Translations under genes and position numbers: made by a program
NCBI GenBank assembly: GCA_019637105.1
Contig: JAHBWF010000009.1
Span: forward strand, 32,854-96,853
Reading direction: 5' to 3'
Source of the DNA: Labilithrix sp.
GTDB lineage: Bacteria; Myxococcota_A; Polyangia; Polyangiales; Polyangiaceae
DNA: 64,000 nucleotides
Shown here: piece by piece, positions 1-64,000 of the stretch
How positions within the stretch are numbered: position 1 is the stretch's first letter
How the letters are laid out: each line of letters opens with the position of its first letter
The notes under the pieces: model-generated
What the model saw: only the letters and a program-made list of their open reading frames with translations
What the model was told of the DNA's origin: nothing
Database searches by the model: none

Positions 1-502
1 TGACCTGCGCGCACGCGCCGGCGCCGGGGGCCGTGCACACCGCCGAGGGATCGTCGCAGAACGCGTGGCACGTCCCGAAGATGCACGTGAGCCCGAGGGC
101 GCAGCCCGCCGTGGCCGTGCACGGGTGGCCCATCGGCGCGTTGCCCGCCGTGATGCACCGGACCGTGCCCTGCGCGTCGACGACGTCGCAGGTGTGCGTG
201 GGGGCGCAGCCGCACTGCGGGACGACACCGCACTCGCGGCTGGGCGCGGCGCGCTCGCAGTCGTCGTCCGGCGCCGTGGAGCCCGCGTCGGAGGTGGTCT
301 TCGACGGCGTGACCGGCGTGGCGGTCGTCGTCGGAGCGGGCCTCGCGTCCTCGGGGTCGGCCGCCGCGTCCGCCCCGGCGCCGACGAACGGCGCGCGCGA
401 GCCGTCCGAGCTGCACGCGAGCAACGAGCCGCCGACCACGCCCGCGACGAGCGCCGCCATACCGAAGAGCGAGAGCGTGGTGCGAGCGGGCGTGCGCGTC
501 AT
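1..502 (-). CDS. Cys-rich lipoprotein, C-terminus beyond window edge
   Basis: This reading frame on the minus strand starts at an ATG (500-502) and stays open to the left edge, so only the first 167 codons are visible. The N-terminus has two Arg, a hydrophobic core and a lipobox ending GSLLAC, with Cys30 as the predicted lipidated residue. A low-complexity linker rich in Ala, Asp, Pro and Thr follows. From about residue 85 the protein is Cys-rich, with spaced cysteines and Gly/Thr, like the small disulfide-bonded modules common in myxobacterial surface lipoproteins. No function can be assigned. It is divergent from nothing nearby; the GNAT gene to its right is on the same strand, about 150 bases upstream. 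Confidence 0.75.
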   Translation of the reverse strand, partial: MTRTPARTTLSLFGMAALVAGVVGGSLLACSSDGSRAPFVGAGADAAADPEDARPAPTTTATPVTPSKTTSDAGSTAPDDDCERAAPSRECGVVPQCGCAPTHTCDVVDAQGTVRCITAGNAPMGHPCTATAGCALGLTCIFGTCHAFCDDPSAVCTAPGAGACAQV

Positions 503-656
503 CGATGGGCCTTCGACACGAGAGCCGGCGAAGCGCCGAGCTCGAGCGTGAGCTTCCCACGTCTGGCGCCGGTCGGCACGCGCAGACGTGCGAGACCCCG
601 AGAAGACGCTCGGGGCCCTCGCGGGGCGGACGCCGAGGCGCGGCCCGTGCGCCGCC

Positions 657-1121
657 TCAGGCCAGCGCGACCCGCGGCGGCACGGTCAGGTCCTTCGTGA
701 AGACGATGCGACGGCGGCTCGGCCCGGCGTAGTCGTCGACCTCGGACGCCTCCCAGCCCATCGCCTCGTGGAAGCGCATCGAGCCCTCGTGGCCCACCGT
801 CGTGATCGCCTTCATGCGTTGGCACCCGAGGCCGCGACAGCGCTCGGTGAAGTTCTCGTAGAGGAGGCGGCCGACCCCTTGGCGTCGGTAGTCCGGGTGG
901 ATCCCCACGAGGTGGACGTACCCGGTCTTCGGCGCCTTGAAGACGATGAAGCCGAGGAGGAATCCGATGAGACGACCGTCGTCTTCCACGATCAGCGCGT
1001 TGTCTCCGAGCTCGTAAAAGAAGATCGGATGGGCGAACGTGCTGATCGGTCCTCCCCACCAACGGTCGATGACCTCGACGATCTGGTCGAAGTCAGCCTT
1101 GGTGATCTTGCGCGTCTGCAT
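657..1121 (-). CDS. GNAT family N-acetyltransferase
   Basis: The product (154 aa) is a single GNAT domain that should transfer an acetyl group from acetyl-CoA to an unknown amine. The acetyl-CoA binding motif A is clear ([19 protein letters not shown], with the R/Q-x-x-G-x-G/A pattern RRQGVG), followed by the usual 'GWEA' strand near residue 120. I start it at the ATG at 1119-1121, preceded by a GGCGGG-type ribosome binding sequence; an in-frame TTG seven codons earlier is possible but less likely. It is divergent from rpe with about 90 bases between them, enough for two promoters. The substrate cannot be told from the sequence. Confidence 0.85.
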
Positions 1122-1208
1122 GTCCCGCCTAGAGTTTCGCAAGCGCGCGCCGAGTGCAAGGCCAGGACTTCAGCTGTGGTAAGAGGCAACGCCATCGGTC
1201 GGAGCCTC

Positions 1209-1868
1209 ATGAACCAGCGCATTCTCGTCGCCCCCTCGATTCTCTCGGCAGACTTCGCCCGGCTCGGCGAGGAAATCGCGGCCGTCGAGGCCGCCGGAGC
1301 CGACTGGATCCACGTCGACGTGATGGACGGCCGCTTCGTCCCGAACATCACGATCGGCCCGCCGGTGGTGAAGGCGATCCGCCGCGTAACCCGGCTGCCG
1401 CTGGATGTTCACCTGATGATCGTCGAGCCGGACCGCTACGTCGAGGACTTCGCCGCGGCGGGGGCGGACACGATCACCGTGCACGTCGAGGCGAGCACGC
1501 ACCTCCACCGGACGCTCTCGCACATCCGATCGCTCGGTAAGCGCGCGGGCGTCACGCTGAACCCCGCGACGAACGAGGACACGCTCCGCTACGTCCTCGA
1601 CGTCGCCGATCAGATCCTGGTGATGAGCGTGAACCCCGGGTTCGGCGGGCAGACCCTGATCCGCGAGGTCTTGCCGAAGGTCGCGGCGATCCGAACGATG
1701 ATCGACGAACGGGGCCTCGCGATCGACCTCGAGATCGACGGCGGGATCACCGCGGACACCGCGAAGGACGCGATCGACGCGGGCGCGCGCGTCCTCGTGG
1801 CGGGCAACGCCGTCTTCAACACCGAGGACTACAAGAGCGCGATCGACGCGATCCGGAGCGCGCAGTGA
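1209..1868 (+). CDS. rpe: Ribulose-phosphate 3-epimerase
   Basis: The enzyme interconverts D-ribulose 5-phosphate and D-xylulose 5-phosphate in the pentose phosphate pathway, in the cytoplasm. The 219-aa length is normal for the family and all signature motifs are present in order: [14 protein letters not shown] near the N-terminus, [17 protein letters not shown] with the metal/catalytic Asp, [15 protein letters not shown] (phosphate binding loop) and EIDGGI with the second catalytic Asp. The ATG at 1209 is the only start that gives the canonical N-terminus. The stop overlaps the next gene's GTG (GTGA), suggesting translational coupling. Confidence 0.96.
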
Positions 1869-3235
1869 GGCGGCTCGCCGGAGTCGTGGCCGCGCTCGCG
1901 CTCGCGCTCGCGTCCTGCGCGGGAGCGGCGACGGCGCCGACCGCGGCGAGCGACGCCGCCCGGACGGCGCCCGACGCCGGCGGCGCCGCGGACCCGGGCC
2001 CGGAGGCCGAGGAAGGGTCGCTCTCCTCGAAGGAGTCGAAGGCCGTCGCCCGCGCGCTGACGCGCGTGAGCGAGCTCCGCGGCGTCAAGGCCACGCGCGC
2101 GGTCCCGGGCGTCCGGCTCGATCGCGACAAGCTCGTCGGGCGCGTGAAGGAGAAGGCGCTCCGCGAGTACCCCGCCGAGGCGCTCCGCCGCGAGGGCCAG
2201 CTCCTCCAGATGTTCGGCTTCGCGCCGACGACGTTCGACTACCTCGGCGAGATGATGAAGCTCCTCGAAGCCCAGCTCGAGGGCTTCTACGAGCCGAAGA
2301 CCGGCACGATGTACCTCGCCGCCGATCTGCGCGGCAAGGAGGCCCAGGCGACGCTCGCGCACGAGCTCGTGCACGCGCTGCAGGACCAACGCTGGGATCT
2401 CAAGTCCCGCTCGTCGTACCGCCCGGGCAAGGGCGACGAGACGCTGGCGCTGGCGTGCCTCGCCGAGGGCGACGCGACGAGCCTGATGATGGACTTCATC
2501 ATGCAGGAGCAGGAGCGCACCGCGCTCGATCTCCCCGACGAGATGATCCGCGAGCTGATGGCGAGCGGCGTGAACGGCGCGTCGATCCAGAGCGTCCCGC
2601 ACATCCTCCGGACGACGCTGATCGCGCCGTACATCGACGGCCTCTCCTTCGTGAACGCGCTCCGCCGCAAGGGCGGCTGGGCGATGGTCGATCGCGCGTG
2701 GGCGACGCCGCCGACGACCACCGAGCAGGTGCTCCACCTCGACAAGTGGGAGAGCCACGAGCCCGCCATCGTGGTGCCGGCGCCGTCCGCGGGCGCGCTC
2801 GGCGCGGGCTGGAAGCTCGACGACGAGGACACGTTCGGCGAGCTCGGCTTCGCGCTGACGTTCGAGGAGTGGCTCGACGACGCCTCCGCGCGCGCCGCGG
2901 CCGCCGGCTGGGGCGGCGATCGCTCCGCGGTGTACACGAAGGGCGACGAGCTCGCCTTCGCCGTCCACGCCCGCTACGACGCGCTCTCCTTCGCCGAGCG
3001 CGCGATGCAGAAGCTCGCGCCCGGGCTGAAGAAGGCGCACGGCGCGGCCGCGATCGACACCCCCACCGCCGTCTGCTTCGAGCGTAAGGACCTCGGCCCG
3101 CTGCTGTTCGCGCGCAAGGACCGCGACCTCGTGATGGCCGCGGGGCCGGCGCGCGCCGCGAAGCCCGCGTGGACGTCGACCTCGACGTGCGCGCAGGCGA
3201 AGCAGTGGGCCGACGAGATCCTCGCGACGCGCTGA
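1865..3235 (+). CDS. Lipoprotein with HExxH zinc-protease-like motif
   Basis: A 456-aa lipoprotein: signal peptide with a lipobox ending LASC (Cys18), then an Ala/Pro/Asp-rich linker to about residue 50. The mature domain contains [13 protein letters not shown], with H166-E167-x-x-H170 matching the zincin HExxH consensus, so it may be a cell-envelope metallopeptidase or a remnant of one. No other peptidase motif was recognised and the substrate is unknown. It starts with GTG overlapping the rpe stop by four bases, so it is probably co-transcribed with rpe although no functional link is evident. A strong hairpin follows the stop. Family-level assignment is inference from the motif only. Confidence 0.8.
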
Positions 3236-3245
3236 GGTCGCCGCG

Positions 3246-3272
3246 CCGTCGCGCCCGCGCGAGGCGCGACGG
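3246..3272. terminator. Bidirectional hairpin between convergent genes
   Basis: A perfect 10-bp inverted repeat (CCGTCGCGCC / GGCGCGACGG) with a 7-base loop fills the 45-base gap between the lipoprotein gene and cinA, which converge. There is no T-tract on either side, so it is either a GC-type terminator or an mRNA 3'-end stabiliser. Confidence 0.55.
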
Positions 3273-3280
3273 ACCTCGGC

Positions 3281-4516
3281 TCACGCGTTCTTGCAAGCCG
3301 CGCGGACCATGGCGAGGCCCATGTACGCGGCGAGCGTCTGGATCCAGTAGCGCTCCCCCGGGAACGTCTGCTCCTTCACGACCGTCCCCTTCGGCGTCGA
3401 GACGGCGAGGTAGACGAGCCCGACGGGCTTCGTCTCGCTGCCGCCGGTGGGCCCGGCGATGCCGGTGATCGCGAGCGCGACGTCGGCGCCGGAGACGCGC
3501 CGCGCGCCGTCGGCCATCCGGGTCGCGACCTCGGCGCTCACCGCGCCGTGACCGCGGAGCGCGTCCTCGTCGACGCCGAGCACCGCCTGCTTCGCCGAGT
3601 TCGCGTAGGTGACCGCGTCGAGGAGGAGGAAGTCGGACGCGCCGGGCTCCTTCGTCAGGAGGTGGCCCACGAGGCCGCCGGTGCACGACTCGGCGATCGC
3701 GAGCGTCCACCCGCGCGTCCGGAGGGCGCGGCCGACGACGCCGGCGAACGTGTCCTCGCCGCTGCCGTAGATCACGTCGCCGAGGCGCGCCTGGACCTCG
3801 GCCGCCGCCCGCTCGGCGAGGTCCACGGCGGCGCCGCGATCGGCGGCGCGCGCGAGGACCTTGACCTCGATCTCCGGGAAGTGCGCGCGGTAGCCGATCG
3901 TCACGCCGGCGAACGCGGCCTCGACGCCGGCGAGCTTCTCGCCCACGACGCTCTCGGGGAGGCCGAAGGTGCGGAAGCGGACCTGATGGCTGTCGTTCGG
4001 CGCGAGCTCGCGGATGCGCGGGACGACGTGCTCGTCGAACATCCGCTTCATCTCGCGCGGGACGCCCGGCATGAAGAACGCGCGCGCGCCGCGGACCTCG
4101 ACCGCGAACCCCGGCGCCGTGCCGATGGGGTTCGGCAGGATCGTGGCGCCGGCGGGGAAATCGGCCTGCTTCGCGTTGGACTCGCTCATCACGCGGCCGA
4201 GCTTCTCGAAGCGACGCCGGATGTGCTCGAGCGACGCCGCGTCGCGCTCGATCGGGACGCCGACGGCGGCGGCCACCGCCTCCGTGGTCAGGTCGTCCGT
4301 CGTCGGTCCGAGGCCGCCGGTGCAGACCACGACCTTCGATCCGCTCGCGAGGCGCTCGAGCGCGGCGACGATGCGGCCCTTGTCGTCGTCGACGGCGCAG
4401 TGCTCGATCACCTCGAAGCCGAGGTCCGTGAGCCCCGCGGAGAGCCAGGATGCGTTGGTGTTGACGAGCTCGCCGCGCGTGAGCTCGGTGCCGATGCTGA
4501 GGACCGCTGCGGTCAT
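3281..4516 (-). CDS. cinA: CinA-family nicotinamide-nucleotide amidase
   Basis: The 411-aa protein has both usual CinA domains. The N-terminal molybdopterin-binding-like (COG1058) domain begins MTAAVLSIGTEL and carries CTGGLGPTTDD and the NPIGTAPGF segment; the C-terminal CinA domain carries AIAESCTGG with its conserved Ser and GIAGPTGG. The C-terminal domain deamidates nicotinamide mononucleotide to nicotinate mononucleotide in pyridine-nucleotide salvage; the N-terminal domain is linked to ADP-ribose pyrophosphatase activity in some members. It is cytoplasmic and full length. It stands alone on the minus strand, with a separate lipoprotein gene converging on it. Confidence 0.95.
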   Translation of the reverse strand: MTAAVLSIGTELTRGELVNTNASWLSAGLTDLGFEVIEHCAVDDDKGRIVAALERLASGSKVVVCTGGLGPTTDDLTTEAVAAAVGVPIERDAASLEHIRRRFEKLGRVMSESNAKQADFPAGATILPNPIGTAPGFAVEVRGARAFFMPGVPREMKRMFDEHVVPRIRELAPNDSHQVRFRTFGLPESVVGEKLAGVEAAFAGVTIGYRAHFPEIEVKVLARAADRGAAVDLAERAAAEVQARLGDVIYGSGEDTFAGVVGRALRTRGWTLAIAESCTGGLVGHLLTKEPGASDFLLLDAVTYANSAKQAVLGVDEDALRGHGAVSAEVATRMADGARRVSGADVALAITGIAGPTGGSETKPVGLVYLAVSTPKGTVVKEQTFPGERYWIQTLAAYMGLAMVRAACKNA

Positions 4517-4594
4517 GGGACGGTCCAGCGTACTCCCAGGGACGCCGATCGGAAGCCGGTTCGTTCCGGCCGCGGGGCCGCGGCGGCGGCCGCG

Positions 4595-5479
4595 TCAGGG
4601 CGCGCGATCGTAGGCGCAGCGGAAGCCGATCGTCGGATCGCCGCCGCGCTCGGCGGCGGCGGCGACCTCGTGCCGGAGCCAGGTCCGGAGCTCCGTCGCC
4701 AGCCGCGTCTTCCACGAGCCGCCGCGGACGACGCGCGGGCACGGCCGGCCGGGATCAGGGCAGGCCAGCTCGACCCACTCGGCGACGTTGCCCGCGAGGT
4801 CGTGGATCCCGAGCGGCGTCGCGCCTTCGGGGTGGGCGCCGATCGTGTCCGGGCCGCTGGCGCCCTCCGCGCACGGGCCCGCCTCGAGCCCCCACGCGGC
4901 GCGACGGCAGACGGCGCCCGTGTCGCCCCACGGGTAGCGGCGCGGCCTGTCGCCGGCGGCCGCGGCGAGCCACTCGTCGTCCGTCGGCAAGCGCCCGCCC
5001 CGCGACGCGCAGTAGCCCCGCGCCTCCGCGAGCGCGACGCCGCTCGCGGCGCGCGCCGCGTCCGCTCCGTCGCACCGCGCCGCGGTCGTCGTCGCCGGGT
5101 GCGCGCACGCGCGGCCGACGGACACCTCGAAGCGATCGATCGCGAACCGGCCGACGTGCACGGTCCGCGGAGCGACGCGGCCCTCCGCTTCCCAGTCGGA
5201 CGGCCCGACCACGACCGTCGTGGGCGGGACCTCCACGACGTCGCGCTCGGGCGCGTCGCAGCCGCGCGCGGTCGCGACGAGCGGCGGCGGGCACGCGTCG
5301 CCCTCGCGCGACGCGCACACGCCGGCGGCGATCGCGGGCGTGGGGCAGCAGCGCGGGCCCGCGCGCGTGAACCCGGGCCCGCACGGGGCCGCGTCCTTCG
5401 CCGTCCGCGCCGCGACGACGACGGCGCCGATCGCCAGCGCGGCGGCGATCGCCACGAGGGCGAGCCGCGCCCGCCTCAC
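4595..5479 (-). CDS. Membrane-anchored sulfatase-modifying-factor-fold protein lacking catalytic Cys pair
   Basis: A 294-aa protein that starts with GTG overlapping the stop of the upstream FAH gene (GTGA). An N-terminal membrane anchor ([18 protein letters not shown]) is followed by a short Cys-rich segment and then a formylglycine-generating-enzyme (SUMF1/FGE-sulfatase) fold: a conserved start near [10 protein letters not shown], the RLPTDDEW motif, the PWGD strand, DLAGNVAEW and RGGSW, ending IGFRCA. In true formylglycine-generating enzymes two cysteines follow GGSW; here that segment reads [13 protein letters not shown] with no Cys. It is therefore probably not a sulfatase activator but one of the many exported proteins using this fold for another, unknown purpose. 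Confidence 0.8.
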
Positions 5480-6237
5480 GTGCTCCCGACGACGCCGATC
5501 CCGAGCTCGCCGATGCCCTCCACGGAGACGACGAGGTGGTTGCCCGGCACGAGCGGCCCCACGCCCTCGGGCGTGCCGGTCACGATGAGGTCGCCGGGCT
5601 CGAGCGTCATCGCGGCGCTGACGTACGAGACGAGCGTGGGGACGTCGAAGATCATCTGCGAGGTCCGCCCCGACTGCCGGACGGCGCCGTCCACGGCGCA
5701 CGTCACGGCGAGATCGGACGGATCGAGCTCGGTCTCGATCCACGGGCCCGTCGGGCAGAAGGTGTCGAAGCCCTTGGCGCGCGTCCACTGGCCGTCCTTC
5801 TTCTGCAGGTCGCGCGCGGTGACGTCGCACACGCACGTGTAGCCGTAGACCGCGGACATCGCCTGCGCGGGCGCGATCCGTCGGACGCGCCGCCCGATGA
5901 CGACGCCGAGCTCCGCCTCGTGCTCGACCCGCTCCGACTCCTTCGGCAGGACGACCGCGCCGCCCGGCCCGATGACCGACGACGGCGGCTTGAAGAACAG
6001 GAGCGGCTCCTTCGGCACCTCGTTGCCGAGCTCCTTCGCGTGGGCCGCGTAGTTGCGGCCCACGCAGACGATCTTCGACGGCCGCACGGGCGCGCGCAGG
6101 TCCGCCGGGGTCCAGGGGATCTCGATCGAGCCGAGCCGCGCCCCCTCGAAGGGGGAGCCGTCGAAGCGACGCGCTCGGTCACCATCGAGCAAAAACCAGC
6201 CCTTATCGCCGTTCTTCTCGAGCACCGCGACCCGCAT
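5476..6237 (-). CDS. Fumarylacetoacetate hydrolase family protein
   Basis: A 253-aa FAH-family enzyme that should cleave or isomerise a beta-diketo acid such as acylpyruvate or a 2-oxo-hept-ene-dioate-type substrate. The family signature is clear: [29 protein letters not shown], the metal-binding [11 protein letters not shown] with paired acidic residues, and [15 protein letters not shown] at the C-terminus. The ATG at 6235-6237 gives the usual N-terminus; the longer upstream frame looks non-coding. Its stop overlaps the GTG of the next gene. The exact substrate cannot be told; acylpyruvase or 2-hydroxyhepta-diene-dioate isomerase are the closest general choices. Confidence 0.9.
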
Positions 6238-6274
6238 ACGCCGGACCCTAGCACCATGGCATCGCCCTGAGTCC

Positions 6275-6335
6275 CACCAACACGACATGCGATTCAACCG
6301 TGCGAATTTCAAAATGATTCTAACCGTCTCACCCT
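6275..6335. promoter_or_regulatory. AT-rich divergent promoter region
   Basis: The 200-base gap between the divergent FAH gene and the HExxH lipoprotein contains a patch (about 6285-6325) far richer in A/T than its surroundings. On the minus strand TTGAAA is followed 17 bases later by a weak CATGTC -10. No firm promoter can be called by eye on the plus strand. Confidence 0.3.
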
Positions 6336-6437
6336 GAACGCGTCGTCGCGGCGGGCGCCTCCCTCGCGCTCCCAATCGCGTCTCCGGCGACCTGGATCGC
6401 TTGAAATCCACCCCAGCCGTGCCATGAAGCGCGAGCC

Positions 6438-7529
6438 ATGGGAAACCGGAGCCGTCTTCTAGGGTTGTTCATGTTCGGTGTGGTCGGGTGCGGCTCGGTC
6501 GCGGGCGCCGGGTGCGCGACCGCCGGCGGCGACGTCCGGGAGGGCTTCGAGCCGACCGAGCCGTCGGGCGTCGACGAGGACGGTAACGGCAGCGGCGACG
6601 GGGACGGCAGCGGCAGCGCGGCGGCGAAGCCCGATCAGCCCGGCTGCGCCCAGGACGCGTACACCGAGACGTTGCCGACGAGCGCGAGCCTGTCCGGGCT
6701 GACCTTCTCGCCGACGAAGGCCAACGACTACCTCCTGAGCGCGCTCGAGCTCCGCTACCCGCTCGGCAAGGCGATCGTCGAGGGCGGCCTCACGAGCTCG
6801 CTCGCGAAGACGCAGGGCAACTGCATCGACCGCTTCCTCTCCGATCGGTCGAGCGCGGCCTCGGTGCTCCGCCAGGCGACGACGGTGGTCCACGAGTGCG
6901 GTCACTTCTACGACCTCGGCGAGGCGACCGGCGGCGACGCCGCCTACGTGATCCGCCCCGACGACCTGACCTTCACGTGCAAGAGCGGCGACACGACGAG
7001 CCGCGGCGGCAAGACCTTCGCGCGCAGCTTGATCCGGCAGGACGCGCACTACGACAAGCGCAAGGCCTGCCCCGCCGGCACCGCCGCCCGGGGATGCGAC
7101 ATGTACGCGGAGATCTACCTGAACGGCAGCCCGACCGACGCCAAGTTCGACAGCGGCGACCAGGGCTACAGCTTCGTCCTCGAGGAGGCCGCGCAGTACG
7201 TGAACTCGCTCGCGACGGCGCTCGCCTTCGAGGACGCGTACACCAGCTCGAGGGCCAGCGAGCGCGACGGGATCCTCACGTTCCTCTGGTACATCGAGCG
7301 CTACCTGGCGATGGCGCGCGCCTCCTATCCGGCGGCGTACGCGCTGATCAGCGAGGACCCGTGCTGGCGCCAGGCGACGCTCTCGGTCTGGGATCGCGGC
7401 TGGTTCTACCTCCGCGCGACCGAGGGGCTGTCGAACCTCGGGATCGACGACGCGGCGATCGAGCCGCTCGTGACGGATCCCGAGCTCACCGCGGAGATCG
7501 ACGCGCTCCGCGAGCTCGAGTGCAAGTGA
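6438..7529 (+). CDS. Lipoprotein with HECGH motif, unknown function
   Basis: A 363-aa exported protein. The N-terminus has Arg residues, a hydrophobic core and a lipobox VVGC (Cys18), followed by an acidic Gly/Ser/Asp linker. The folded part begins near residue 75. It contains [11 protein letters not shown], with H152-E153-x-x-H156 fitting the HExxH zinc-binding consensus, and several Cys that could form disulfides. Whether it is a peptidase is uncertain; I recognised no family beyond this motif. It starts with ATG and its TGA overlaps the GTG of mqnD, so the two are likely co-translated, though nothing suggests a shared role. Confidence 0.75.
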
Positions 7530-8413
7530 CCGGCCGGCCCATCCGCCTCGCGTTCTCGCCCGACAGCGACGACATCTTCATGTTCTGGCCTTTGCTCGAG
7601 GGCAAGGTCGACACCGAGGGGCTGTCGTTCACCGCCGAGCGCGCGGACACCGAGACGCTCAACCGCCGCGCCGAGTCGACGGCCGACGCGAGCTCGGGCG
7701 AACGGCCCGACGTCGTCGCCGTCTCGATCGCGCAGTACGCGCGGGTCGCGCGCGATCACCTCTTGCTCCCGCACGGCATGTCCGTCGGGCGCGGCTACGG
7801 TCCCGTCGTCGTCGCGCCGGGCGCGACCGCGCCGCCGCTCGCGTCGTTCGCGGGCAAGCGCGTCGGCGTGCCCGGCCTCCGCACGACGGCGTACCTCGTG
7901 CTCCGCCTGCTCTTGCCGGAGTTCGAGCCCGTCGTGGTGCCCATCGCGCCGTACGCGCGCGCGTTCGAGGAGCTCCGCGCCGGGACGATCGACGCCGCGC
8001 TCCTCATCCACGAGGGCCGCCTCTTCTACGAGCGCGAGGGGACGTCGAAGGTCGTCGACCTCGGCGAGGCGTGGGCGCGCGAGACGAACGGGCTGCCGCT
8101 GCCGCTCGGCGGCAACGCGATCCGGCGCGACCTCGGGCCCGAGCTCGTCGAGCGCGTCTCGCGCGTGTGCCGCGCGTCGATCCGCTGGGCGGCGGACAAC
8201 GCGCCGGAGGTCACGCGCGCGCTGCTCGCCGCGGAGACGCGCGCGGACGTAGGGCTCGACCAGGCCTCGCTCGACCGCTACCTCGCGATGTACGCGAACG
8301 CGGACACGCTCGACGCGCCCGCCGACGTGCGCCGGGCGATCGACGTGCTCTTCGAGCGCGGACGCGGCGCCGGGCTCTTGCCGCCCGACGCGCGCGCCGA
8401 CTTCGCGCCCTGA
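7526..8413 (+). CDS. mqnD: 1,4-dihydroxy-6-naphthoate synthase
   Basis: This 295-aa protein matches MqnD, which converts cyclic dehypoxanthinyl futalosine into 1,4-dihydroxy-6-naphthoate in the futalosine route to menaquinone. The N-terminus (LAFSPDSDDIFMFWPLL) and the periplasmic-binding-protein-like fold, with VGVPGLRTTAYLVLRLL, AALLIHEGRLFYE and the LPLGGNAI segment, are typical. Start is a GTG overlapping the previous stop; the length agrees with the family. Other mqn genes are not in the window, so the pathway is scattered. Its presence indicates menaquinone made from futalosine rather than by the classical Men route. Confidence 0.92.
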   Translation: MTGRPIRLAFSPDSDDIFMFWPLLEGKVDTEGLSFTAERADTETLNRRAESTADASSGERPDVVAVSIAQYARVARDHLLLPHGMSVGRGYGPVVVAPGATAPPLASFAGKRVGVPGLRTTAYLVLRLLLPEFEPVVVPIAPYARAFEELRAGTIDAALLIHEGRLFYEREGTSKVVDLGEAWARETNGLPLPLGGNAIRRDLGPELVERVSRVCRASIRWAADNAPEVTRALLAAETRADVGLDQASLDRYLAMYANADTLDAPADVRRAIDVLFERGRGAGLLPPDARADFAP

Positions 8414-8472
8414 CGCGCCGGCTCGGACGACCTCGCGGCGCGGTCTCCCGGCGCCGGGGTCGGCCGGGGACG

Positions 8473-9096
8473 TCAGCCGTCGTCGGGACGCCCCGAAGGG
8501 CTGCCCGCGTCGAGGACGACCGGCGGCTCGCCCGGGGAGCCAGGGCTCGTGCCGCCGCCGCTGCTGCTCGACGAAACGTCGTCGTCGTCGTCGTCGTCAT
8601 CGTCGGACGCGCCGCGCGTGCACGTGACGCGTCCCTCGCTCGAGACGACGGAAAATCCGCTCCCGCTCACGGACCACGTCCCGATCGTCGTCCCGTTCAC
8701 GGTGAGCGTGCCGTCGTTCCCGAGCACGACCGAGACGGAGCCGTTCCCGGAGAGGGTGCAGACGCCGTTCACCCGCCGCAGACGGATGGTGTCCGAGCTC
8801 TTCTTGCCGTCTTCCCGGCAGGTGTACGCGCCCGAGCAATCGAACGTGCTCACGCTGCCCCCCGCGGCGCCGGGCGCCGGCTCGGACGACACCGCGGCCC
8901 GCTCCTGCGACGCGGCAGGGCCCTCGAGGAAGCCCGGCGGGCCCTCGCGATCGGTCCCGGTGCGCTCGAGCGAGCTCGGCGCGGAGTCCCAGGTCGCCAC
9001 GCCGTCGGCGAGGCTCCCGCCGCCGCCGACGCACGCCGTGAGCGTCCCGACCGCGACGAGCGCCACCCGCACCGAAAGCTTCTTGTGGTTCGCCAT
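8473..9096 (-). CDS. Small lipoprotein with poly-Asp/Ser tail
   Basis: A 207-aa protein with a signal peptide and lipobox LTAC (Cys22), a Pro/Glu/Ser-rich linker, and a compact region (about residues 85-165) with four Cys in the pattern FDCSGAYTC...GVCTL...RVTC and repeated short beta-strand-like segments rich in Gly, Ser, Val and Thr. The C-terminus has nine Asp, then five Ser, then a Gly/Ser/Pro tail. The ATG at 9094-9096 has a GGGAGG ribosome binding site. I recognise no family. It lies downstream of the beta-barrel gene on the same strand. Confidence 0.7.
   Translation of the reverse strand: MANHKKLSVRVALVAVGTLTACVGGGGSLADGVATWDSAPSSLERTGTDREGPPGFLEGPAASQERAAVSSEPAPGAAGGSVSTFDCSGAYTCREDGKKSSDTIRLRRVNGVCTLSGNGSVSVVLGNDGTLTVNGTTIGTWSVSGSGFSVVSSEGRVTCTRGASDDDDDDDDDVSSSSSGGGTSPGSPGEPPVVLDAGSPSGRPDDG
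8578..8604 (-). repeat. GAC trinucleotide run encoding nine Asp
   Basis: A near-perfect trinucleotide tract (one interruption) inside the lipoprotein gene. Length change by slippage would keep the frame and alter only the number of Asp residues. Confidence 0.7.
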
Positions 9097-9173
9097 GACG
9101 CCTCCCGCTCCGGCTGCTCCGGAGGAGAGTCTAGCAGACCGCTTCGGGGGCACGGCCGGCCCGCGCCCCGCGC

Positions 9174-10067
9174 TCACGGGAAGTAGTAGATGGCGGAGAT
9201 GTTGTTCGAGAAGATCGCCCACGGATCGCTCTGCACCGTCGTGCCGAACGAGTTCTCGCCGAGGGACGACGACTCGGGGTTGGGCACGCCGGCGGCCGCG
9301 TTCGCGTCGCGGCTCGCGTGCCACACCTGGCGGCGGAAGTTCAGGCCGACCGACGCCTGCAGCGCCAGCTCCGGGATGCCGATGAAGCCGAACTGGATCT
9401 CGGTGCCGACGCGGGCGCCGACGTCGAAGCGGAAGCCGCTCCGGTGGATGTCGGGCGGCGTCGGCGTGCCCGCGGGCACGTTCTGGGCGGCCTCGGTCTG
9501 CGTCGCGTAGCCGAGGTTCAGCTCCGGGACGAGGAGGAACTTGTAATGCTTGCCGTACGCGAACGCGAGCGGCAGGCCGCCGTGGACCGCGAACGCGAGG
9601 ACCGCCGGACCGTCGGTGTTGTTCTCCGGCTGGCCGTTCGCCTCGACGCTCCGCGACGAGCTGAAGAAGTTGAAGCCGAGACCGACGTCGATGCCCATGC
9701 GCTCCTGGAGCCAGTAGCGCATGCCGATGACCGGCGTCTGGACGGTGCCCTTCGCGACCGCGGCGGCGGCGCCGGTGCCGATCGGCTGCTGCGTCACGCC
9801 GAAGTACATGACGCCGAACTTCCCGACGACCTTCTCGTGGTCGGTGATCCCGTCGTCCTTCTTGTCGGCCTCGACGGACGGGGGCGGCGCGGTGGAGACC
9901 GTGGCCGCGGCCGGCTCGGGCGGCGGAGGAGGAGGCGGCGGCGGCAGCGGCTGCGCCGGCGCGTCGGGCGGAGGCGCCCCGGTCGGTCCCGGCTCGGGCT
10001 GAGCCATCGCCGCCGTCGTCGTCAGCAGAACTCCAAGACCCCCGATGATTCCAAGAACGTTCCTCAT
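9174..10067 (-). CDS. Outer-membrane beta-barrel protein with proline-rich N-terminus
   Basis: A 297-aa exported protein. A cleavable signal peptide (cleavage near AMAQ, residue 22) is followed by a run of Pro (about residues 38-52) and then alternating hydrophobic/polar strands to the end, which finishes with aromatic residues (SAIYYFP) like an outer-membrane barrel. The C-terminal 220 residues would form an 8- to 10-stranded barrel with periplasmic turns rich in Asn/Asp/Gly. The Pro-rich stretch could span or bind peptidoglycan. Function unknown; porin-like or structural. The gene is divergent from the secreted protease gene across a 260-base gap. Confidence 0.75.
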   Translation of the reverse strand: MRNVLGIIGGLGVLLTTTAAMAQPEPGPTGAPPPDAPAQPLPPPPPPPPPEPAAATVSTAPPPSVEADKKDDGITDHEKVVGKFGVMYFGVTQQPIGTGAAAAVAKGTVQTPVIGMRYWLQERMGIDVGLGFNFFSSSRSVEANGQPENNTDGPAVLAFAVHGGLPLAFAYGKHYKFLLVPELNLGYATQTEAAQNVPAGTPTPPDIHRSGFRFDVGARVGTEIQFGFIGIPELALQASVGLNFRRQVWHASRDANAAAGVPNPESSSLGENSFGTTVQSDPWAIFSNNISAIYYFP

Positions 10068-10210
10068 TCGAAGCCTCCGCGCGTCCGGGAGGAGGCCACG
10101 AGTCGCTTGTCCGGGCCAAAATTGTGGTGAACGGCGCCCCGTGGACCGTCATGACGCAGGGCGCCACGCCGAGCGGATCCGTCGTGCCCGAGGTCGGCCC
10201 CGTCGGACGA

Positions 10211-10254
10211 GCGCGCAAAAGCGCGCAAAGAGGAGCGGAATCGCGACATGTCGC
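10211..10254. promoter_or_regulatory. Palindrome and short direct repeat between divergent genes
   Basis: The gap between the barrel gene and the protease gene holds two copies of GCGCGCAAA in direct repeat (about 10211-10228) and, just downstream, a perfect 12-bp palindrome GCGACATGTCGC (10243-10254), 75 bases before the protease start. A transcription-factor site is possible; no partner is known. Confidence 0.35.
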
Positions 10255-10328
10255 TTGCTCGGGCGCGTTCCCCTCGTACACTCTGGCCTCCCTTCGTTCG
10301 TCGTTCGCCCGGACCGCTCGGCCGTGTC

Positions 10329-11663
10329 ATGACGAAGTGGGTTCGGAGACTCGACAGCATGCGGTTTGCGTGGCTTGGCGTGGGGGGAGTGTTCGTCGTC
10401 AGCGCCCTCGCGGGGAGCGGCTGCTCGACCCCGTCGGTCGGCTCGGAGCAGGACGAGCCCGTCGCGTCCGCGGCGCAGGCCATTCAGGGCGGCACGGTCG
10501 ACACCACCAGCACGTTCGCCGTCGGCGTGTGCAGCGGCGGGGGCTCGCTCAACAGCCGATGCAACGGCGGCATCTGCTCCGGCGCGCTCATCCTGCCGAA
10601 CGTCGTCGCGACGGCGCGCCACTGCGTCGACGCCTCCCCCGCGCGGATCGACTGCGCGGCCAACCCGGTCTTCGGCGCCCGCAAGAGCGGGCTCCGCGTC
10701 ACGACCAACGCGAACATGAACGCGGCCCAGACGGGCTGGTACGCCGTCAGCTCGGTCGCGGTCCCCGACGACGATCACATCTGCGGCAACGACATCGCGC
10801 TCCTCGTCCTCGGCACGGCGATCCCCGCCGCCGTCGCGAAGCCGATCGTCCCGGGCGTGCAGTACCAGATGTGGGATCCCGACCAGTACGGGCCGGCCTT
10901 CGTCGGGATCGGCTACGGCAACACGTCTCCGAACGGCGGCGGCAGCGGCACCCGCCGCCGGAGCAAGCCCATCAGCGTGCTCTGCGTGCCCGGCTCCGAC
11001 ACGCGACCGTGCCCGTCGTCGTTCAACGCCAAGGAGTTCGTCGGCGGCGACGGCACCTGCTCCGGCGACAGCGGATCGAGCGCGTTCGAGTACACGCTCT
11101 GGGAGAACGGCTCGCTCCTCTCGTTCGGCGTCCTCTCGCGGGGCGGCGAGAGCGACGACGGCACGCAGTGCCAGGGCTCCGTCTACACGCGCTTCGACGC
11201 GCATCGCGACTTCGTGCTCTCCGTCGCCAAGGCGGCGACGAACGACTGGACCACGTACCCGGAGCCCTCCTGGACGGCGTACAAGCCGCCGCCCACACCG
11301 AAGCCAGCCGACGCCGGCGCGCCCGAGACCGGAACGCCGACGCAGCCCTCCGACCTCGGGCTCGGCGAGGCGTGCGAGCGCGACAGCGACTGCGCGAGCG
11401 AGGTCTGCGTCGACCCCGGAGACGGGACGCTCGCGTGCTCGCAGGTGTGCGACGAGGCCGACGAGACGAGCTGCCCCGACGGGTACGTCTGCCGCGAGAG
11501 CCTCTGCCTCCCGCCGCTGCCCGAGCCGCCTCCCGCCGCCGCCACGACCAAGACCACGACGACGACCTGCGCCGCCGGGCCGCCTTCGTCCGAGGTCCCG
11601 TGGGTCGTCGCCGCCGTCGGAGCTGCGGCCGTCCTCGGCGCCGTCCGCCGTCGCAGGCGCTGA
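10329..11663 (+). CDS. Secreted trypsin-like serine protease with MYXO-CTERM-type tail
   Basis: A 444-aa chymotrypsin-fold protease. After an N-terminal hydrophobic export signal (ending near SGC, Cys32) the mature domain starts around AIQGGT. The catalytic triad is visible: H98 in ATARHCVDA, D155 in GNDIALLVL and S248 in CSGDSGSSAF. After the protease domain comes a Pro-rich linker and a Cys-rich module (about residues 335-395, pattern GEACERDSDCASEVC). The C-terminus has CAAG, one hydrophobic helix and five Arg, which fits the MYXO-CTERM sorting signal for retention at the myxobacterial surface. Start ATG at 10329 chosen because it gives a proper signal peptide; a second ATG ten codons on is possible. 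Substrate unknown. Confidence 0.9.
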   Translation: MTKWVRRLDSMRFAWLGVGGVFVVSALAGSGCSTPSVGSEQDEPVASAAQAIQGGTVDTTSTFAVGVCSGGGSLNSRCNGGICSGALILPNVVATARHCVDASPARIDCAANPVFGARKSGLRVTTNANMNAAQTGWYAVSSVAVPDDDHICGNDIALLVLGTAIPAAVAKPIVPGVQYQMWDPDQYGPAFVGIGYGNTSPNGGGSGTRRRSKPISVLCVPGSDTRPCPSSFNAKEFVGGDGTCSGDSGSSAFEYTLWENGSLLSFGVLSRGGESDDGTQCQGSVYTRFDAHRDFVLSVAKAATNDWTTYPEPSWTAYKPPPTPKPADAGAPETGTPTQPSDLGLGEACERDSDCASEVCVDPGDGTLACSQVCDEADETSCPDGYVCRESLCLPPLPEPPPAAATTKTTTTTCAAGPPSSEVPWVVAAVGAAAVLGAVRRRRR

Positions 11664-11814
11664 CGGGCCCGCGCGACGGCGGCCGAGGCCGCCACGACGG
11701 GTCCGCCGGTCGTTCGGCGTACCTGATCATCCGTTCGGTTGACGTCCAGCTCGAGCGTGCGTCCAGCAACCTCCGGCCCGCCATCGGCATCGGATCGGGA
11801 GGGAATCTCGCGGT

Positions 11815-13293
11815 ATGCTGTGGGCGCGCATCATGAGCATGGACGCGAACCTGGAGGACGCGAGCCGTCGCGCCCGCTTCGAGGCGGTGCGCCGCCGCGT
11901 CTTCCACGAGATGAAGGGGATGGCGTCGCGCTGGCGCCTCGCCATGGTCATCCCGTTCCACGTGGTGGTGATCGCCATCCTGGCGTCGCGCGACTTCCCG
12001 CGCGAGCGCCTCGCCATCCAGATCGCGTCGTCGTTGAGCATCCTCTTCAGCTTCGGCTGCATGGAGAAGGCGCACGGCTCGAAGAGCCGCGCGTTCCTCT
12101 TCCTCGGCGGCACCAGCATCCTCGTCGCGATCGCGAACACCGGCGGCCTCGCGAGCCCGCTCATCTTGAGCCTCGTGCCCTTCTTCATGGGCGTGGCGAT
12201 GGACCCGGAGCTCGAGTACCGGCGCCGGCATTTCGTCCTGAAGTTCGTCGTCGTCTTCGGGATCATGGGGTGGTTCTCGCGGAGCTGCACGCTGCCCGCG
12301 CCGCTCGGCACCACCCTGCCGTTCGCGACCTCCGAGTACGTCGCGATCGCCTTCGCCAGCGCGCTGATTTCCATCATCGTGGTCTACCGGATCGGCAAGG
12401 CCATCACGGGCGCGTACGAGCGCATCACGCTCGAGCTCGCGGAGCGGCGCGAGGAGCTCTGCGACGAGAACGAAGGGCGCACGCGCGCGCTCGAGGGCAT
12501 CGCCGCGCGCCTCGCGCACGAGGTGAAGAACCCGCTCGCGGCGATCAAGGGCCTCTCCCAGCACATGGCGCGGAGCGCCGACGACGCGAAGATGAAGGAG
12601 CGGCTCACCATCGTCGCGGCCGAGGCCGAGCGCCTGCAGGAGATCGTCGACGGGTTCCTCTCGTTCTCGCGCGGGCTCGACGACCTCACCGTCGCGCCGA
12701 CCAAGCCGTACGACATCGCCCGCGAGCTCTCGCTCCTGCTCGAGACGCGGGCCGCCGACGCGGGCGTCGCCATCGAGGTCCGCGGCAGCCGCGAGCTCTC
12801 GCTCGACGCCGACGCGAAGAAGCTCCGCCAGGCGCTCCTGAACCTCGTCCTGAACGCGATGCAGGCCTCCGCGAAGGGCGCCGTCGTCACGCTCGAGGTC
12901 GCGAAGAGCTGCGGCGACGGCGCGGCGGTCATCCGCGTGATGGACCGCGGCACCGGCATGACGCCGGACATCCTCGACCGCATCCGCAAGCCTTACTACA
13001 CGACGAAGGACGGCGGCTCGGGCCTCGGCATCGCGATCGCCCGCGGCATCATCGAGCAGCACGGCGGGACGTTGCGCTTCGAGAGCTCGTCGGGCCGCGG
13101 CACCACCGCCACCGTCGTCTTGCCGTCCGCTCCGTGCCAGCACAAGCTGCGCGAGAAGCTCCCGAACCCGTGCCGGATGGCGATCGCCGCGGCGCTTTCG
13201 ACGAGCGCGGAGGCGCGCAAGGAGCCTCCGGCGCGAGAGCCGGAGCCGGAGCCGGCCTTCGCGCGCGTGCACGCCGAGAAGGTCCCCTCGTGA
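11815..13293 (+). CDS. Membrane sensor histidine kinase
   Basis: A 492-aa kinase. About residues 40-190 hold five or six hydrophobic segments without a large periplasmic loop, so it probably senses through its membrane part. A short coiled coil (residues 200-228) leads to the dimerisation/phosphoacceptor box with H235 in LAHEVKNPLAAIKG, then the ATPase domain with the N box (LNLVLNAMQA), a G1 box (DRGTGM), and the G2 box GSGLGIAI. A Pro/Glu-rich tail follows. It is the first gene of a two-gene operon with the NtrC-type regulator, 31 bases apart, and most likely phosphorylates it. The signal is unknown. Start ATG at 11815; a GGGAGG sequence lies 12 bases upstream. Confidence 0.92.
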   Translation: MLWARIMSMDANLEDASRRARFEAVRRRVFHEMKGMASRWRLAMVIPFHVVVIAILASRDFPRERLAIQIASSLSILFSFGCMEKAHGSKSRAFLFLGGTSILVAIANTGGLASPLILSLVPFFMGVAMDPELEYRRRHFVLKFVVVFGIMGWFSRSCTLPAPLGTTLPFATSEYVAIAFASALISIIVVYRIGKAITGAYERITLELAERREELCDENEGRTRALEGIAARLAHEVKNPLAAIKGLSQHMARSADDAKMKERLTIVAAEAERLQEIVDGFLSFSRGLDDLTVAPTKPYDIARELSLLLETRAADAGVAIEVRGSRELSLDADAKKLRQALLNLVLNAMQASAKGAVVTLEVAKSCGDGAAVIRVMDRGTGMTPDILDRIRKPYYTTKDGGSGLGIAIARGIIEQHGGTLRFESSSGRGTTATVVLPSAPCQHKLREKLPNPCRMAIAAALSTSAEARKEPPAREPEPEPAFARVHAEKVPS

Positions 13294-13324
13294 CGGGGAG
13301 CCCGCGACGCGTGGAGACGCCGTG

Positions 13325-14713
13325 ATGGCCCGCGTCCTGGTGATCGACGACGAAGCCTCGATGCGCTTCACGCTCGAGGCCGTCCTCGGCGACGCCGGTC
13401 ACGAGGTCGAGACGGCCGACGGCGGCGCGGCGGGCGTCGCCGCGTTCGAGGCGCGCGGCGCCGACGTCGTGATCACCGACCTGGCGATGCCCGAGGTCGA
13501 CGGCATGAAGGTCCTCGCGACCATGCGCGTCCAGGATCCCGGCGTGCCGGTGATGATGCTGACCGCCCACGGCTCGGAGCGCGTCGCCGTCGCCGCGATG
13601 AAGGCGGGCGCGTTCGACTACCTGCCGAAGCCGTTCGATCCGGACGAGATCCTCCTCGCGGTGACGCGCGCGGTCGACACGCGCCGGCTGCGCCTCGAGA
13701 ACGCGCGCCTCCGCACCGAGGCCTCGCTCGGCCGGCCGATCGTCGCCGAGAGCCCGGTCACGCGGCGCGTCCTCGAGCTCGTCGCGCGCGTCGCGCCGAA
13801 GGACGTCACGGTGCTGCTCACCGGCGAGAGCGGCGTCGGCAAGGACGTCCTCGCCGCCACGCTGCACGCGCACTCGAAGCGCGCCGACAAGCCGCTCGTC
13901 CGCTTCAACGCCGCGGCGATCCCGGGCGAGCTCGCGGAGGCGGAGCTCTTCGGCCACGTCAAGGGCGCGTTCACCGGCGCCACGCAGTCGCGCACCGGCT
14001 ACTTCCAGCAAGCCGACAAGGGGACGCTGTTCATCGACGAGGTCGGGGAGCTCGCGCTGCCCATCCAGGCGAAGGTCCTCCGCGCGCTCCAGTCGGGCGA
14101 CGTCCAGCCGGTCGGCGGGCGCGCCGAGCACGTCGACGTCCGCCTCGTCGCCGCGACGAACCGCGACCTCGCCGCCGAGGTGAAGGCCGGGCGCTTCCGC
14201 GAGGACCTGTTCTATCGGCTCAACGTGGTGCCGATCCGGGTCCCGCCGCTGCGCGAACGGCCCGAGGACATCGAGCCGCTGGTCAAGGCGTTCGTCCACA
14301 CGTACTCGCAGCGCTACGGCATGGACCAGGTGCTCGTCGAGCCCGCGCTCGTCGACGCGTTCAAGGCGCACTCGTGGCCGGGCAACGTCCGCGAGATCGA
14401 GAACACGGTCGCGCGCCTGCTCGCGCTGACCGCCGACGATCGCCTCACGCTCGCGCTCTGGCGCTCGCTCACGGAGGAGGCGCGCTCGTCCAACGCGCCG
14501 TTCTCCGTCGGCGCGTCGAGCGGCGAGGCCCCCGGCGATCCCGGCCCGAGCCATCCGCTGCGCGCGCGCGTCGAGGCGTTCGAGCGGACGATCATCCGCA
14601 ACGAGTTCGAGTCGGCGAACAAGAACCAGAGCGAGACCGCCCGGCGCCTCGGCGTGTCGCGGCCGGCGCTGATCGAGAAGCTCCACAAGTACGGGCTGAT
14701 CGGGCGGAGCTGA
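13325..14713 (+). CDS. NtrC-family sigma54-dependent response regulator
   Basis: A 462-aa regulator with three domains in order: receiver (residues 1-120; acidic pocket D8-D9, phosphoacceptor D52 in ITDLAMPEVDG, conserved K of LPKPF), AAA+ sigma54-activation domain (GESGVGKD Walker A, GAFTGA loop that contacts sigma54, GTLFIDEVGEL Walker B) and a C-terminal Fis-type helix-turn-helix (NQSETARRLGVSRPALIEKL). When phosphorylated it should form an ATPase ring that opens sigma54 promoters. The preceding histidine kinase is the likely partner. ATG at 13325 is used; an adjacent GTG at 13322 is an alternative. Target promoters are not evident in this window. Confidence 0.95.
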   Translation: MARVLVIDDEASMRFTLEAVLGDAGHEVETADGGAAGVAAFEARGADVVITDLAMPEVDGMKVLATMRVQDPGVPVMMLTAHGSERVAVAAMKAGAFDYLPKPFDPDEILLAVTRAVDTRRLRLENARLRTEASLGRPIVAESPVTRRVLELVARVAPKDVTVLLTGESGVGKDVLAATLHAHSKRADKPLVRFNAAAIPGELAEAELFGHVKGAFTGATQSRTGYFQQADKGTLFIDEVGELALPIQAKVLRALQSGDVQPVGGRAEHVDVRLVAATNRDLAAEVKAGRFREDLFYRLNVVPIRVPPLRERPEDIEPLVKAFVHTYSQRYGMDQVLVEPALVDAFKAHSWPGNVREIENTVARLLALTADDRLTLALWRSLTEEARSSNAPFSVGASSGEAPGDPGPSHPLRARVEAFERTIIRNEFESANKNQSETARRLGVSRPALIEKLHKYGLIGRS

Positions 14714-14720
14714 TCCGAGC

Positions 14721-15305
14721 TCAACGCGGCGCGACGCGGCGGCCCTCGCGGATCTCGGCGAAATCACCGTCGTCGAAGGCGACGACGACGCGGTAGGGGA
14801 GGCCCTCGGCGGCGAAGCGGGCGAGGAGCGCGGCGGCGCCGAACCGGAGCGCGTGGAGGACCGCCTTCTTCGCCTCGCCGCGGGCGGCGAGGCCCGCGCG
14901 GACGATGGCGTCGAGCGACGCGCTCGCGAGGTGCCGCTCCGGGGGCGTCCAGCTCGGGCTCCGGAGGAGCCAGCGCGCCTCGGGATCGAAGCCGGCGGCG
15001 CCGGCGACGTGAAAGCCCGTGTAGACGCCGGCGCCGTCGTCGTCGACGCCGTCGAAGAGGCCGAACACGAGCGTATCGACGTCGCCGGGCGCGCGCCGCG
15101 CGATCGCGCGCACGCGGTCCTCCAGCCCGCCGATCTCCTCGTCGAGATCGAGCTCGGCGAGCGGCTGCACCACCTTCTTGCCCACGGTCCGTTGGGCCCG
15201 CACGCAGATCGCGCGCCACCCCGCCGTCGCCGCGCGCGCGCTCTTCGCGACCGCGACGACGTCGTCGAAGAGCGCGTAGTGATCGATGACGGCGGGCGCG
15301 GCCAC
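14721..15305 (-). CDS. Conserved hypothetical protein
   Basis: A 194-aa soluble protein with no signal peptide or membrane segment. It starts at a GTG (15303-15305). It is mixed alpha/beta by eye, rich in acidic clusters (LDLDEEIGGLED, GLFDGVDDDG), with a basic/hydrophobic C-terminal half. I recognise no family or motif. It converges on the response regulator gene with only seven bases between the stops, and is divergent from the BtuF-like gene. Coding is supported by the absence of a better frame and by its clean boundaries, but it remains unassigned. Confidence 0.6.
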   Translation of the reverse strand: MAAPAVIDHYALFDDVVAVAKSARAATAGWRAICVRAQRTVGKKVVQPLAELDLDEEIGGLEDRVRAIARRAPGDVDTLVFGLFDGVDDDGAGVYTGFHVAGAAGFDPEARWLLRSPSWTPPERHLASASLDAIVRAGLAARGEAKKAVLHALRFGAAALLARFAAEGLPYRVVVAFDDGDFAEIREGRRVAPR

Positions 15306-15400
15306 GGCGGAGCCAGGATACTCGGCGAGCCGGGAGGCCGCACGGCCCCGCGCGCGCCGCGCGTGGTAGGGTGGGCCCGAGGAGCGCGGGCGGAGCGACG

Positions 15401-16312
15401 ATGCAGCAGCGGAGGCACCGAGGGACAGCGCGGATCGCCGCGCTCGCTCTGCTGCTCGTCGCGCTCCTCGCCGCGTGCTCGAAGCCGAAGCCGTCCCCGC
15501 GCTCCGGGCCCGCTATGCGCGTCGTGTCGCTCTCGCCGTCGACCACCGAGGCGATGTTCGCCGTCGGGGCGGGCCCGGCGATGGTCGGGCGCTCGCGCTA
15601 CTGCGACTTCCCTCCGGAGGTGACCGAGCTCCCGCAGGTCGGCGGCTACGTCGATCCGAGCTTCGAGGCGATCCTCGCGCTCCGCCCCGATCTCGTCGTC
15701 GGCGCGCGCGGCCCGGCGGGCAGCGCGATCGCGGAGAAGCTCGAGGCGCGCGGGATCGCGACGTACTTCCCCGAGACCGAGTCGTTCGCCGCGATCGACG
15801 CGATGATCCTCGGCGCCGGCGAGCGCACGGGGCACGCGGCGGAGGCCAAGGCCGCGGTCGCGGAGATCCACGCCCGGATCGCGGCGGTCGAGCGCGCGGT
15901 GAGCGCGTCGCCGCGGACGCGCGTGCTCGTCGTGTTCGGCCTCGAGCCGCTCAGCGTCGCGGGGCCGGCGAGCTTCTCCGACGAGATGATCCGGCGCGCG
16001 GGCGGGACGAACGTGATCGCCGAGGGCGGCGCCTACCCGACCATCGGCGTCGAGCGCGTGCTCGCGCTCGATCCGGACGTGATCGTGAACGCGGCGATGA
16101 TGGAGGAGCGGGCGAGCGAGCGCCTGCGGAAGGACGCGCCCGGGTGGGCGCGCGTGCGCGCGGTGCAGGCGGACCGCGTCGCGTCCATCACCGACGAGTC
16201 CGTCCTCCGGCCGGGCCCGCGGATCGGCGAGGGCCTCGCGACGCTCGCCCGCGCGCTCCACCCGGAGGTGAAGATCGAGCTCACCGCGCGCGGCGACGGC
16301 GGCGCGCGATGA
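15401..16312 (+). CDS. BtuF-like ABC transporter substrate-binding lipoprotein
   Basis: A 303-aa periplasmic binding lipoprotein with lipobox ending LLAAC (Cys26). The mature part matches the helical-backbone class III binding proteins for cobalamin, haem and siderophores: RVVSLSPSTTEAMFAVGAG at the start, VGGYVDPSFEAILALRPDLVV, a long linking helix, and GVERVLALDPDVIV in the C-lobe. Ligand is most likely vitamin B12 or a related corrinoid, but haem cannot be excluded. The permease and ATPase are not in the window. The ATG has a GGAGCG upstream; the TGA overlaps the tlyA ATG (ATGA), so the two are translationally coupled although the roles differ. Confidence 0.85.
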   Translation: MQQRRHRGTARIAALALLLVALLAACSKPKPSPRSGPAMRVVSLSPSTTEAMFAVGAGPAMVGRSRYCDFPPEVTELPQVGGYVDPSFEAILALRPDLVVGARGPAGSAIAEKLEARGIATYFPETESFAAIDAMILGAGERTGHAAEAKAAVAEIHARIAAVERAVSASPRTRVLVVFGLEPLSVAGPASFSDEMIRRAGGTNVIAEGGAYPTIGVERVLALDPDVIVNAAMMEERASERLRKDAPGWARVRAVQADRVASITDESVLRPGPRIGEGLATLARALHPEVKIELTARGDGGAR

Positions 16313-17046
16313 AGGTCCGGGCCGACCAGCTGCTCGTCGCGCGGGCGCTCGCGCCCACGCGCGCCCGCGCGCAGGCGCTCATCCTCGCCGGCAAGGTCTA
16401 CGTCGGCGAGGCGCGCGTCGACAAAGCCGGCGCCCTGCTCGCCGAGGACGCGCCGATCACGGTCCGCGGCGAGGACCACCCGTACGTCTCGCGCGGCGGC
16501 GTGAAGCTCGCCGGCGCGCTCGACGCGTTCGGCGTCGACCCGACGGGCAAGCGCTGCCTCGACCTCGGCGCGTCCACCGGCGGCTTCACCGACTGCCTCT
16601 TGCGGCGCGGCGCGGCGTCCGTCGCGGCGGTCGACGTCGGCTACGGTCAGCTCGCGCACTCCCTGCGCACCGATCCCCGCGTGCTCGTGCTCGAGCGGAC
16701 GAACGCCAAGACGCTCGAGCCCGAGCAGATCGGCGGGCCGTGCGACCTCGTGGTCGTGGACGCGTCGTTCATCGGGCTCGGCAAGCTCGCGCGCGCGATC
16801 GCCCGGAACACCCGGCCGAACGGCGAGCTCGTCGCGCTGGTGAAGCCGCAGTTCGAGGTGGGCCGCGACGAGGCCTCGCGGACGCGCGGGGTCGTGCGGG
16901 ATCCGGAGGTCCGCGCCCGCGCGATCGAGGACGCGATCGCGTTCGTCCGCGAGGCGGGCTTCGCCATCCTCGGCTCCGCGGACTGCGTCATCGAAGGGCC
17001 GAAGGGCAACCTCGAGGCCTTCGTCCACGCGCGGCGCTCCCCTTGA
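16309..17046 (+). CDS. tlyA: TlyA family rRNA 2'-O-methyltransferase
   Basis: A 245-aa protein with the two TlyA parts: an S4 RNA-binding domain (residues 1-60; RADQLLVARALAPTRARAQALI, ILAGKVYVG) and a FtsJ-like Rossmann methyltransferase (CLDLGASTGGFTDCLL for SAM binding, then DLVVVDASFIGL and the catalytic-type LVALVKPQFEVG lysine). In mycobacteria TlyA methylates 16S and 23S rRNA and gives susceptibility to capreomycin; in others it is called a haemolysin. Length is normal. The start overlaps the preceding gene by four bases. Confidence 0.93.
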   Translation: MKVRADQLLVARALAPTRARAQALILAGKVYVGEARVDKAGALLAEDAPITVRGEDHPYVSRGGVKLAGALDAFGVDPTGKRCLDLGASTGGFTDCLLRRGAASVAAVDVGYGQLAHSLRTDPRVLVLERTNAKTLEPEQIGGPCDLVVVDASFIGLGKLARAIARNTRPNGELVALVKPQFEVGRDEASRTRGVVRDPEVRARAIEDAIAFVREAGFAILGSADCVIEGPKGNLEAFVHARRSP

Positions 17047-17230
17047 GCTGAGCGGTCGGACGCGGGCCCGACGCCGGCGGAGCCGAAGGCGGCCGCGCGA
17101 CCGCGACCGCGAGCCTCGCGCCGCGGCGAGGAGCGCAAGCTCGGCCCGTCGGCGACCCGCGCCTCCGCCCGCGGGCCGCGCTCGCGCAGGCGAGAGCCGT
17201 GCGGACGGAGCCCGCCTCTGCTAAGCCCGG

Positions 17231-18520
17231 ATGCTTCGAATGGCCGATCCGTCGAAACCCGCGGGGCGTGAGGCTCCTTCCGCGTCGAGGCCGACGCCTG
17301 GGCTCGGTCCGATCTTCCTCATCGTCTTCCTCGACATCCTCGGCTTCAGCCTCGTCCTGCCGTTCCTCGCCGAGGAGGCGCGCACGACGTTCGGGACCAG
17401 CGAGCTCACCGGGACGCTGCTCGCGTCGGTCTACTCGCTGATGCAGTTCTTCTTCGTCCCGGTGTGGGGGCGGGTGTCGGATCGCGTCGGGCGCCGCCCG
17501 GTCCTGCTCTGGAGCGTCGCCGCGACGGCCGTGGGGATGGCCGGGCTCGGGCTCGCGCTGCTTCACGCGGAGAACGTCCTCTGGCTCTTCGTCGCGCGCG
17601 CCGCGAGCGGCATCGCCACCGCGAACCTCGGCACGGCGAGCGCGTACATCGCCGACGTCACCAAGCCCGAGGAGCGGTCGAAGGGCATGGGCCTCATCGG
17701 CGTGGCGTTCGGCCTCGGCTTCATCCTGGGGCCGGGCATCGGCGGCGCGCTCTCCGGCATCGCCGTCCACGGACGCACCGGCGCCGTGCCGTGCTTCGTC
17801 GCCGCCGGGCTCTCGGTCGTCAACCTCGCCTGGACGTACGGGGGGCTCCGCGAGTCCCTCCCGCGCGAGAAGCGGTCGACGGAGCGGCGCAGCCTCTCCC
17901 CGCTCGACCTCGCCGCGGCCCGCGACGCCTTCGCGCGGCCCGGGATCGCGAACGCGATCGCCGTCAACTTCGGGGTCACGCTCTCCTTCACCGTCCTCGA
18001 TCAGACGTTCCGCTTCTTCAACAAGGACATGTTCGCGATGTCGCCGCTCGACACGGGGATCGTCCTCGCGTTCATCGGCGTCGTCGCCGCCGGCGTGCAA
18101 GGCGGGCTGATCCGACCGCTCGCGAAGCGCTTCGACGAGGCGCCGCTCATCCGCGTCGGCACGGCCGTCCAGGCGATCGCGTTCGGCGCGATCGCGGCCT
18201 CGCCGAGCTACGGGCGGCCGGCGCTCTACGCCGCGGGTGCCCTCCTCGCGCTCGGCAACGGGATGACCCAGCCGAGCCTCGGCGCCTTCGTGTCGAAGCG
18301 CGCCGACCCTCGCGCCCAGGGGGCGACGCTCGGGACCAACCAGTCGGCGGCGAGCCTCGCGCGCACGTTCGGACCGAGCCTCGGCGGCTGGCTCTACGGC
18401 GCGTTCGGCCCGCGCTCGCCGTACCTCGTCGCGGCGCTCGGCCTCACGATCGCGATGATCGTCTCGCTCGGGCTCGCGCGACGCGCGACGTCCACGCTCC
18501 CCGTCGATCCGTCGAGCTGA
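17231..18520 (+). CDS. MFS transporter (DHA1/TetA-like drug:proton antiporter)
   Basis: A 429-aa membrane protein with twelve predicted helices. The cytoplasmic loop 2-3 motif A is intact (GRVSDRVGRRPVLL), and the second half repeats the pattern more loosely, as in the tetracycline/multidrug (DHA1) antiporters. It should export a small hydrophobic compound in exchange for protons, but the substrate is unknown. The ATG at 17231 and one at 17240 are both plausible; neither has a strong ribosome binding site. It converges with the CPBP protease gene with six bases between stops. Confidence 0.9.
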   Translation: MLRMADPSKPAGREAPSASRPTPGLGPIFLIVFLDILGFSLVLPFLAEEARTTFGTSELTGTLLASVYSLMQFFFVPVWGRVSDRVGRRPVLLWSVAATAVGMAGLGLALLHAENVLWLFVARAASGIATANLGTASAYIADVTKPEERSKGMGLIGVAFGLGFILGPGIGGALSGIAVHGRTGAVPCFVAAGLSVVNLAWTYGGLRESLPREKRSTERRSLSPLDLAAARDAFARPGIANAIAVNFGVTLSFTVLDQTFRFFNKDMFAMSPLDTGIVLAFIGVVAAGVQGGLIRPLAKRFDEAPLIRVGTAVQAIAFGAIAASPSYGRPALYAAGALLALGNGMTQPSLGAFVSKRADPRAQGATLGTNQSAASLARTFGPSLGGWLYGAFGPRSPYLVAALGLTIAMIVSLGLARRATSTLPVDPSS

Positions 18521-18526
18521 CGCGCC

Positions 18527-19378
18527 TCAGCGGAGGACGAGGACCCAGACGTCGTAGATCGCGTGGGTCCACACGGCGGCCGCGAAGCCGCGCGTCACGT
18601 AGATGAGCGTCAGGATCAAGCCGAGCACGGCGCGGAACGTGAAGCTCGTGAGCTTGAACTCGTCCGAGAGCGGGCCGACGTAGTGCACGCCGCTGAAGAT
18701 GAGCGCGCACGCGATCGCCCAGCCGCACATGACGAGGAGCGAGCGGAACGAGAACCCGCTCGCGGCCGCGCTCGTCCCGGAGAGCTCGACGCGCTGCTTG
18801 CCGAACATCCAAACCAGGATCTTCGCGCCGACGCCGAAGAGCAGGACGCGGAAGGTGAGCTCCTCGTAGAAGCCCGCGCCGAGCGACATGATGAAGCCGA
18901 CGAAGCGCCCCTCGCTGGCGAGGCTCCCCGCCGCGGCGGCGAGGCCGGCCTGGCCGTCGCTGGCGAGGCTCCCGACCGTCGCGACGCCGGCGCCCGCGAG
19001 GCTCCCCGACGCCGGCGCGACGCTCGCGAAGAGGCTCCCGACGACGAGGTTCGCGACGAGCGCCATCACGAACGCGTACACCGTTCCCTCGACGACGATC
19101 TGAAGGAACTTCCGGGGCCGGAACGCCTGCCCTCGACCGAGCAGGGCGAACGTGCCCGCGAAGATGACGCCGATGCAGAGCGTCCCGAGCAGGTACCTCG
19201 TCTTGTCGCCGGCGCTCAACGTCAAGAGCGCCCCGGTCACCACGTCGGTCGCGTTCTGGACGCCGAGGAAGACGACCGCGAGGTGGTAGACGAGGAAGAT
19301 CGGCAGCGTCAGGCCGAGATCGACCCAGGCGCCGGGGCGGTCGCGGAGACGATCGGTCGTGAGCGGGACTTCGGCCAT
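18527..19378 (-). CDS. CPBP family intramembrane metalloprotease
   Basis: A 283-aa membrane protein of the CPBP/Abi (Rce1-like) family. The three conserved sites are present: E172-E173-x3-R177 in GFYEELTFR, the second motif with H232 (FSGVHYVG), and H272/D276 in THAIYDVW. About seven hydrophobic segments are seen. Members cleave or process membrane-associated proteins or peptides; some act in bacteriocin self-immunity. An unusual loop before the EExxxR motif (about residues 120-157) repeats GSLA three times and is Ala/Gly/Ser-rich, which may be a family insertion. The target is unknown. Confidence 0.88.
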   Translation of the reverse strand: MAEVPLTTDRLRDRPGAWVDLGLTLPIFLVYHLAVVFLGVQNATDVVTGALLTLSAGDKTRYLLGTLCIGVIFAGTFALLGRGQAFRPRKFLQIVVEGTVYAFVMALVANLVVGSLFASVAPASGSLAGAGVATVGSLASDGQAGLAAAAGSLASEGRFVGFIMSLGAGFYEELTFRVLLFGVGAKILVWMFGKQRVELSGTSAAASGFSFRSLLVMCGWAIACALIFSGVHYVGPLSDEFKLTSFTFRAVLGLILTLIYVTRGFAAAVWTHAIYDVWVLVLR

Positions 19379-19517
19379 CGATGCTCCCGCCTAACGTAGC
19401 AACCGACGGGACACCTGGCCCAATCCCGGCGGAGCCGGGCCGCGACGCCTCGACTCGGCGCGCCGCGGCCGCGCGGCCCAGGCCGCGTGACCGAGGTCAC
19501 GCGGCGCGGGGGTCGCG

Positions 19518-20273
19518 TCACCAGTAGACGCAGCCGAACGCGTTGCAGGACGAGCCGGTCGACGAGCGGTAGGCGCTGCTCATGCCGTAGCCCCACGCGC
19601 GTCGGCTGAAGCAGTTGCCGTAGGCGTCGCAACCTTCGACGTAGCCCGGACCGCCGACGACGTAGCCCGGACCGCCCGGACCGCCCGGACCGTAGCCCCC
19701 GCCGATGTAGCCCGGACCGCCCGGACCGTAGCCCCCGCCGACGTAGCCCGGACCGCCCGGACCGTACCCTCCGCCGACGTAGCCCGGACCGCCTGGACCG
19801 TAGCCTCCGCCGACGTAGCCCGGACCGCCCGGACCGTACCCTCCGCCGACGTAGCCCGGGCCGCCTGGACCGTAGCCTCCGCCGACGTAGCCCGGACCGC
19901 CCGGCGCGTACCCGGGGCCGCCGAGCATCTCGCCGCCGGGGCCGAGCATCTCGCCGTCGTAGCCGGGCCCACCGATGGCCTCGCCACCAGGACCGATGGC
20001 CTCGCCGCCGGGGCCGAGCATCTCGCCGTCGTAGCCGGGCCCACCGATGGCCTCGCCGCCGGGGCCGGACTCGCGCGGAGCGCGCTCGTCGTGTTCCGGC
20101 GGCGGCGCCGCCTCGTCGCGATCGCGCGCCTCATCCGACGACGAGTCGAGCGCGTCGTCCAGCTCGAGCGCTTGCGCGCTCGAACGCGCATCGTCGACCG
20201 CGCTCGCGCACCCCCCGAGCGCGACCAGCGCGGTCAGAGAGGCGACCGTGAACGAACCTCGATTGAACAACAT
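19518..20273 (-). CDS. Lipoprotein with Gly-Pro-Tyr tandem repeats
   Basis: A 251-aa exported protein. The signal peptide ends at the lipobox LGGC (Cys22), followed by an acidic stretch. From about residue 70 the chain is almost entirely low complexity: two near-copies of GGEAIGGPGYDGEMLG, then six copies of a 12-residue unit of the form GGPGYVGGGYGP (one with Ile in place of Val). The C-terminus has four Cys (ending CNAFGCVYW). There is no catalytic motif. The composition resembles structural or adhesive repeat proteins; a role in the cell surface or matrix is a guess. The next upstream gene encodes a lipoprotein of the same style. Confidence 0.8.
   Translation of the reverse strand: MLFNRGSFTVASLTALVALGGCASAVDDARSSAQALELDDALDSSSDEARDRDEAAPPPEHDERAPRESGPGGEAIGGPGYDGEMLGPGGEAIGPGGEAIGGPGYDGEMLGPGGEMLGGPGYAPGGPGYVGGGYGPGGPGYVGGGYGPGGPGYVGGGYGPGGPGYVGGGYGPGGPGYVGGGYGPGGPGYIGGGYGPGGPGGPGYVVGGPGYVEGCDAYGNCFSRRAWGYGMSSAYRSSTGSSCNAFGCVYW
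19677..19902. repeat. 36-bp tandem repeats, about six units
   Basis: Six near-identical 36-bp units encode the 12-residue repeat. Units differ mainly at third codon positions, some alternate between two variants (GGACCGCCCGGACCG and GGACCGCCTGGACCG), which suggests expansion by unequal crossing-over of a two-unit block. Confidence 0.85.
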
Positions 20274-20447
20274 GAAGACCTCCTCGAGCGTGGTTTGATC
20301 GGCGCGAGGAGCGGCTACGCGACGGCGGCTCCCCGCGCATCGCTGCGTGAACCCGTCACGTCCGCGTAGCCGCTCGGGCGCCAGGGTCCCGACGGCGCGC
20401 GCGAGCTCTCGTGCGAGGCGCCCGCGCGCGCGCGTCGGTGGTCGCCG

Positions 20448-21071
20448 TCACCAGCAGTTGCCCCAGGCGCAACCGCCGCCCCAGCCCCAGCCGCCGCCCC
20501 AGACGGGACGTCCGCCCCAGCCCCAGCCGCCGCCCCAGCCCGGGCGTCCGATCCAGCCGCCGCCCCAGCCCGGGCGCGCGCCCCAGCCCCAGCCGCCGCC
20601 GCGCCAAACGCCGCCTCCCCAGCCGCCGCCCCAGCCGCCGAGGCGACCGCCGCGGAAGCCCCACCCGCGCCATTGCGCGTCGGAGGGCTCCCCGGTCGCG
20701 TCGGTCTCCGCCTGGTAGTCGTCGCCGTAGTCGGCGGCCTCGTCCGCGTCGGCGGCCTCCGCGTCGGTCGGGTCGGCCGACGTCGTCGCGAGGTCGCCCG
20801 GCTCCTCTTTCTCCTTCTTCGGCTCCTCGGCCTTCTCTTCCTTGGGTTGCTCGGCCTTCTCCTCCTTCGGGTGCTCGGCCTTCTCCTCCTTGGGCGCCGC
20901 CGGGTCCTCCAGCTCCTCCTTCGGCGGCTGCATCTCGTCGTGCGAGAGCGGGTCCGCGGTCGTATCGAACGGCTCGTCGGCCGAATCGGCGGTGGGACTG
21001 GCGCATCCGCCGAGCGCGAGCCCGACTCCAACGGCGAGACTCGTCAACGTCATGGACTTGAGCGTGAGCAT
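20448..21071 (-). CDS. Lipoprotein with Lys-Glu repeats and Trp-Gly-rich tail
   Basis: A 207-aa exported protein starting at ATG 21069-21071 with a GGAGG site just upstream. It has a lipobox ending LALGGC (Cys23). Residues about 45-90 hold three copies of an eight-residue charged unit (KEEKAEHP and close variants). The last 80 residues are made of Gly, Trp, Arg and Pro (patterns such as GGGWGWG and RPGWGGGW), ending CAWGNCW with two Cys. It resembles the neighbouring Gly/Pro/Tyr lipoprotein in layout (lipobox, acidic or charged linker, aromatic/Gly repeats, short Cys end) and probably is its functional relative. No enzymatic motif. Function unknown. Confidence 0.8.
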   Translation of the reverse strand: MLTLKSMTLTSLAVGVGLALGGCASPTADSADEPFDTTADPLSHDEMQPPKEELEDPAAPKEEKAEHPKEEKAEQPKEEKAEEPKKEKEEPGDLATTSADPTDAEAADADEAADYGDDYQAETDATGEPSDAQWRGWGFRGGRLGGWGGGWGGGVWRGGGWGWGARPGWGGGWIGRPGWGGGWGWGGRPVWGGGWGWGGGCAWGNCW

Positions 21072-21437
21072 GTTCCGTGACCTCCTTCGCGACGCCGCTC
21101 TGCATCGCCGAAGCCACGCGCGTAGCTCTTTCGCGCGGCGATCTCTCGCGCTGGATCCGGTCGGGCCGTAGCCGTACGCGCGACGGACGACCCGCTCCCG
21201 GGAGCGACGCGACGCGCACGCGTTCGCCCCCTCTACGCGCGTGAAAACGAGCCCCGACGTGGATCGGCACGTCGGAGCCGGCGCGTGGTGCGGCGCGCCG
21301 GCGTCGATCTCATGGTCACCGCTGTCCCGGTGCAGAGTGTCCGCTTCGGCGCGATTGCACGCGCACAAATCGTCCCACGGCTGGGAATGATCCCGACGCG
21401 CGGCGTTCGAGCGGCGCGACCGCGCCCGGGCGCGGGC
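21072..21437. other. Intergenic region before the repeat-lipoprotein gene
   Basis: No open frame here looks coding. The stretch must contain the promoter of the Trp-Gly lipoprotein gene (minus strand). It also holds the two hairpins listed at 21254-21302. Otherwise I see nothing distinctive. Confidence 0.6.
21254..21302 (-). terminator. Two hairpins after the UbiA-family gene
   Basis: Two perfect inverted repeats lie back to back: GCCGGCGCG / CGCGCCGGC (21277-21302, 8-base loop) and CCGACGTG / CACGTCGG (21254-21275, 6-base loop). Read on the minus strand, after the prenyltransferase stop, the second is followed within a few bases by TTTT. Probably a transcription terminator. Confidence 0.5.
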
Positions 21438-22439
21438 TCAACCCGGGCGGAGGCGGTAGACGATCGCGACGATCGCGACGACCCAGAGGACCAGGTTCAG
21501 GACGAACGGAACGTCGCTCAGCATCTCCTGCGTCGGGCTCTCGGCCTTCCGGCCGCGGCCGACGCGGCCGGACACGAGCATGAGGAAGCGCGCGATCCCG
21601 AACACCGTGAACGGCACGGTCAGCCAGAGCTTGTCGCTGTGGAAGAAGGACTGCGTGTCCTTGTCGAGCGTGTAGGCGAGGTACGTCGCGGCGGTCGCGA
21701 GGCCCGTGATCGCCAGCGCGGCCGTGAGCGACGACTTCGAGTAGGCCTCGAGCGCGGCGCGCTGCTTGCCGGCGTGCTCGCCCTCGAGCTCGTGGCGGCG
21801 CTTGCCGAAGCCGAGGAAGAGCGCGAGCAGCGCGGTGCAGGCGAGCATGTACCAGCTGACCTTCGTGTCGGTGGCGAGGCCGCCGGCGACGACGCGGAGC
21901 ACGAACCCGAACGCGATGAGGCCGACGTCGAGGAACGCGACCTTCTTCAGCTTGAAGCTGTAGGCGATGTTCTCGACGAAGTAGAGCGCCGCGACCGCGG
22001 CGAACGCCCAGTTGAGCTCGAGGAACGCGACGCCGAGCGCGACGACGACGAGGAGCGCGGCGAACCCCTTCGCGAGACCCTCCGGGACGGCGCCGCTGGC
22101 GATCGGTCGATCGCGCTTCACGGGGTGGACGCGATCGGCCTCGACGTCGACGAGATCGTTGATCGTGTAGACCGCGCCCGCGAGCAGGCAGAAGACGGCG
22201 GTCGCGAGGACCGCCTTCCCGGCGACGGTCAAGTTCAGCGTGGGATCGCCGCTCGCCGCGGTGCCGAACAAGTCCTTGTGAAAGAACATCGGCGCCATCA
22301 CGAACAGGTTCTTCACCCATTGATGTGGCCGGATGGTCTTGATGAGGCCCTTGACCACGGACCCGCGCTTCGCGCTGCGCGATCGTTCTGGGCGCTCGGA
22401 CTCCAAGACCGTTGTCACCAACTCGTTCTTACACCACAT
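21438..22439 (-). CDS. UbiA-family prenyltransferase, DPPR-synthase-like
   Basis: A 333-aa integral membrane enzyme of the UbiA superfamily with about eight helices. The active-site motif is complete: N94DxxD98xxxD102 within YTINDLVDVEADRVHPVK, followed by RDRPIASG. The HPVKRDRP signature and RPHQWVKNLFV N-terminal segment match 5-phosphoribose:decaprenyl-phosphate phosphoribosyltransferases (Rv3806c-like). This suggests transfer of phosphoribose to a polyprenyl phosphate to make a donor for D-arabinose or other pentose glycans on the cell surface. The ATG at 22437-22439 is used but a GTG about 28 codons in would also give a good N-terminus. Confidence 0.85.
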   Translation of the reverse strand: MWCKNELVTTVLESERPERSRSAKRGSVVKGLIKTIRPHQWVKNLFVMAPMFFHKDLFGTAASGDPTLNLTVAGKAVLATAVFCLLAGAVYTINDLVDVEADRVHPVKRDRPIASGAVPEGLAKGFAALLVVVALGVAFLELNWAFAAVAALYFVENIAYSFKLKKVAFLDVGLIAFGFVLRVVAGGLATDTKVSWYMLACTALLALFLGFGKRRHELEGEHAGKQRAALEAYSKSSLTAALAITGLATAATYLAYTLDKDTQSFFHSDKLWLTVPFTVFGIARFLMLVSGRVGRGRKAESPTQEMLSDVPFVLNLVLWVVAIVAIVYRLRPG

Positions 22440-22677
22440 GGCCGGCGATCGCACGACCACGAGCGCTGCAAACGCCCCGCCAATCTCGAGCTCGGGGCGG
22501 GCGCGCACCCCGCAACTTGACGCGCGGGCCGTCGCGGCGGAAAACCCCGGCGTGCCGATGCGCCGATCAGCGTCCGACGTCTCCGGAATACCCGGAACGC
22601 CCCGGACGAAGCAAGCCAACCTGCACGACCAGGGGGCTCGCCGGAGCGCCCCGGCGCAGGCGACCCTCGTTCGCGCC

Positions 22678-25600
22678 GTGAACGCCGGCCACGCACGACG
22701 ACTTCGCGCGTTCGTCTTCGGGCTCTTCGCCCTGCTCGCCGTCGCGCCCGGGATCGCCTCGGCGGACGTCGGGCAGCGGCTCCCTCGGCTCGCCCGGCTG
22801 TCCGACGAGGTCGCGCGCGGTGGGATGCCGCTCGGGTACGTCCCCCTCCGTCAGATCTGGGCGGACTGGGACCAGGGCGACCCGCAGGAGGTCGAGGCGT
22901 CATTGCACGCGATCGCCGGCGATCCCCGCGTCGCCGCGCCGCTGCGGGTCTACTCGGGGCTCCTCGAGGCGTACGCGCGCCGCCGGCGCGGCGATCTGAC
23001 CGGCGCGAAGCAGCGGATCCGAGACCTCGGGTTCGTCGGTCGATGGATCGTCGCCGGTCCGTTCGACAACGAGGGCAAGTCCGGCCTCGACCGCGCCTTC
23101 GGGCCGGAGGACGAGATCGCCGATCCGCTCAGCATGTCCCGCACGTACGACGGCAAGGAGCGGCAGGTCGGCAACCGGATGACGCCGGACGTCTTCCCGT
23201 ACGGCTGGGTCGATCTCGGCGCCATGATGCGCCCGCAGGAGAGCGTGTGCGGCTACGCGACGACGTTCGTCCGGGACCCGCGCACCAAGTCGGGCCCGCG
23301 GCCGTTCTCCGTCTGGTTCGGCGCCAGCGGCGCGGCGAAGGTCTTCTTCGACGGGCTGGAGGTCGCGAAGGACCCGAAATACCGCGACCTCGACAGCGAC
23401 CGCTTCGGCGTGACGCTCACGATGCGCGAGGGCTGGCACCGCCTCACGGTGAAGGTCTGCGGCGACGAGGACCCGCCGATGTTCGCGCTCCGCCTCGCCG
23501 ATCCGAGCGGCGCGCCCGACAAGAACCTCGAGGCCGATCCCGATCCGTCGCACGCCAAGGAGGCCTCCGCGGTCCGCTTCCGCAAGGGCGACAAGCCGCC
23601 GCCGCCGGTCCTCGCCGGCCCCGTGCCGGCGTTCGAGAAGCTCGCCGCCCGCGACGACGCCGCGTCGCTCGAGGCGTACGCGCGGTGGCTCGTGCTCACG
23701 AGCTCCGACGACGCCAGCGAGAACCGCGCGCGCGATCTCGCGCGACGCGCCGCCGAGAAGTCCCCCACCGTGCCGCGCTGCCTCCTCGCCGGAGACCTGG
23801 CCGAGAACCGGAACCAGCGCGCGATCTGGATCGACAAGGCCGAGGACGTCATCCGCCGCTCTGGCAAGGCGATCCCCGAGCCCGAGCGCATCTCCGCGCT
23901 CCTCTCCCGCGCCGGCCACGCCCGCGGCGGCGCCAACTGGCGCGACGCCATCCCCTACTACGAGAAGGTCCTCGCGCTCGATCCGGACAACGTCCCGGCG
24001 AACCTCGCCCAGATCGAGCTCTACTCCGAGGCCGGCCTCCGCGAGACCGCGCTCGCGTCCCTCAACGGCACGCTCGCGCGCCGGCCGCGCAGCGTGGCGC
24101 TCCTCCGGGCGACCGCGAACGCACTCCGCGAGCTCGATCGGACGACCGAGAGCGAAGAGGTGACCGCGCGCTACGCGACGCTCCGCTACGACGACACCCA
24201 GGTCCTCGAGGGGCGCATCGAGCTCGCCCTCGCGCGACGCGACGCGGCGCTCGCGAACCGCTGGATCGAGCGGCTCGTCGAGACCAACCCCGACAGCGCG
24301 CGCTCCCTCGCGGCCGCCGCGCGCGCCTACGTGGCGCTCGGCGATCGGCCGAAGGCGATCGCGCTCCACCGCCGGGCGCTCGACCTCGCGCCCGAGGACG
24401 TCGCCACGCTGCGCGCGCTGGCCGACGTCTACGCGGTCGGCGGGCAGACCGACGAGCAGCTCCGGCTGCTCCGGCAGGTCCTCCAGCTCCGGCCGCAGGA
24501 GAAGGACGTCCGCGAGTACGTCGCGCACACCGAGCCCGCCAGGCCGCGCGCGGACGAGGCGTACGCGCGTCCGTCCGCCGAGTTCCTCAAGCTTCGCGAC
24601 AAGCCCGCGCAGGGCCGCACGCGGCGCACGCTCGTCGACCTCCAGGTCACCACGGTCTTCCCGAACGGCCTCGCGAGCCGCTTCCATCAGGTCGTGTTCC
24701 AGCCGCTCACCGACGCGGCCGCCGCCGAGGCGCGCGAGTACGGCTTCGCCTTCCAGGCCGACACCGAGTCGGTCCAGCTCCGCGGCGCGCGCATCTACAG
24801 GAAGGGCGGGCAGATCGACGAGGCCATCGAGAGCGGCGAGGGCGCCACCGACAACCCCGCGATGGCGATGTACTCGAGCGCGCGGGCGTTCTACGTCCAT
24901 TTCCCCCGCCTCGATCCGGGCGACGTCGTCGAGCTCCAGTACCGCGTCGAGGACGTCGCGCACCGCAACGCCTTCGCCGACTACTTCGGCGAGGTCGTGT
25001 ACATGCAGTCGACCGAGCCGATCGCGCGGAGCGAGTACGTCCTCATCACGCCGAAGTCGCGCACGTTCTACTTCAACAAGCCGAACGTCGCCGGCATCGC
25101 CCAGAAGGTCGAGGAGAAGGGCAACGAGCGGATCTGGCATTTCACCGCCGAGAACGTCGCGCCGCTGGAGCCCGAGCCGGCGATGCCGCCGCTCGCCGAG
25201 AGCCTCGGCCACGTCCACGTCTCGACCTACAAGAGCTGGGACGACATGGGCCGCTGGTACTGGGGCCTCGTGAAGGACCAGTTCATCGCCGACGACGAGG
25301 TGCGGAGGCGCGCGCTCGAGATCACCAAGGGCGCCGTCGACGAGAAGGACAAGGTCCGCGCGATCTACGACTTCGTCGTCCAGAAGACGCGCTACGTGGC
25401 GCTGGAGTTCGGCATCCACGGCTTCAAGCCGTACCGGTGCGCGCAGATCTTCGCGCGCGGCTTCGGCGACTGCAAAGACAAGGCGACGCTCATCGTCACG
25501 ATGCTGAAGGAGCTCGGCATCCACGCGACGATCGTCATCGTGCGCACGGGCATGCGCGGCGACTTCGAGACCGAGCCCGCGAGCCTCGCGCCGTTCGACC

Positions 25601-26391
25601 ACGCGATCGCCTACGTGCCGTCGCTCGACTGGTACCTCGACGGCACCGCCGAGTTCACCGGCTCGAGCGAGCTCCCCGCCATGGACCGCGGCGCGCTCGC
25701 GCTCCAGATCAACGAGGGCAAGCCCAAGCTCGTGCACCTGCCCGAGCCGAGCGCCGCGGAGAGCGTCGCGAGCAAGCGCGTCGAGGCCACGGTGAACCCG
25801 GACGGCTCGGCGCAGATCGACTGGAGGGTCGAGGTCTCCGGCTCGGGCGCGTCGAGCTGGCGGCAGCGCTACCACGCGAAGGCGTCGCAGAAGCAGCGCG
25901 TCCAGGAGGACCTCGCCAGCGAGCTGCCCGGCCTCGAGGTGCAGGGCGTCGTCGCGAGCGACCTCGACGACATCGAGCGGCCGGTCGAGATCCGAGCGAA
26001 GGCGAAGGCGCCGAGCTACGCGCGCAGGGACGGCGAGACGCGGACGGTCCCCGTCGGCGCGAAGGAGCACATGGTCCGCTCCTACGCGCCGCTCTCGAGC
26101 CGCCGCCGCGACGTCCGCATCTTCGCCCTCTCCACGCAGGAGAACGAGACGGTGGTGAAGCTTCCCCAGGGCGCCAAGATCCTCGGCGCCCCCCACGCGG
26201 CCGAGGGCACGAGCCCGTACGGATCGTTCAAGGTCGAGACGGAGACGAACGGCGGCACGGTCCGCGTGAAGACCACGGTGGCGATCACGAAGTCGCGCAT
26301 CCCCGCGAGCCAGTACGCCGCGTTCCGCGCGTTCTGCGAGCAGGTCGACCGCGAGCTCGGGCAGACGCTGACGTATACGGTGTCCAAGTGA
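22678..26391 (+). CDS. Exported DUF3857/transglutaminase-like protein with TPR-like repeats
   Basis: A large (about 1237 aa) exported protein. A signal peptide (Arg-rich start, FVFGLFALLAVAPGIASA) is followed by helical repeats (about residues 60-610) resembling TPRs. Then a DUF3857-type domain and a transglutaminase-core domain with a complete triad: C932 in GDCKDKAT, H975 in FDHAIAYV and D988 in YLDGTA. A further beta-rich domain ends the protein. Function of such periplasmic transglutaminase-like proteins is unclear; some act on cell-wall or surface proteins. The GTG at 22678 gives the cleanest signal peptide; an ATG at 22558 is an alternative. The stop overlaps the next, related gene (GTGA). 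Confidence 0.82.
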   Translation: MNAGHARRLRAFVFGLFALLAVAPGIASADVGQRLPRLARLSDEVARGGMPLGYVPLRQIWADWDQGDPQEVEASLHAIAGDPRVAAPLRVYSGLLEAYARRRRGDLTGAKQRIRDLGFVGRWIVAGPFDNEGKSGLDRAFGPEDEIADPLSMSRTYDGKERQVGNRMTPDVFPYGWVDLGAMMRPQESVCGYATTFVRDPRTKSGPRPFSVWFGASGAAKVFFDGLEVAKDPKYRDLDSDRFGVTLTMREGWHRLTVKVCGDEDPPMFALRLADPSGAPDKNLEADPDPSHAKEASAVRFRKGDKPPPPVLAGPVPAFEKLAARDDAASLEAYARWLVLTSSDDASENRARDLARRAAEKSPTVPRCLLAGDLAENRNQRAIWIDKAEDVIRRSGKAIPEPERISALLSRAGHARGGANWRDAIPYYEKVLALDPDNVPANLAQIELYSEAGLRETALASLNGTLARRPRSVALLRATANALRELDRTTESEEVTARYATLRYDDTQVLEGRIELALARRDAALANRWIERLVETNPDSARSLAAAARAYVALGDRPKAIALHRRALDLAPEDVATLRALADVYAVGGQTDEQLRLLRQVLQLRPQEKDVREYVAHTEPARPRADEAYARPSAEFLKLRDKPAQGRTRRTLVDLQVTTVFPNGLASRFHQVVFQPLTDAAAAEAREYGFAFQADTESVQLRGARIYRKGGQIDEAIESGEGATDNPAMAMYSSARAFYVHFPRLDPGDVVELQYRVEDVAHRNAFADYFGEVVYMQSTEPIARSEYVLITPKSRTFYFNKPNVAGIAQKVEEKGNERIWHFTAENVAPLEPEPAMPPLAESLGHVHVSTYKSWDDMGRWYWGLVKDQFIADDEVRRRALEITKGAVDEKDKVRAIYDFVVQKTRYVALEFGIHGFKPYRCAQIFARGFGDCKDKATLIVTMLKELGIHATIVIVRTGMRGDFETEPASLAPFDHAIAYVPSLDWYLDGTAEFTGSSELPAMDRGALALQINEGKPKLVHLPEPSAAESVASKRVEATVNPDGSAQIDWRVEVSGSGASSWRQRYHAKASQKQRVQEDLASELPGLEVQGVVASDLDDIERPVEIRAKAKAPSYARRDGETRTVPVGAKEHMVRSYAPLSSRRRDVRIFALSTQENETVVKLPQGAKILGAPHAAEGTSPYGSFKVETETNGGTVRVKTTVAITKSRIPASQYAAFRAFCEQVDRELGQTLTYTVSK

Positions 26392-29300
26392 AGCGACGCT
26401 CCTTCTTCGACGCCGCCGCCGCGGCGCTCGCCGCACTCGCCTTGACGACCGCGCTCGGCGCCTGCGGCGGCGCTCCCGAGGCCAAGACGGCCATCGCGCT
26501 CTCGAAGCTGCGCAGCCAGGGCCGCTCCTCGAGCGACGGCGAGGTCGTCGGCCGGTGGCTCCTCGACGAGATGTTCGCCCCGGGCGGGACGGCGAAGGGC
26601 GCCGAGGAGGCGCGAAACCGCCTGCTCGCGAAGAAGACGTCCGGCGACGCGCTCTTCGCGGCGCTCGGCGGCGCGCTCTGGGACGAGGCGCACGGCGATC
26701 CGAAGCGCGCGGCGCGCGGGTACGTCGGCGCGCTCGGCCACGCGAGGAAGAGCGAAGACAGCGCGGCGCCGCTCGCCGCGTGGCTGGCGACGCACCACCT
26801 CGTGGGTCTGCGCGGCAGCGTCTCGAACCTCTGGAAGGACAACGCCGCCGAGCTCGAGGCGGTCATCGCCGCGCCCGGCCGGGTCGGGTGGCGCGCCCTC
26901 GCCGAGCTCCACGAGTGGGCGTCGGCCGAGGCGCTCGATCGCGCCGAGGTCACGGGGGACAAGTACGACGCGCTCGTGACGGGCCGGATGGGCTGCTCGC
27001 GCGATCTCCGCATCGCCGGGCCCTTCGGCCGGGGCACCGCCCCCGATCGCCGGCGCGCCTTCGCCGCCGAGCGCGCGCCGTGGCCGCCGTCGTGGCCCGA
27101 GGAGCCCTCGCGCGGGAGCGTGCCTCACGTCCTCGAGACGGAGCGTCACCGCTGCCTCACGGCGAGCAAGGAGAAGACCGACGACGGCATCTTCTACGTC
27201 GAGACGTTCTTCGACGCGCCCGCCGATCGCGACGTCCTCGTGGCGGTGCAAGGCGCCGTCGCGGTGTGGGTCGACGACGTTCCCGTGGTCGATCGCGATC
27301 TCCGTCAGTGGGGCGTGTGGCAGCGCTTCGGCGGCGCGCTCCACGCGCCGAAGGGCCGCCACCGCGTCGTCGCGCGCGTGATGAACGACGCCGCGTCGGT
27401 GCGCCTGATGAACCTCGACGGCACGGCCGCCGGCCTCCCGACCGACACGAACGCGAGCAAGCCGTACGGGCTCGCCCGGCCCCTCGTCCTCCCCGATCCG
27501 AACCCCATCTCGGCGATCGTCGCCGCCGTCGCCGCCGGCCGCGAGCCGGGCGTCCCGCCGCTCTACGTCGCGCTCGCGGCGCACGCGGCGTGGATCGACG
27601 GCCTCTCCGACGTCGCGTCGACGCTGATGCAGCCGCTCGTCGAGCCGAAGGACGCCGCGCCGGGGGCGCTCCTGTTCGCCGCGCAGTACGCGCGCGGCGA
27701 CGTGGCCTTCACCGAGCAGGTCCGCCGGATCACCGAGAAGGAGCTCTACACGCGCGCCCTGACCGCCGATCCGCGGCTCTGGTACGCGCGCGCGTGGATC
27801 TTGCTCGACGACGCCGACCAGCGCGGCCTCGTCGAGGCCGTCGAGCCGCTCCGCAAGCTCGCGGCCGACCTGCCCAACGTCCCGCAGATCACCGAGCAGC
27901 TCGCGCGCGTCTACGGCCGCCTCGGGTGGCGCGCGGAGCGGATGCGCGCGGTGAAGGACCTCTCGGAGCGCTTCCCCGACGACCGCGAGGCGCTCGGCCT
28001 GTACCTGACGGCGCTGGAGGACGACGGCGCGCTCGCCGAGGCCGACAAGGTCGCCGCCCGGATCCGGACGCTCGATCCCGACGCCGAGATCGACCTCGAT
28101 CGCGCGATCGCCCGGCGCGACTGGAAGGAGGCGATCGCCGAGCTCCGCCGGCTCGAGAAGCGCCGGCCGGACCGCAAGGAGATCGCCGGTCGGATCGCCG
28201 ACGTCCTGATGCGCTCGGGAGATCCGAGCGCGGCCGCGGCGCAGCTCGAGAAGGCCCTCGCGAAGAACCCCGCCGACGTTCAGGCGCGCTTCCGCCTGGC
28301 CGACCACGCCTACGCGCGCGGCGACACCTCCGCGCTCCGACGCGCGCTCGCCGACGCGCTCCAGGCCGGCTCGAAGGGCGTCGAGATCCGCGAGGCCGTC
28401 GAGATCCTCGAGGGCGCGAGCCTCCTCGAGCCGTACCGCCAGGACGGCCGCAAGGTGATCCGCGAGTTCGAGGCCTGGGAGAAGTCGGGCAAGCACATGG
28501 ACGGCAACGCCGCGCGCGTCCTCGACTACGCCGCGGTCTGGGTGCACTCCGACGGCTCGAGCGAGATGCTCGAGCACGAGATCGTCCGCGTGCAGTCGCA
28601 AGAGGCGGTCGACAAGGAGTCCGAGCAGAAGCCGCCGGACGGCCTCGTCCTCCGCCTCCGCGTGATCAAGCCGGACGGCTCGATCCTCGAGCCGGAGCCC
28701 GTCGCCGGCAAGCCGACGCTGACGATGCCGCACCTCGAGGTGGGCGACTACGTCGAGATGGAGCACATCACCGCGATGCCCAGCGACGGCGCGAAGGGCA
28801 GGCGTTACCGCGGACCGCACTGGTTCTTCCGCGAGGCCGACAAGGGCTACTGGCGGAGCGAGTTCGTCGTGATGGCGCCGAAGGATCGCCCCGTCGAGAT
28901 CGAGACCGTCGGGCAGGTGCCGCAGCCGAAGACCGCCGAGCGCGGGCCGTTCCTCGAACGCCGCTGGCGCGTCGACGAGAGCCCGCCGGCGCCCGAGGAG
29001 CCCGACGCGCCGAACCCGCGCGAGTTCCTCCCGAGCGTCCGCGTCGGCTGGGGCATCGACCTCGAGGACACGCTCCTCCGCTACGTCGACGCGGCGAGCG
29101 AGGAGACGCCGATCGATCCGCGCCTCGTCAAGGTCGCGCAGGCGATCGTCAAGGACATCCCGGCGACGAAGAAGGACGACCGCGCCCGCGCGGTCTACAC
29201 GTTCGTCGGCGAGACCGTGCAGGACGCCCAGGAGAACGACGGGCGGCGCGTCATCACCGGCCGCGCGGGATCCCGCCAGTCGGCGTTCTTCTACTTGATG

Positions 29301-30191
29301 CGTCTGCTCGGCATCAAAGCCGAGCTCGCGCTGGTGAAGAGCCGCATCGCCATGCCGCCCGCGGGCAAGATGAGCGAGGTCGAGACCTACGACAACGTCG
29401 TGGCGCGCGTCGAGACCGGCGGTGACGGACGCTGGCTCACCGTCCGCGACAAGTTCGCGCCGTTCGGCTACGTGCCCGCGGAGCTCCGCGGCCAGCCGGC
29501 GATCCGACTCGTGCCCGGGACGCCGCGCGCGACGACGCCGCGCCTCGGCGCGGCCGACGGCGTGCTCATCGAGGGGCGCGCGTTCCTGAAGGAAGACGGC
29601 TCGGCGTCGGTCGAGATCTCCCAGTCCTACGTCGGTCGCATGGGCATCGGCCTCCGCGCCGTGTTCGACCGCGTCGCGGAGGGCAAGCGGAGCGAGTTCG
29701 TCGAGACGCGCCTGCTCGGCAACAACCTCCCGGGCGCGCGCCTCAAGGACCTCCGGATGGAGAACAAGGACGACCTCGCCGCGCCGCTCGTCCTCAAGAT
29801 GAAGGCCGACGTCCCGCAGCTCGCGCGCAAGGCCGGCGGCGGCAAGCTGCTCCTCAAGCAGCTCTTCGCGGTCGACATCGCGCAGATCGCGTCGCTCCCG
29901 CAGCGGCAGACGCCGCTGTTGCTCGGGAGCTCGTCGCACGTCGAGGTCGATTTCCGGATCGTCACGCCGACGACGATGCGCCTCCCCGCGTCGCTCCCCG
30001 TGGGCGAGCTCCGTGACGGAGATCGCTCGGTCGTCGTGAAGGACGCCGTCGAGGGCAACGCGCTGAAGCTCGTGCGCGTCGTCGACATCCCCGCCGGGCG
30101 CGTGCAGCCGGGCGCGGACTACGCGCGCTTCGTCAAGTTCACCCAGTCGGCCGACGAGCTGCTCGCGCGCGAGATCGCGCTCGGCGACTGA
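26388..30191 (+). CDS. Lipoprotein paralogue of the transglutaminase-like protein, triad lost
   Basis: About 1267 aa, starting at a GTG that overlaps the previous stop. It has a lipobox LGAC (Cys26), then TPR-like repeats (about residues 60-690), then a DUF3857-like region and a transglutaminase-core fold. At the catalytic position the expected GDCKDK segment reads GRAGSRQ, giving Ala960 in place of Cys, and the His segment reads YDNVVARV with Asn1003 in place of His. The fold is kept but the catalytic pair is gone, so it is probably a non-enzymatic partner, scaffold or substrate receptor for its neighbour. Same domain order and overlap point to duplication followed by divergence. Confidence is high for the gene, lower for the role. 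Confidence 0.82.
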   Translation: MKRRSFFDAAAAALAALALTTALGACGGAPEAKTAIALSKLRSQGRSSSDGEVVGRWLLDEMFAPGGTAKGAEEARNRLLAKKTSGDALFAALGGALWDEAHGDPKRAARGYVGALGHARKSEDSAAPLAAWLATHHLVGLRGSVSNLWKDNAAELEAVIAAPGRVGWRALAELHEWASAEALDRAEVTGDKYDALVTGRMGCSRDLRIAGPFGRGTAPDRRRAFAAERAPWPPSWPEEPSRGSVPHVLETERHRCLTASKEKTDDGIFYVETFFDAPADRDVLVAVQGAVAVWVDDVPVVDRDLRQWGVWQRFGGALHAPKGRHRVVARVMNDAASVRLMNLDGTAAGLPTDTNASKPYGLARPLVLPDPNPISAIVAAVAAGREPGVPPLYVALAAHAAWIDGLSDVASTLMQPLVEPKDAAPGALLFAAQYARGDVAFTEQVRRITEKELYTRALTADPRLWYARAWILLDDADQRGLVEAVEPLRKLAADLPNVPQITEQLARVYGRLGWRAERMRAVKDLSERFPDDREALGLYLTALEDDGALAEADKVAARIRTLDPDAEIDLDRAIARRDWKEAIAELRRLEKRRPDRKEIAGRIADVLMRSGDPSAAAAQLEKALAKNPADVQARFRLADHAYARGDTSALRRALADALQAGSKGVEIREAVEILEGASLLEPYRQDGRKVIREFEAWEKSGKHMDGNAARVLDYAAVWVHSDGSSEMLEHEIVRVQSQEAVDKESEQKPPDGLVLRLRVIKPDGSILEPEPVAGKPTLTMPHLEVGDYVEMEHITAMPSDGAKGRRYRGPHWFFREADKGYWRSEFVVMAPKDRPVEIETVGQVPQPKTAERGPFLERRWRVDESPPAPEEPDAPNPREFLPSVRVGWGIDLEDTLLRYVDAASEETPIDPRLVKVAQAIVKDIPATKKDDRARAVYTFVGETVQDAQENDGRRVITGRAGSRQSAFFYLMRLLGIKAELALVKSRIAMPPAGKMSEVETYDNVVARVETGGDGRWLTVRDKFAPFGYVPAELRGQPAIRLVPGTPRATTPRLGAADGVLIEGRAFLKEDGSASVEISQSYVGRMGIGLRAVFDRVAEGKRSEFVETRLLGNNLPGARLKDLRMENKDDLAAPLVLKMKADVPQLARKAGGGKLLLKQLFAVDIAQIASLPQRQTPLLLGSSSHVEVDFRIVTPTTMRLPASLPVGELRDGDRSVVVKDAVEGNALKLVRVVDIPAGRVQPGADYARFVKFTQSADELLAREIALGD

Positions 30192-30244
30192 CGCGAGGCC
30201 GGCGCGGAGCGAGCGGACGCGAGGCCGGCGCGGCGGAGCGAGCG
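30190..30244. repeat. Two-unit tandem repeat between convergent genes
   Basis: A 26-base unit beginning GACGCGAGGCCGGCGCGG (30190-30215) is repeated at 30216-30244 with a three-base insertion. It lies in the 72-base gap between the lipoprotein gene and the converging TPR gene. Confidence 0.75.
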
Positions 30245-30263
30245 GACGCGGCGCGCCGGCGGG

Positions 30264-30902
30264 CTATTTCTTCTTGCCGGCGTCGGCCTTCTCGGCCGCG
30301 ATGCGCTCGCGGACGACGACGTAGGCCTTCTCGAGGTCCATCACCTTCTGGATGGCCTTGAGGCGCTCGGCGCCGCTCTGGGGGTACGCGCCGGCGTCGG
30401 CCCCGAGCTTGGCGGAGTGCTCGGTGTACGCCTGCCACGCGAGCTTCGCCTGGTCCCACTTCTTCTCTCGCTCGAAGACGTCCGCCCGAAGGAAGAGGAC
30501 GTGCGAGCGGAGGGTCGCGTTCTTCGTGTCGGCCTCGTAGGCCTGCTGGATCGCGGCGTCCGCCTCGCCCAGGTTGCCCGTCGCGAGGTAGGCCTCCGCC
30601 AGCAGGAGATGGCCGAGCGGGTTCTTCGGGCTCAGCTGGATCGCCCGCTTGTACGTGTCGATCGCCGCCGTGTGCTCCTTGGCGACGAAGCGCGCGTTGC
30701 CCTTCGCGAGCGTCTCCATGTACTCGCTGATCGCCCTGACGTTGTCGGGGTCGTAGCGCTCGGCGCTGGCGGCCGGCGCGGCGCGCTTGGCGGCGGGCTT
30801 GGGCTCGCCCGAGGCCGCGAGCGGCGCGAGCGCGAGCGCCGGCGCGGCGACCGCGAGGATCACGGAGAAGAGCCTCGAGCGAGCAGCGCGGGCGGTCGCC
30901 AT
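30264..30902 (-). CDS. Exported TPR protein
   Basis: A 212-aa protein with an N-terminal export signal (ATARAARSR, then a hydrophobic stretch ending near ALAPLAASG). Residues about 75-180 hold two to three TPR-like helical pairs (AIDTYKRAIQLSPKNPLGHLLLAEAYLATGNLGEADAAI). The C-terminus is rich in Lys and Ala. TPRs suggest protein binding, probably in the periplasm. It converges with the transglutaminase-like operon, so its context gives no clear clue. The ATG at 30900-30902 is chosen because it alone yields a signal peptide. Confidence 0.8.
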   Translation of the reverse strand: MATARAARSRLFSVILAVAAPALALAPLAASGEPKPAAKRAAPAASAERYDPDNVRAISEYMETLAKGNARFVAKEHTAAIDTYKRAIQLSPKNPLGHLLLAEAYLATGNLGEADAAIQQAYEADTKNATLRSHVLFLRADVFEREKKWDQAKLAWQAYTEHSAKLGADAGAYPQSGAERLKAIQKVMDLEKAYVVVRERIAAEKADAGKKK

Positions 30903-31062
30903 CGATCGCGAGCCTACCAGAAAGCCGGCCGGGCGCGGCCACGGCCGAGAGACCTCGCGGCCCGGGCCGTCCCCGGACAGGGCCCGCGCCCGAGTCGCCG
31001 CCCCGCGCGGCGCCGGGGTTTGTCTTGCCACGAACCGGCCGAGTTGGCAGCGTGAGGCGGCG

Positions 31063-31758
31063 ATGACGTCGACGCTGGAGAGGGTCCTCGAGCCCGAGGT
31101 GATGGACACCGCCGACGAGGCGCGCGACTACGACGCCATGGACCACGTGCTCGTCAACGAGCGCTTCTGCGCCGATCTCCGCGCGCACGGCGCCCTCGGC
31201 GCCACGGTGCTGGACGTCGGCACGGGCACGGCGCGCATCCCGATCGAGCTCTGCAAGGACGACGCGAGCCTCCGCGTCGTCGCGATCGACCTCGCGGAGC
31301 ACATGCTCGCGCTCGCGGAGGAGAACGTCGCGCGCGCCGGCCTCGTCGGGCGCGTGTCGCTCGCGAAGGTCGACGCCAAGAGCATGCCCTACGACGCCGG
31401 CGCGTTCGCGACGACGGTGTCGAACTCGATCGTCCACCACATCCCCGATCCGCGCACGGTGCTCGCCGAGATGGCCCGCGTGACCGCGCCGGGGGGGCTC
31501 GTCTTCGTCCGTGACCTCGCGCGCCCCGCGAACGAGGCCGAGGTCGATCGGCTCGTCGCGCTCTACGCCGGCCGACCGCCCGCCGATCCCGCGGCCCGCG
31601 CGTCGTTCGAGCGCCAGCGGGACCTCTTCCGGGCGTCGCTGCTGGCCGCGCTCACCGTCGAGGAGGTCGCCGCGATGGCGAACGAGGCGGGCCTCGCGGG
31701 GTGCGCCGTCGCGCCGACGAGCGATCGTCACTGGACCCTCTCCTTCCGGAAGCCGTGA
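31063..31758 (+). CDS. SAM-dependent class I methyltransferase
   Basis: A 231-aa Rossmann-fold methyltransferase. Motif I is VLDVGTGTARIPIEL (about residues 48-62), followed by the acidic end of strand 2 (VVAIDLAEHM) and motif III/IV SNSIVHHIPDP, then APGGLVFVRDL. The target is unknown; the HHIPDP pattern is typical of small-molecule or lipid methylases. The stop overlaps the next gene's GTG. It may belong with the downstream C-ring-like gene only by position. Confidence 0.88.
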   Translation: MTSTLERVLEPEVMDTADEARDYDAMDHVLVNERFCADLRAHGALGATVLDVGTGTARIPIELCKDDASLRVVAIDLAEHMLALAEENVARAGLVGRVSLAKVDAKSMPYDAGAFATTVSNSIVHHIPDPRTVLAEMARVTAPGGLVFVRDLARPANEAEVDRLVALYAGRPPADPAARASFERQRDLFRASLLAALTVEEVAAMANEAGLAGCAVAPTSDRHWTLSFRKP

Positions 31759-32906
31759 GCGCTCCGCGGCCCTTCCCGTACGCCGCGCTCCCGGCCGTCT
31801 CGCGCGAGGAGCTCCGTACGACGGAGCGGCTGCGCGAGGCCGCGACGAGCTTCGTCCGGAGCGACGCCGTGGCCGCCGCGCTCGCCGAGCTCACCGGCGA
31901 GGAGGTGTCGATCGCGCTCCGCCGCGCGCGCCCGCTCGACGCGTCGCGCGCGCCGGCCGACGGCGTCGGCGTCGCGTTCTCCCCCGCGGACGAGCCCGGC
32001 CTCCGTCGCGCCGCGATCGTCGACGTCGAGCCCGCGCTCGCGGCGAACCTGGTCGCGCGCGCGCTCCGCCAGCGAGCTCCGAAGGTGACCGACGCGTCGC
32101 GGGCGCCGGGGCCCGAGGTCGCCGGCGCGCTCGCCGCCGTCCTCCACTCCGCGCTCCGTCGCGCTCACGCGAGCGTCCCGCTGCGCGTCGTCGCCGCCGG
32201 CCCGGCGCCCGCGCTCGCGCGCGATCTCGCCGCGATCCACGGCCGCGTCGCCACGGCGTGGCTCACCGTCGTCGTCGGACCGGACGCCTTCGACGCGCGC
32301 GTCAGCGTCCCGATCGTCGAGCTGCCCGCCTCGACGCGACGCTCGCCGGCGATGCTCGACGCGCTCGTCGCGATGGGCGACGCGCCGCTCGCCCTGCCGC
32401 TCGTCGCCGCCGCCTGCCTCGCGGGACGCGCGACGCTCGCGGCGCTCCGCGCGGGCGACGCGTTCCTCCTCCCGAGCTTCCCGCTCGACGCCGCGAGCGG
32501 CGCGCTGATCGGCCCCGTGGCGCTCGTCGCCGCCGGCGCCGAGCGCGGGATCGCCGGCGAGCTCGGCGAGGGATCTCGCCTCGTGCTACGGTCGGACCGC
32601 CTCGAGCACCACCCGTGGGACCACGACCCCATCGCGCCGAGCGGAGATGCCATGACCGGTGAGCCGAATTCGACGCTCGAAGTGCTCGAGGACGCGCCCG
32701 TCGTCGTGCGGGTCGAGCTCGGCGCGCTCGAGATGACCGCGCGCGACTGGGCCGCGCTCGGGCCGGGCGACGTCGTGGCGCTCGGCCGCAAGCTCGGCGA
32801 CCCGGCGATCCTGCGCGTCGGCGGGGTCGAGGTCGCGCGCGGCGAGCTCGTGCAGGTCGACGGAGAGTACGGCGTCCGCATCCTCGGGCGCCCTGGAGGC
32901 AAGTGA
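31755..32906 (+). CDS. Type III secretion C-ring-like protein (SctQ/FliN, SpoA domain)
   Basis: A 383-aa protein whose C-terminal 75 residues look like a SpoA (FliM/FliN/YscQ) domain: EDAPVVVRVELGALEMTARD, LGPGDVVALGRKLGDPAILRVGGVEVARGELVQVDGEYGVRI. The N-terminal 300 residues are Ala/Arg/Val-rich and beta-rich, as in SctQ proteins. These form the cytoplasmic sorting ring of type III secretion or the flagellar switch. No other secretion or flagellar gene is in the window, so it is either orphan, part of a dispersed system or adapted to something else. It starts with GTG overlapping the previous stop. Assignment rests on the C-terminal domain only. Confidence 0.65.
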   Translation: MSAPRPFPYAALPAVSREELRTTERLREAATSFVRSDAVAAALAELTGEEVSIALRRARPLDASRAPADGVGVAFSPADEPGLRRAAIVDVEPALAANLVARALRQRAPKVTDASRAPGPEVAGALAAVLHSALRRAHASVPLRVVAAGPAPALARDLAAIHGRVATAWLTVVVGPDAFDARVSVPIVELPASTRRSPAMLDALVAMGDAPLALPLVAAACLAGRATLAALRAGDAFLLPSFPLDAASGALIGPVALVAAGAERGIAGELGEGSRLVLRSDRLEHHPWDHDPIAPSGDAMTGEPNSTLEVLEDAPVVVRVELGALEMTARDWAALGPGDVVALGRKLGDPAILRVGGVEVARGELVQVDGEYGVRILGRPGGK

Positions 32907-33520
32907 GGCACATCGTGAGCGGCGCGCGTACGACCGACTGGGACCGGGGGAACATCGCGGGCGCGGTGGGAATGCTCTTCTTGGCGAGCGCCCTCGCCGG
33001 GTGCCCGAAGTCCGAAGGCGACGCCAACAAGGCCGGCGGCGCCGACAAGGCCGCGCCCCCGGCGACCGTGAGCGCGAGCGCGAGCCCCGACGCCGCCGCG
33101 AGCGAGGTCGCGGCCGGCGACGCGAAGCCGGCCGGGCAGGCGGCCACGTACGGCGGGAGCTACAAGGTCGCGCCGGGGAAGATGTACATCCCGGACACCA
33201 AGGACTACGGCAACGTCAAGCAGGTGAAGGACGATCCCGAGAAGCACGTCGGGGAGGGCGCGCTCACGCTCGTCGTCGACGGCGACGGCAAGATCACGGG
33301 CACCGTGGACACCGGCCCCGCGGCGCCGGGGCTCGTCGACGGCAGCGTGATCGAGGGAGAGCTCCGCGGCGTCGTCCGCCGCAAGGACCCGAAGGACGAC
33401 GGGCTCACCGGGACGTTCATCGCGACGCGGTCGGCGGACGGCGTCGAGGGGCGCCTGTCGCTCGCGGACACGAACGCCGCCATCGTCCGCGAGGGGACGT
33501 TCTCGCTGAAGAAGAAGTAG
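32903..33520 (+). CDS. Small lipoprotein
   Basis: A 205-aa exported protein. The lipobox LAGC (Cys34 from the GTG at 32903; Cys30 from an alternative GTG at 32915) follows a hydrophobic stretch. The linker is rich in Ala, Lys and Ser; the rest (about residues 80-205) reads as a small beta-barrel or sandwich of alternating strands with Gly/Asp turns (for example GALTLVVDGDGKITGTVDTG). No family recognised. The start overlaps the stop of the SpoA-domain gene, so it may be co-expressed with it, possibly as a pilotin-like partner, but that is a guess. Confidence 0.7.
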   Translation: MRHIVSGARTTDWDRGNIAGAVGMLFLASALAGCPKSEGDANKAGGADKAAPPATVSASASPDAAASEVAAGDAKPAGQAATYGGSYKVAPGKMYIPDTKDYGNVKQVKDDPEKHVGEGALTLVVDGDGKITGTVDTGPAAPGLVDGSVIEGELRGVVRRKDPKDDGLTGTFIATRSADGVEGRLSLADTNAAIVREGTFSLKKK

Positions 33521-33529
33521 GGCAGGACG

Positions 33530-34606
33530 ATGTTCGGTCGAACCCGTTACATCGCGTGGGCGACGCAGTTCTACGGCAAGGTCCCGTACGATCTGGCGAC
33601 GAGCGGCGTCCCGTACGCGACGTGGGCCGAGCTCGGCCTCCCCACGCCCGACGTCGACGATCCCGCCGCGTTCGCGGCGCTCCGGGGGGCGATCGCCCGG
33701 TACAACGACGTGTCCCCCGCCGAGGTCGTGCCGGCGCTCGGGACGTCGCAGGCGATCTTCCTCGCGTACGCCGCGCTGCTCTCGCCGGGCGCCGAGCTCC
33801 TCGTGGGGGCCCCCGGCTACGAGCCGCTCACCCGCGCGGCCGAGGGCCTCGGCGCCACCGTGCGCGCGTTCGACCGGCGCGCCGACGAGGGCTACCGCGT
33901 CGTGCCCGAGCGCGTGGCCGCGGCGATCGGCCCGCGCACGCGCGCGATCGTCGTCACGAGCCTGCACAACCCGACCGGCGTACGCGTCGACGACGACGCG
34001 GTGCGCGAGCTCGCGGCGATCGCCGCGGCCCGCGGGGCGTACGTGCTCGTCGACGAGGTCTACGCGCCCTTCGACGATCTGCCGGAGGACGGCGTGTTCC
34101 GCGGGAGCGCGCGCAAGCTCGCGCCCAACGTCGTCGCCGTCTCGAGCCTGACGAAGTGCTACGGCCTCGGCATGTACCGCGTCGGCTGGGTGCTCGGGCC
34201 GGAGGAGGTCGTCGAGCGCGCGGAGGCCGCGGCGGTCGCCACCTTCGGGCACGCGCCCCTCGCGCACGCGAGCTACGGGAGCGCCGTCCTCGGCGCCGTC
34301 GGCCCGCTCGCCGCGCGGGCGAAGGCGCTGCTCGCCGGCAAGCGCGCGCTCGCCGAGCGCTGGGTCGCCTCGCTCCCGAACGCCCGCTGGAGCGCGCCGC
34401 AGGGGGGGCTCTTCGGCCTCGTCACGCTCCCCGGCCGCGGAGACCTCCTCGCGTCGATCGAAGCGCGCGCGCGCGAGGCCGGCGTCCTGGTCGGCGCCGG
34501 CACCTTCTTCGGCGCGCCCGAGTCCTTCCGCCTCTCGTGGGCGACGTGCGACGCCGCGCGGTTCTCGGAGGGTCTCCGCCTGCTCGAGCCGCTCGTCTCT
34601 CCCTGA
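33530..34606 (+). CDS. PLP-dependent class I/II aminotransferase
   Basis: A 358-aa fold-type I aminotransferase. The PLP lysine is K209 in VSSLTKCYGLGMYRVGWV; the family NP motif is in TSLHNPTGV, the pyridine-N-binding Asp in VLVDEVYAPF, and the substrate Arg near the C-terminus (FRLSWA). It is shorter than usual aspartate aminotransferases and resembles the uncharacterised group that includes capreomycidine/valine-pyruvate-like enzymes, so the amino donor and acceptor remain unclear. It begins 10 bases after the preceding lipoprotein stop, likely in one operon. Confidence 0.88.
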   Translation: MFGRTRYIAWATQFYGKVPYDLATSGVPYATWAELGLPTPDVDDPAAFAALRGAIARYNDVSPAEVVPALGTSQAIFLAYAALLSPGAELLVGAPGYEPLTRAAEGLGATVRAFDRRADEGYRVVPERVAAAIGPRTRAIVVTSLHNPTGVRVDDDAVRELAAIAAARGAYVLVDEVYAPFDDLPEDGVFRGSARKLAPNVVAVSSLTKCYGLGMYRVGWVLGPEEVVERAEAAAVATFGHAPLAHASYGSAVLGAVGPLAARAKALLAGKRALAERWVASLPNARWSAPQGGLFGLVTLPGRGDLLASIEARAREAGVLVGAGTFFGAPESFRLSWATCDAARFSEGLRLLEPLVSP

Positions 34607-35261
34607 GCGCCCGCGGCGCCCGCGCGCGGCGGAGCGCGCCGTACGGGAGGCCCCGCGCCGTCGAAGCGCGGCCGCCTCGCGCGCCCACGGGCTCCCGTGA
34701 GGAGAGCGACGTCCGCCGAGCAGCTCAAGCAGGCGAGCGCCGCGCCTCGTCCGGCACGACGGCGCCTCCTTGCGGGAGGAGATCGCGAGCGCGGCCGTGA
34801 GACGGAAACCTACCCCAGGCGGGGGACACGACGAGGGGGACCCGTCGACCCGCGAGGACGAGGGGGACCCGTCGGCCCGCGAGGACGAGGGCCTGGTTCG
34901 CTGCGACGTCGAGCCCGCGAGGCCTGCAAGCTTTGCGTGGGCCCCGGAGAGCCGCTCGGCGCGACGGCGGGCCGAACCTCGAACAAAACACAGCCGCCTG
35001 GAAGAAAACGCCGGTCCCGCCCCTTCGCACCCTGGCGAGGGCCTCGGGGTTCCTTTCCTCCCCCTCCGAGCGCGCGCGGGAGCGTCGCGAGCTTGGCTTC
35101 GACGGGCTTGAGACGCGAAGGCGAATTGCACGACGAGGAGCGCCGCCTGGGTGGCCCACGCGGAGCGACCTCGGCTAGGATTGCCGCCGTCTTTCATGAC
35201 GGACTCATTCCGGAATCGCGCCTATCGAGGCGGCCGGACGCACTGAAAGCGAGCCCCCTCG
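34607..35261. other. Long intergenic region before ccmF-ccmH
   Basis: About 650 bases. Short open frames exist on both strands but they are Arg/Pro-rich and lack a recognisable start context, and I judge none to be a gene. The region holds the 27-bp repeat at 34830-34892 and must carry the promoter of the cytochrome c maturation operon; an A/T-rich stretch around 34985-35000 is the most noticeable. Confidence 0.5.
34830..34892. repeat. 27-bp direct repeat, two full and one partial unit
   Basis: Unit 1 (34830-34856) and unit 2 (34857-34883) start GACGAGGGGGACCCGTCG and differ at one base; a third copy begins and breaks off at 34892. Confidence 0.85.
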
Positions 35262-38200
35262 ATGTGGTCCACGTTCCCGCTCTTCGGCAGCACCCTGCTC
35301 CTCGCCGTGATGGTCGTCGCGAGCTACACGTTCGCGGTCTCCCTGTCGGCGGGCGCGAGCGGACGCATCAAGACGCTCCAGGCCGCGCGCCTCGGCGCGT
35401 ACGGCACGGTCGCGCTCATCGCGGTCGCGGTCCTCTGCCTCGCGTACGCCTTCGTCAGCCACGACTTCCGCCTGCGCTACGTCGCCCACTACTCCGACCG
35501 CAGCATGCCGACGGTGTTCTTGCTGACGGCCCTCTGGGGCGGGCAGGACGGCTCGCTCTTGTGGTGGCTCTTCCTCTTGAGCGGGTACATCGGCGCCTGC
35601 ATCTGGGCGATGGGGAAGAAGCACCTCGATCTCCAGCCGTACGTCATCGCGACGTTGATGGCGATCGTCATCTTCTTCTGCGTCCTGATGGCCTTCGCGG
35701 CCAACCCGTTCTCGACGAGCGTCTCCGGCGCGCGCACGGACGGCGAGGGGTTGAACCCTCTCCTCCAAAATTTCTACATGATCATCCACCCGCCGAGCCT
35801 CTACGTCGGCTTCGTCGGGTGCGCGATCCCGTTCGCCTTCGCGGTCGCCGCGCTCTGCACCGGGCGCCTCGACGCCGGGTGGATCCAGGCCTGCCGCAAG
35901 TTCACCCTCTTCGCGCTGCTCTTCCTCGCGATCGGCAACACGCTCGGCATGCTCTGGGCGTACGAGGAGCTCGGCTGGGGCGGCTACTGGGCGTGGGACC
36001 CGGTCGAGAACGCCGCGTTCATGCCGCTGCTCTCGCTCGCCGCCTTCGTGCACTCCGTGATGATCCAGGAGCGCCGCGGGATGCTGAAGGTCTGGAACGT
36101 CTTCCTCATCTGCCTGACGTTCTTCATGACGATCTTCGGCACGTTCCTCACGCGCTCCGGGGCGATCGCGAGCGTGCACTCGTTCGCGCAGTCGTCGATC
36201 GGCGAGTACTTCCTCTGGTTCCTCGCGCTCGTCGCGGCGTTCTCGGCGACGCTCATCCTCTACCGCTGGCCCGAGCTCCGCTCGGTCGACCCGACCGTCG
36301 CCAACAAGGAGCGGCTCGCGTCGGCCAAGGGCGCCGTCGCGCTCGGGCTCGCCGCGCTCGTCGGCCTCGGGACCGGCGGCCTCGTGTACACGATCGTCGT
36401 CGTGGGCTTCCAGAAGGAGCTCGGCGGCGCGATGAACGCCGTCGCCGGGGGGCTCGGCCTCGTCGTCGCGGCCAGCGCGTTCGCCGTCGTCCGGAGGCCG
36501 TTCGCCGCCTTCGCGGAGACGCCGGTGAACGTCCTGCGCGGCGCGGCGATCGCCTCGGGCTGGGTGGTCCTCGCGGCGCTCGCGCCCGGCGCGTGGGTGC
36601 TCTCCGGCAAGCTGGGGACGATGAGCGGCGCGGTGCGCGTCGCGGTCTTCTCCGTCGTCGTCGGCGTCGCGGTCTACGCGGCGATCGAGCTCGTCTACCA
36701 GCGCATGACGCGCGGCCTCAAGATCGCCCGGAACCGCCCGCAGATGGAGTCGATCCTCTCGCGCGAGTTCACCTTCCTCCTGAACAACTACGGCCTGCTC
36801 GGGATCATGCTGTTCGTGCTCGTCGCGACCACGTTCCCGATGGTCAGCGAGGCGCTCTGGGACGAGAAGGTCACCGTCGGTCCGCCCTACTACAACGCGT
36901 GGATGCAGCCGCTCGGGCTGACCGTGTTCTTCCTGATGGGCGTCGGCACGCTGTTCGGCTGGAAGAAGACGTCGCCGGAGGCGCTCCGCCGGGCCTTCGT
37001 CGCGCCGACGATCGCCGCGCTCCTCGCGGTGGCGGTCCACTTCGCGCTCGGCAAGAAGATCGGCTTCCCCGCCGTCGTGTGGAGCGAGCCCATCTACGGC
37101 GGCGCGCTCGGGGCGGCGCTCCGGGCGTTCAACGCGTACACGCCGGTCCTCGGCTTCTCGCTCGGCATCTTCAACATCGCCGTCATCGCGCAGGAGTTCG
37201 TCCTCTTGTACCGCTCGCAGACGCGCGCCGGCGACAACGCGAAGGGCTTCCTCTCGCACCTGCCGAAGGGCCTCCGGGCCGTCGGCGCGATCGCGCTCTT
37301 CCCCATCTGGGCGCTCACCCTGCCGCCGACCGGCCGCCGCCGCTACGGCGGGTACATCGTCCACCTCGGGATCGCGCTGATGTTCCTCGGCTTCACCGGC
37401 AAGTCATGGACGGTCGACCGCGAGACCGCGATGTCGCCCGGCCAGAGCTACCAGGTCGAGCGCCTCACCGTGCAGTACGTCGGCCCGCGGATGGAGGTCG
37501 ACAACAACAAGCGAATGGTCTTCGCCGACGTGCGCGTCCTCGAGGACGGCAAGGAGGTCGGCAAGCTCAACCCGGCGAAATTCATCTACAAAAAGATGCC
37601 CGACTCTCCGACGACGGAGGTGTCGATGCTCCACTCGATCCGCGACGACCTGTACCTCGTCGTCGGGAGCATCAACCCGGACACCAAGGTCGCGTCGCTG
37701 CAGATCCACCTGAACCCGCTCGTCGGGTGGATCTGGTTCGGAGCGCTCATCCTCATCTTCGGAAGCTTCGTCTGCATGTGGCCCGAGCTCGATCCGGGCG
37801 AATCCCGGGCGTGGCGCTACGCGCGGGGGACGGCCGCGGTGGCGGCCAGCACGACGCTCGGCGTGATCCTCGCCCTGCTGCCGGTCCCGGCGTTCGCGCA
37901 GACGACGGCGACGCAGCACGCCGGCAGCGTGCAGGTGGACGATCCCAAGGAGAAGGCCGTCTTCGGCGCGCTCCGGTGCATGTGCGGGACCTGCCCGCGC
38001 GAGCTGCTCTCGACGTGCGCCTGCTCGACCGCCGACCAGACGCGCGAGCGCCTGCGGGCGCGCCTCGCGAAGGGAGAGAGCGCGCAGTCGATCATCGACG
38101 ACTACACCGCCGAGTACGGGACCGCGGCCCTCGCGATCCCGCCCGACAAGGGCGCGATGAAGGCGATCTACGTGGCGCCGCTCTTCGCGATCGCCGGCGG

Positions 38201-38360
38201 CGGGCTCGCCCTCGCGTTCGTGCTGCGGCGCTGGCGGGCCAACGAGAACGCCGCGAAGACGAAGGACGCCGCGCGGCGCGAGGACGACGGCGACGCGAAG
38301 GGTCGCGACGCGTACGACGACCGCATCGACTCCGCGCTCGAGGACCTCGACCGTGAGTGA
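35262..38360 (+). CDS. CcmF-CcmH fusion, cytochrome c haem lyase
   Basis: A 1032-aa membrane protein. The first about 860 residues are CcmF: many transmembrane helices, the WWD haem-handling motif region WGGYWAWDPVENAAFMPLL, histidines in HPPSLYVGF, and a periplasmic domain near residues 710-820. After a helix at about 823-838 and a signal-like segment (LLPVPAFAQT) the last 130 residues are CcmH: the redox motif C906-M-C908-G-T-C911 in GALRCMCGTC, LLSTCAC, a helical bundle, then a C-terminal membrane anchor. CcmF attaches haem to apocytochrome c; CcmH reduces the apo-cysteines. The two are usually separate genes. The next gene overlaps by eight bases. Confidence 0.9.
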   Translation: MWSTFPLFGSTLLLAVMVVASYTFAVSLSAGASGRIKTLQAARLGAYGTVALIAVAVLCLAYAFVSHDFRLRYVAHYSDRSMPTVFLLTALWGGQDGSLLWWLFLLSGYIGACIWAMGKKHLDLQPYVIATLMAIVIFFCVLMAFAANPFSTSVSGARTDGEGLNPLLQNFYMIIHPPSLYVGFVGCAIPFAFAVAALCTGRLDAGWIQACRKFTLFALLFLAIGNTLGMLWAYEELGWGGYWAWDPVENAAFMPLLSLAAFVHSVMIQERRGMLKVWNVFLICLTFFMTIFGTFLTRSGAIASVHSFAQSSIGEYFLWFLALVAAFSATLILYRWPELRSVDPTVANKERLASAKGAVALGLAALVGLGTGGLVYTIVVVGFQKELGGAMNAVAGGLGLVVAASAFAVVRRPFAAFAETPVNVLRGAAIASGWVVLAALAPGAWVLSGKLGTMSGAVRVAVFSVVVGVAVYAAIELVYQRMTRGLKIARNRPQMESILSREFTFLLNNYGLLGIMLFVLVATTFPMVSEALWDEKVTVGPPYYNAWMQPLGLTVFFLMGVGTLFGWKKTSPEALRRAFVAPTIAALLAVAVHFALGKKIGFPAVVWSEPIYGGALGAALRAFNAYTPVLGFSLGIFNIAVIAQEFVLLYRSQTRAGDNAKGFLSHLPKGLRAVGAIALFPIWALTLPPTGRRRYGGYIVHLGIALMFLGFTGKSWTVDRETAMSPGQSYQVERLTVQYVGPRMEVDNNKRMVFADVRVLEDGKEVGKLNPAKFIYKKMPDSPTTEVSMLHSIRDDLYLVVGSINPDTKVASLQIHLNPLVGWIWFGALILIFGSFVCMWPELDPGESRAWRYARGTAAVAASTTLGVILALLPVPAFAQTTATQHAGSVQVDDPKEKAVFGALRCMCGTCPRELLSTCACSTADQTRERLRARLAKGESAQSIIDDYTAEYGTAALAIPPDKGAMKAIYVAPLFAIAGGGLALAFVLRRWRANENAAKTKDAARREDDGDAKGRDAYDDRIDSALEDLDRE

Positions 38361-39153
38361 GGACGCGCTCTCCCCCCGGGACGACGCGCCGTCGGACGAG
38401 CAGCGCATCGCGCGGGCCGTCGCGGTAGGCCTCCCGCTCGTCACGCTCGCGGGCGCGTCGATCGTCGGCGTGATCGTGGGGCCTGCGACGAGCATCCTCG
38501 TGCTCGCCGCAGGGCTCTTGCTCGGCGTGATCGCGCTCCTCTGGAGCAGCCTGCGCGTCCTCTCGGGCGACGCGGAGCTGTCGCCCGAGCTCGAGGCGCT
38601 CGACATGGCCGCCCAGGGCGTCGACGCGCTCGCGAGCCGGAAGACGATGCTCCTCCGCGCGCTCAAGGATCTCGAGAACGAGCGCGCGATCGGCAAGCTC
38701 GAAGACGAGGACTTCGAGCAGATCTCGTCGACCTACCGCGCGGAGCTCAAGGCGGTGCTCAGGCGGATCGACGATACGCTCGCGCCTCACCGCGCGAAGG
38801 CGGAGGAGGCCGCGCGCGAGCACCTCGTGCGCGCCGGGATCGTCGCCGCCGGGTACCGCGGCGCGCTCCCACGCGACGACGCCCGCGCGACGGCGGCCGC
38901 GAAGGCGATCCCCCCCGACGCGAAGGGCGCGCCGAGGGCCGCCGACGCGACGGCGGGCGAGGACGCGACGAAGGACGCCGCTGCCCGCGTGGCCTGCCCC
39001 ACGTGCGGAGGCTCGAACGAGCCCGACGCGAAGTTCTGCAAGGAGTGCGCGACGCGGCTCGTTCCTGCGTCGACGGCGCGCGCCCCCGCGGCGCTCGCGA
39101 CGACGAGCCACGACTCGGACGAGGACGACGATGAAGACTCCGATGACGCGTGA
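38353..39153 (+). CDS. CcmI-like membrane protein with C-terminal zinc ribbon
   Basis: A 266-aa protein with two hydrophobic helices at residues 23-65 (LPLVTLAGASIVGVIVGPA, ILVLAAGLLLGVIALLW). A coiled segment MLLRALKDLENERAIGKLEDEDFEQ matches the start of CcmI and related membrane proteins of cytochrome c biogenesis. Near the end is a four-Cys zinc ribbon, CPTC-x12-CKEC (residues 216-234), then a highly acidic tail. It begins with a GTG overlapping the CcmF-CcmH stop. It probably helps hand over apocytochrome, but this is inferred from position and the short CcmI-like segment. Confidence 0.75.
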   Translation: MSEDALSPRDDAPSDEQRIARAVAVGLPLVTLAGASIVGVIVGPATSILVLAAGLLLGVIALLWSSLRVLSGDAELSPELEALDMAAQGVDALASRKTMLLRALKDLENERAIGKLEDEDFEQISSTYRAELKAVLRRIDDTLAPHRAKAEEAAREHLVRAGIVAAGYRGALPRDDARATAAAKAIPPDAKGAPRAADATAGEDATKDAAARVACPTCGGSNEPDAKFCKECATRLVPASTARAPAALATTSHDSDEDDDEDSDDA

Positions 39154-40792
39154 GCGAGCGCCTTCGCCTTCGCCGAGGACCACGGCCGCGAAGCGGCGCG
39201 CCCTCGCCGCGCCGCTCGCGCTGACGGCGCTGCTCGCGACGACGAGCGCCTTGGCCGCCGACGGCGACGCCACCGGGGGCGCCCCCACCTCCGCGACGCC
39301 CAGCGCGGCGCGGGCCGCCGCCCCCCGCGGAGACGCCGCTCTGCAACCGGGCGTAGATCCTCACGCCGGCGTCGCCCCGCGCGCCAGCGCCAACCCTCGC
39401 GCCAGCGCCAACCCTCGCGCCGGCGCCAACCCTCACGCGGGAGGCGATCCTCATGCCGGCGTCGACCCTCGCGCCAGCGCCAACCCCCACGCTGGCGTCG
39501 ATCCCCATGCCGGCGTCGACCCTCATGCCGGCGTCGACCCTCATGCCGGCGTCGACCCTCATGCCGGCGTCGACCCTCATGCCGGCGTCGACCCTCACGC
39601 GGGCGCCGATCCCCACGCGGGCGCCGGCGCGGGACCGCGCGGCGCCGCCGACAGCGGCATGTTCCAACCGCCCGAAGACGGCGCCGTGGACGATCCGACG
39701 CTCCCCGTCGGGACGCTCGAGATCCACGTCGTCGACCCGTCGGGCAAGCCGCTCCCGAGCACGACGGTGACGCTCGGGGTGCTCTACAACTCGGTCGCCA
39801 AAGGAGAGAGCCGCAAGCGCCTCTCGGTCACGACGAACGCCACCGGCACCGCACGGCTCGACCAGCTCGAGACCGGGAGCACGGTCGCCTACCGCCCGAT
39901 GGTGATCGCCGACGGAGCGACCTTCTCCGTGATGCCGTTTCGCATGCCGGAAAAAACCGGGATGCGCGCGATCCTCCACGTGTACCCCGTCGTGGAGTCG
40001 ATCGAGCAGGCGCTCGTCGTCTGCCAATCGGTCCTCTATGCCGAGGTGAAGGACGATCGCATCCAGGTCCAGCAGGCCTTCAAGATCTACAACTTCGGCA
40101 AGAACGCCTGGGTGCCGAAGGACCTCGTCGTGTCGCTCCCCGAGACGTTCACCGCCTTCACCACGCAGCAAGGCATGAGCGACGTCGGCGTCGACGCCGT
40201 CCCGAAGAAGGGCGTGCGCATCCACGGGACGTTCGGCCCCGGCCAGCACATGCTCGAGTTCCGCTGGCAGCTCCCCTACTCGGGAGAAGCCGAGGTCCGC
40301 TTCGACGTCGGGATGCCCCCGCGCATGGCCGCGTCGCGGGTGATCGCGCCCGCCTCCAAGGACATGACGCTGGAGGTGCCCGACTTCCCGCCGCCTCAAT
40401 CGACCAGCGACGGCATGGGCCAGCGCGCCCTCATCACCGAGAAGCAGCTTCGCAAAGAAGACGCCGCGCTCACGGCCGTCACGGTCGTCATCCGAGGGCT
40501 CCCTACGGAGGGCCCGGCGAAGGTCATCGCGACGCTCCTCGCCGGCGGGGGGCTCCTCGTCGGCCTCGTCCTCGGGGCGCAGAAGCCGTCCGGCCGTGAG
40601 CGCAAGAAGGAGCGGCAGCGCCTCCTCGACGAGCTCGAGCAGCTCGAGCGGGCGCGCCTCGCCGAGGAGGTCGGGCCCAAGACCTACGAACGGGCCCGCC
40701 GCGAGCTGCTGGACGCGCTCACGCGCACGTTCGCCGAGGAGTCGACCCCGCGGGCCGCCGCGCGAAGCGGACCGCGACGCCGGGCGTCCTGA
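39131..40792 (+). CDS. Exported membrane protein with DPHAG tandem repeats
   Basis: A 553-aa protein. An N-terminal export signal (ALAAPLALTALLATTSALAAD) is followed by a repeat region (about residues 75-165) built of NPHAG/DPHAG-type units, including at least six GVDPHA copies. The middle (residues 190-430) is a beta-rich domain; a membrane segment at about 465-482 (VIATLLAGGGLLVGLVLGA) precedes a charged coiled-coil tail (RERKKERQRLLDELEQLERARL) like CcmI-type helices. It overlaps the upstream gene and closes the cytochrome c maturation operon, so a role in haem or apocytochrome handling is possible; the many His in the repeats could bind metal or haem. Start ATG at 39131; ATG 39143 is equally possible. 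Confidence 0.75.
   Translation: MKTPMTRERAPSPSPRTTAAKRRALAAPLALTALLATTSALAADGDATGGAPTSATPSAARAAAPRGDAALQPGVDPHAGVAPRASANPRASANPRAGANPHAGGDPHAGVDPRASANPHAGVDPHAGVDPHAGVDPHAGVDPHAGVDPHAGVDPHAGADPHAGAGAGPRGAADSGMFQPPEDGAVDDPTLPVGTLEIHVVDPSGKPLPSTTVTLGVLYNSVAKGESRKRLSVTTNATGTARLDQLETGSTVAYRPMVIADGATFSVMPFRMPEKTGMRAILHVYPVVESIEQALVVCQSVLYAEVKDDRIQVQQAFKIYNFGKNAWVPKDLVVSLPETFTAFTTQQGMSDVGVDAVPKKGVRIHGTFGPGQHMLEFRWQLPYSGEAEVRFDVGMPPRMAASRVIAPASKDMTLEVPDFPPPQSTSDGMGQRALITEKQLRKEDAALTAVTVVIRGLPTEGPAKVIATLLAGGGLLVGLVLGAQKPSGRERKKERQRLLDELEQLERARLAEEVGPKTYERARRELLDALTRTFAEESTPRAAARSGPRRRAS
39356..39619. repeat. 18-bp tandem repeats encoding GVDPHA-type units
   Basis: Degenerate 15- to 18-bp units start near 39356 and become nearly perfect 18-bp repeats from 39494 to 39619 (unit GGCGTCGACCCTCATGCC). 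Variation would change copy number without a frameshift. Confidence 0.85.
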
Positions 40793-41226
40793 GCCGCGGA
40801 CGCGCCGTTTGGCCCCGCCCGGTCGCTCGCCCGCGGCGGGCGGCCTATCCCATTAGGGCCTGTGGGCAACCCGGCGGACCGGGCTGGGGAGATCCGGCGG
40901 GCGCGGTTGAGGAGTCGCCGTGGGACAATCTCATCCACCGCGAGGCCGGAGCTTCTTCCCCCTCGCGTCCCCATCCGGACGGAGCGTCTCCGATGGAAAC
41001 TTCAGCCGATCTTCCGTTTTCCCCAGAGCCCACAGGCCCTATATCTACGGTAAGTTAATTTAATACCTCTCCCTTCTCTATCCGACAGGCGAACCGAGCC
41101 TCGAGGACAGCGCGCGCCGGCGCGCGGCCGCGCGGTCCTTCCCGCAGGACGGTGGCCCTTGACGTCGAAGGACACCCCAGGCAATTGGCATGAGCCGCTG
41201 AGAGACCTCAGCGCCGAGGACACGAG
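40793..41226. other. Intergenic region upstream of dnaN; possible origin or control region
   Basis: This 434-base gap has no coding frame. It contains a perfect 14-bp inverted repeat (TAGGGCCTGTGGGC at 40854-40867 and its complement at 41028-41041), an A/T-rich patch at 41040-41068 in otherwise very GC-rich DNA, and three 9-mers two mismatches away from the DnaA-box consensus (40861-40869, 40931-40939, 41017-41025). The TATATC at 41040-41045 lies 17 bases after TTTTCC and could be the dnaN promoter. No dnaA gene adjoins, so an origin is possible but unproven. Confidence 0.5.
41196..41213 (+). promoter_or_regulatory. Hairpin immediately before the dnaN ribosome binding site
   Basis: A perfect 7-bp stem (CGCTGAG / CTCAGCG) with a four-base loop ends three bases before the GAGGA ribosome binding site (41216-41220) of dnaN. 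It could influence dnaN translation. Confidence 0.5.
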
Positions 41227-42393
41227 ATGGAGCTCACCGTCGCGAAGAAGGACCTGCTGAAGATCGTCACGCGGATGCAGGGGGTCGCCGAGCGCAAGAG
41301 CACGATGCCCGTGCTCGCGAACGTGCTGCTCGCCGCGGACGGCAACAACGCGCTCCGGCTGGCCGCGACCGACCTCTACCTCTCGCTGATGGGCAGGATC
41401 CCGGCGGAAATCACGAAGCCGGGCAGCGTCGCCGTGTCCGCCAAGGACCTGTTCGAGCGGGTGAAGATGATGCCGGACGGCCCGGTCGTCATCTCCTCGC
41501 AGGACAACGCGACGACGACGATCAAGGCGAGCGGCACCGCCCGCCGCTACACGCTCCGCGGCATGCCAGGGGACGACTTCCCCCCGCTCCCGCAGCCCGC
41601 CGAGGGCTCCCCGACGCTCGCGCTCGACGTCGACGTCCTGTCGGAGCTCATCGCCAAGACCCACTTCTCGATCTCGACCGACGAGACGCGCGCGCACCTG
41701 AACAGCGCGCTCTTCGAGTGGGACGGCGACGTCGTGCGGATGGTGACGACCGACGGGCACCGCCTCTCGAAGGTGGACGTGAAGGTCTCGGGCCGTCAGG
41801 CGTCGGCGACGATGCTCATCCCGCTCAAGGCCATCCAGGAGCTGCGCCGGCTCTGCGACGAGATGCTCTCGGACGGCGGCGCGGTCGCCGCGGACGGGGA
41901 GCGGAAGAAGCCGGAGCTGCTCATCACGCAGAGCGGCGCCAGCGCGTTCTTCCAGGGGGCGGGCACGACGTTCAGCGTGAAGCTCGTCGACGCGCAGTTC
42001 CCCCCCTACTCGCAGGTGATCCCGCAAGCGAGCGAGAAGGTCGTCCGCGCCCCCCGATCGGCGCTCGCCGACGCCCTCAAGGCGGTCTCGGTCGCGGCCA
42101 GCGAGCGCACCGGCGGCGTGAAGCTGTCGCTCTCCAAGGGCTCGATGCGCATCACCAGCGAGTCGCCGGAGAGCGGGGACGGCTTCGACGAGATCCCGGT
42201 CGAGTTCGCGGGCCCGAACATGAGCATCGGCTTCAACGCGAAGTACTTCCTCGACGTCCTCGCGGCGATCAGCGACGAGGAGGTCGCGATCGGCCTGTCC
42301 GGAGAGCTCGATCCCGCCGTCCTCCGGCCCGCGGGAGCGACCACGTCGTCCGAGCGACAGTTCCTGTCGGTCGTGATGCCGATGCGGATCTGA
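41227..42393 (+). CDS. dnaN: DNA polymerase III beta sliding clamp
   Basis: The 388-aa product is the ring-shaped sliding clamp that tethers DNA polymerase III to DNA. Three repeated clamp domains are visible; typical segments include the opening MELTVAKKDLLKIVTRMQGV, the TTDGHRLSKVDV strand in domain 2, and the C-terminal LSVVMPMRI that forms part of the clamp-binding pocket. A small insertion in domain 2/3 (DGERKKPELL) is noted. It leads the dnaN-recF-gyrB series, with recF starting 83 bases downstream. ATG at 41227 has a GAGGA site. Confidence 0.97.
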   Translation: MELTVAKKDLLKIVTRMQGVAERKSTMPVLANVLLAADGNNALRLAATDLYLSLMGRIPAEITKPGSVAVSAKDLFERVKMMPDGPVVISSQDNATTTIKASGTARRYTLRGMPGDDFPPLPQPAEGSPTLALDVDVLSELIAKTHFSISTDETRAHLNSALFEWDGDVVRMVTTDGHRLSKVDVKVSGRQASATMLIPLKAIQELRRLCDEMLSDGGAVAADGERKKPELLITQSGASAFFQGAGTTFSVKLVDAQFPPYSQVIPQASEKVVRAPRSALADALKAVSVAASERTGGVKLSLSKGSMRITSESPESGDGFDEIPVEFAGPNMSIGFNAKYFLDVLAAISDEEVAIGLSGELDPAVLRPAGATTSSERQFLSVVMPMRI

Positions 42394-42476
42394 CGCGGGG
42401 CTTCGGCGGACGCGCCCGCCCGCGCCGTCGTGGGGGCCGAGCGGCTCCGTCGTAACGATCTCCTGCCCGTCGAGCC

Positions 42477-43580
42477 ATGAGGCCGCTTCGTATCGAGCAG
42501 ATGCAGGTCCGGTCGTTCCGGAACCTCGAGCGCGTCGACCTCGAGCTCGGTGAGCGCTTCAACGTCGTCGCGGGCGACAACGGCCAGGGCAAGACGAACC
42601 TCCTCGAGGCGGTCTACGTCCTCGCCACGTCGAAGAGCTTCCGCACCTCGAAGCCGACGGACGTCGTGTCGTTCGAGCGCGATCTCGCCAGCGTGCGCGG
42701 TCGGATCGTCGAGGACGGCGACGCGCGCGTTCAGTCGGTCGGGATCCGCGTCGGGGCGCGCACGGTGAAGATCGACGACAAGCGCCCGCCGACGCTCGCG
42801 GCGTACGCGGTGCGGACTCCGATCGTCGTGTTTCACCCGGGCGAGATCTCGCTCTCGATGGGCCCGAGCTCGGAGCGCCGGCGCCTCCTCGACCGCGCCG
42901 CGCTCTACCTCGCCCCCGCCGCGATGGACGAGCTCGAGAGCTACACCAAGGCCCTGCGCGCCCGGCAGCGCGCGCTCGAGACGCGCGGGCCGGCGGCGTC
43001 GGACCTCCCCGAATGGGAGACCCTCTGCGTGCGCCACGGGCTCGCGTTGATGGAGCACCGCGCTCGCGCCGGAGAGCTCCTCGCCGAGGGGGCGCGGGCT
43101 GCGTTCGCGCGCATCGCCTCCCCCGAGCTCTCGCTGTCGGTCGAGTTCGCTCCGGGGGCCCCGCGCGAAGAAGCCGCGTTCCGCGAGGAGCTCGAGCGCC
43201 GCCGCTCCGTCGACGCGAGGCGAGGGAGCGCGGGCGTCGGGCCCCACCGCGACGATCTCGCGCTGTCGATCTCGGGGCGTCCGGTCCGCGGCGTGGCCTC
43301 GCAGGGGCAGCACCGCGCGGTGACCCTCTCGCTGAAGGCCGCGGAGATCGACGTCATCGGCGGCGCGAGGGGCGCGCGTCCGGTGCTCCTCCTCGACGAC
43401 GTCTCGAGCGAGCTCGATCGCGAGCGGACGGCGGCGCTGTTCTCGTTCCTCCGCGATCTCGAGGGACAGGTGCTCCTCACGACGACGCGCCCGGAGCTCA
43501 TCGACACCGGCGCCGCCGCGGCGCGGTCGGACTTCGTGATCCGCGCCGGGAACCTCGAGCGAGTTTCTCGCGTTGATTGA
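42477..43580 (+). CDS. recF: Recombination mediator RecF
   Basis: A 367-aa SMC-like ABC ATPase that loads RecA at single-strand gaps with RecO and RecR. Walker A is GDNGQGKTN, the signature motif region is ASQGQHRAVTLSLKAAE, and Walker B with D-loop is PVLLLDDVSSELD, all in normal spacing; IRVGARTVKIDDKR and the GPSSERRRLLDR arm are typical. The gene sits between dnaN and gyrB as in many bacteria. Confidence 0.96.
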   Translation: MRPLRIEQMQVRSFRNLERVDLELGERFNVVAGDNGQGKTNLLEAVYVLATSKSFRTSKPTDVVSFERDLASVRGRIVEDGDARVQSVGIRVGARTVKIDDKRPPTLAAYAVRTPIVVFHPGEISLSMGPSSERRRLLDRAALYLAPAAMDELESYTKALRARQRALETRGPAASDLPEWETLCVRHGLALMEHRARAGELLAEGARAAFARIASPELSLSVEFAPGAPREEAAFREELERRRSVDARRGSAGVGPHRDDLALSISGRPVRGVASQGQHRAVTLSLKAAEIDVIGGARGARPVLLLDDVSSELDRERTAALFSFLRDLEGQVLLTTTRPELIDTGAAAARSDFVIRAGNLERVSRVD

Positions 43581-43709
43581 CCCGCCGAAGCCCGCGGCTT
43601 CGCGGCCGCGTCGCGGGGCGTCGATCCGGGGGGCGCCGCCGCGGCGCCGCGGTCGGCCCCGGAGCGGCGAACGGCGCCTTCTCGGGCCGCGATGAGGCCA
43701 TCTAACTAG

Positions 43710-46457
<2,748 letters not shown>

Positions 46458-46459
46458 CC

Positions 46460-46475
46460 GGCGGCTCCGGCCGCC
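46460..46475 (+). terminator. Short hairpin after gyrB
   Basis: A perfect 6-bp stem (GGCGGC / GCCGCC) with loop TCCG begins three bases after the gyrB stop. No T-tract, so a weak call. Confidence 0.35.
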
Positions 46476-46617
46476 CGCTCGACGACGCCAGGCCTGCCCC
46501 GCGCCTCGCCGGGCCCGACGGCCCTCCGGGCGGGGGGCGGCGTCGGGCGATCGCGCCGCCGCGGCGGGCCGCGAGAACGTGTCCAACGCGTCGCGCCCAC
46601 GCTACGATCCCCTCGGT

Positions 46618-47232
46618 ATGCGCCGCCCCGTCGCGATCGTCGTCTCGCTCGCGTTCGGCCTCGCGCCGGCGGCGGGCCTGGCCACGGGGTGCACCTTCCT
46701 CATCGCGTTCGACGACGTCCCCGAGGACGCCGCGCTCGGACCGGTCGAGGCGAGCGCCGGGGAGAGCGACGCGTCCGACGACGACGCGCCCGACGACGAC
46801 GCCGGCGCCGACGCCGCCCCGGCGTTCCCGCCGCCGTGCGATCCGACGTTCCCGCTCGACGCGGTCGACTGCTCCGGCGTCGCGCGCGCGACGTGCGCGT
46901 CGAGCTCGGCGTTCGCGAGCTACCCGGCGGAGGGCGACCGCGCGAACGACCTCGTCGTGTGCAGCGGCGGTCGGGCCACCTGCGTGCAGCGCTGCCCCTT
47001 CGGCTGCGCGGTCATGCCCGGCGGGTTCCCCGATCAGTGCGACGATTGCACGGGCCGCGACGACGGCTACTACTGCGGTCGCGATCTCCGCGGGTGGGCG
47101 CCCGAGACGTTCGATCTGGCCGTGCAGTGCCGTGACGGCGGCACGGTCCGCGGCGCCATCTGCGGCGCGAACAAGTGCGCCTCGGCGTGCCCGCGGGCCG
47201 AGGGACCGTTCCCTTCGTGCTGCGTGCCGTGA
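46618..47232 (+). CDS. Cys-rich lipoprotein
   Basis: A 204-aa exported protein with signal peptide and lipobox LATGC (Cys25). A strongly acidic linker (Asp/Ala, residues 45-75) leads to a Cys-rich domain with at least 16 Cys between about residue 78 and the end, where the last residues are SCCVP. The spacing suggests several disulfides. It has no enzymatic motif and resembles the many secreted Cys-rich lipoproteins of this group. It is downstream of gyrB by 160 bases. Confidence 0.75.
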
Positions 47233-47426
47233 AGCGGCGCCGGAGGGCGGCCCGCCGGCGCCGGCGCTCGACGTAGGCGTCGCGCTCGAGACCCGTTGCA
47301 GGGCACATGCCCATGATTACTCTGCCCAGAGCGAAGCCGAGAGCGTCGCGGTCGAGGTCCCCGAAGGAAGGGGCTGATGTCCTGGTTGTCGCTCGGGCGG
47401 ACCAGTGACGAAGGGAGAGTGTGCCG

Positions 47427-50039
47427 ATGCGTCCCGATCGGATGACGACGAAGAGCCAGGAGGCGTTCCGCGCCGCAGCGGACCTCGCGAGCCGCCGAGG
47501 TAACCCGGAGATCACGCCGGAGCACCTCATCCGGGCCATGTTCGAGCAGGACGGAGGCATCGCCCTGCCGATCTTCGCCAAGGCCGGAGGCAACCCGGAC
47601 GCGCTGCTCCGGGCCGTCGACGAACGCGTCGAGAAGCTCCCGCGCGTCACCGGTGGAGGCGAGCCCACGCTCTCGCGACGGACGATGGAGGTCATCCGCC
47701 GCGCGGAGGACGAAGCGAAGACGTTGAAGGACGACTTCGTCTCGGTGGAGCATTTCCTCCTCGCGCTGGCGAAGCACGATCGCGAGGCGCAGGCGGCGTT
47801 CTCCTCGTCCGGCGGCGTGACCTACGAGAAGCTGCTGACGGCGCTCGCCTCGGTCCGCGGCGCGCAGCGCGTGACCGATCGCGAGCCCGAGGGGAAGTTC
47901 CAGGCGCTCGAGAAATACTGCCGCGACCTCACCGACGCCGTACGCAAGGGCAAGATCGATCCGGTCGTCGGCCGCGACGAGGAGATCCGTCGCGTGATGC
48001 AGGTGCTCTCGCGACGGACGAAGAACAACCCGGTGCTCATCGGCGAGCCGGGCGTCGGCAAGACGGCCATCGTCGAAGGGATCGCCGCGCGCATCGTCAA
48101 CGGGGACGTCCCCGAGTCGCTGAAGAACAAGCGGCTCGCCTCGCTCGACATGGGCGCGCTCGTCGCCGGCGCGAAGTTCCGCGGGGAGTTCGAGGATCGC
48201 CTGAAGGCGGTGCTCAAGGAGGTCGAGGCCGCCGCAGGCGAGATCATCCTCTTTATCGACGAGCTCCACACGATCGTCGGCGCCGGCGCCGCCGAGGGCT
48301 CGATGGACGCGGCGAACCTCCTGAAGCCCGCGCTCGCGCGCGGCGAGCTTCGCTGCATCGGCGCGACCACGCTCGACGAGTACAAGAAGCGCATCGAGAA
48401 GGACGCGGCGCTGGAGCGTCGCTTCCAGCCGGTCTACGTCGACCAGCCGACGGTCGAGGACACCATCGCGATCCTGCGCGGGCTCAAGGAGCGCTACGAG
48501 GTCCACCACGGCATCCGCATCCAGGACGCGGCGCTCGTGGCCGCGGCGACGCTCTCGGACCGCTACCTCACGGATCGCTTCCTCCCGGACAAGGCGCTCG
48601 ACCTGGTCGACGAGGCGGCCTCCAAGATCAAGATGGAGGTCGACAGCATGCCGGCGGAGATCGACGCCGTGCAGCGCCGGCTGGTCCAGATCCAGATCGA
48701 GCAGGAGGCGCTCAAGAAGGAGCGCGACGCGGCCAGCAAGGCGCGGCTCGAGGACATCAAGCGCGAGATCTCCGAGCTCAAGGAGCAGGTCGACGCCATG
48801 AAGGCGCAGTGGCTCAAGGAGAAGGAGGTCATCGAGGCGATCCGCAAGGCGACCCCGAAGCTCGAGGAGCTGCGCGCCGACGCCGACGAGGCTCAGCGGC
48901 GCGGCGATCTCGGGAGGGCCGCCGAGATCCGCTACGGGAAGATCCCGGAGCTCGAGAAGCGCGTCGAGGAGCTCCGGCGCGAGCTCGCGAAGGTCCAGGA
49001 GAAGACCGCGTACCTCAAGGAGGAGGTCACCGACCAGGACGTCGCCGGCATCATCGCCAAGTGGACGGGCATCCCCGTCGTCAAGATGCTCGAGGGCGAG
49101 ATGCAGAAGCTCTTGCGCCTCGAGGACGAGCTCCGCAAGCGCGTCGTCGGGCAGGAGGACGCGCTCGTCGCGGTCGCGAACGCCGTCCGCCGCTCGCGCG
49201 CGGGGCTCGGCGACGAGAACCGCCCGATCGGGAGCTTCCTCTTCCTCGGCCCCACCGGCGTGGGCAAGACGGAGCTCGCGCGCGCGCTCGCCGAGTTCCT
49301 CTTCGACGACGAGCGCGCGATGTTGCGCCTCGACATGAGCGAGTTCCACGACAAGTACACGGTGAGCCGCCTCATCGGCGCCCCGCCGGGCTACGTCGGC
49401 TACGAAGAGGGCGGCCAGCTCACCGAGCCGGTGCGTCGACGCCCGTACACGGTCATCCTCTTCGACGAGGTCGAGAAGGCGCACCCCGACGTCTACAACG
49501 TCCTCTTGCAGGTGCTCGACGACGGGCGCCTCACCGACGGTCAGGGTCGGACGGTCAACTTCAAGAACACCGTCGTCATCCTCACGAGCAACATCGGCTC
49601 GACGCACATCCAGACCATCGGCGAGCGCGATCTCCCGGCCGAGGACAAGAAGGAGCTCATCCGCCGCGCGGTGCTCGACGACGTCCGCAAGGCGTTCCGC
49701 CCGGAGTTCTTGAATCGCCTCGACGAGACCGTCGTGTTCAACCTCCTCGATCGGCGGGACATCCACGCGATCATCGACATCCAGCTGCGCCGCTTCCAGC
49801 AGCGCCTGGCGAAGCGCGACATCTTCGTGGAGCTCTCGCCGGCGGCGAAGGACCTGCTCGCGGAGGTCGGCTGGGATCCGCAGTACGGCGCCCGGCCGCT
49901 CAAGCGCGCCATCCAGCGCTACCTCGAGGACCCGCTGGCGAAGCACGTCATCGCCGGCGAGTACCCGCCAGGGACGCAGCTCCGCATCGACCGCGGCGCG
50001 GACGGCCAGCTCACGTTCACGCCGCAAATGACGAACTGA
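47427..50039 (+). CDS. clpB: ATP-dependent chaperone ClpB
   Basis: The 870-aa disaggregase has the N-terminal Clp repeat domain (residues 1-150), AAA-1 (Walker [10 protein letters not shown], Walker B ILFIDEL), a long coiled-coil middle domain (about residues 400-530), and AAA-2 (Walker [10 protein letters not shown], Walker [14 protein letters not shown]), ending in the C-terminal assembly domain. It works with DnaK to rescue aggregated proteins after heat stress. ATG at 47427 has AGGGAG eight bases ahead; a GTG at 47421 is an alternative. I saw neither a CIRCE element nor a clear heat-shock promoter upstream. Confidence 0.97.
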
Positions 50040-50120
50040 GGTCCGACCGTCGCGCGTGCGCGGGCTCTCGTCTCGCGCCCGGGCCTCGCGGCGCGGAGCG
50101 TGGAGCCCGCGCCTGCGCGC

Positions 50121-50137
50121 GGCGTGGAGCCCACGCC
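50121..50137. terminator. Hairpin between convergent clpB and ybaK
   Basis: GGCGTGG-AGC-CCACGCC is a perfect 7-bp stem with a three-base loop. A 16-bp near-copy of it (50098-50113) lies just upstream as a direct repeat. Likely a bidirectional terminator. Confidence 0.5.
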
Positions 50138-50144
50138 GGGGGCC

Positions 50145-50636
50145 TCACTTCTCGAGCGCGACGTCCACCGGTGTCGCGCGTGTGACGCGGGCGAGCTCGG
50201 ACGGATCGAGCGCGACGAGGAAGCCTCGGCGCCCGCCGTTGATCCAGATGCGCTCGAGCGCGAGGATGCTCCTCTCGACGTAGATCGGCATCGGTTTGCG
50301 GAGCCCGAACGGGCTCGTCCCGCCGACCTGATAGCCGGAGTGCCGCTGCGCGACCTCGGGGGTGCACGGCTCGACGCGCTTCTTGCCGAGCTGCCGCGCG
50401 AGGTTCTTCGTGGAGACGTCGCGGTCGCCGTGCATGAGGACGACGAGGGGCTTCTTGTCCTCGTCCTCCATCACGAGCGTCTTCACGACCGCGTGCTCGG
50501 GGACGCCGAGCTTCTCGGCCGAGACCCGCGTGCCGCCGCGATCCTCGTACTCGTACGGGTGCTCGGTGAAGCTCACGCGGTTCTTCTTCAAAAACGCGGT
50601 CGCGGGCGTCTCGGATACGTGACTGGGCTTCGCCAT
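50145..50636 (-). CDS. ybaK: YbaK/EbsC aminoacyl-tRNA deacylase
   Basis: A 163-aa deacylase that removes mischarged Cys from tRNA-Pro (and related mis-acylations) in trans. Conserved segments include the N-terminal basic TEHPYEYED, the catalytic-type Lys in HAVVKTLVM, GKKRVEPCTPEVAQRHSGY and the GGTSPFGLRKPMPIYV motif. Size and architecture are standard for free-standing YbaK. It converges with clpB and is followed on the same strand by nothing related. Confidence 0.92.
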   Translation of the reverse strand: MAKPSHVSETPATAFLKKNRVSFTEHPYEYEDRGGTRVSAEKLGVPEHAVVKTLVMEDEDKKPLVVLMHGDRDVSTKNLARQLGKKRVEPCTPEVAQRHSGYQVGGTSPFGLRKPMPIYVERSILALERIWINGGRRGFLVALDPSELARVTRATPVDVALEK

Positions 50637-50658
50637 CGGGTGCGAGCGGACGAGGGGG

Positions 50659-52839
50659 CTACGGCGCGCTGTCGGCCGCGGCGGGGGCGACGCGGTACGA
50701 GCGGATCTCCTTCACGCGCCGCTCGAAGTCGCGCTGCTCGTCCTCGTCGATCTGTACGCCGCCGAAGCGGGCCTCGAGGTAACGGTTCGTGAGCGCGAGG
50801 ATGGTGTCGGCGAGCGGGTGCTGGCGCCCGGCGAGCTCCTCGGCGTGCCGGAGCGGAGGGAGCGACGGAGGCCGCGGGACGCCCTGCGTGGCCAGCGCGA
50901 GCTCGAGCGTCCGGTAGAGCGCCGTCGCGAGCTCGAGCTTCGGATCGACGCGAGGGCTCGGCGGCGCGCCGGTCGACGCCGCCTTCGGGCTCCGTCGCCG
51001 GCGCCAGATCACGTAGCCGCCGAGCGCCGCGACGAGCAGGACGCCGGCGAGGACCGACGGGCGCGTCACCTTCTCGGCGACGCCGCGGTTGGCGCCGGTG
51101 TCCGCGCGCAGCCGCTCGTAGCGCTTGCTCAGATCCTCGAAGATCCGCACCTGCGTCTTGAGGTCGTAGCCGATGACGTAGCGGTTCCAGCGCTGCGAGA
51201 GCGCCTCGAGCAGATCGCGGACGTAGACCCACGCGCCCGTCGTGTCCTGGAGCGGCTGCGCGCCGGAGGTGGGCGTCGGATCGAAGGTGACCCAGCCGTG
51301 GACCGGATCGTCGAGGTACGCCTCCACCCACGAGTGCGCGTCGCCCTGGCGGACGGCGTAGTAGCGCCCGAAGCGGTTGTACGTCCCGCCGACGAAGCCG
51401 GTGACGTTGCGCGAGGGGATGCCGAGCTCGCGCAGCATGATCGCCATCGCGGTGGAGAAGAACTCGCAGTGTCCCTTCTTCGACTCGAAGAGGAAGTGAT
51501 CGACCGGCTGCGGCTTGCCGCCCGACGGCGAGCCGAGCTGGTACTTGAAGTCGTGCTTGAGGTGCTCCTCGATGGCCTTCGCCTTGAGGTAGGCCGTCGG
51601 CTGTCCGTCGGCCCACTCGTGCGCGAGGTCGGCGATGCGCGCCGGAGTGTCGGGCGGCAGCTCGAGGTACCGCGGGCGATCCGCGGGGGGGAGCGCCTCG
51701 ACGATCGGCTCGCGATCCGTCGTGACGAACGCGTCGTAGCGGAGGCCGTGCGCGCCCTCTCCCGAGTAGCGGACCTCGCCCTCCGGCCCCTTCGCCAGCT
51801 CGAGCGACTCGCCGACGATCGCTTGCTGCTGCGTGCGGAGCTGGAGCGCGACGGTGCGCGGAGGGAGGAAGACGACGGTGGGCTCGATCGGCTCGAGCTC
51901 GATGGAGACCTTCCGGTCGCGCCCGTCGGGCTGCCGGGAGATGGCGAGGACGTCGTTGCTCTTCGGGCCGCCGAGGTGCGTCTTCGACTGCGTCCGCTCC
52001 CAGCGGCGCCCGTCGTATTTGTCGAACGCGGTGCCGCGGAGGCGGAGCGTCAGCTTCTGCGGGCGGGGCTCGGGGAGGTCCTCGACGTCGAAGCGGAGCG
52101 CGAGCGCCGGCACGTCGCGGATGGCCCCGACCTCGCCGAGATCGACCCGATCGGAGAACCCGATCATCCGGTCGCCGTTGCGGTGGTTCAAGAGGAGCAG
52201 CGAGAGGCCGACGCGCGGGAAGAGGATGAACAGCGCCGCCGTGAAGAGGAAGATCGGGACCGAGAGGAGGCAGGTCGTCGCGAGGAAGCCGCGCCCGACG
52301 ACGCGGCGGCTGCGGAGGATGCGCGGCACGTCGACCGGGAGCCCGGTGCGGTCGCGCGCGCCCTGGCGGTAGTTGCCCTCGACCTCGCGCCGTAGGTGGC
52401 TGAGGACGAGCGCGCCGGGCGCGACGATCAAGAAGCCGATGAAGCAGAGGCCGTAGGAGATGCCGCCGCCGAGCACCGTCCCGGCCACGAAATGCAGGAG
52501 CGCGAGCACGATGATCTGCTGGTCGTGCGCCGCCCCGCGTCGCGTCGCCAGGCGGATGATCTGCAGGATCGCCGCGAACTCGACGGCGACGTCGAGCGCC
52601 GGTCGCCCCGCGAGGAGTCGCACGCCCTGCACGGCGAACAGCGTCAGCGGCCCGATGGTCGCGAGGTGACGGAGCGCCGGCCGCGACTGCCACGACTCGG
52701 GCACCGCGAGCGCCAGCGCGAGGCCCGCGATGACGAGGCCGGTCGTCCACGGCGACATCGACGCGGTGTTCACGACGGCGAGGACGCCGAGCGCCGCGAG
52801 GGCGTCCGTCATGATCCGGTGGACGAGGCCGAACCTCAT
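50659..52839 (-). CDS. TgpA-like membrane transglutaminase (DUF3488)
   Basis: A 726-aa protein. The first about 210 residues contain several transmembrane helices; a large periplasmic region follows with a transglutaminase core: catalytic Cys in KKGHCEFFSTAMAI, His in GDAHSWVEAYL and Asp in VTFDPTP. A further helix at about residue 600 (VLAGVLLVAALGGYVIW) and a cytoplasmic DUF4129-like tail complete the TgpA layout. Such proteins act in the envelope and may cross-link or modify proteins. It is the last gene of a MoxR-DUF58-TgpA operon, starting with ATG overlapping the DUF58 stop. Confidence 0.9.
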   Translation of the reverse strand: MRFGLVHRIMTDALAALGVLAVVNTASMSPWTTGLVIAGLALALAVPESWQSRPALRHLATIGPLTLFAVQGVRLLAGRPALDVAVEFAAILQIIRLATRRGAAHDQQIIVLALLHFVAGTVLGGGISYGLCFIGFLIVAPGALVLSHLRREVEGNYRQGARDRTGLPVDVPRILRSRRVVGRGFLATTCLLSVPIFLFTAALFILFPRVGLSLLLLNHRNGDRMIGFSDRVDLGEVGAIRDVPALALRFDVEDLPEPRPQKLTLRLRGTAFDKYDGRRWERTQSKTHLGGPKSNDVLAISRQPDGRDRKVSIELEPIEPTVVFLPPRTVALQLRTQQQAIVGESLELAKGPEGEVRYSGEGAHGLRYDAFVTTDREPIVEALPPADRPRYLELPPDTPARIADLAHEWADGQPTAYLKAKAIEEHLKHDFKYQLGSPSGGKPQPVDHFLFESKKGHCEFFSTAMAIMLRELGIPSRNVTGFVGGTYNRFGRYYAVRQGDAHSWVEAYLDDPVHGWVTFDPTPTSGAQPLQDTTGAWVYVRDLLEALSQRWNRYVIGYDLKTQVRIFEDLSKRYERLRADTGANRGVAEKVTRPSVLAGVLLVAALGGYVIWRRRRSPKAASTGAPPSPRVDPKLELATALYRTLELALATQGVPRPPSLPPLRHAEELAGRQHPLADTILALTNRYLEARFGGVQIDEDEQRDFERRVKEIRSYRVAPAAADSAP

Positions 52840-54062
52840 TCGGCGGCTCCTCCCGCGGGGGTGCTCGCCGGAGGGCGCGGCTCGAGCGTGGGCTTCGGCG
52901 ACGCGCTGGGCGTCGGGGCCGCCGGCTTCGACGGCGCGCCGGGAGGCGTCGCCGGCTTGGTCGCCGCGCGCGCCGCGAGCTCGGACGTCGTCGGCGACTC
53001 CACGAGCGCGAGGAAGCGCAGCAGCCGGTCGGCGCCGGTGGTGCGGTCGCCGCGGACGACCTCGGCGGCCGTCGTCTTGATCGTCACCGCGTCGCCGCGC
53101 TTGATGTGCGCGACCGCGCGTGAGGCGACGTCGCGGATGCGGCGCTCGAAGGAGCTCCACCACTCGTCCTTCGCGTCGTCGCGCCGCACGACGTCGAGCG
53201 GCAGGACGACGTCGGGCCGCGCCTCGCGCGCGCGCTCGCGCATGACGAGCTGCCCGACTGCGGCGCTCTTCCGCCAGTGGATGTCGCGCCGATCGTCCCC
53301 GTCGCGGAGGAGCTTGAGGCCGAGGTAGTCGTCGCCGTGCCCTCGCCCGGACGAGGCCTCCCCGCCGGCGTGCCTGCCGTCCGTGAGCACCGGGAGCTCC
53401 AGCGGATCGACGGCGGGGTAGATGATGAGCTCGCCCTCGGCCGGGACCTCGCGCGACTTCTCGAAGAGGCCGAACGGGAACCGCGTCGCGATGCGGAAGC
53501 CGACGTGCTTGTCGCGGCCCCGCTTGGCGGGGGTCCGGCGGTACGCGGCGACCTGCGCGCTCTTCGGGCTGATCTTGAGGAAGAAGCAGCGCTTGTCGGC
53601 GGGCTGCCCGGCGCGCAGGTCCTCGACCTCGATCGCGTAGGAGGGGACGCGCGCCTTGTGGTTGAAGACCTCGATCTCCACGAGGTGCGGCCGGCCGACC
53701 TGGGCGCGGAGCGGCAGGCGGCGGACCACGGTGAGCTCCCGCAGGCTCAGCTCGCTCATGAGGCCGCTCACGATGATGAGCGCGAGGAGCATCCCGAGGA
53801 GCAGGTAGAGGAGGTTGTTGCCGGTGTTGATCGCCGCGAAGCCGACGCCGAGCGTGATGCCGACGAAGAACTTCCCCTCCCTCGTGAACTTGAGCTTTCG
53901 CGGCGCGCGGAGCCGGTGCCACGGCCAGCGGACGCGCTTGTCCGGACCGCTCTTGGCGCGGGGCGGCTTCCCCGGAGAGCCGCGCGGGACGCGGCTCTCC
54001 GGCGCCCGGGTCGAGGCGGCTTCGCCCGTGAGCGCAGGGTTGCTCGGCTCGACCGTGTTCAT
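52836..54062 (-). CDS. DUF58 domain protein (VWA-like)
   Basis: A 408-aa membrane-associated protein. Two adjacent hydrophobic segments (FFVGITLGVGFAAINTG, LLGMLLALIIVSGLM) are near the N-terminus; a central DUF58 domain holds the GDDYLGLKLLRDGDDRRDIHWRKSA signature; a Pro/Ala/Ser-rich tail ends it. I start at the ATG 54060-54062 because an ideal GGAGGT lies nine bases ahead, whereas the ATG at 54080 would place that sequence inside the gene. It is the middle gene of MoxR-DUF58-TgpA, where MoxR chaperones and the DUF58 protein may assemble or regulate an envelope complex. Confidence 0.9.
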   Translation of the reverse strand: MNTVEPSNPALTGEAASTRAPESRVPRGSPGKPPRAKSGPDKRVRWPWHRLRAPRKLKFTREGKFFVGITLGVGFAAINTGNNLLYLLLGMLLALIIVSGLMSELSLRELTVVRRLPLRAQVGRPHLVEIEVFNHKARVPSYAIEVEDLRAGQPADKRCFFLKISPKSAQVAAYRRTPAKRGRDKHVGFRIATRFPFGLFEKSREVPAEGELIIYPAVDPLELPVLTDGRHAGGEASSGRGHGDDYLGLKLLRDGDDRRDIHWRKSAAVGQLVMRERAREARPDVVLPLDVVRRDDAKDEWWSSFERRIRDVASRAVAHIKRGDAVTIKTTAAEVVRGDRTTGADRLLRFLALVESPTTSELAARAATKPATPPGAPSKPAAPTPSASPKPTLEPRPPASTPAGGAAE

Positions 54063-54098
54063 GGAGCGCCCACCTCCCATCCGTGGCGATGGAAGGGG

Positions 54099-55061
54099 TT
54101 AGACCGGTACCGGGACGCGCGCGACGATGTCGCGGACCGCGCTCTCGGCTTCGTCGCGCGACGGCACGAACCCGTCGGCGTGGGTCGAGAGGCGCACGCG
54201 GTGCGCGAGCACCGGCACCGCGAGGTCGTGGATGTCGTCCGCGATGCAGTAGCTCCGCCCGCGGACGAGCGCGCGCGCCCGCGCGGCCTTGCCGAGGGCC
54301 ATCGCGCCGCGCGTCGAGGTCCCGAGCGAGAGGACGGGCGCCGTACGCGTCGCCTGGACGAGCGCCTGGAGGTAGCTGAGCAGCGAGTGCTCGATCGTGA
54401 CGCGATCGACCTGGCGCTGGAGCGCGACGAGGCGCGCGGGATCGAGGACGGCGGGCACGTCGCGGGCCGTGTCGGAGCTGCCCTCGACGAGGAGGCGCAT
54501 CTCGACCTGCGGCGGCGGGTAGCCGATGCGGAGGCGGAGGATGAAGCGGTCGAGCTGGGACTCCGGGAGCGGGAAGGTCCCGGCGAAGTCCTGCGGGTTC
54601 TGCGTCGCGATGACGAAGAACGGGTCGGGCAGCGGGTTGGTCACGCCGTCGATCGAGACCTGCTGCTCGTTCATCGCCTCGAGGAGCGCCGACTGGGTCC
54701 GCGGGCTCGCTCGGTTGATCTCGTCGGCGAGGAGGACGTTCGCGAAGATCGGGCCCTGCCGGAGGATGAAGTTGCTCGTGTGCTGGTCGAAGATCGAGAC
54801 CCCGAGGACGTCGCTCGGGAGCAGGTCGCTCGTGAACTGGACGCGCCGGAGCTCGCCGCCGACGGACCGGGCGAGGGCGCGCGCGAGCGTCGTCTTGCCG
54901 ACGCCGGGGACGTCCTCGATCAGCAGGTGACCGCGCGCGAGGAGGGCGACCAGGGCGAGCTCGACGGCCTCTTGCTTGCCCTCGAGCGCCCCCTCCACGG
55001 CCTGCCGCAACTTCTGGATCAGCGGGAGCTCTTCACCGAGCAGAGCCGCAGCAGCAGTCAT
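54099..55061 (-). CDS. MoxR family AAA+ ATPase
   Basis: A 320-aa cytoplasmic AAA+ ATPase. Walker A GVGKTTLA, Walker B LLADEINRASPRTQ, sensor 1 region IATQNPQDFAGTFPLPESQLDRF and the Arg-rich sensor 2 are all present. MoxR proteins act as chaperones for maturation of partner enzymes or complexes. First gene of the operon with the DUF58 and TgpA-like genes. Divergent from the ABC gene. Confidence 0.95.
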   Translation of the reverse strand: MTAAAALLGEELPLIQKLRQAVEGALEGKQEAVELALVALLARGHLLIEDVPGVGKTTLARALARSVGGELRRVQFTSDLLPSDVLGVSIFDQHTSNFILRQGPIFANVLLADEINRASPRTQSALLEAMNEQQVSIDGVTNPLPDPFFVIATQNPQDFAGTFPLPESQLDRFILRLRIGYPPPQVEMRLLVEGSSDTARDVPAVLDPARLVALQRQVDRVTIEHSLLSYLQALVQATRTAPVLSLGTSTRGAMALGKAARARALVRGRSYCIADDIHDLAVPVLAHRVRLSTHADGFVPSRDEAESAVRDIVARVPVPV

Positions 55062-55306
55062 GCGGCTCAGAATAGCACGGTCTTTCGGATACCAAGCGTT
55101 TCGCTGCGCGTCGGATCTCCGGCCTCCGGGCCCCTCGAGCCTGCGGCTCGCCGGCGACCTAGCTCGACCTCCGAGCTCCGGATTCGACCGAAATCCCGGT
55201 CGTGGGACAAGGTGCGCCGGCTCCTCGGCGCCTCGAGGCGAGCCGCGGCGCGGCGCGCGGCAAGCAAGACTTGCCTCCTCGCGGAGAAGCGCGGCACCCT
55301 CCCGGC

Positions 55307-55981
55307 GTGGTCGCGGCCGACGCCTCGCTCCGTGTGGAGCTCGCCTTCGTGACGAAGACGTTCCCCCCCGCCGTGCGCGCGCTTCGCGGCGTGAGCGCGC
55401 GCTTCGGCGCGGGGCAGGTGTCGATCGTCGCGGGCGCGAACGGGTCGGGGAAGTCGACGCTGCTCGCCATCGTCGGGACGCTCGCCGCGGCCACGTCCGG
55501 CAAGGTGTCCCACGGGAGCCTCGGCAAGACGCGTGAGGCGGTCCGCCGCGAGCTGGGGTGGGTGGGTCACGACGCGCTCTCGTACGCGGACCTCAGCGGC
55601 CGCGAGAACATCGAGCTCGCCGCGCGCCTGCACGGCATGCCGGTGGACGCCGCCTTCGAGGCGGCGCGCGAGCGCTTCCACCTCGCGGCCTTCGCCGAGC
55701 GCCCGTTCCGGACCTACTCGCGCGGGCAGCGGCAGCGCGTGGCGCTCGCGCGCGCGCTGGTGCACGCGCCCATGCTGGTGCTCCTCGACGAGCCGACCAC
55801 GGGCCTCGACAAGGCGGGCGTCGCCGTGCTCGAGCGCGTCGTCCGCGAGGAGGCGGCGCGCGGCGCCGTGGTCGTCGTGGTCACCCACGACGAGGCCTTC
55901 GCGAAGAGCGTCGGCGACGAGCGGCTCCTGCTCGAGCGGGGCGAGGTCAAGGAAGCCTCGTCGGGCGCGACCCCTCGCTGA
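55307..55981 (+). CDS. ABC transporter ATP-binding protein
   Basis: A 224-aa ABC ATPase with Walker A GANGSGKST, a signature motif YSRGQRQRVALARAL, Walker B LVLLDEPTTGLD and the H-switch VVVVTHD. The short length and general features fit CcmA-like or small export-type ATPases. The GTG at 55307 is a guess; the frame is open upstream with no convincing start. No permease gene lies next to it, so its substrate is unknown. It may relate to cytochrome c maturation (CcmA) but no context supports this. Confidence 0.8.
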   Translation: MVAADASLRVELAFVTKTFPPAVRALRGVSARFGAGQVSIVAGANGSGKSTLLAIVGTLAAATSGKVSHGSLGKTREAVRRELGWVGHDALSYADLSGRENIELAARLHGMPVDAAFEAARERFHLAAFAERPFRTYSRGQRQRVALARALVHAPMLVLLDEPTTGLDKAGVAVLERVVREEAARGAVVVVVTHDEAFAKSVGDERLLLERGEVKEASSGATPR

Positions 55982-56273
55982 CGGAGGGGCCCGACCGTCG
56001 GCCTGCGCCGGCCGTACGGAGGGCGGTGGCGTCCCGGCGGTCCGCCACGAGCGGACGCGACCAAGGTCTCGGTGGCGACGAGGTTGTCTTGCGCATGCGA
56101 TCGGAGCTGGCCCGCTGTCGCGAAGGGGCCCGACGTTCGAGCCGGACGAAGGTTGTTGTGCCCGCGGTTGGCGAGCGCGCGATCCTGACGACGCGGCGTC
56201 GGTGAAGTTGCATGATGCATGCAATCGGCGCTGTCGCGAGGCTCCCGCGTCCCGCCCTCTCCGTCTCCCCGGC

Positions 56274-56346
56274 TCCGTTCGGCTCCCCGGTGGACACCTG
56301 ACGTGCCGCCACGTCCGCTGCACGTACCCGTCGCCCCGCATCGCTC
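56274..56346. repeat. 73-bp direct repeat, copy 1
   Basis: Starts TCCGTTCGGCTCCCC. Copy 2 lies 266 bases to the right; I count six mismatches and no gaps. Confidence 0.85.
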
Positions 56347-56539
56347 GGGTCGCAAGGAGGCTCTGGCCGCGTCCCCGAGAGCTCGGGGGCGCGACGACGA
56401 AGAACGGATCGGTCACCCGGTGCTCTCGTGTCGATCGAAGCCCCTGCAGCTCGTTCAGCCCTCGCCTCGAGAGCGTGGATCGGGGCCGTCGGCTCGTTCG
56501 AGGGGAGCTGGTTCGGCTGTCGAGGAGGAGGTTTCGGCG

Positions 56540-56612
56540 TCCGTTCGGCTCCCCCGTGGACACCTGACGTGCCGCGACGCCTGCTGCGCGTACCCGTCGC
56601 CCCGCACCGCTC
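56540..56612. repeat. 73-bp direct repeat, copy 2
   Basis: Matches the copy at 56274-56346 with six mismatches; both contain GTGGACACCTGACGTGCCG. Confidence 0.85.
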
Positions 56613-57042
56613 CGCGAGCACGTCCTCCCGGGACATGAATCTGTCCGGGGTCGAACACATCGATCGGCACTTCCTCGCGACGCTCCGTCTCGCCGATCTC
56701 GGGCGCATGCGCCGGCGCCAAGACCGAGTCGCGCGATGCGCTCTTCGAGCGCCAAGCCGCAGGCCGCTCCTCGAGCGACGACGTCGCTGTCCGTCAACGC
56801 GCGCGTCCGCGCGTCCGACGGCGCGTGAAGGGCGCCGGACGTTCGCGGGAGGATCCTCGGGAACGGCGTCTCGCCGGCCCCTACCGGTTCGCCGCAGCGG
56901 CGGCGAGCGCCGAGCCCACGCGCCGCCGGCGATGTCGAGCCCGTCGAGAGAGCGCGTCGTCGCGGGCCGCCGCCGAGCGGACCGAGTGCTCCTCGTGTGC
57001 GTCTCCCGACGCGAGGAGCTCGCTCGAGATGCCCCACGTGGG

Positions 57043-57158
57043 CGGCGAGCGCGGTTGACGCTGCGAAGCCACGGAGACGTCGCTCCGCGGCGTCGGGCGT
57101 CTGCTCAGGGAGCTCGGCCGCGGCGAGCGCGGTCGAGGCTGCGAAGCGCCGAGACGTC
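57043..57158. repeat. Degenerate 38-bp direct repeat pair
   Basis: CGGCGAGCGCGGTTGACGCT at 57043 and CGGCGAGCGCGGTCGAGGCT at 57121 open two related units that both run on through GCGAAG to a GAGACGTC end. They lie just after the bioD stop. Confidence 0.7.
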
Positions 57159-57179
57159 TCCCCGGCGCCGGAGATCCGC

Positions 57180-57860
57180 TCAGGCGGGCACGAGGGCGGC
57201 GAGCGTGGCGTCGAAGCGGGGCGCGAGGTCGTCGGCTCCGGCGCGAGGGAGGGAGGCGAGGACCGGCGGGGTGGGGAGGACACGCGCGAGCTCGTCGGCG
57301 TTCGTCCCGACGGAGGCGTCGGTCTCGAGGGCCGCCGAGAGGACGAGGCCGCCGAACGCGATCCCTTCGGCGCGCGCCGCCCGGGTCGTCGCCACGACGT
57401 CGTGGAGCACGCCGAGGCGGTCCGGCGCGACGAGGACGACGTGCGTCGGCGCGAGCGCGAGGAGCAGGTCGGCGTTCGTCGAGGTGTCGCTCAGCGGGCT
57501 GAAGAGCCCGCCCGGCAGCTCCAGCACGATCGCGTCGGCCGCGGCGCGGAGGGGCGCGAGCCAGTCGACGACGACGCGGAGGTCGATCGCCCGCCCGGCC
57601 CGACGCGCCGCGAGGTGCGGGGACACTGGGTCGGCGAGCAGGTAGGGCGGTGGGAAACGTGTCACGTGAAACGTGGACACCCGTCCAAGCTCGAGCACGT
57701 CGCCGCTCGGAGGACCCGCCGGCGCCACTCCGGACTCGATCGGCTTCACGCCCGCGACGGAGGCGCCCCGCCTGGCCCACGCCGCGACGAGGCCCGTGGA
57801 GACGACGGTCTTGCCGATCCCGGTGCCTGTGCCGGTCACGAGCAGGAGCGGGGCGCTCAT
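57180..57860 (-). CDS. bioD: Dethiobiotin synthetase
   Basis: A 226-aa enzyme that forms dethiobiotin from 7,8-diaminononanoate, CO2 and ATP in the biotin pathway. The P-loop GTGTGIGKTVVSTGL, the conserved Lys/Ser of GVKPIESG, and the substrate loop ELPGGLFSPLSDTSTNADLL are all present. Its ATG overlaps the bioF stop by four bases, so the two biotin genes are coupled. bioA and bioB are not in this window. Confidence 0.92.
   Translation of the reverse strand: MSAPLLLVTGTGTGIGKTVVSTGLVAAWARRGASVAGVKPIESGVAPAGPPSGDVLELGRVSTFHVTRFPPPYLLADPVSPHLAARRAGRAIDLRVVVDWLAPLRAAADAIVLELPGGLFSPLSDTSTNADLLLALAPTHVVLVAPDRLGVLHDVVATTRAARAEGIAFGGLVLSAALETDASVGTNADELARVLPTPPVLASLPRAGADDLAPRFDATLAALVPA
57658..57673 (+). 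promoter_or_regulatory. parS-like site A
   Basis: CGTGTCACGTGAAACG matches 13 of 16 bases of the classical bacterial parS motif (TGTTTCACGTGAAACA), with the central CACGTG intact. It sits inside bioD. Confidence 0.5.
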
Positions 57861-58975
57861 CCGTGGCGCTCGAAGGCTCGGCGGCAGGCGTCGAGGGCGC
57901 GCTCGACGTCGCTCGCGTCGTGTCGGGCCGTCAGGGTGAAGCGCAGCCTCGCTGTGCCCTCCGGCACGGTCGGCGGACGGATCGGGGGCACGATGAGCCC
58001 CTCGCTCGCGAGCGCGCTCGAGAGCGCCGCGGCCCGCCCGCTCGCGCCGACGACGACGGGCACGACATGCCCGAAGCCGAGCGGCCGGCGATCGAGGGCG
58101 GCCAGCCCCTCACGCATCCGGGTCGCGAGCGCGTGGACCTTGTCGCGCCGCTCGGGCGATCCCGCGACCTCGACGAGCGCGCGCGTCGCGGCCGCGGCGA
58201 CGGCCGGAGAGAGGCCCGTCGAGAAGACGAACGAGCGAGCTCGATTCCAGAGCCACTCTCGGAGCACGTGGCTCCCCGCGACGAACGCCCCCTGGCCGCC
58301 GAACGCCTTCCCGAGCGTGCCGACGAAGACGTCGGGGGAGACGCCCGCCGCCGCCGCCAGGCCGCGCCCCCGAGGGCCGAACATCCCGAGCGCGTGCGCC
58401 TCGTCGAGGTACAGCGCCGCGCCGTGATCGTCGCAGACGCGGCGCAGCCCGACGAGGTCCGGGCCGTCGGCGTCCATGCTGTAGTAGCTCTCGGCCACGA
58501 CCCACGCGCGCTCCTCCTTCCGGCCGCGGAGCGCGGCGGAGACGGCGTCGAGGTCGTTGTGCGGCGTGATGACGACGCGCGCGCGCGAGAGCCTCGCGCC
58601 GTCGATGAGCGAGGCGTGGTTCAGCGCGTCGCTGACGACGAGATCGCCCGGCGCCGCGAGCGCCGAGACCGCGCCGACGTTCGCCGCGTACCCCGACGTG
58701 AAGACGAGGCAGGACGGCACCTCGAGCCACGCCGCGATCGCCGCTTCGAGCTCGGCGTGGGCGCGGCGCTCGCCGGCGATGAGCCGCGACGCGCCGGAGC
58801 CGACCGCCACGTCGTCGGGCGCGAAACGACCCGCGAGGCCCAGGTAGTCGTTCGAGCAGAAGGAGAGGGCGCCGTCGTCGAGCGGCGGAGGCGTCGAGCG
58901 GCGCAGGCCGCGCTCCTCGAGCTCGGCGAGGGCGCCGCGCAGGTGGGCGAGGGGGCCGTCAGGTTGGTGTGTCAC
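57857..58975 (-). CDS. bioF: 8-amino-7-oxononanoate synthase
   Basis: A 372-aa PLP enzyme of the alpha-oxoamine synthase family that condenses pimeloyl-thioester with L-alanine in biotin synthesis. Features include SNDYLGLAG, GSGASRLIAG, the DEAHALGMFG motif, the PLP-binding Lys in TLGKAFGGQGAFVAG, and STGLSP. Related enzymes include serine palmitoyltransferase, but the four-base overlap with bioD favours BioF. Start is a GTG at 58973-58975, which lies within parS-like site B. Confidence 0.9.
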   Translation of the reverse strand: MTHQPDGPLAHLRGALAELEERGLRRSTPPPLDDGALSFCSNDYLGLAGRFAPDDVAVGSGASRLIAGERRAHAELEAAIAAWLEVPSCLVFTSGYAANVGAVSALAAPGDLVVSDALNHASLIDGARLSRARVVITPHNDLDAVSAALRGRKEERAWVVAESYYSMDADGPDLVGLRRVCDDHGAALYLDEAHALGMFGPRGRGLAAAAGVSPDVFVGTLGKAFGGQGAFVAGSHVLREWLWNRARSFVFSTGLSPAVAAAATRALVEVAGSPERRDKVHALATRMREGLAALDRRPLGFGHVVPVVVGASGRAAALSSALASEGLIVPPIRPPTVPEGTARLRFTLTARHDASDVERALDACRRAFERHG

Positions 58976-58983
58976 GTGAAACG
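58968..58983 (+). promoter_or_regulatory. parS-like site B
   Basis: TGTGTCACGTGAAACG matches 14 of 16 bases of the classical parS consensus. It overlaps the start codon of bioF and shares 14 identical consecutive bases with site A, 1.3 kb away. Confidence 0.55.
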
Positions 58984-59030
58984 CTCCGAGGGGTCGCGCC
59001 GCCGCAGCGCCCCCAAGGGGGAGCGTGCGT

Positions 59031-59327
59031 TCACTGCTCCGACGCGCAGTCCAGTGCGTCGTCGATACGACCGAGGACGCGGCGGAGCATCTCCTTAGCG
59101 CGTCGCTCGACCGTGAGTCGACGGGCGCGTTCCTCCTCGAGCTCGTGCGCGAGCGCGATCGCCGCGAGGATCACGGCCTGCGGGGCCGCGGTCCGACCGA
59201 GCGGCGTGAGCTCCTCGACCTTGGCGGTGACCGTGTCGGCGAGCCGCTGGAGCTCTTCCTCGCTGGCGCTGCTGACGACCTTGTAGCTCTGCCCGGCGAT
59301 GCGGAGGCTCACGGCGCGTCCATCCAT
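59031..59327 (-). CDS. zapA: Cell division protein ZapA family
   Basis: A 98-aa protein with the ZapA fold: a short beta-rich start (AVSLRIAGQSYKVVSS), a conserved Ala/Leu-rich helix (PQAVILAAIALAHELEEERAR) and a long helix with a coiled-coil tail. ZapA bundles FtsZ filaments at the division ring. Length and layout are typical. It lies 55 bases upstream of bioF on the same strand, so may share a promoter with it. Confidence 0.85.
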   Translation of the reverse strand: MDGRAVSLRIAGQSYKVVSSASEEELQRLADTVTAKVEELTPLGRTAAPQAVILAAIALAHELEEERARRLTVERRAKEMLRRVLGRIDDALDCASEQ

Positions 59328-59420
59328 CGCGCGAAGCTAACACAGCTTCTGGCGACGAGCCCGGCCGTGCAGGGGATCGGGCTCCGCCGCTGCCGCGAAC
59401 GGTCGAGCCGGGCGCCTGCG

Positions 59421-59978
59421 TCAGCGCGCGATCGCTTCGTAGGCAAAGAGGAAAGGGAGGGCGAGGTACTGCAGGTCGATCTGCACCCCGAGGATGGCGT
59501 CCGCCTGGCGCCCGTCGCCGGCGAGGCCGTATCGCCCTTGAAGGAAGAGCCCGAGCCCGAGCGAGTAGGTCGAGTGGTAGTTGAAGCTGCGAGAGCCCCA
59601 GAACACCGTCCCGGTCGCGCCGGGCTCCCAGCCGAAGCGGCTCGTCCGCGCGAAGGCGCCCGCCGACAGGATGAGCGCCGCGTCGCCGGTCGGGACGAGC
59701 CACTCGACGCCGCCGCCGGTCTCGAACGTGTCGAAGGCGGCGGTCGCCACGTCGACGTACGGGCCGAGCGCCATCTTCCCGGCGCGATCGCGGAGCAGCA
59801 ACACGTCGAAGCGCCCGCCCAGATGATACGCGAGCCGTGGCCCGTTGCTCGCGCGCAGGTCCGTGAGCGCGGCGCCCGTGGTCATCCCGGCGCTGAGCTG
59901 CGGCTCGGCGCTCGCGCGCGTCGCCAGGAGCGTCACGAGCGCGGTCACGCCGGCGGCGATACGGGGCGCGCGAACCAT
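59421..59978 (-). CDS. Exported protein, probable small outer-membrane barrel
   Basis: A 185-aa protein with a cleavable signal peptide (AAGVTALVTLLATRASA, cleavage near AEP). The mature part is rich in alternating strands with aromatic girdle residues (RLAYHLGGRFDVLLL, FNYHSTYSLGLGLFLQGRYGL) and ends LQYLALPFLFAYEAIAR. An eight-stranded barrel is likely. No family name can be given and no partner gene is obvious. Confidence 0.65.
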   Translation of the reverse strand: MVRAPRIAAGVTALVTLLATRASAEPQLSAGMTTGAALTDLRASNGPRLAYHLGGRFDVLLLRDRAGKMALGPYVDVATAAFDTFETGGGVEWLVPTGDAALILSAGAFARTSRFGWEPGATGTVFWGSRSFNYHSTYSLGLGLFLQGRYGLAGDGRQADAILGVQIDLQYLALPFLFAYEAIAR

Positions 59979-60138
59979 CGGTTCCGTTCTCGCACGGATC
60001 GCGCGGCGCCGTCACGGCCGCGGATCGTGGCTCGACGTGACGCGGTGGCCGCAGGCGCTCGAGGACGGCGCGACGCGCGTCCGACGGAACCCGGCGGAGC
60101 GCGAAGGGGGCCGCGGCGCGTGCGCGCTCCGAAATGAA

Positions 60139-60170
60139 CCACGGCGCCGCTCGTGACGAGGGCGCCGTGG
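60139..60170 (-). terminator. Strong hairpin after the 60195-60938 gene
   Basis: CCACGGCGCC and GGCGCCGTGG form a perfect 10-bp stem, extended by CTCG-TGA-CGAG inside the loop. It lies about 25 bases past the stop of the minus-strand exported-protein gene, with a T-rich stretch (GGTTCATTT) following on that strand. Confidence 0.65.
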
Positions 60171-60194
60171 CTCGGGCCGTGGTTTGGCCGAAGG

Positions 60195-60938
60195 TCAGCC
60201 GCCGTCGCAGACCGGGCGACCGACGCAGAGCTGGCAGGGCGTCGGCTCGTCCTGTCCGAGGGAGCACGGCCGCTGGTTGCTGTCGCCGAGGGGGAGGGAG
60301 CAGTCGAGCGCGTCCGTCGCCTTGTCGTCGCCGGTCGAGAAGTCGACCAGGCAGCCGTTGCAGACGCGGATCGGGTACTGGAACTCGCCGGTCTCGAGGT
60401 CGACGCCGCCGAGGGTCTGCCCGAAGACCTTGATGTTCGCGACGAGGAGCCGCGTCTGTCCGACCGGCACCTGGTCGGCGATCCGCTGGACGCTCGCGGG
60501 ATCGATCGCCGTGACGAAGAAGGCGCTGTACGACGGCAGGTTGTTCAGCGCCGGGTCGACGAAGCCGCTGCCGAGGGCCGTGAACTCGCTGAGCGTCGCG
60601 CCGCTCGGATCGCTCACGCGCACCACGGCCCCGTTCAGGCGCGCGCGGTTCGACTCCGCGCGCACGCTCAGGGCGTTGCCGCGCGGGATGAGCTGGTTGC
60701 CGACGAGGAGGGAGGCGACGTAGCTGTCGGCGATCCCGACGTCGAGCACGCCCTCCGACAACATGGGCTGGGTGATGTCGGCCGTGTACGTGCACACGCC
60801 GCCCTGCCGGTTGATCGACGGGGCGAGCACGCTCCGGATGAAGATCGATTGATCGTTCTCGGCGCACGCCGGAGTGAGCGCCGTCGCCAACACTCCGAAC
60901 GCCGCGACCGCAAGAGCCTGACCAAAGAGCCGATTCAT
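60195..60938 (-). CDS. Exported lipoprotein-like protein
   Basis: A 247-aa protein beginning MNRLFGQALAVAAFGVLATAL with a possible lipobox LTPAC (Cys25). The mature domain (residues 30-175) is beta-rich with few Cys; the end carries several Cys (VCNGCLVDF, CSLGQDEPTPCQLC, CDGG), suggesting a Cys-knotted tail. No family recognised. ATG at 60936-60938. It is divergent from the YghO-like gene over about 280 bases. Confidence 0.7.
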   Translation of the reverse strand: MNRLFGQALAVAAFGVLATALTPACAENDQSIFIRSVLAPSINRQGGVCTYTADITQPMLSEGVLDVGIADSYVASLLVGNQLIPRGNALSVRAESNRARLNGAVVRVSDPSGATLSEFTALGSGFVDPALNNLPSYSAFFVTAIDPASVQRIADQVPVGQTRLLVANIKVFGQTLGGVDLETGEFQYPIRVCNGCLVDFSTGDDKATDALDCSLPLGDSNQRPCSLGQDEPTPCQLCVGRPVCDGG

Positions 60939-61222
60939 GGACCTTCCTCCGCGATGATGCGGACGAGGCGGGCGCTCGTCGATGAGCGCTGGCACCGTCG
61001 GAGGGAAGCGTAACGAACGCCAACACGCTGCGCCAAATTCCTGCCAGGCGCTCGCTTCTTCCCCGGAGAGCTCGGTCTGCGTCGCGGCGGACGTGCCCGG
61101 CGCGCGCGCTCGCGACGCGCTCCTGGCGGGCAGGACTCTCGGGGACGAGCCGCGCGCCGGAGGCCGACGACCACGCGGAGGTCGAGTTGACGCGCGGGGG
61201 GTCGAATGCGACAAGCCCACCC

Positions 61223-62356
61223 ATGCTCGAGATTCGCCAGACCCCGATGGGGGGAGATCTCCGCGACTTCCTCGACGTCGTCGACGTCATCTACAAGGAC
61301 GACCCCCGGTACGTCCGTCCTCTCGACATGGACCTGAAGGACCGGCTGAACCCGAAGAAGAACCCCTTCTTCGAGCACGCCGACGGCGTCGTCTTCACGG
61401 CTCACCGGGACGGCAAGTGCGTCGGCCGCGTGACCGCGCAGATCGATCGCGAGCACCTCGCCCGCTACAAGGACGACGTCGGTTTCTTCGGCTTCCTCGA
61501 CACGATCGACGACGCGGACGTCGCGCGCGAGCTCCTCCGTCGCGCGGAGGCCTGGCTGAAGGACAGGGGGATGAAGACCGCTCGAGGTCCGATCTCGCTC
61601 AGCATCAACGAGGAGATCGGCTGCCTCGTCGAGGGGTTCGACGCCCCGCCCGTCCTCCTCAATCCCCACCACCGAGCGTACCAGGGCGAGCTCATCGAGA
61701 AGGCCGGGTACGCGAAGGCGAAGGACGTCTTCGGCTGGCGCTACGAGGTCGGCGAGCCGAACGCGCGCGTGAAGAAGGCGCAGGAGGACATCCGCGCGAT
61801 GCCGGAGGTGGCGATCCGCCGCCTGTCGAAGAAGGACATCGATCGCGACATCAAGATGACGCTCGACATCTTCAACGACGCCTGGGGCGACAACTGGGGC
61901 TTCGTCCCGGCGACCAAGCGCGAAGCGGACAAGATGGTCGCCGACATGAAGCTCTTCCTGGTCCCGGAGATCACGGTGCTCGTCCTCATCGACGGCGAGC
62001 CGGCGGCCGTGGCGATCGCGCTGCCGAACGTGAACGAGCTCATCGCGGACCTGAGCGGCAAGCTTTTCCCGCTCGGCCTGCCGAAGCTCCTCTACCGCCT
62101 CAAGGTCGAGGGCGCGAAGAGCGGCCGCCTCCTCATCCTCGGCATCAAGAAGAAGTTCCGCCTGCAGCGAAAGTACGCCGGCCTCTCCCTCTTCCTCTAC
62201 GCCGAGATGAACGACGGCGCGAAGCGCGCGGGGATGACCTGGGGCGAGCTCGGCTGGACGCTCGAGGACAACGCGGCCGTCAACGCCGGCATCCGAATGA
62301 TGGGCGCGAAGAAGTACAAGGTCTATCGCGTCTACGAGAAGAGCCTCACCACCTGA
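61223..62356 (+). CDS. YghO/bacterial ceramide synthase-like acyltransferase
   Basis: A 377-aa GNAT-fold protein of the YghO family. Typical segments are DPRYVRPL, KNPFFEHAD, GRVTAQIDREHLARY, FFGFLDTIDD, GPISLSINEEIGCLVEGFD, IFNDAWGDNWGFVP and LGWTLEDN, ending YRVYEKSL. In Caulobacter a relative acylates the amino group of a sphingoid base (bCerS). I therefore infer it may N-acylate a long-chain base in sphingolipid synthesis, probably at the inner face of the membrane. The ATG at 61223 is used; a TTG 36 bases upstream is less likely. An NAD-dependent epimerase follows on the same strand. Confidence 0.8.
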   Translation: MLEIRQTPMGGDLRDFLDVVDVIYKDDPRYVRPLDMDLKDRLNPKKNPFFEHADGVVFTAHRDGKCVGRVTAQIDREHLARYKDDVGFFGFLDTIDDADVARELLRRAEAWLKDRGMKTARGPISLSINEEIGCLVEGFDAPPVLLNPHHRAYQGELIEKAGYAKAKDVFGWRYEVGEPNARVKKAQEDIRAMPEVAIRRLSKKDIDRDIKMTLDIFNDAWGDNWGFVPATKREADKMVADMKLFLVPEITVLVLIDGEPAAVAIALPNVNELIADLSGKLFPLGLPKLLYRLKVEGAKSGRLLILGIKKKFRLQRKYAGLSLFLYAEMNDGAKRAGMTWGELGWTLEDNAAVNAGIRMMGAKKYKVYRVYEKSLTT

Positions 62357-62627
62357 GCGGCCTCTCTCCACGGAGTCGCCGCTCCGCACGTCGAGCGACC
62401 GGCGCGGCGCCGCGCGTTCGACGTCCTCGCGGCCCGCGGCCTCGCGCGGAGGCTTGGGTGGGCGCCGCCTCCGTCGACGGCGGCGTCCTCGCGGCGGAAA
62501 TACATGCACCATTTTGCAGGTGTCCGACCGCCTCGTCGAACTGGCCGCCGGACGCGGTCGCGGCGTCGCGGGGCCTCCGATCGACACGACGCTTGATCTC
62601 TCCGGCCCATCTGGCATGGAAGCGGCG

Positions 62628-63611
62628 ATGAAGGTCCTCGTCACGGGCGGCTCCGGGTTCCTCGGGAGCCATGTCGCCGAGCAGCTCTCGACCGCCGGCC
62701 ACGGCGTGGTGGCGCTCGTCCGGAAGAGCTCGAACCGCAAGTTCCTCTCGACGCTGAAGAACGTCGAGCTCGCCGAAGGCAGCGTCGAAGACCGGGCGTC
62801 CGTCGACCGCGCGATGAAGGACGTCGACGCGGTCGTGCACTCCGCCGGCCTGGTCAAGGCGCGGAGCGAGGCGGCCTTCTTCGAGTGCAACACGCAAGGC
62901 ACGGTGAACCTCCTCGAGGCCGCGATCGCGCACGCGCCGAACCTGAAGCGGTTCGTCCACGTGTCGAGCCTCGAGGCGTGCGGTCCGTCGCTCGACGGCC
63001 AGCCCGTGCCGCCCGATCAGGAGAGGCCCGTCACCGCCTACGGGCGCTCGAAGCTCGCCGCCGAGAAGGAGGTCGTCGCGCGCCGCGAGAAGCTGCCCGT
63101 GGTCATCCTCCGCCCGGCGGCGATCTACGGTCCGCGCGACGTGGAGATCCTCGAGGCGTTCCGCGCCGCGCGGAAGCGCCAGTATCCGGTCATCGGCGAC
63201 GGTTCGATGCTCGGCTGTTACACGTACGGGCCGGACTGCGCGCGCGCTTGCGTCCAGGCGATCGACGCCGACGTCCCGAGCGGCGGCATCTCCTTCGCCG
63301 AAGACGGCGAGCCGCTCCCGATGGCGCGCGCGATGGGTGAGCTGCTCCACGAGGCCCTCGGCACCGCGCCGCTCGTGCGGTTCGGCGTCCCCTTCTCGGT
63401 CCTGCGGCTCGCGTCGCTCGGCGTCGAAGCGTACGGCAAGGTCCGCGGCAAGGCGGTGATGCTCACGCGCGAGAAGGTGAAGATGCTGAGCCACCACTGG
63501 GTGTGCGAGAGCACGAAGACACGCAGCGATCTGAAGTGGTCGCCCGAGGTCTCGTTCTCCGAGGGCGTGCGGCGCACCGCGCGCTGGTACCAGGAGAACG
63601 GCTGGCTCTGA
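62628..63611 (+). CDS. NAD-dependent epimerase/dehydratase, possible ceramide reductase (CerR-like)
   Basis: A 327-aa extended short-chain dehydrogenase. VTGGSGFLGSHV binds NAD(P), the catalytic pair is in YGRSKLAAEK, and SSLEACG supplies the Ser. The RPAAIYGPRD segment and a C-terminal substrate region (SHHWVCESTKTRSDLKWSP) fit the hydroxysteroid/ketosphinganine-reductase-like subgroup. Next to the YghO-like gene it may reduce the keto group of an oxidised ceramide, as CerR does in Caulobacter. The ATG at 62628 has GGAAG ahead; 62616 is also possible. Confidence 0.8.
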   Translation: MKVLVTGGSGFLGSHVAEQLSTAGHGVVALVRKSSNRKFLSTLKNVELAEGSVEDRASVDRAMKDVDAVVHSAGLVKARSEAAFFECNTQGTVNLLEAAIAHAPNLKRFVHVSSLEACGPSLDGQPVPPDQERPVTAYGRSKLAAEKEVVARREKLPVVILRPAAIYGPRDVEILEAFRAARKRQYPVIGDGSMLGCYTYGPDCARACVQAIDADVPSGGISFAEDGEPLPMARAMGELLHEALGTAPLVRFGVPFSVLRLASLGVEAYGKVRGKAVMLTREKVKMLSHHWVCESTKTRSDLKWSPEVSFSEGVRRTARWYQENGWL

Positions 63612-63757
63612 CGCGTCGGCGGGCGCGTCCTCTCTCGCTGAAAATGTGCACGCGGGCGTGCTCCCTCGCCCGTGGCGTTCCCCCCTCGGTCCGCCCGCGG
63701 ACCACCGCGGCGCGCTGAGGGACGAGTGGGGCACTCGGCTGAACCGTATGAGGTGTC

Positions 63758-63781
63758 GCGCCCTCATGGCCAAGAGGGCGC
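63758..63781 (+). promoter_or_regulatory. Hairpin between the epimerase gene and the next gene
   Basis: GCGCCCTC and GAGGGCGC form a perfect 8-bp stem around an 8-base loop. A TTTTT tract follows about 20 bases later. It is either a weak terminator of the epimerase or a leader element of the next gene. Confidence 0.4.
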
Positions 63782-63864
63782 TCAGGTGAACTCGTCGGCG
63801 TTTTTCGCGCGCGCGGGGTCGGCACGTCGCGTGCTTCGATCGGCGAGAGGCGGAGGAGCGATCG

Positions 63865-64000
63865 ATGTCCTGGTCTGGAGCCGTTTCTCTCGAGCCGGAT
63901 CCGAGCGATTCGCGGATCCTGATCGACGCGTGCCTCGCGCGCGTTCGCGAGCACGCCCAGCTCGACGCGGAGCCGGTGCTCCCGCCGCTCGACGTCCTGC
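63865..64000 (+). CDS. Partial gene at the right edge, unknown
   Basis: Starts with ATG at 63865 with a strong GGAGGAG ribosome binding site. Only 45 codons are visible (beginning MSWSGAVSLEPDPSDSRILI). The segment is acidic and helical but too short to recognise. The remainder lies beyond the window. Confidence 0.6.
   Translation, partial: MSWSGAVSLEPDPSDSRILIDACLARVREHAQLDAEPVLPPLDVL

Follow-up and report, generated by a model that had tools for sequence, protein, structure and literature searches.

Two CACGTG-centered palindromes, one at the start of bioF and the other inside bioD, very probably form the chromosomal parS centromere of a Labilithrix-like bacterium, as judged by comparison of sequences. 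They are carried by a 64-kb stretch of DNA (the window; G000:C324:32854-96853) from a draft genome of 8,454,228 bases in 334 contigs that is 91.5% complete, and whose closest named records by BioF are the MAGs Labilithrix sp., Myxococcales bacterium 68-20 and Polyangiaceae bacterium. A first-pass annotation had already read both palindromes as parS, and this reading gains support from their rarity in the genome, from their conservation at the locus in relatives, and from a single ParB that carries the main residues for reading parS. The sites are ordinary in kind and unusual in address, and the parAB genes are not adjacent to them. For a group of bacteria whose genomes are very large, reaching 13.5 Mb in the searched set, the locus supplies a probable centromere and a probable origin of replication.

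Two parS-like sites at bioF and bioD

The sites and the genes that carry or adjoin them are as follows.

57180-57860, minus strand: bioD, 226 aa, with site 1 within its coding sequence (TIGR00347, 114.1 bits, exceeding the cut-off of 83.3)
57658-57673, plus strand: parS-like site 1, CGTGTCACGTGAAACG, with 13 of 16 matches to TGTTTCACGTGAAACA (3 mismatches)
57857-58975, minus strand: bioF, 372 aa, carrying site 2 at its start
58968-58983, plus strand: parS-like site 2, TGTGTCACGTGAAACG, with 14 of 16 matches to TGTTTCACGTGAAACA (2 mismatches)
59031-59312, minus strand: zapA-like gene (PF05164), upstream of bioF, which in relatives often adjoins parS sites

Both 16-mers are located where the first-pass annotation had placed them, with the 13 and 14 matches it had counted. 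The run of consecutive bases that they have in common is 15 long (GTGTCACGTGAAACG), not 14 as had been reported. Relative to the perfect 16-mer, both sites carry G in place of T at position 4 and in place of A at position 16, and site 1 alone has a further change, C for T at position 1. Each is a 16-bp palindrome with a CACGTG core and arms of the GTT/AAC type expected of parS, except that one arm per site reads GTG rather than GTT. Specifically, the GTTTCAC arm of site 1 is intact on the minus strand, while the altered arm, GTGTCAC, is on the plus strand and faces the side proximal to oriC. Site 2 has the identical altered arm in the identical orientation. A further CACGTG palindrome, GCCCACGTGGGC at 57029-57044, is located just 3′ of bioD, and its arms are unlike those of parS.

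Site 2 spans the start codon of bioF, as had been noticed, and its CACGTG supplies the GTG codon itself (58975-58973, minus strand). The earlier description of the two sites as flanking bioF is loosely right, although site 1 actually resides within bioD. The best NCBIfam model for the bioF frame is TIGR00858 (bioF), with 359.3 bits against a model cut-off of 426.45. A Shine-Dalgarno-like GGAG occurs eight bases before the bioF start. Because site 2 sits between this GGAG and the start codon, ParB covering the site may reduce bioFD transcription. A scan for promoters and terminators around bioF gives no matches, and the same is true of tRNA and Rfam scans of the window.

Rarity in the genome and recurrence in relatives

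The 64-kb window has no match to TGTTTCACGTGAAACA with three or fewer mismatches besides sites 1 and 2. When the window is shuffled, the mean number of such sites is 0.01, and two sites arise in 0 of 100 shuffles. Similarly, GTKYCACGTGRMAC is present at only two places in the whole 8.45-Mb draft, and these are sites 1 and 2. Thus the motif is not spread evenly over the genome, the outcome that the first-pass annotation had named as fatal to its own proposal. Searching the entire genome for the full 16-mer with up to three mismatches yields four places: sites 1 and 2, a place on C265 whose core is broken, and TCGTTCACGTGAAAGA on C276. The count for the reversed pattern is likewise four. We also considered near matches to GTTNCACGTGNNAC as extra parS sites. 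With up to one mismatch there are 14 forward and 17 reverse matches versus 24 and 28 for the reversed-pattern control, and because these numbers are lower than those of the control, the matches beyond sites 1 and 2 are regarded as background and were rejected.

Among 59 genomes, including that of the window, GTKYCACGTGRMAC occurs in 46, with 115 sites in total, and is absent from 13. The reversed-pattern control gives 11 sites in 10 of the 59. Letters were inspected for 113 sites (all but the two of G052), of which 91 are the perfect GTTTCACGTGAAAC by hand count. Exactly two sites are present in 26 genomes, and hand counts indicate that 14 of these 26 pairs are spaced 1.2-1.5 kb apart, ten of them in genomes of the genus.

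A survey of one locus of up to 3 kb per genome, conducted by tblastn with the BioF, BioD and ZapA proteins of the window and covering 45 of the 46 genomes, reveals that bioF adjoins a site in all 13 genus genomes (by annotation in the case of the window's own genome). Either bioF or bioD is found beside a site in 11 of the 19 other family members and in 5 of 13 genomes from more distant groups. These counts are minimal, as several loci end at contig ends and as G019, G030 and G045 are represented by a variant site (G019 and G030 have perfect sites elsewhere than at the surveyed locus). Among named loci of the Polyangiaceae type (L088-L096), eight of nine carry the pair, and the one without it (L095) is cut upstream of bioF. 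Sites are found in none of nine bioF loci from other groups (L097-L105).

The exact place of the sites drifts. They are inside bioF in G017 and G018, four are present beyond the end of bioF in G006, and in G012 one sits at the start of bioF, with two more upstream of the gene. Such drift would be the behavior of a centromere bound to a locus, and is not expected of codon constraint or of a bioF operator.

These data bear on the idea that the palindromes form an operator for a regulator of the biotin pathway, one that controls bioFD rather than segregation. The position of site 2 between GGAG and the bioF start codon, the presence of site 1 in bioD, and a bio-gene association that extends beyond the family would all suit an operator. 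We nonetheless judge this explanation very improbable. No bioF or bioD match is found at 8 of the 19 loci from other family members or at 8 of the 13 from outside the family (some of which are cut by contig ends, with G019, G030 and G045 represented by the variant site), and the nine bioF loci of other groups lack the site altogether. Furthermore, site 1 is deep within bioD, the sites of G017 and G018 are inside bioF, and in nine outgroup genomes a site is located within 2 kb of parB.

Conservation and a shared change in one arm

Conservation that favors the centromere reading is evident in a bioF-bioD alignment of 11 species, comprising 10 of the 13 genus genomes (G001, G006 and G012 are excluded) plus G031, all picked for having the pair. 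At both places, 13 of 14 bases are invariant in these species, a level reached by 0.18% of windows in the alignment, where mean invariance is 0.20. At the bioF start the 14-mer is fixed while the bases on either side vary, and site 2 has an aligned counterpart in all 11 picked species. The 14-mer of site 1 is the same in G003, G004 and G007, and the perfect GTTTCACGTGAAAC occupies the aligned place in seven further picked species. Thus, in species picked for the pair, conservation at the locus exceeds what coding constraint alone would give.

Given that both sites touch coding sequence, one might propose a chance match that was retained through coding constraint. The shuffle expectation of 0.01, the 115 sites versus 11 in the reversed-pattern control, and the conservation of the bioF-start site but not of its neighboring bases in the 11 picked species render this explanation close to negligible.

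The form of the sites in the window is shared by a small clade. GTGTCACGTGAAAC is present at both places and in the same orientation in the window's genome (G000) and in G003, G004 and G007, and in the window the changed arm points towards oriC. Perfect sites are the rule in the other nine genomes of the genus, with the exception of one GTTCCAC arm in G006. The pairs elsewhere in the genus and family resemble that of the window in location, which is the same locus in all 13 genus genomes, but differ in that they are mostly the perfect GTTTCACGTGAAAC. Two order-level relatives, G038 and G050, have perfect and altered sites mixed, which indicates that a change in one arm is tolerated elsewhere.

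Could the altered arm instead mark both sites as weak relics of parS, with the working centromere elsewhere or in missing sequence? The same arm deviates in both sites, and a draft in 334 contigs that is 91.5% complete leaves room for such an arrangement. However, four species share one and the same variant 14-mer at both places, with 14 of 14 bases invariant where mean invariance is 0.59 and 2.5% of windows are equal, which is modest support for function. In addition, G003, G004 and G007 likewise have just two sites of the class each, the bioF/bioD pair. We therefore consider decay of the sites quite improbable, and favor working parS sites.

The paired change may have arisen through two hits in an ancestor shared by the clade, through gene conversion, or through selection. 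A switch in ParB specificity that matches the variant sites was rejected for now, as there is no change in the reading helix. GKDRTTIANSLRLLKLP is identical in G000, G003, G004, G007, G006 and G012, and one or two residues differ in the remainder of the genus. G006 and G012 share it though their sites are perfect or GTTCCAC-armed. By eye, the ParB differences specific to the clade are T for V/L before the helix-turn-helix and Q for G after it, both outside residues 162-207. Whatever its cause, the paired change, present in four species, serves as a natural experiment that bears on the degree of asymmetry a centromere will tolerate.

A candidate replication origin upstream of dnaN

The first-pass annotation had proposed that the region is close to the chromosome origin, pointing to dnaN, recF and gyrB 12-17 kb away. 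The three genes are about 11-16 kb from site 1, and the proposal is supported by an oriC-like block found upstream of dnaN.

40860-41070, plus strand: candidate oriC/unwinding element, upstream of dnaN and about 17 kb from the sites; its parts are TTTTCCCCA (41017-41025), CCCACAGGCCCTA..CTA (about 41029-41048) and TTAATTTAATA (41055-41065)
41227-42393, plus strand: dnaN (DNA polymerase III beta clamp)
42477-43580, plus strand: recF (TIGR00611, cut-off exceeded)
43908-46457, plus strand: gyrB

The 434 bases upstream of dnaN contain a block, parts of which recur in 15 aligned genomes: a TTNTCCC-like 9-mer, a CCACAGG-like element, CTA repeats, and a stretch rich in AT (for instance TTAATTTAA) that is absent from G031. 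The candidate oriC also holds an inverted pair, CCTGTGGGC / GCCCACAGG. No other 400 bases of the window are as dense in 9-mers that come within two mismatches of TTATCCACA, with 3 here versus an average of 0.14, and no 9-mer within one mismatch is present on the dnaN side of the window. The order of parts resembles the unwinding element of the B. subtilis type, in which DnaA boxes are arranged with DnaA-trios (3′-GAT-5′) (PMC6669920): DnaA-box-like 9-mers are followed by CTA (3′-GAT-5′) repeats and an AT-rich stretch. It is unlike that element in that dnaA is not adjacent in the window and the boxes are two mismatches off the consensus. The two parS-like sites, at one place about 17 kb from this block, fit the picture of a centromere made of few sites near the replication origin.

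Skew data from two relatives also support an origin near the locus. The genome of G031 is a single contig of 12,242,832 bases, with parS and dnaN at 11.063 and 11.081 Mb. Raw GC skew in this genome has a positive sign in 8 of the 10 samples taken between 11.59 Mb and, round the circle, 4.88 Mb; of the 10 taken between 5.49 and 10.98 Mb, 8 have a negative sign. The switch in sign implies that its origin should be near 11.0-11.6 Mb. The skew measure adopted here is the T-A skew at 4-fold sites, averaged over both gene strands. In G031 this measure is negative in 5 of 6 stretches between 10.68 and 10.98 Mb; beyond 11.00 Mb it is positive in 11 of 15, with one stretch without called genes omitted. 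On contig C9 of G006, where parS and dnaN are at 184 and 199 kb, hand averages are -0.13 for ten stretches below 200 kb and +0.03 for ten above, and the 4-fold GC skew of this genome moves weakly in the same direction (-0.015 to +0.028). Skew samples from G048 show no clear origin pattern.

Raw GC skew within the window flips from negative to positive at about 47 kb. We rejected this flip as evidence for the origin because an excess of C on coding strands coincides there with a change in gene direction: the 4-fold sites of coding strands on this contig have mostly C over G, whichever direction the genes point. Simple GC-skew origin calls can therefore mislead in this genome.

An oriC beside dnaA was considered for G031 and rejected. 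The 20 kb after the dnaA start have no box within one mismatch, and the 20 kb before it have two, close together. By comparison, the dnaN side of G031 has three boxes within one mismatch and seven within two; across 40 sampled 20-kb stretches of this genome and one further stretch before dnaA, no other place has three such one-mismatch 9-mers within 600 bp. The dnaA regions of the window's genome and of G006 have one and two DnaA-box-like 9-mers, respectively. Since no box within one mismatch is present on the dnaN side of the window, the number of boxes does not by itself settle the matter for its own genome; for the relatives, an origin on the dnaN side is supported by skew.

The location of dnaA varies within the order. 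The gene is at G000:C139:7083-8480 in the window's genome, and a hand count finds dnaA and dnaN on one contig in 0 of the 32 drafts of the family that have both. They are more than 1.1 Mb apart in the single contig of G031, and are neighbors in several other families of the order (e.g. G037, G038). A second DnaA-like match at G000:C266:37602-38445 comes in three pieces with differing open-frame lengths, the full dnaA being on C139. In addition, eleven 334-aa frames scattered over G031:C1 match the DnaA domain across equal profile ranges; they may be IstB-type ATPases of transposons.

A single ParB with parS-type reading residues

Searches with TIGR00180 and PF02195 find a single copy of ParB in the genome, at C299:33049-33570 (L023). 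Its ParB_N, HTH_ParB and ParB_C domains all exceed their cut-offs. Its top NCBIfam score is to the Noc model TIGR04285, with 221.9 bits under a cut-off of 315, whereas TIGR00180 is over its own cut-off. The nearest solved chain is a ParB (7bnk, E 1.3e-57), followed by Noc and Spo0J (13 sequences). A frame for a ParA-type ATPase is located directly upstream of parB (AAA_31, E 1.1e-61).

Eight ParB residues that contact parS have been named for Caulobacter ParB (PMC7383237). In the register that we assigned, seven are present (Q162, G170, K171, R173, N178, G201 and R204), S172 is replaced by D, position 179 is S and position 184 is K. The latter residue is seen at 184 in Noc as well, but R173 and G201 are of the parS type and are not those of a Noc-type reader (Q173, R201). 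The genome therefore encodes a chromosomal ParB with the main residues for reading parS, and the second finding that the first-pass annotation would have taken against itself, a ParB lacking them, is not observed. The binding site of Noc is not known to have a CACGTG core, and sites 1 and 2, which have this core, are not assigned to the Noc class.

Separation of parAB from parS

The first-pass annotation advised locating parAB. These genes reside on a different contig from parS (C299 versus C324), and in one-contig relatives they are megabases away. In G031, parB and parS are 4.36 Mb apart, 71% of the way to the antipode, with dnaA 1.18 Mb off; in G048 the distance is 4.69 Mb, or 91% of the way, with dnaA 0.11 Mb off. 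A listed parS and a ParB over its cut-off are both present in 44 genomes, and they share a contig in 0 of the 42 drafts among these, although small contigs weaken most of the 42 cases; lower bounds on the distance are at least 0.76 Mb in G030 and at least 0.16 Mb in G003. Linkage to parAB, which is usual for chromosomal parS without defining it, is thus missing.

As a control for linkage, we searched 20 genomes of a 57-genome phylum sample, hand-picked and non-random, 18 of them from outside the class. Sites are present in 16 of the 20, 14 of these outside the class. In 9 of these 14, a site is located within 2 kb of parB. The five without linkage are all four searched genomes of family f19 and the draft G103. 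In the one-contig G065 of family f19, parB is about 2.3 Mb from parS. In the two remaining site-bearing genomes, G102 from the window's family and G097 from its class, separate contigs carry parS and parB. Across the phylum, parS is thus commonly linked to parB, and the unlinked layout is found in the order of the window as well as in f19.

ParAB-parS systems are encoded near oriC in most species (PMC7022226). Literature searches that covered parAB genes remote from parS, the taxa Sorangium, Polyangiales, Labilithrix and Anaeromyxobacter, and parS in connection with bioF did not reveal either arrangement in the titles or abstract beginnings of the matches listed.

Proposed function

By analogy with other members of its family, ParB produced from the parAB operon elsewhere in the genome would recognize the CACGTG-centered palindrome, close as a CTP-dependent clamp, and slide into adjacent DNA. 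The resulting complex would mark the origin region for movement driven by ParA. ParA, and probably SMC as well, would use this complex to separate the newly copied origin located approximately 17 kb away, upstream of dnaN. Each of these steps, from ParB binding and clamp loading to SMC loading and segregation, is modeled on what the family does. Several observations run counter to the centromere reading: each site in the window has one altered arm, parAB is unlinked, 13 of the 59 genomes lack the pattern, the top NCBIfam score of ParB belongs to the Noc model (below its cut-off), and the skew is unclear in G048 and, for GC at 4-fold sites, weak in G006.

A broader proposal, which we offer tentatively and consider rather doubtful, is that Polyangiales have split their ParABS system. 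The centromere would be held at the origin in bioF/bioD, whereas parAB would be far along the arm towards the terminus, such that ParB genes are copied late. In the clade of the window, the parS copies would have changed together into one-armed sites that face the same way, possibly giving a direction to the loading of ParB or SMC. With parAB remote from parS, the dosage of the ParB gene would be positionally uncoupled from segregation of the origin.

Comparison with known systems

The Pseudomonas aeruginosa system is similar in having few origin-proximal sites. Its ParB binds single GTTTCAC arms, with a few hundred half sites observed by ChIP-seq, and its parS1-4 overlap oriC (PMC10419367, PMC4368675). 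The sites of the window keep a GTTTCAC arm. They differ in being located about 17 kb from the oriC-like block, rather than on oriC as for parS1-4.

The best-studied relative, M. xanthus, has 22 parS sites with the consensus TGTTCCACGTGGAACG, clustered approximately 4 kb upstream of parA, and its parAB genes are about 35 kb from oriC (PMC3899335, PMC3778016). M. xanthus ParB binds approximately 10 times more weakly to a site with two changes in one arm (PMC3778016). These changes affect the position altered in the arm of the window's sites and its neighbor, whereas the window's sites have one change there. The first-pass annotation had drawn on Myxococcus for comparison, and the likeness extends to a 16-bp CACGTG palindrome that is proximal to the origin and a chromosomal ParB in the same phylum. 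The layout does not carry over: the window has two sites of the GTTTCAC type in bioF/bioD, with parAB unlinked on another contig. M. xanthus is thus no guide to how these elements are arranged in this group of bacteria.
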